In this document: positions 1 through 20,965 of the stretch, in pieces
Layout: each line of letters starts with the position of its first letter
Numbering within the stretch: the stretch's first letter is position 1
IMG/VR virus record: IMGVR_UViG_3300006753_000101
Location: 1-20,965 of that record
DNA from: a virus
Strand: one strand, 5' to 3'
Length of the DNA: 20,965 bases
Notes under the pieces: generated by a model
Told to the model about the DNA's origin: nothing
What the model saw: the letters and a program-made list of their open reading frames with translations, nothing else
The model's database searches: none
Translations under genes and position numbers: made by a program

Positions 1-660
1 AATTACTGCAGTAGCACAACCAATAGCTTCTGTTGTTGTTCCTGCTGCTACTACCTGTGATGAACCCATTAAACCTATACCTCTTGCTATTGTACCTGTT
101 CAAGCATTAACAAAGTTACCATTTACTGCTCCAGTACCATTCTGTCCTGTTGCATCTGCGTTGAGTGTGCCAGTTCATGTTATTGTTGTTGTACCCCTTA
201 TACCGTTATAGTCAGAGGAGGATATAGTTCCTGATACTGCTAGTGCTAGATCAGTATCATGGGCATCTACTATACCTGCTGATCCTGTTGCGGTTATTGA
301 TGCAGTTGCTTCTGCTTGTCACAAAATAGATAATTTAGCATTATCTGTGTCTCGCTTGAAGTTAGTGTCCTGATCTAAGACTCAAGCAGGATTGATGTAT
401 AGGATACAATCATCTGTACCTCAGGTTACTGCACCTCATATTGATACTCAAGCATCAACACCAGCCCATGAGCCACTAGAGTCCTTGAACTCTATTGTAC
501 CGGCATTATCTCTAATACCATACCCAGAAGAACCCACAGTAGTATTAAAGTTCAAATATTTGCTTGTACCGTTTATCAATATATCATAACCAGTGGTTGC
601 TACTGTTGTTATAGCGGTACCATCACCGGTTGTTGTCCGTTGTGAACCTGTTCTTGCCAT
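1..660 (-). CDS. Tail-fibre-like structural protein, 3' end cut by window edge
   Basis: The first 220 residues are visible, starting MARTGSQRTT; no stop is reached before the left edge. Around residues 70-100 the phrases GGTDDCILYINPAG and VLDQDTNFKRD resemble the 'start of fibre' pattern common in phage tail fibres and other repetitive beta-structured virion proteins. After it comes a Thr/Gly/Ala-rich region with short beta-type repeats (DTDLALAVSGT, GIRGTTTITGTGT). About seven in-frame TGA codons occur, each next to Gly/Ala/Thr and best read as Gly. It sits one base after the upstream coiled-coil gene and is probably co-transcribed with it. A host-contact role is inferred from composition only; no receptor-binding or enzymatic domain can be seen in the visible part. 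Confidence 0.65.
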
Positions 661-661
661 G

Positions 662-1249
662 TTATTTCTTTTTTCTTGATAAAGCCTTTTTGCGTCAATC
701 TAGTGCCGCTTGTTTTCTGTTTAGAGCAACTCTTTTGTCCTCCAATATGGCTTCCTCCTTTTCTTTATATGCAATAAATTCTTCTTTCTCCTTATACATC
801 AAATCTCTCTCTTGTTGGAGAGTTTTAATTTTGTCATTCAATTGTATTACATCTTTCTTTTGTTCTTTTAGTGTTTCCTTTATCCTTTTATTTTCAGCAT
901 CTATATCTATAAGCTCTTTCTTCTCATACTCGCAAAGCTCATAGGTTTTATCTGTGATCTTCTGTGCTAGTTCTTTTATGATAGATTGTTGTTTATCTGT
1001 CCTCTCATAAAAGGAGGTACTTCTTTGGTCCAAAGAATTATATATTTGCTCTAGGAATTGTTCAAGACTATACACTTCATTCTGATAAGATACTTTCTGA
1101 GAATAAACCTCAGACTTTCACCTTCTTTGCTCTTTAATTTCAGAAAGTACCCTATCTCTTTCTTTGTATAATAGGGTTATTCTTAGTTGAAGAGTCTGAA
1201 TATCCTCAAGTAAAGATTGTCTAATTTCTCCGGTGCCTGTTATTTTCAT
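662..1249 (-). CDS. Coiled-coil protein of unknown function (195 aa)
   Basis: The start MKITGTGEIR overlaps no other gene and lies two bases after the stop of the upstream gene. Almost the whole protein is charged, Lys/Glu/Gln-rich and heptad-like (for example KEQKKDVIQLNDKIKTL), predicting a long coiled coil. It ends with a basic tail, SRKKK, before TAA. Two in-frame TGA codons are read as Gly: one in ..EQRRGKSE.. near residue 45 and one just before the basic tail. A standard-code reading would truncate the gene at both ends. Its position between two fibre- or capsid-associated genes suggests a structural adaptor or fibre-assembly helper. This is inference from context; I do not recognise the family. 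Confidence 0.7.
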
Positions 1250-1251
1250 GG

Positions 1252-1656
1252 TTACGAATTATCATAAAGAGAAAGAAATATAGTAACGTCTCCAGCTGCT
1301 CTTGCTGTCATTTTTACACCAAGCCGTCTGTTACCGTTTTGGTTTATTTCATATTGGGTTACGCCATCAGATGATCCAGCATATACAACACCAGTGTCAC
1401 CATTTACAGCAGAAGCGTCCTCAAGAGCAATTACCTGAGTTGTTGCATATACATTGGTTGCACTTGCAGCAGCTGTAAGGTCTGGTTGATCTCCTAGTTG
1501 CTCATTACTAGCATAGAATTTCAGTGTTGCAGAAGCACTATTGTCAGCAACAAAAGTGAATACCGCATGTCTAAAGTCTTGGGTAAGTATGAATCCTGTT
1601 TGCTCGTTGGCAGCGTCAAGAGTTCATAGGTTATATGGTCCAGCTACTTGTCTCAT
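1252..1656 (-). CDS. Small beta-rich virion protein, unknown (134 aa)
   Basis: Starts MRQVAGPYNLGTLDAANEQ and ends FLSLYDNS before TAA. The sequence alternates short hydrophobic strands and Gly/Asn turns (HAVFTFVADN, ATLKFYAS, TGVVYAGSSDG, RLGVKMTARAAGDVTIFLSL), which suggests a beta-sandwich. Genes of this kind are common as hypothetical structural proteins near phage capsid and tail genes. One TGA (in YNLGT) is read as Gly; without it the ORF would start much later. The gene follows a terminator-like hairpin and lies two bases before the coiled-coil gene. A decoration or tail-accessory role is possible but not shown. Confidence 0.7.
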
Positions 1657-1685
1657 CTATATAAATAATCAATTAAAAGAAATAG

Positions 1686-1702
1686 AAGGGGGTTTCCCCC
1701 CT
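1686..1702 (-). terminator. Terminator-like hairpin after the beta-helix gene
   Basis: On the minus strand five Gs, AAA and five Cs form a GC-only 5-bp stem with a 3-base loop, extendable by one G-U and one A-U pair. It is followed by a pyrimidine- and T-rich tract (TTCTATTTCTTTT). It starts six bases after the TAA of the 1708-3159 gene, so it fits an intrinsic terminator or a pause site. The stem is short and the T-tract interrupted, so read-through is likely. Confidence 0.6.
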
Positions 1703-1707
1703 AGCTA

Positions 1708-3159
1708 TTATGCGGCAGCTACAGTTGCTCCATCATCTAGTGGAATATACCATAGTTCCCATTTTGTTGCTCCAGTATTAGTTGCAGATGTTTCAAGTTC
1801 AATAGACCCCTCTGCTACTTCCATAGAAGTGCCTCCGAGAGCGTTCAAACTTGTCCCACCATTTCCTAGCACAAGTGCTGTACCATCACCTTCTACGGTA
1901 AGGGTTGCTCCTGCTTCCAAAGCGTTTATGTCTACATTAGTACCTACAATAACTGTAGAACCTACTGTAGGGTTGTTGTTTATTTTAGCATTACAAGCCT
2001 GAGCCTGAACAACAGTAGTTACTTCACCAACTAACTTAGTAATAAGTACACGTCCACTAGAAACCGTAAACAAGGCATCTGTGGTTGTGGCTGGTAAAGT
2101 ATCAGAGGCTTTTAATACTCTTTTACCAAGAATAGAGTTAGTAGAAGCGTCTGTACCATCACCCAACTGTCTATCATATACTGATCTCATTACCTCTGCC
2201 ATTGATACTGCATTGGCTGGTGCCGCTGCTGCTGGAAAGGCAGCAATACCTGCTGCTCCTGAGAACTCAGCAAGTAATGTAACAACATTAGCTGCTATTA
2301 CAGAGAGATCGCCGATTGCTACAGCGTTACCTGAACCACCACTGAATGGCGCTCCTGCTGCACTATCAAATCCATCTACACTCCATGTTGAACCTGTTAC
2401 AGTATCAACAACATCTTTACTTAGATCAGTTGTTCCAGAAACATAGAATGTACCAGTAATCTTGGTATCAATAGTAGCTGTTGTATGAAATTCAACAACT
2501 GCTGTACTAGCTATACCATAGAAATCTACATTTATTCTTGCTCCAGTTCCACCAACAAGTCTAATTGCATTTACACAAGCATTACCTGCTGTGAACCCTT
2601 GATAACGTAGGTTTAATTTCATACGATCTGCTCCAGCTGTTGTAAGAACTGCTCTTACGCACTCAACTGTAGATGATGCGTCTTGAACCTCAACATCAAG
2701 CTCACAATCTGCTGCCGAAACAACAAATGGACTCACAACTGAGTCAATACTTGGTACTGCAATCATATTGAGTACCTTAGCACTAGCTGCGCTAACAGTA
2801 AAGGTTGAATCTGTAGCACTGAATGTCAATGTAGGTCTGTCTGCACCTACACCAATACCAATAACAGATACACCAGCAACGTCTAATGCGATAGCACCAG
2901 CGCTTGCGAGTGTTTCAGTATGTCAAGAAGCAACAAGAATCACATCACCACGATTTGCTGTAGTTTGGTTTATAGCGGAGTCAATATCAGCATAGAATCT
3001 TCCTTTACCATCACCGTCAGTGATGAAAAGATCTTGCAGTATTTGAGCACCAGCAGCAGCAGATTTTGCTACCACAAACACTTTACCACCAGAAGCCTGA
3101 ACTGCATACAATGCCGAAGCTACTGCTTGTCCATATCCTGCGTTTAAATTTTGTGACAT
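1708..3159 (-). CDS. Capsid-proximal beta-helix structural protein (483 aa)
   Basis: Starts MSQNLNAGYG; ends VAAA, TAA. Near residues 70-105 it carries NRGDVILVASGHTETL and ALDVAGVSVIGIG, followed by ADRPTLTF. This is the signature of a pectin-lyase-like/right-handed beta-helix structural protein widely encoded beside phage major capsid genes. The single in-frame TGA falls at the Gly of GHTET, a position that is glycine in the relatives I know, and it joins what would otherwise be two ORFs of 78 and about 370 residues. The C-terminal half is Ala/Gly/Thr/Val-rich beta sequence. Only one UGA-Gly is used among many glycines, unlike the tail genes. Probably a virion surface or head-associated protein; enzymatic activity is not indicated. 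Confidence 0.8.
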
Positions 3160-3186
3160 TATACATTGTTAAGTAAATTAAAAGCC

Positions 3187-3194
3187 ACCTCCTT
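3187..3194 (-). promoter_or_regulatory. Perfect but misplaced AAGGAGGT motif
   Basis: The 71-base gap between the capsid gene and the beta-helix gene holds AAGGAGGT on the minus strand, a full match to a classical Shine-Dalgarno sequence. It lies 27 bases before the ATG at 3159, too far for normal pairing. A nearer ATG in another frame meets a TAA after 27 codons. It may be chance, or be brought closer to the start by folding of the leader. Confidence 0.3.
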
Positions 3195-3230
3195 CCTACT
3201 CTCTTGATAGAAGAGCCAAACTATAGTAGA

Positions 3231-4241
3231 CTAGCTACCGTCACCTTTTGATCCTTTAATCCAGCGACCAGTTACAATAGCGATACCGTAAGTAGCTGCT
3301 GCGAGATAGTTCCAGTTTTCACTAGAGAACTCTTCACCGTTGTTTCCGTCTTGTGGAGTCTTCAAGTAAGGAGCTTCTAATTCACAGTAGTAGAAGTCAG
3401 ATTGTCTTGAAGCGGCTAAGAACCAGTATTTTCTTTTAGAAGTATCTACACCACCAGCTGCTGTAGTAGCAATTCTTCCTCCTTTCACATGTTTATAAGC
3501 ATTTTTATATACATTGAAGGTAGCAGAGTTAGATGTATCAACATTAGCTTCTGCATTCAAAAGCTCTCTAACTTGGTGGATAGTATTAGGATCATCTGTT
3601 GTAATAATGGTGTCAGGAGTGATCTCCATTTTTACACCAAGATTATCAAATGTTTCCTCGACAAAACTTTGTTCTGCTGTTTCCAAAGCTCCTTTAGAGA
3701 ACTGAGGATTACCAGTGATCTGGTTAGAGTATGTAGTAGCAGAACCTGTAAGCGTATGTACTGCACTAATTAGTGCTAGATCATCACCCACATCAATGCT
3801 TACAGACTCACCGTCAAGATCAGTATAGCTTGTACTCCATGCGAACGTCAATCTATGTGATAGATCTAGATCACATCTACTTGGACAAACCTCAGTCAAT
3901 GAAGTAACTCTGTCAAGGATATCTTGATCCTTACCAGCAACTCTCATTCTTTTAGTAATAGATACTTCAAGAGATATGGTATAAACCTGCATATCTTTCT
4001 CATATCCGTACTGTACTTCTGCTTGAGAAGCTGTATCACCTTCCGCTCTTTTCTGAGCATATTGTGATCTATGTAGTCTTTCTGCGAATCTTTTGGTGTC
4101 TCCAGTGCCATGAGGCATGACATCTGTAACAACAATATCAGATTCTTTGATTGCAGAAGGCAATATCATAAGACCATCTGTAAAACTCCTTTTCACAAGA
4201 TCAGTGAACTGACCAAATGAAAGCGAACTAATTGTTGGCAT
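3231..4241 (-). CDS. Major capsid protein (336 aa)
   Basis: Starts MPTISSLSFGQFTDLV and ends GSKGDGS with TAG. Recognised from overall family resemblance: an N-terminal arm, then VMPHGTGDTKRF, a helix-rich segment with DLDLSHRLTFAWSTSYTD, and the stretch HTLTGSATTYSNQITGNP. A C-terminal region with LLNAEANVDTSNSATFN follows, typical of HK97-fold coat proteins. The length is normal for the family. It lies after the probable scaffold and decoration genes, the usual order. It contains about 24 glycines and no TGA, so it reads cleanly under the standard code, unlike most neighbours. The leader is AT-rich with TTTACT close to the ATG and no Shine-Dalgarno sequence. Confidence 0.85.
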   Translation of the reverse strand: MPTISSLSFGQFTDLVKRSFTDGLMILPSAIKESDIVVTDVMPHGTGDTKRFAERLHRSQYAQKRAEGDTASQAEVQYGYEKDMQVYTISLEVSITKRMRVAGKDQDILDRVTSLTEVCPSRCDLDLSHRLTFAWSTSYTDLDGESVSIDVGDDLALISAVHTLTGSATTYSNQITGNPQFSKGALETAEQSFVEETFDNLGVKMEITPDTIITTDDPNTIHQVRELLNAEANVDTSNSATFNVYKNAYKHVKGGRIATTAAGGVDTSKRKYWFLAASRQSDFYYCELEAPYLKTPQDGNNGEEFSSENWNYLAAATYGIAIVTGRWIKGSKGDGS

Positions 4242-4275
4242 TAGTAGTAAATATTAAAGATTAAAATAATTTTAA

Positions 4276-4770
4276 TTATGCTGTTTCTGTAGTAGGTAAG
4301 TCAAACTTACAAGTACCTCTTGTAGAAGAGATGTACCCTGTAATTCTTGCTCCTTTACCTGCTGTGTCTACGTCTAGTCCAAGTGATGTAGAATCAATTT
4401 GTACTGTTTTGTATACATCAGCCACTGTAAATGTACCACCAACTACAGTAAAGTATGCTTCTGCTTCCTTTGTTTGACGTACTCGGACACCTTTAAGCTT
4501 TCCTGCTGTTGCATAGTCTGCATCACCAGAAACAATAGGCTCTGCCATAATACCCATAAAGTCTGCACCAGCTGCGTTCTCAACGCCCATAAGTGTAACG
4601 TTACCTGTAACGTCGTTACTTACAATCTCTATACCAATAGCTGCACCCTCAGCGATAGCTGTAGAGGCTTTGAAAGGAAGAAGCGTCATCTTCCAGTTAA
4701 AGTTTGCCCCTATAGGATAGAAGTTTTGGGTTTTGTTGGGAGCATTAAGATCTGTTACTGCTTTTCCCAT
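4276..4770 (-). CDS. Probable capsid decoration/cement protein (164 aa)
   Basis: Starts MGKAVTDLNAPNKTQ; ends DLPTTETA, TAA. The protein is beta-rich with Gly turns (FKASTAIAEGAAIGIEI, VRQTKEAEAYFTVVGGT), a small-barrel style seen in phage head decoration proteins and encoded directly before the major capsid gene. Assignment rests on size, composition and position; I cannot place it in a named family with certainty. It has about 18 glycines and no in-frame TGA. The leader is AT-rich and holds TTTACT, with no Shine-Dalgarno sequence. Confidence 0.6.
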   Translation of the reverse strand: MGKAVTDLNAPNKTQNFYPIGANFNWKMTLLPFKASTAIAEGAAIGIEIVSNDVTGNVTLMGVENAAGADFMGIMAEPIVSGDADYATAGKLKGVRVRQTKEAEAYFTVVGGTFTVADVYKTVQIDSTSLGLDVDTAGKGARITGYISSTRGTCKFDLPTTETA

Positions 4771-4808
4771 TGTGAATATAAAAAGTAAATAAAATTAGTC
4801 TAATAGTT

Positions 4809-5180
4809 TTAGTTCAAAGATTTCCTTATATCAGATATTCTGATGTTTTCTTGGAAATATTCATGTGACACTCCTTCTTCGTAAGTTCAGAATTTTTTAC
4901 CTATAGCAATCATGAAAGTTCTATTATATGTACCCACCAAAGTGTTTACTATAATATCCAAATCGCCTTTTCTAATATCATGCTTCTCTAAAACAGATAT
5001 CATATCAGGAACAACATTAACCAACATAATGTCCCTCTCTTGTGTTAGATCTTTTGGTTCTTCTGTTACCATATACTCTAACTGCGCCTCAGCGAACTCC
5101 CCTTGAGTTCAGTCCTTGAAAAGTACGTTAGTGCCTTTTATAGCATCAACCTCTTTCTGTCCTATATATTGTTTGGTCAT
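4809..5180 (-). CDS. Small conserved-position protein, unknown (123 aa)
   Basis: Starts MTKQYIGQKEVDAIKGTNVLF; ends with QENIRISDIRKSLN before TAA. Its ATG overlaps the TAA of the upstream gene by one base (TAATG), suggesting translational coupling. Mixed alpha/beta composition; no motif recognised. Two TGA codons are read as Gly: FKDGTQGEF near residue 25 and IGKKFGTYEEGVS near residue 98. Together they extend a 61-residue standard-code fragment at both ends. Between scaffold and capsid genes, a head-completion, connector or chaperone role is possible, but this is inference from position only. Confidence 0.65.
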
Positions 5181-5665
5181 TATCAGTTGATTACATTTTC
5201 TAAAACTTCTATCTCTCAATACTTCTCAGTCTTGAAAGCATAAGCCGTACTGCCGTCCTCTTTTTGAACAACACCACAAGGCACCTTATCACTTCTCTCA
5301 AAAGATCTTAGGAAATCAATCACATCAACTCTGGCTGTTTTTCAATCCGCTAAAGAGAGCTTAAGGATTTGATTATTCACATAGGAATTACCATCCTTAT
5401 AGAGCCAATCTCTGTTCTTGTCCTTTTTATCGCTTACATAGGTTAATACAGGAACACCTCCTCGAAGTTTGTAGCTATAATGTCTAGGTCCAATGTATCT
5501 CTCTTTTTGCTTCTTGAATTTATTAGCTCATTGTTGCTCTGAAAGCTCCTGAATCTTTTGGTCCTGATCCTCAAGTCTTTGTAGTAACTGTGCTAGATTA
5601 GGTTGTTCTGTTGCTTGCGTTTGCTGTTCCGTTACAGCGTTAGTTTCTTCTTCGATTTTTGCCAT
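5180..5665 (-). CDS. Unknown protein with coiled-coil N terminus (161 aa)
   Basis: Starts MAKIEEETNAVTEQQTQ. Residues 1-45 are Gln/Glu-rich and helical (LLQRLEDQDQKIQELSEQQ). The remainder is a compact mixed domain (RYIGPRHYSYKLRGGVPVL, KDKNRDWLYKDGNSY, FLRSFERSDKVPCGVV). Four TGA codons are read as Gly. The last is immediately before the stop, giving TGA-TAA-TG, where the TAA also overlaps the next start codon. In the standard code this would be a tandem stop. The gene lies five bases after the scaffold gene. Function unknown; a head-assembly role is suggested only by context. Confidence 0.65.
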
Positions 5666-5670
5666 GGGAT

Positions 5671-6405
5671 TTATTTGTTAGAATTTAAAGAAATAATTCT
5701 GCCGCCTCTAATAACAAAGTCAGACATTCCATCTTTTTTGTTGTCAGGGGCTTTACTAGAGGGTTTTGATGCTCAGGAGGTTCAAAGCAACGCTCTGGCT
5801 TCTTGTCATCTTCACTCTCTAATCTCATCTCTGCTCACGTAAAGAGTTGCCATTTCTGCGTATTCTTTTGCATCAGCTTCGGTTAGTGTCTTACCTTTTG
5901 TGATTTTGTCAAAGTAGGATTGTGCCTGATCTCTCTTCTCATCACTAAGCTTAGAAATGATATTCTCTGCCTTCTTTAATGCCTTCTTTAATGACTCTGT
6001 GTGCATCTCTTGGGATCTTTTCTCTTGATACATTTTCTCAAAGTCATCTTTTAGAGATGGTTGTTTCTGATTTTGCTCCATAGAGTCACGTCAGAGATCA
6101 AGTACAGCTTCTTTGGCATCACCATAAGACTTGTAGCCAAACCTTTTTGCAACTTCATTTGCAGCAATTGGGTCTTTCTCATGAAGTTCTAACAAACTTT
6201 TTGCGTTCTGTTCTGCATTCTGAACTCCGGAATCAATAAGTAAAGACCTCATCCTTTCGACTTCTTGTCTGCTTCCTTCCATTTGTTCTTGATGCCTTTT
6301 AGTGACTGCATCACTGTCATTGGGATGGGCTTCACCAGATTCCTGATCTGCTTGAGAGTTGTCCTGTTCAACAGGAGTCCCATCTTTATCCAAGTTGTCC
6401 GTCAT
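5671..6405 (-). CDS. Probable capsid scaffolding protein (244 aa)
   Basis: Starts MTDNLDKDGTPVEQ, highly acidic and polar for the first 50 residues (SQADQESGEAHPNDSD). Helical, charged segments follow (MEGSRQEVERMRSLL, ESLKKALKKAENIISKL, DEKRDQAQSYFDKI). The C-terminal part is low-complexity and ends with a basic tail (RGGRIISLNSNK). Low hydrophobicity, coiled-coil content and position before the capsid gene fit a scaffolding protein. Five TGA codons are read as Gly; one (in LDLGRDSMEQ, near residue 105) joins two halves that appear as separate ORFs in the standard code. The leader contains a terminator hairpin and a long RNA hairpin, suggesting regulated expression of the capsid cluster. Confidence 0.65.
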
Positions 6406-6426
6406 GGGGTTGGAAAAGAAAATAAA

Positions 6427-6449
6427 AAACAGGTATCTACTACCTGTTT
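6427..6449 (-). terminator. Intrinsic terminator-type hairpin in the scaffold leader
   Basis: On the minus strand AAACAGGTA, a 5-base loop and TACCTGTTT form a perfect 9-bp stem, directly followed by TTTATTTTCTTTT. This is a textbook factor-independent terminator shape, but it ends about 20 bases before the scaffold start codon. Its 5' arm is also part of the 3' arm of the 28-bp hairpin at 6437-6500, so the two folds are mutually exclusive. Confidence 0.75.
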
Positions 6450-6500
6450 AATGAGAACGAAGACACCCCCGCGTCTCCACTCCCATTAAACAGGCAGTAG
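6437..6500 (-). promoter_or_regulatory. 28-bp RNA hairpin, possible antiterminator
   Basis: Arms 6437-6464 and 6473-6500 pair over 28 contiguous positions around an 8-base loop. Five positions are not Watson-Crick. In the minus-strand transcript all five are G-U wobbles; in a plus-strand transcript all five would be A-C mismatches. That asymmetry points to an RNA structure kept in the transcribed strand. It overlaps the 5' arm of the terminator hairpin at 6427-6449, the geometry of an attenuator. Ribonuclease processing or mRNA stabilisation are alternatives. Confidence 0.7.
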
Positions 6501-6532
6501 GGTTGTTGGGGGTTATTGTATCTATTAATGAG

Positions 6533-6859
6533 CTACTTCTTCTTTTTTGCTTTTTTTGCCCCTTTTGCCTCTTCTCTCTTTTTTAGGAGATCTGTGTAGT
6601 GTTCTTGTGTCTTCTCTGCGTCACTTATAATTCATTCAATTGTGCTTATACCTATATATGCTTGCACCTCCTTTCAATTGTAGTTTCACATTCACAGATT
6701 TGCTCTAATTCTGTTTATGCAAGTTTGAAGATATTTTATGAATATGTCCTTGTATTCTATTAATTCTTGCACATCTGTTTCGCTAAATCTAATCTCTCAT
6801 TCTCTCATGCGCATTTGATCAGTAGACGTTATTACAAGCTTATCCTTTGTGTTGGTCAT
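6533..6859 (-). CDS. Small basic protein of unknown function (108 aa)
   Basis: Starts MTNTKDKLVITSTDQMRMRE, overlapping the portal gene by 28 bases in another frame; ends with a Lys-rich tail (EEAKGAKKAKKKK) and TAG. It is invisible under the standard code, because five TGA codons (read as Gly) break it into short pieces. The middle part (ISTIEGIISDAEKTQEHY) looks like a small helical or helix-turn-helix type fold, and the NYNGKEVQAYIGIS phrase is compatible with a DNA-binding or adaptor protein. Known phages often place small head-completion proteins between portal and scaffold. Function not recognised. Confidence 0.65.
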
Positions 6860-8748
6860 TGTGATGGATTAGGGGGTAAAATGGGCCTTCTTGGGGCTCC
6901 CTGAGTCTCTGCCTCTGCCTCCATTGGTGCCGCTTGCTGTTCTGCCTGCATCACCTGCTGCCCCTCTTGTGCAACCTCTTGCGATCTCATCATGCCTTGA
7001 AGTTTTGCAATTATCTCTGACTTCCTTTCTTGTACATCTTCTGATTCGGCTCCAGTTGGCAACTCAAGATTGTAGTCGCTCGCAAGATCAGTGAGCGTTT
7101 TCTTTAGAGGCATTATTGCATCTATGTCTACTCCTAGTTGTTTTGCTTGTGCGTATCATTGTGCTATCGCTCCAACGGCTTGCACTAACTCTAGTTTCAA
7201 TTGCCTATCAACCATATTTATGGTAGGAGCAGTTGTATTTGTATATACATCAACATATATATCTCCCTTGAGCATCTCAGGGGTAACTTGCAACATATTC
7301 TTGCCTTTTGCTTTTCTTAGTTTGCCGTTCACCATCTTTTCGTCCTCAAGCTCTATCTCTGGATATAGACCCTTTGCTGTTTTGATTGGGAAGTATGTTT
7401 GGAGTGCGTCTTTATATAGATTGGCAAATCTCTCGTAAGCAAGGTTTCTACTCGTTATCCACACATTTATTCTCTTCTGACTGGCTTCTCTTTGTACTTC
7501 AGTTTGAAATGCTGTCTGTTGTGGTGTTCAAATGATGTTTTGTATGTCTATGCCCGTATAGATTGCTACATCTTTATATAGTCTATCAATGTAATTGAAT
7601 ATTGAGGCATTTGGTGGATTTCCACTTATTTGCTGAAAGTTTGCTCAAAGGTTGCCATCAAAGGTAAGTATCTCATTATCATAGGAAAATTCTCTACCAT
7701 CAAAGGTGAGTCCATTACCTATTGCAAGTACCTGTGAGTTGCTTCTTCTTATTCAATCCATAAGTAGCTCTCTGAGATTATTTACTTCGCTATTAAACAT
7801 AAGTAATCCTTCACAAAGACCTCTTCCATATATGCTGTAATTCTTTTTGCCGAGTGGTCTCACAAAGAAAGGAAGTGCTTTTGTTCCATTGATTGTGCTA
7901 ATCATTGGATGTTCTCTTACAAGTACACCATTTGCTATTTCCATGTACACATCGGTATCTATGTTCCAATAGTATATTATCTCCACAAAGTCGCCCTGCT
8001 TGGTATCCTCTTCTTGTACCGTAAAGGTGTCATACTCGTTGTTATATGATTTTGGTGCCACATACTTCATGTTGCTATACAGTGGATTACTCTCATATAG
8101 TCTGAATTTCTCGTAAGACATTTGTCTTTTGTATATGCAATCAGATGCCTCATCTATTGATCTTGTGGCACGATTATCAATATAGAAACTTCTGATGTCC
8201 ATATCAGCTACTATTATTTTTTGGTCTTTTATGGTTCTTTTTTTCCAAGTTATGTTTCCCTCGTTGTCTAGGATAGGATCTAGTTGTTCTTTTTTGCTTG
8301 ATTCATATCACACGTATCACACTCAAGTTCAGAATCCAGCGGTTATGTATTCCATTGCATTAAATGTCCTGTCTCTTTGGTTCTTTCTCCAATCATATTT
8401 CCAAACATGCTCTAGTGTTTTAGCTTGATGATAGAAGTTTTGGTTTTCTCCTCTGAAATTGTATTCAGTCTTTATTTTTGCTGCATCAGCAACATATAGC
8501 TCAATCAAGGAACTTGCTAGAGGTACTGTTGAGGAGCTTCTCTCGTCAGGATATGGCTCGAAAATAGCGTCAATCATTGTTTGATAGAGATCCCAATCTC
8601 TATCGACAGCAGTCCTTCATTCTCTCATCTCGTTTTCTCTTTTTTTTACAAAGTCAATTTTGACTGAGTCGTCCTTGCTTGGATTAAAAGACTTGTAGTC
8701 TTGGGTCTGCTCAAATTTACTTACATCCAATTCAAATTGTTTTGGCAT
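6832..8748 (-). CDS. Portal protein (638 aa)
   Basis: Forms the dodecameric ring at the capsid vertex through which DNA is packaged and ejected. Starts MPKQFELDVSKFEQTQ. Near residues 137-149 is AGFGTGVGYVGYE, the Gly-rich segment typical of portals, with four of its glycines written TGA. The middle carries PLGKKNYSIYGRGLCEGL and the wing/stem region contains IGTPQQTAFQTEVQREAS, where portal relatives have a similar phrase. The C terminus is Gln/Pro-rich (QQVMQAEQQAAPMEA). Ten TGA codons in all are read as Gly; without them the gene shatters into four or more ORFs. It lies directly after terminase and before scaffold, as expected. A C5-6 tract precedes the start rather than a Shine-Dalgarno sequence. 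Confidence 0.88.
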
Positions 8749-8798
8749 GCATCATGGGTTAGTAGGGGGGTAGAAGTAAATATTACTTGGACTATTAC

Positions 8799-8830
8799 TT
8801 TATATATACTTTTTGATTTTTTCATTGCAA
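8799..8830 (-). promoter_or_regulatory. Candidate sigma70-type promoter for portal
   Basis: In the 82-base gap between terminase and portal the minus strand reads TTGCAA, 16-18 bases, then TATATA/TATAAA. The -35-like element directly abuts the terminase stop codon. In an AT-rich genome such matches occur by chance, so this is only a candidate. Confidence 0.3.
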
Positions 8831-10480
8831 CTATTTTTTATGAACCAATTGACCAGTTCTATGGTCTCTTGTTGGACGCATATCTATTTTTATCTTTTCC
8901 TTCTTAACTACAAACTCGTTTTCTAACAAATAAGCCATTCCATACTCTAATGCTGTACGAAAATGAGAGGTCCAATCGTGTATAGGCTTGTCTGCAGCAG
9001 TAGTTCTCGTTGTTGTTTCTGCAACCTCTGGATATCTTGCGTTCTGTATAGCAGACAAAAACTCTTCACATCTTTCGTGTACTCTGAGCCTATATATATT
9101 GGATTGCGTGTTCATGATGCGCACCTTAATGTCTGTCTTTTGAGGAACCAAAAGATTTATTCCCACCTTTCTGAATTCTTCTAAAATTACTGTGCCAGAG
9201 ACATTATTAATGTCTCTAACTGTTGACTTGGTGTCATATGGATCAGAAACAAAGGTTGCCATCTTTGTGTTATAGTTTTTGTATCTCTCTAGAAAATCAT
9301 ACTCATAATCATTCATCTCCATTTTGGGTGTTGTGCTCATGTAGTTTGCCATGTCTGCTATGCTGCAATTTATTTGTACGCAATCCAATATGTTAATGAG
9401 GTGTGTGTTGTGTTCCACTTGTGCAACAATAACAGCAAATGGATCAGATCCTCAATGACCATTGTCCATCCGTATGTAGGTCGGTAGATTGGGATTGTAA
9501 TTTAGTTCCCATGTGGTTCACTTGAATTGAGGATACACTCTTCCCTTAATAGACACATTGTAGTCAATTTCTAGCTCTTGTGCTATTTTTTCTTTAGATC
9601 GTCATCGTGTTTTTCGTTTGTATCGCTCTAGATTGTATAGGGGATGATCGCTCCAATGATATCTCAGTCACTTTACTGATGGTGGAACACTTGTTCCTTC
9701 TTCTTTTCTTGTCTGTGTAAGCGATCTCATCCTATAAAACTCATTGCCTTCACCATTTGGGGTTGAATTAAATATTCTAGTAGGTGTAGCAGAAGCAGCA
9801 GCTGTATTTATCCTTGTAGCATGTTGCATGTGTGCCATCTCGTCCATGAATATAGCATTATATGTACCAGACCTTGAAGCATTAGGATTTGCCGACTCAC
9901 CCGTAATACTTCCTGTTCCCTTTTCCTTGCTTAGGTTCATATGCTTGTTGTGTGGTGTACCTACATTGTCTGAATATCCTTCTGGCTTCATCCATGATGG
10001 AAGGTTTCTGATAATAAACCTAGCCTTCTCAAATAACGACCTTATGTCTCATGTCTCATCTACGTCGCTAGCCTTCTGTGAGACTACATGATACTTGTGG
10101 TTGTGGAATATGAATCAATAAGAAAATATCGCGATCACCAACCAAGACAACCCCATTTGCCTCGACTTTTCTATGAATATATTTGTTGGATCGTCTCTTT
10201 CTTGTATTGCTTTGGTTCAAGACATAATGCTTGATCGCGTCTCTGTTATTGCTTCTACTTGAAATTCATAAGGTATGAAGGGAAGAACATCTGGCATATC
10301 ACTACTATAGAGACTTGTGTTTTTGTCTGTATAGAGGTAGCTTGTAAAGAAGTACATGATGTCTTTCTTGCATAACACAATCTCTATTGCTTGCAATTCT
10401 GGGTTGCTTTTTGCCCTCTCTAGAAGGTGAAGTCTAGAAATGAGTGTCTCTGTTATGTGGCCTTCGTGAGTCTTTGACAT
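8831..10480 (-). CDS. terL: Terminase large subunit (549 aa)
   Basis: ATP-driven DNA-packaging motor and headful/cos nuclease. The N-terminal ATPase has the terminase-type Walker A SRQMGLSW at residues 106-113, Walker B AIFMDE ending at D213-E214, and coupling motif NSTPNGEGNEFYR near 238-248. The C-terminal RNase H-like nuclease shows RMDNGHGGSDPF with D339, VSDPYD with D413, and HDWTSHFRTALEY with D502, a plausible metal-binding triad. Seven TGA codons are read as Gly, including one in NGHGGSDP. The stop is TAG. The gene lies 18 bases after the giant gene, with a C6 tract and no Shine-Dalgarno before its ATG. No small terminase subunit is seen in this window. Confidence 0.93.
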
Positions 10481-10498
10481 CTTGTGTGGGGGGATAAA

Positions 10499-13400
10499 TT
10501 ATTTCTTCTTTGGTAATCATTTGTTAGCTTGTTCTCGTATCTTACGGAGTTGGGCCTCTGTTTTTACTATATTAGGGTCAAGTATTCTTAATTCTATGCC
10601 TCATACCCTTTCTTTTAATGGATTTAGTTTAATTGAATCGTATCCTTTTAACTTTAAGAAATCTCCAGCCTTTTTTGTTGTTCCCCACGAATGGACAAAG
10701 TCATTCCAATTTAATTCACTTTTGTTTAATTCCATATACTTTATTGCATCTTCACTTAGCTCTTTTGCTGTTAAATCAAGAGTGTTTTTGGGAAACACCA
10801 CAACATCGCTAATTACCCCATCATAATCAGCAAAAACCTCTGCAAATTCCCTTTTTGGTGTAATAGATATTGTTTCTGTCATATCTGGTGATGGATTACC
10901 AAATCTACCTTTAATGTCTTTTAGTGGATCACTTAATTTTAATGCCTCTTTGTGGCCTCTTGATCAATAGTAGTGTGTGTCTTTACTTATTGTTTTCTCA
11001 ACAAATTCATCTGAAGTCAATTTCTTGGCTTCTTCTATTAAATTTGTAGTCTTCTTTGGTAATCACTTGTTTGCTTGTTCCCGTATCTTACGGAGTTGAG
11101 ATTCTGTTTTTGGCTTCATTTTTATGATAGTCCATCATCATTCAGCTGTTATGCTTCAAGGTTGGAATTTTGTTCATTTGTCAAATAACACCTCTCATAT
11201 GTTGTTTTTGCTTATTTCAACTAAATGTCATCAATTTTCTATTTCAAATATAACTCATCAATCAATGTCTGAAAACAACTTAGCTCTTTCTATATCTTTT
11301 GTTGCAGACACAAATCATTTGTCTGTATAGGTTTCCTTTCATATTAGAGAGTTGACAAAATCATCTGCTTCTTTTCTACTCCCAAAATCCATTCATCTGT
11401 ACACTTTTTCATCTGAGTTTCGTGGCAAACCCTCAAGTTGACTAGATATCTTCCTTGTTTCTGAAGAATACTTATTTCCTCATGCCCTTAAATCGTCATT
11501 TATCTTATTATAGAAAACATCATCCATCACATATTTTTCTATTATATTATCTCATTTGCTTGCCGCCCTCTTTGCTTCTTTTACCAATGGCTCTGTGGCC
11601 AACCCCATTTGTTTTGGTAATCAGACCGCATCACTCTTGCTATTAAACATCTTTCCACTTGTTTTTATATCAGGAGCCTCACCCCTTATCTTTGCTTTTA
11701 TTTCAGGTGTTAGCTTTATTCATTGCTGCTTAGTTGTGGGCCTTTGGACTCGAAGGGTCTTTGTTTTTCATCAGATTGTCTCTGTAGACCCAAAGTTAAT
11801 TATCTCTTTTGCCTCAAATTGACCATTTTTTAGCATCTTTGTTACAATTAGAGAATCTCACTTTCGCCTAAGCTTTGTTCCTTCTTTTATTTCACCTTTT
11901 TTTAGCACCTCGTCGGTAACAAAGTTTCTTAGTGCAGATTGAGGGCTCTCGACGTCTAGGCTTAGAGTCTCTATTTTGCCACCAGTTACCTTTTCTACTA
12001 TATTCTTTACCTGCTTATCGTAAAGGTTTTGGGCCCATTCTCATCCAAATTTGAGTCCTTCCTCAAAAAGGTTTCACTTTTCTTTTTCCATTATCTTGTC
12101 TGCTAGTCCCTTACCAAACACCTCATCAAGCATCTTATTGTCCCAATCCCTTGTTCCAGAGGTAATTATTCTGCCACTGTCATCAACCACAATATTGAAG
12201 TCTGCTCAGTCTTTTGGCTGCACATTAATTAATTTGCCCTCTTGACCTCTTGCTGTATGCCACTCAATTCCATCAAGCTTTGTTGCTAAGTTGTATCTAT
12301 CGCTTGTTTGTTTTCCATTTATCCAAGAAAAGTATTCGGCGTCGCCATCTACTGCCTCCTTTAGGGCGCGCTTTATGGATAATTCTTGCCAATTTTTTAA
12401 GGAGGGATGATCTGGTTGCGCTTCTGCTGATTCTCTTAACACAGAGCTCTCTGATTGTCTATCTCTCAATCTTCTTGCCCAATCACTCTGTAGCTCTTCC
12501 ATAAACGACACCTTCTTTCCCTTGTATGTTCTGTCATTCATTCTTAGGTGAGATACAACGTTTAATTCTTCTCGGTGGGACGATCTAAATATTGTGTGCT
12601 CAATGTCTTTTGGTGTGCCACTTGCTGGCAATCTCTTTCTTATTTCTCTTAGTTCATCTAACAACTCTTCTTCGGTTTTGTTTCTTAGTCTCTTGTTTTG
12701 TATGTTGTTGAGTTCCCCGAATTGCTTATTTATTTCTTTTGCTCTTGCTCTTAGTTGATCTATTTCCTTCTTAGGAATGGCTGACTGTTCCAAGGGCGCC
12801 TTAATTAATATCTCCTTGTAGTTTTCTCCGTTTGGTAGTTGATATCTAGAGTATCTTGTTGGGAATTTGTTGCTCGAAACAAAGTCCTCCTTAGCGGCTT
12901 GTTTTGCAATTCTAGTTGCTCGCTCTCTTGTGGTCTCTGAGTTTTCTATCATCTTTGGAACATCGTTTGCTCTTTGTCAGTCCACATGAACAATTCGTGA
13001 GCCATCATTTGCCTTTTCTACCTTAACATCTACATCTACCCTGTCGCTGTGAATTGTTTCCTCTAAGTCATTGAGCTCTGGTGCAAATTCCTTAATTTCT
13101 TTTGATGTGGATTGTGCCTTAATGTTCTGAAATTGATTTTTACTCACTATATAGGTTTTCCCGTCTTGCAATAATACTTTGTTCCCCTTGAGCTCATAAG
13201 GCGTTAGTGCTTCACCCTCTGGTATTTTTACCTTGTTGCCATGAATGTCTTTTGCTGGCACATCTCTCTTTAGTTGTATATCTGGATGCTTCTTAGTTAT
13301 GTCGTCTGCTGTCATTCCTTTGGTGCCACGCAATATTTGCCTCAATTGCTTTGTGTCTGCGTCTACTTTATTGAGTAATCATTCTTTTTGAGGCAAACCA

Positions 13401-15808
13401 TTGGCATTTGTGGCAGTACCCGCCTCTTTAAAAGGCTTTTTTCTTTTCAGTCATCCTCTATAGGCAGGTGGTTGTATATCATCACCCAACTCTAGTATCT
13501 GTCATGGTCTAACGGCTCTACCCCCTGGGGTAACAACTGTTGCTGGACCAACATCAATAGTCCTGTCACCTTCTACTACAGGCAATCACTCTTTGTGTGG
13601 TAGTGCCTGCGTCTTTCTTGCCTTCTTTAGTTTGCTTTCAACCATTGCTTCTGATTGTTGTTTTCTTACGTCCTCTAGTACCTGCTCTATCACCTTCTTG
13701 TCGCTTGCATTGAGATCTGATCTTTTTTGTATCTTCTTTGCGACTTCACCTCATTTGGGTCAAAGTCTTTTGAGTAGCTTAACTATGTTCTTGGGATCAG
13801 TAAATTTTCATCATACAAGCAATCATAGTGCTCATCATACAGCAGATCAAAGCATGCCTCATGGACTTCATAGTATTACTCATGCAGCAATTAAATTCTT
13901 TGATCTTTCATATGTACCCACCTTTGATCCTGTAGCCTTTACAATGTCGTCGTAGGCCTTTAGTGCTCTGATAGATCACTCCATATCAGGAACAAGATCC
14001 TTAATCCTATTATATTTTAATTCTTTCCCTCTATTCAAAAGATTGGTTACAAGAGAAGTTGCATTGTCCTTCAGGTCCCCATCCTTAGTGTAGAAATCCC
14101 TCATAAGCTTGTTGAGTATCTTTATTTCTGGACCAAATTTATCGTCTAATACCTTGAGTCATACTATATCTTTTTGCATTTGTTTTTTTAGTGCGCGTCT
14201 AAACTCTCTTACAATGGCGGCGCCATCACCACTAACGTCGGTACCATAGCGAGACAACTTAGATATTGCTTGCCTCCTATTTAAAGCCATGTCTGCATTT
14301 ATTTTGTCTCCTTTTTGTATAATTTGATATGCTTTTTTGATTGCGTTCTGATCTGGAGTGTCTCAAGCAAACTTTGAGTTAGTGAAGTCAAGTTCTCACT
14401 TTTTATTGACTTCAATGCCATATTTGGATAAAATCTTGCTAGACTTAGCCCTTATTGGCACATTGTCGACCATGACATTTTTATCTCTAAGCTTTCAGTA
14501 TGATTCTCATAACTCGGATATTTGGTCTTTACGCTTGCTTAATCATTCTATTGCCTGGTCCAACAGGGATTCGCTTGACAATTCTCATGATTCAACTAGC
14601 GATAGTTTTGGTTCCTCTCTTATTACTTTGACTGTTTCTGGCTCGAGTCATCCCACTTTTGTAGCCCAATAATCTGTAAACTCTCAGGGCTGCTTCTTAA
14701 TAAATGCACTTGTCTGTTGCACCGTTTCCCTTGTTGCCTTTTCAATAGGATCAAGGGTTTTTTCGACTGCCTCCTCAACTCCTTTACCAACCTGTGTTTT
14801 AGTGAATTGCTCTACACCAGTCTCTAATCACTCTTTTGCTGCTCTACCCGCTACTTTGGATCATCGTTTCATTATTCACATTCCTAGAAACTCGCTTAGT
14901 CCCATTCCATATCTAGTCATATCTTCCACCTCTTTTTGTTGTCTCTCATCAAGTTTATTTCGCTCTCTGTTAAAAGTATCTATTGCAACTTGCCCAACAG
15001 TAGATTCTTGACCATCTTGACTAGCAGCAGGTAGAGTAAGTATTGATGTCATAAATTCTTTGGCACCCTCACTGATATCTTCTCTTTCTGATTGAGTAGT
15101 GAATCATTTAAAGAATCACTCTAGTCCTCAACCAAGGGTTCACCCAATAACATTGTTGCCAATATAGTCAGCAACAAATTCACCTATAAGAACTCTTTTC
15201 ATTTTCGACTTAGCTGTAAGGTCTTTTCTGGCTAGGACTTCTTTTGAGTTTTCTATCATTTCAGGTCGACCCTCTACCACTCACTTATACGCTCATTTTA
15301 TTGCTCACTTTGTTGCTCATGCAAGTCATGTTGTAGCTCTGACATATGGTCAAAATAAGCCAGTTTTTCCTTTTTTACCCCTTTCTACTGTCTCCTGTGG
15401 TTGTTCTTGTTGTGTTTGAGGTTGGGGTTGTGCTTGTTGAGGGGAGTGTCTCTTTACTATTTGTTGTGCTCTTGATCGCCTTTCTTGTGGAGTAGCGTTT
15501 GGCATTTCAAGTTTAATTCTTCTGGCCATTTCTTTCTCGTTAGCCAGAGTCATAGACGGAAAGTTGATGCTCATCTCTTCTTGTGTAGGTGGCGCTGTTT
15601 TTTGTTTTATAGTGGTTCTTATGTCATCTCACGACCTCATTTTGAATTGTGGTCATTCTGGTATCTGAAATTGGCTAGTGGGTCATGATTGGTTTTGTTG
15701 TCAGAACTGCGGCAAACCTCTATTGGTAGTCAAACCATTAGCAAAAGGTAGTCCACCAAACTGTGGTGCTCACATTCCAGAACCATTATAAGACATTCCT
15801 TGAGGCAT
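10499..15808 (-). CDS. Giant polyvalent virion protein with LPD and ADP-ribosyltransferase domains (1769 aa)
   Basis: One unbroken frame of 1770 codons if TGA is Gly (about 70 TGA codons). Order: Gly/Asn/Gln/Pro-rich N terminus (1-150). Glycine-zipper, membrane-active-looking segments follow near 153-180, 211-240 and 638-672, the last reading AAGVILGSPGGMLGS. Helical regions come next. At about 991-1180 is a large polyvalent protein-type domain with LPNGENYKE, HLRMNDR (1087-1093), EELQSDW (1104-1110) and a W-x-GKQTSDRY motif (1162-1172). At about 1469-1560 is an ADP-ribosyltransferase fold with VYRG (R1471), GFVSAT (S1501) and GEVLF (E1539). At about 1605-1745 is a second ART-like domain with LKGYDSIK. 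The start overlaps the upstream stop by one base. It is probably ejected with DNA into the host; the role is inferred from domain content. Confidence 0.85.
10505..10561 (-). repeat. Copy 2 of duplicated 19-residue tail motif
   Basis: Encodes TEAQLRKIREQANKG plus LPKK at the very C terminus of the giant protein, after the second ART-like domain. It matches the copy at 11051-11107 in 51 of 57 bases and 18 of 19 residues, in the same frame and 546 bases away. Confidence 0.9.
11051..11107 (-). repeat. Copy 1 of duplicated 19-residue tail motif
   Basis: Encodes TESQLRKIREQANKG plus LPKK right after the first ADP-ribosyltransferase domain (residues about 1568-1586). The partner is at 10505-10561. 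Both copies contain an in-frame TGA before LPKK. The pattern suggests duplication or exchange of a domain-plus-tail cassette. Confidence 0.9.
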
Positions 15809-18498
15809 TATTCATCTTGGTACAAACTAAAATTTGGTCCTTGATTTGGTGTTCCTTGTGGATCTCCAAACAAATCTGAATATCCATCTCCGTCTCCGTC
15901 TCCGTCTCCATCTTCGTCTCCATCTTCGTCGTCTTCACTTATTTTATCAAACTTATATCACATAATATCCCAATCTAGTCATGCGTTATCTGCTCTTGGC
16001 TTATACCTTCTATCCATAACCTCATTTGCGTAATCTGCTCTCGCATTATATACTGCTATAGCATTTTCCAGCATTGATTGCCTTACTCCTGGTGACAACT
16101 TTTGTCCCCTACTCAACACCTTGTTGAAGCTGACTGCCAATTCCTCCCAAAGAGTTAGTGCGCTTTGTAGCAAGTCTACGTCTCCCTCCCTTACAGTTGC
16201 TCACGGATCAATAATTCTCTGGAATGTGTTTATAAGCGCTATATCATTGAATCAGTCGGTCTGCAAATCTTGAGACAATAATGCGCGCACAGTGTCTGCT
16301 TGTCATCTTACTTCATCAGCTTGCTTGAAAACCTCGCTTCACTCTACCTTTTTTGATATTGTGTCCCACTGCTTCAATTGAGTTTCAGTTAAGTCTGTTT
16401 TCATTCCCTCTTTTGCTGCCTCCAAATATTCCTTTTCTCGATTCTCTTTTACAGCCAATTCAGCAAGCTCTTTTCTATCTGAATTATTTACCCTGCCCCT
16501 TCTAAGTAGGTCTAAATAAACCTCCCTCTGTGGGTCTGCTTGTTCTTCTGCTATATCTACTCCATAAACAGCTTGTACTTGCTTATCTATAGCAAGCAAA
16601 TTACCTTTTTCGCCGTTAGATGCTTCATATACACCAAGATCGAGATGTGTAGGATCTCATCCTTCATATTGGCTATATGTTTCTCCAGAAGACCCCATAA
16701 ATCATATTTTCTCTCATTGCTGTACTGTGTCATCTATTTTGAGATCTCATTGAACAAGTTTACCATATTCTAAGAGGTGGTTGTATCTGAATACATTGTT
16801 ACCATCCTCACTCAATATCTCTACAAATATGTTTCCGTCTTGATCTTCTCAAAAGTCTAATATAGTACCACCTGACACAGAATATATATCATCTCATCTA
16901 TCACCATCTATATCTATACCACCTAGCGCACCTCATCAGAATTGAGTGACTATACCAGTACCTGTATTCCCTAGTATACCATAAGCTTTATCGCCAACCT
17001 TCAAGATACCCATGTCACCAAGATCTATCTGGCTTGCTGTGTATTGATCTGTCATTATTGTATTTCACACCTTCTCTTTCTCATATCACTCAGCTAATGC
17101 TTGCACAAATGCGGGCATATTCTTTATGTCATCAGGTATATCATCTATCTCTACTTTGCCTTGGTTGAATAGACTAGCCCAATTTGTTGCTTGGGATGCA
17201 GCAAAGCTGCCTTGATCCATAATATCTGTAATGATTGGCTCTAGTTGTCCGTCTGGTCCTCTTATGATCTCTATAAATTGTCACGTCTCCTTGTCGTAGT
17301 TAGAATATACAGCATCTTGCTTTACTGGCACAACAAGACCATCTATACCTATACGGGGGTCACCATTGCCGTCTACATAATAGCCTCTAATATTGCTTTC
17401 CTCCATATTTGTTGTTTTTTTATTTAGTGCGTACTGTTCCCTTTTTTGTGCTATTTCTTGATATTGTTCAATAAGAAAGTTTCTTTGTTTCCTATTTGCT
17501 GTTATTGTTCTTCCTATATTCAGGTCTAGTTCTTGAAGTATTGTATTTTCAAAGTTTTCAATATCTTCTAGCTCATCTAATCTTCATTCTAATTCAGCAG
17601 CAGACATCATGCTAAGCGCATCTTGTATAGCGCTATCCACGTTCCTATCTAACTCATCTTGCAATAACTCCATTTGTCTTTCAAAGTTGGCTGCATCACC
17701 TTCACGCCCTAGTTCTCTCGACTCCTTGAGCCCTCTTTCTATAGTAAGCAACTCTCAAAACAATTGATTTCATTGTTCTATCTGCATAGCTACTGCGTCC
17801 AATCTAGCAGATGATATTCAGGGCTGTCCTTGAGTACCTAAATAAGCGACACTCTGTTTTAATTTAGCCAACTTGTTTCTAGAATCCTGTATTCTTTGTC
17901 TAGAATATATTGAGGCTCTTTCTTCTGCTAACTCACCTATTCTTACTTGCCTATCTCTTTCTCATCTTACAAATTCATCATTACTCTTCCGGTCCTCAAG
18001 AAATTCCATTTGGGCTGTTGTGTCCTCTGCTCATATTTGCTCAAAACGCTTCTTTGCTGCTTCATCTAACTGATCATATATTGGTCTCCATTCTGGTCAT
18101 AAATCATCTAGTCCAAACACATAAGGATCCTCAACAGGCTCTCCGGTAGGCTCTCCTTCTACTCAAGGGGTCTCTGGCAGTCAGCCTTCAGGTAGCTCTC
18201 CTTCAGGAAGACCAGTATCTACTGGTGGTAATCCAGTATCTACTTCTGGGAGTCCTTCATCGGCTGGCGGTTGACCTAGTTGATTGAACCTATTCTGTAT
18301 ATCAGAAAGAGTATTGGTCCGTTCATCTGCACCTACTCAATACTCAGAAAGATTGTCACCTATTCCGGTAACGCTCTGGAGGTTCTCTTGACTAAATTCT
18401 GGTCATAGACTGAACATCTCCTCAGCTACTTGCTGATTCCTCGCATCAAGATCGACCTCTTCATCAATAGCCTGTTGTCAGAATATGTAATTTGGCAT
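15808..18498 (-). CDS. Virion protein with degenerate M23-peptidase-like domain (896 aa)
   Basis: Starts MPNYIFGQQAIDEEVD. Residues 80-130 are Pro/Glu/Gly-rich (LPEVDTGLPPVDTGLPEG). About 150-400 is charged and coiled-coil. About 515-630 resembles the M23/LytM endopeptidase fold: GGIDIDGDRGDDIYSVSGGT, YNHL (H574), VQQGEKIGFMGSSG and THLDLGVY (H618). The first zinc-ligand His of the family is Leu (L525) and the last His of the HxH pair is Asp (D620), so peptidase activity is doubtful. The C terminus has an acidic Asp-Gly repeat. About 29 TGA codons are read as Gly. The stop shares one base with the next start, implying coupling. Probably a tail/internal virion protein that helps cross or dock to the cell envelope (inference). 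Confidence 0.75.
15883..15933 (-). repeat. Six-base tandem repeat encoding Asp-Gly
   Basis: Degenerate GGAGAC/GGAGAT/GAAGAT units repeat about eight times near the 3' end of the 896-residue gene, encoding an acidic DGDGDGDG run that continues into GYSDLFGDP. The D-x-D-G-D-G pattern resembles calcium-binding loops, though this could be simple slippage expansion. Confidence 0.8.
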
Positions 18499-18521
18499 TA
18501 TATAATGTTGTTAATTAAAGA

Positions 18522-20312
18522 TTACTCAGCAAATACTTCATTTGCTTCTATGAGATAGAGACCCGCTTTACCCGCTCAACCAGAAGTAGGAGTGGCTGGC
18601 GTTGCATTAGTAGTATTGGCTCAATTTCATTGTACACTTGATCCTCCTCATCCACCGGATCAAGCCCCTCAACTACCACCTGTGGTAACTCCTCCACCAG
18701 AACCGCCAGAAACCGTAGGTGTCACAGATCATGTCTCAGTCCCACTATAGAGAACCACAACAGCGCCTCATCCTCATCATCCTCCTCATCATCCAGAAGG
18801 TGCTGGTCAGCTTCTTTCACCCACTGTCCCTGCGTCTCCATCAGCTGTAATAACAGATGATGACCATGTTATATCTCCTTTTACTTCCATAATCAAGCAT
18901 CATCCACCGGCTCATCATGCTCAACCATCATTAGATTCACCATCAGAATGGGCTCATCCTCATCCACCAGAACCACAAGCGGCAACAAAGGCTTTAGGAT
19001 GTTGTGATAATGCGGTTAATCATAAATATGATTCTCATCAGATTGCCCCTCTATTCATCTCATTAGACAATACGCCATCTCATCCTTTTCCTTTTCCTGT
19101 CTTTGCGGTAGTTCATAATCCATCCGTTCAATCAGAACCCATATCGGGGGATCAATCTCAACCTGCTCATCAAGGTCATCATTTACCATCAAAATCAAAT
19201 GTCCGGTTGGTGAAATCTGCATTACCACTTACTTTGATATGTACTATACAATTTGTAGGAGTAACCGTACAAGTCCTTGATACAGAACCAGCTGCCCAAG
19301 AGGTGAAGTTCTTTGTTATATACGTATTATTTGATCCCGTTATAGTTAGTGCTGCATCCCCTTGTGCTCAGTCAGAACCATCACCACCGAATTTGCTAAT
19401 CTCACTAGAAATAAGCGACTTAGTTTGGTCTTTGATAACAAAGTTGGTGCCATCATATTGGAGAGTTAGCATCTGACTTGCTTTTATATCACTATTCTCT
19501 GGATCAGAACCATCTAAAGTTTTTATGTTTTTTACTCCAAGACTATCAATATCTAAAGTACAAGCACCCGTGTTTACAACATCAGTCTCAAAAGAAACAA
19601 CCATACCTTTTGTATAAGCTGTTACTGTTGGGGTTCATGTTACTGCATAGGCATCAGTACCTACAGCACTTGCTCAAAGATAGAGAGCTTCTCCTGATTG
19701 TATACTAGCTTGCATTTTACTAGGTGCAACAAAGGTCTGCGCCCCAGTACCTCCTGTATTTGTTCCTGCTGTTACCTCTGCTGTTGTCGCTTCCTCTACT
19801 TTACCTGCTACCGTCTCACTAGCGTTGGGAGTTGTTGTTCCTGTGTCTACACTTTCCCGTTGGTTACTAGAGAGATTATAGTTGTAGTGTAGTCCTGTTG
19901 CTGTAACATATACACATGTAAACGCTTTAGTTGCTGCAGCATCAGCACCAAGAGCTGTATCCCTAGCAGCTGTTGTTGCATAGACCTTAGCCTCTAATAT
20001 TGCTTGATCTCCTTCTAGTTTATCTAGCAATTGATCATGCATAGAGACAAGAATAACCTCTGTCCCTGCTACCCAAGTGAGACCAGTACCTGCTGTGGCT
20101 GGATCTGCTGTCTGGCTTAATCATCTAGTAAGCCCTGTGAGCGTGGTGCTAGATACTCATGTAAATTGCACCCGTTCTTTGGTGTTTCATGATCTGATAA
20201 GCAACCTACCTTTGGTTACAGTTGGCGCAGTTGCTACCTCCATAGTAGTGTCTGCTGCTGCCATAGGTAAGGCAAGGGTGGTTTTGTATCAACTCTCTTG
20301 TGTCTGTGTCAT
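18522..20312 (-). CDS. Glycine-rich tail fibre/adhesin-like protein (596 aa)
   Basis: Starts MTQTQESGYKTTLALPMAAADT. The first 90 residues match a phage virion N-terminal domain I recognise (GRLLIRSGNTKERVQFTGVS, TTLTGLTRGLSQTADP, then GTEVILVSMHDQ); four glycines here are TGA. The middle is a Thr/Ala/Gly-rich stretch. Residues about 340-580 are extremely glycine-rich, with blocks such as FDGKGGPGGAGGDGS, GSGGGGGAHSDGE and PAPSGGGGGGGGGA, built from GGA, GGT and TGA mixed. About 38 TGA codons occur in total. Such glycine-rich ends recall polyglycine-sandwich adhesins (T-even gp38 type) that bind receptors, but homology to them is not shown. The gene lies 10 bases after the upstream gene and 23 bases before the next. 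Confidence 0.8.
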
Positions 20313-20322
20313 TGATAATATA

Positions 20323-20965
20323 TTATGTAGTTAAATTGTTTGCTAATCATGGAAGGACTTCAGCCCTTATAGATACGTTCTTTAGTCTTGCTTTACCTGC
20401 TAGGGTGTCATTAGTGAACCTTAGTTGTATTTTCTTTCCTTTCACGTTCAGGTTCCCTTTTGTCCTTAATACACAAATCTCTCTATAATCATCATCTAAT
20501 CAAGAGTCTCAATCTTCACCCACTGGCGCTTCACCTACTGGGAACGCTCCTATACCCCCTCCTGATGTAGATCATCATACTGCTGCTGCATCATAGTTGT
20601 CTGAGTCTATAGTTATAGTATCAGATTCACCTCAATCAATATATATAGCTTGCGCCAGTTCAGCGAGTTCATTGATGTCTAGGAGCGTTCTTTCTTCCCA
20701 GAACAGTTTCTTGAACGTTGGATCAGCAACATAAAACTCCTTTGTCCTATATTCAAAAGGGATAGGAGTTGCCTCATCATCTTGTGAGAACTCATCTTTG
20801 TATACCTTAGACTCTATCATAGAGATAGTATAATTGAACCCCTTGAATGATACTCCACCATAGAAATATTGGTGATTGTCTACCAGCCAAGCATTCTTCT
20901 CTACGTCATAGACAATAACAATATCATTGAAGGTTGCTCAATTAGTTTTCATATGTCGTTTAATA
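20323..20965 (-). CDS. Tail hub/stabilisation-type structural protein, 5' end cut by window edge
   Basis: The last 213 residues are visible, ending GLANNLTT with TAA. NDIVIVYDVEKNAWLVDNHQ near the start, then EFYVADPTFKKLFWEERTLL, and near the end LRTKGNLNVKGKKIQLRFTN resemble the C-terminal part of phage tail-hub or packaged-DNA stabilisation proteins. In these a 'D-x-VLVYDxxxKxW' phrase precedes a beta domain. Seven TGA codons are read as Gly, two of them adjacent in VGGSTSGGG. An in-frame ATG at 20952 could be a start, but the family resemblance suggests the gene continues past the edge. Family assignment is tentative. Confidence 0.6.

Follow-up and report, generated by a model that had tools for sequence, protein, structure and literature searches.

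Overlapping hairpins and a boxA-like element before the capsid genes of glycine-recoded phages: a candidate attenuator leader

Gene order and genetic code of the phage contig

The DNA analysed here (hereafter referred to as the window) is a virus record of 20,965 bases, a contig from a recoded phage in which TGA specifies glycine. The minus-strand genes, including the whole structural cluster, are open only if TGA is read as a sense codon. In the relatives compared, glycine accounted for 62 of the 136 residues aligned with TGA codons and tryptophan for only two; this predominance of glycine, with almost no tryptophan, indicates code 25, which is used by Absconditabacteria and Gracilibacteria (PMC10746230). 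TGA codons are few in several relatives.

The minus-strand gene order is terminase, portal, a gene encoding 108 amino acids, the leader studied here, a scaffold-like gene, two small genes, a dec-like gene and the gene for the major capsid protein (MCP). The terminase (10480-8831) and portal (8748-6832) genes were identified by PHROG matches, the latter to a “head-tail adaptor” family. The 108-aa gene (6533-6859, read with code 25) overlaps the 3' end of the portal gene, encodes a lysine-rich C-terminus and ends with a TAG stop codon at 6535-6533; searches of PHROG and Pfam returned no match for its product, and a gene of about 100 codons occupies the same place in the relatives. The initial annotation had located the leader between portal and scaffold. 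The scaffold-like gene does indeed start at position 6405, but the 108-aa gene (6859-6533) separates the portal gene from the leader.

The scaffold-like gene (5671-6405, minus strand; start codon at 6403-6405) opens the capsid cluster and encodes a highly charged, predicted helical protein of 244 amino acids, with an acidic N-terminus conserved among the relatives. Its family and fold searches gave no match, and the name “scaffold” therefore rests on position, composition and helicity. The dec-like gene lies at 4770-4276 (minus strand). The MCP (336 amino acids; 3231-4241, minus strand) was assigned by a fold match, its AlphaFold model (mean pLDDT 77.6, pTM 0.75) resembling HK97-type capsids in the PDB, with a best E value of 1.5e-10. 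No Shine-Dalgarno sequences were found at the gene starts of the window (e.g. 10480, 8748, 6859 and 6405, minus strand). Runs of C (ACCCCC) precede several of these starts and U-rich stretches precede most of them; these elements might constitute a non-Shine-Dalgarno initiation signal in these recoded phages.

Two overlapping hairpins before the scaffold-like gene

The gap between the 108-aa and scaffold-like genes contains a long hairpin (hereafter referred to as P1; 6437-6500, minus strand), with arms at 6500-6471 (5') and 6466-6437 (3') and a GGGG loop at 6470-6467. In the minus-strand RNA, P1 is an uninterrupted helix of 30 bp, with 11 G-C, 13 A-U and six G-U pairs and no A-C opposition. 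The hairpin of 28 bp with five non-Watson-Crick positions initially described is thus real, but forms part of a larger helix with six such positions. All six are G-U in the minus RNA, consistent with the original proposal that pairing is maintained in the direction of transcription. Folding of the minus RNA from 6532 to 6400, the check originally suggested, gave -46.5 kcal/mol, as against -26.6 ± 3.2 kcal/mol for dinucleotide shuffles (z -6.25; none of 200 shuffles as good), and the plus RNA of the same stretch had no comparable fold (z -1.4). The contig contains no second copy of the hairpin, and Rfam covariance models for riboswitches, ribozymes and packaging RNAs gave no match at the gathering score in the window or in 10 loci. 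A leader peptide encoded across P1 was also considered: the window has a 12-codon ATG frame in this position, but this candidate was dropped because most relatives lack a counterpart.

A second, shorter hairpin (hereafter referred to as T; 6427-6449, minus strand) consists of nine exact pairs, three of them G-C, with arms at 6449-6441 and 6435-6427 and a loop at 6440-6436. Its sequence is AAACAGGUA-guaga-UACCUGUUU, with a folding energy of -10.0 kcal/mol, and a U-rich tail, UUUAUUUUCUUUU (6414-6426), lies directly 3' of it, giving the whole a terminator-like pattern; the scaffold-like start codon lies 21 nt downstream of T. The overlap of this perfect 9-bp hairpin with the long hairpin was borne out, as positions 6449-6441 serve both as the 5' arm of T and as part of the 3' arm of P1. 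The claim that the two folds exclude each other applies to the outer 13 bp of P1, but not to the inner 17 bp, which are compatible with T. At equilibrium, the probability of P1 is close to 1 and the pair probability of T is 4e-9; in RNA lacking the 5' arm of P1, the best fold is T. In a strict test for overlapping hairpins (see below), T in the window alone reached p = 0.004. A further hairpin of the window, the GC-rich AGGGGGGAAACCCCCU at 1703-1683 (minus strand), followed by UCUAUUUCUUUU, is also terminator-like and lies directly before a start codon, between genes for 483 and 134 amino acids.

Two elements are found upstream of P1. A boxA-like element overlooked in the initial annotation, GCUCAUUAAUA (GCTCATTAATA), at 6523-6533 (minus strand) has one mismatch to GYTCTTTAANA, the published consensus for boxA, the NusB/NusE site (PMC5725501). 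It overlaps the last base of the stop codon of the 108-aa gene and is the only sense-strand match in the window with no more than one mismatch to this consensus. A C-rich strand, ACCCCC, at 6508-6513 (minus strand) is complementary to the loop region of P1 (GGGGGU, 6470-6465). These two sequences may form an early pairing, A, enclosing the 5' arm of P1.

The leader in related phages

A search of viral contigs with the single terminase sequence identified no close relatives, and alignments were needed as queries. Viral and genome contigs were scanned, yielding about 20 lineages with a portal gene, a gene of about 100 codons, a gap and a scaffold-like gene. The same gap contained a strong sense-strand hairpin of unrelated sequence in 19 related lineages, and no alignment of the gap sequences between lineages is possible; the layout of the leader is kept, with wholly different letters, in at least 15 related phages. 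For the sense fold of the 110 nt before the scaffold-like gene, the mean z was -4.2, with values below -2 in 19 of 20 lineages, versus means of -0.25, -1.0 and -0.2 before the portal, dec and MCP genes, respectively. Summed over 19 lineages, P1 comprised 119 G-C, 208 A-U and 68 G-U pairs, with only five A-C mismatches, and the sense fold was more stable than the antisense fold in 18 of these 19 lineages. This asymmetry between G-U and A-C, together with the greater stability of the sense strand, indicates that selection acts on the RNA transcribed in the direction of the genes. P1 has at least 20 bp in 11 of the 19 lineages, including the window, and 12-18 bp as drawn in the other eight, with no loop sequence conserved among the relatives. 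The boundaries of P1 were drawn by hand in ten lineages, leaving some freedom in the fits.

The conservation of T was assessed with a strict test, requiring an uninterrupted hairpin with its 5' arm within the last 20 nt of P1 and its 3' arm downstream, and shuffling only the part downstream of P1. Over 19 lineages, a hairpin overlapping the 3' arm of P1 was obtained with a combined p of 1.9e-11; a looser test based on energy gave 2e-6. The distance from the end of T to the ATG is 21-27 nt in most lineages. Covariation in related phages, proposed at the outset as a check, was found as compensatory changes in both folds between close pairs. Between lineages L005 and L017, three pairs of P1 are changed on both sides with pairing preserved, and T has a double change at a base of the arm common to P1; between L011 and L041, one pair of P1 is changed on both sides, and G-U changes maintain T. 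Lineage L110, discovered once the rules had been set, has P1 and T (AGUAGCU..AGCUACU), followed by UUUAUUUAUU, 25 nt before the ATG. No clear T was found in L015 and L016, and L013, L029, L080 and L008 can be fitted only if P1 or T is drawn differently. T is short in about half of the lineages (5-6 bp, -4 to -6 kcal/mol), with no clean run of U after it; a terminator-like pattern similar to that of the window was observed in L011, L012, L051 and L085.

Runs of at least seven U in eight positions precede the scaffold-like gene in 8 of 19 lineages, but only five of 69 starts of other genes (p = 8e-4). U-rich sequence is nonetheless general before the other genes of these phages, and the value of the U-rich tail as proof of a terminator is weakened accordingly.

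The spacers before P1 contain a recurrent word, YTCNTTAAM, corresponding to boxA. Seven of the 20 leaders have a match to the published consensus, with at most one mismatch, within 60 nt upstream of P1, where the density of matches elsewhere in the same loci would predict 0.07; the consensus is perfect in L029 and L049. The E. coli boxA word gave a p of 5e-6 in leaders with a long spacer and of 0.71 in those with no spacer, and it outperformed all 2000 of 2000 shuffled words. The value of 5e-6 is somewhat flattered, because some of these sequences had already revealed the motif before it was tested, and the density comparison is the stronger of the two numbers. More than half of the lineages lack boxA. 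TATAAT-like boxes occur in the spacer before P1 in L054, L051, L029 and others, but a sigma-70 promoter in this position was not supported above chance (p = 0.26).

Two further pairings gave moderate signals. Complementarity between the P1 loop and the strand immediately 5' of P1 had a combined p of 2e-4 in long-spacer leaders (e.g. ACCCACUA/UAGUGGGU in L051 and GCCUCCAC/GUGGAGGC in L029), as compared with 0.28 in leaders without a spacer, and was not significant in the window alone (p = 0.21). A stable pseudoknot between the C-rich strand and the loop of full-length P1 was rejected: the 0-7 nt available cannot span about 30 bp, and the C-rich pairing could therefore only precede or replace P1. 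The second pairing would join the 5' arm of P1 to the region around the scaffold-like start, with which it shows complementarity (combined p of 8e-4 versus shuffles, as opposed to 0.43-0.80 for the other gene starts of the same phages). It is clearest in L010, L003, L008 and the window.

Several other features of the relatives were recorded. L041 (RXKB01000065.1) belongs to this family of phage contigs, contains in-frame TGA and has an extra 1.2 kb between the terminase and portal genes; it lies within a MAG named Dependentiae, probably due to a binning error. In L051, two inserted ORFs (L051:5386-5925, GFEGIYKIN.., and L051:6441-6971, GYEGIYAIN..) flank the dec-like gene, among the capsid genes, and, judged by eye from their sequences, appear to resemble NUMOD/HNH homing-endonuclease proteins. 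Finally, relatives with the standard code (L056, L063, L068, L069, L070, L072 and L073) have, upstream of the dec-like gene and some 430-680 nt before the MCP gene, a long non-coding stretch with strong structure. Here a second hairpin overlaps a first one, whose loop is GCGAC or CTCGACT, as in L068 (CUCUCUGC-aaacaa-GCAGAGAG). This stretch has the look of a distinct structured leader RNA, and its sequence appears to be conserved to some extent.

Models for the control of capsid gene expression

We infer that the leader is very probably a genuine gene-control switch. Our preferred reading, held with a confidence falling just short of even, is that of a cis-acting attenuator leader of the capsid operon that contains boxA and controls transcription read-through. 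An attenuator-like leader had been suggested in the initial annotation, and this suggestion gains from the conservation and covariation of overlapping, exclusive folds across leaders that cannot be aligned, and from the presence of boxA upstream; it loses from the negligible share of T at equilibrium and from the restriction of clear U-runs after T to about half of the lineages. The further suggestion, that the leader sets the ratio of packaging to capsid transcripts, gained no such support and is a hypothesis. The location of boxA just upstream strengthens a reading in terms of transcription elongation.

According to the attenuator reading, the elements would be transcribed in the order boxA, C-rich strand, P1, T with its U-rich tail and scaffold-like start codon, with P1 acting as the antiterminator and default fold, and T as the terminator. 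Read-through should be the default, because equilibrium favours P1 almost completely: with its 5' arm free, P1 would fold once the 3' arm had been made, T would be blocked and the polymerase would enter the capsid genes, and NusB/NusE bound to boxA would help to keep the complex competent for read-through. The dominance of P1 also implies that T can form only if some factor keeps the 5' arm of P1 from pairing with its 3' arm. Were this arm to be withheld during the synthesis of T, T would form and a share of the polymerases would stop before the capsid genes. Candidates for this role are the early C-rich pairing, a ribosome completing translation of the upstream gene and protein binding. Termination at T and the binding of Nus factors to boxA in this host are likewise predictions from these elements.

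Like trp-like attenuators, the leader places two exclusive hairpins before an operon, with U after the second; some lineages may also have a third pairing, upstream of the antiterminator. It differs from them in that the antiterminator has up to 30 bp, no leader peptide or ligand domain was recognised, and the leader lies inside a phage late transcript, with no conserved sequence. The lambda nut sites (boxA-boxB) and the boxA of the rRNA operons and of suhB also resemble it, in having boxA upstream of a hairpin and a terminator-like hairpin. P1, however, greatly exceeds the short boxB hairpin in length and its loop is not conserved; no N-like protein was identified among the structural genes of the window, and capsid rather than early genes lie downstream. 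No short boxB hairpin of the lambda type was found in the window, where P1 has 30 bp and a GGGG loop, and the leader was not classified as a nut site because this long, loop-variable hairpin does not fit the boxB half.

The main rival, which we consider unlikely but by no means negligible, is modelled on the lambda N leader. Nus factors bound to boxA, and tethered to the polymerase, would repress translation of the nearby gene, and cleavage of P1 by RNase III would relieve this repression: the cut would separate boxA from the message, and the freed 3' arm would fold as T, a hairpin at the new 5' end protecting the processed capsid mRNA. The succession of boxA, long duplex and start codon resembles that of nutL, structured RNA and N (PMC5725501), and the length of P1 in the 11 lineages with at least 20 bp, and its perfect pairing in the window, are consistent with an RNase III substrate. 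This model would also explain why T, the best fold once the 5' arm is removed, is kept despite being hidden by P1, and the constant distance from T to the ATG would suit a processed 5' leader. However, the 12-18 bp drawn in eight lineages are short for RNase III, the overlapping second hairpin T and the identity of the downstream gene set the arrangement apart from the N leader, and cleavage here is putative. Nor does cleavage need an enrichment of U-runs after T; among the models considered, only attenuation does. A purely translational switch, which we regard as rather improbable, would have P1 keep the leader open; without P1, T would fold and the freed 5' arm would block the scaffold-like start. 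It draws on the complementarity of this arm to the scaffold-like start and not to other starts, and on the spacerless leaders, in which the upstream stop codon lies close to the start of the 5' arm, where a ribosome could open it. That signal is moderate, though, and absent from many lineages, and the U-runs and boxA are left unexplained.

The position of P1, which immediately precedes the scaffold-like gene in every lineage, could also suggest a binding site for a phage protein, such as free scaffold protein, or a packaging or assembly RNA, with T incidental. In phage P22, the scaffold gene is autoregulated, with control exerted at this gene, between portal and coat, and control would be similarly placed here; any action of the scaffold-like protein on the leader is conjectural. 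We consider this explanation very improbable, as no loop or sequence is conserved for recognition, T is conserved far beyond chance, and the Rfam families without a match included those of packaging RNAs. Least probable by far is a DNA palindrome (cruciform, recombination site or end of a mobile element) or a chance inverted repeat with no RNA function. The long inverted repeat speaks for it, but it is already contradicted by the 68 G-U pairs versus five A-C oppositions on the transcribed strand, the conserved place and the compensatory changes.

Tentatively, and with less confidence than for attenuation itself, we propose that these leaders form an undescribed class of phage late-operon leader, kept across glycine-recoded phages and conserved in its letters only at boxA. 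In this class, the host's Nus factors and a hairpin of up to 30 bp would decide on entry into the capsid genes, and a hidden terminator would be released only when the 5' arm is occupied. No such leader before phage capsid genes was found in the open-licence papers of PMC, and no description of late-gene regulation in phages of code-25 bacteria was found. These phages are known almost only from metagenomes, and the leader yields concrete small RNA constructs for testing. It also illustrates a regulatory RNA recognisable by geometry alone, from overlapping hairpins at a fixed distance from a start codon, to which sequence searches and Rfam are blind. The conservation of such a leader with boxA suggests that the Nus machinery of the host times or doses capsid production in these phages.
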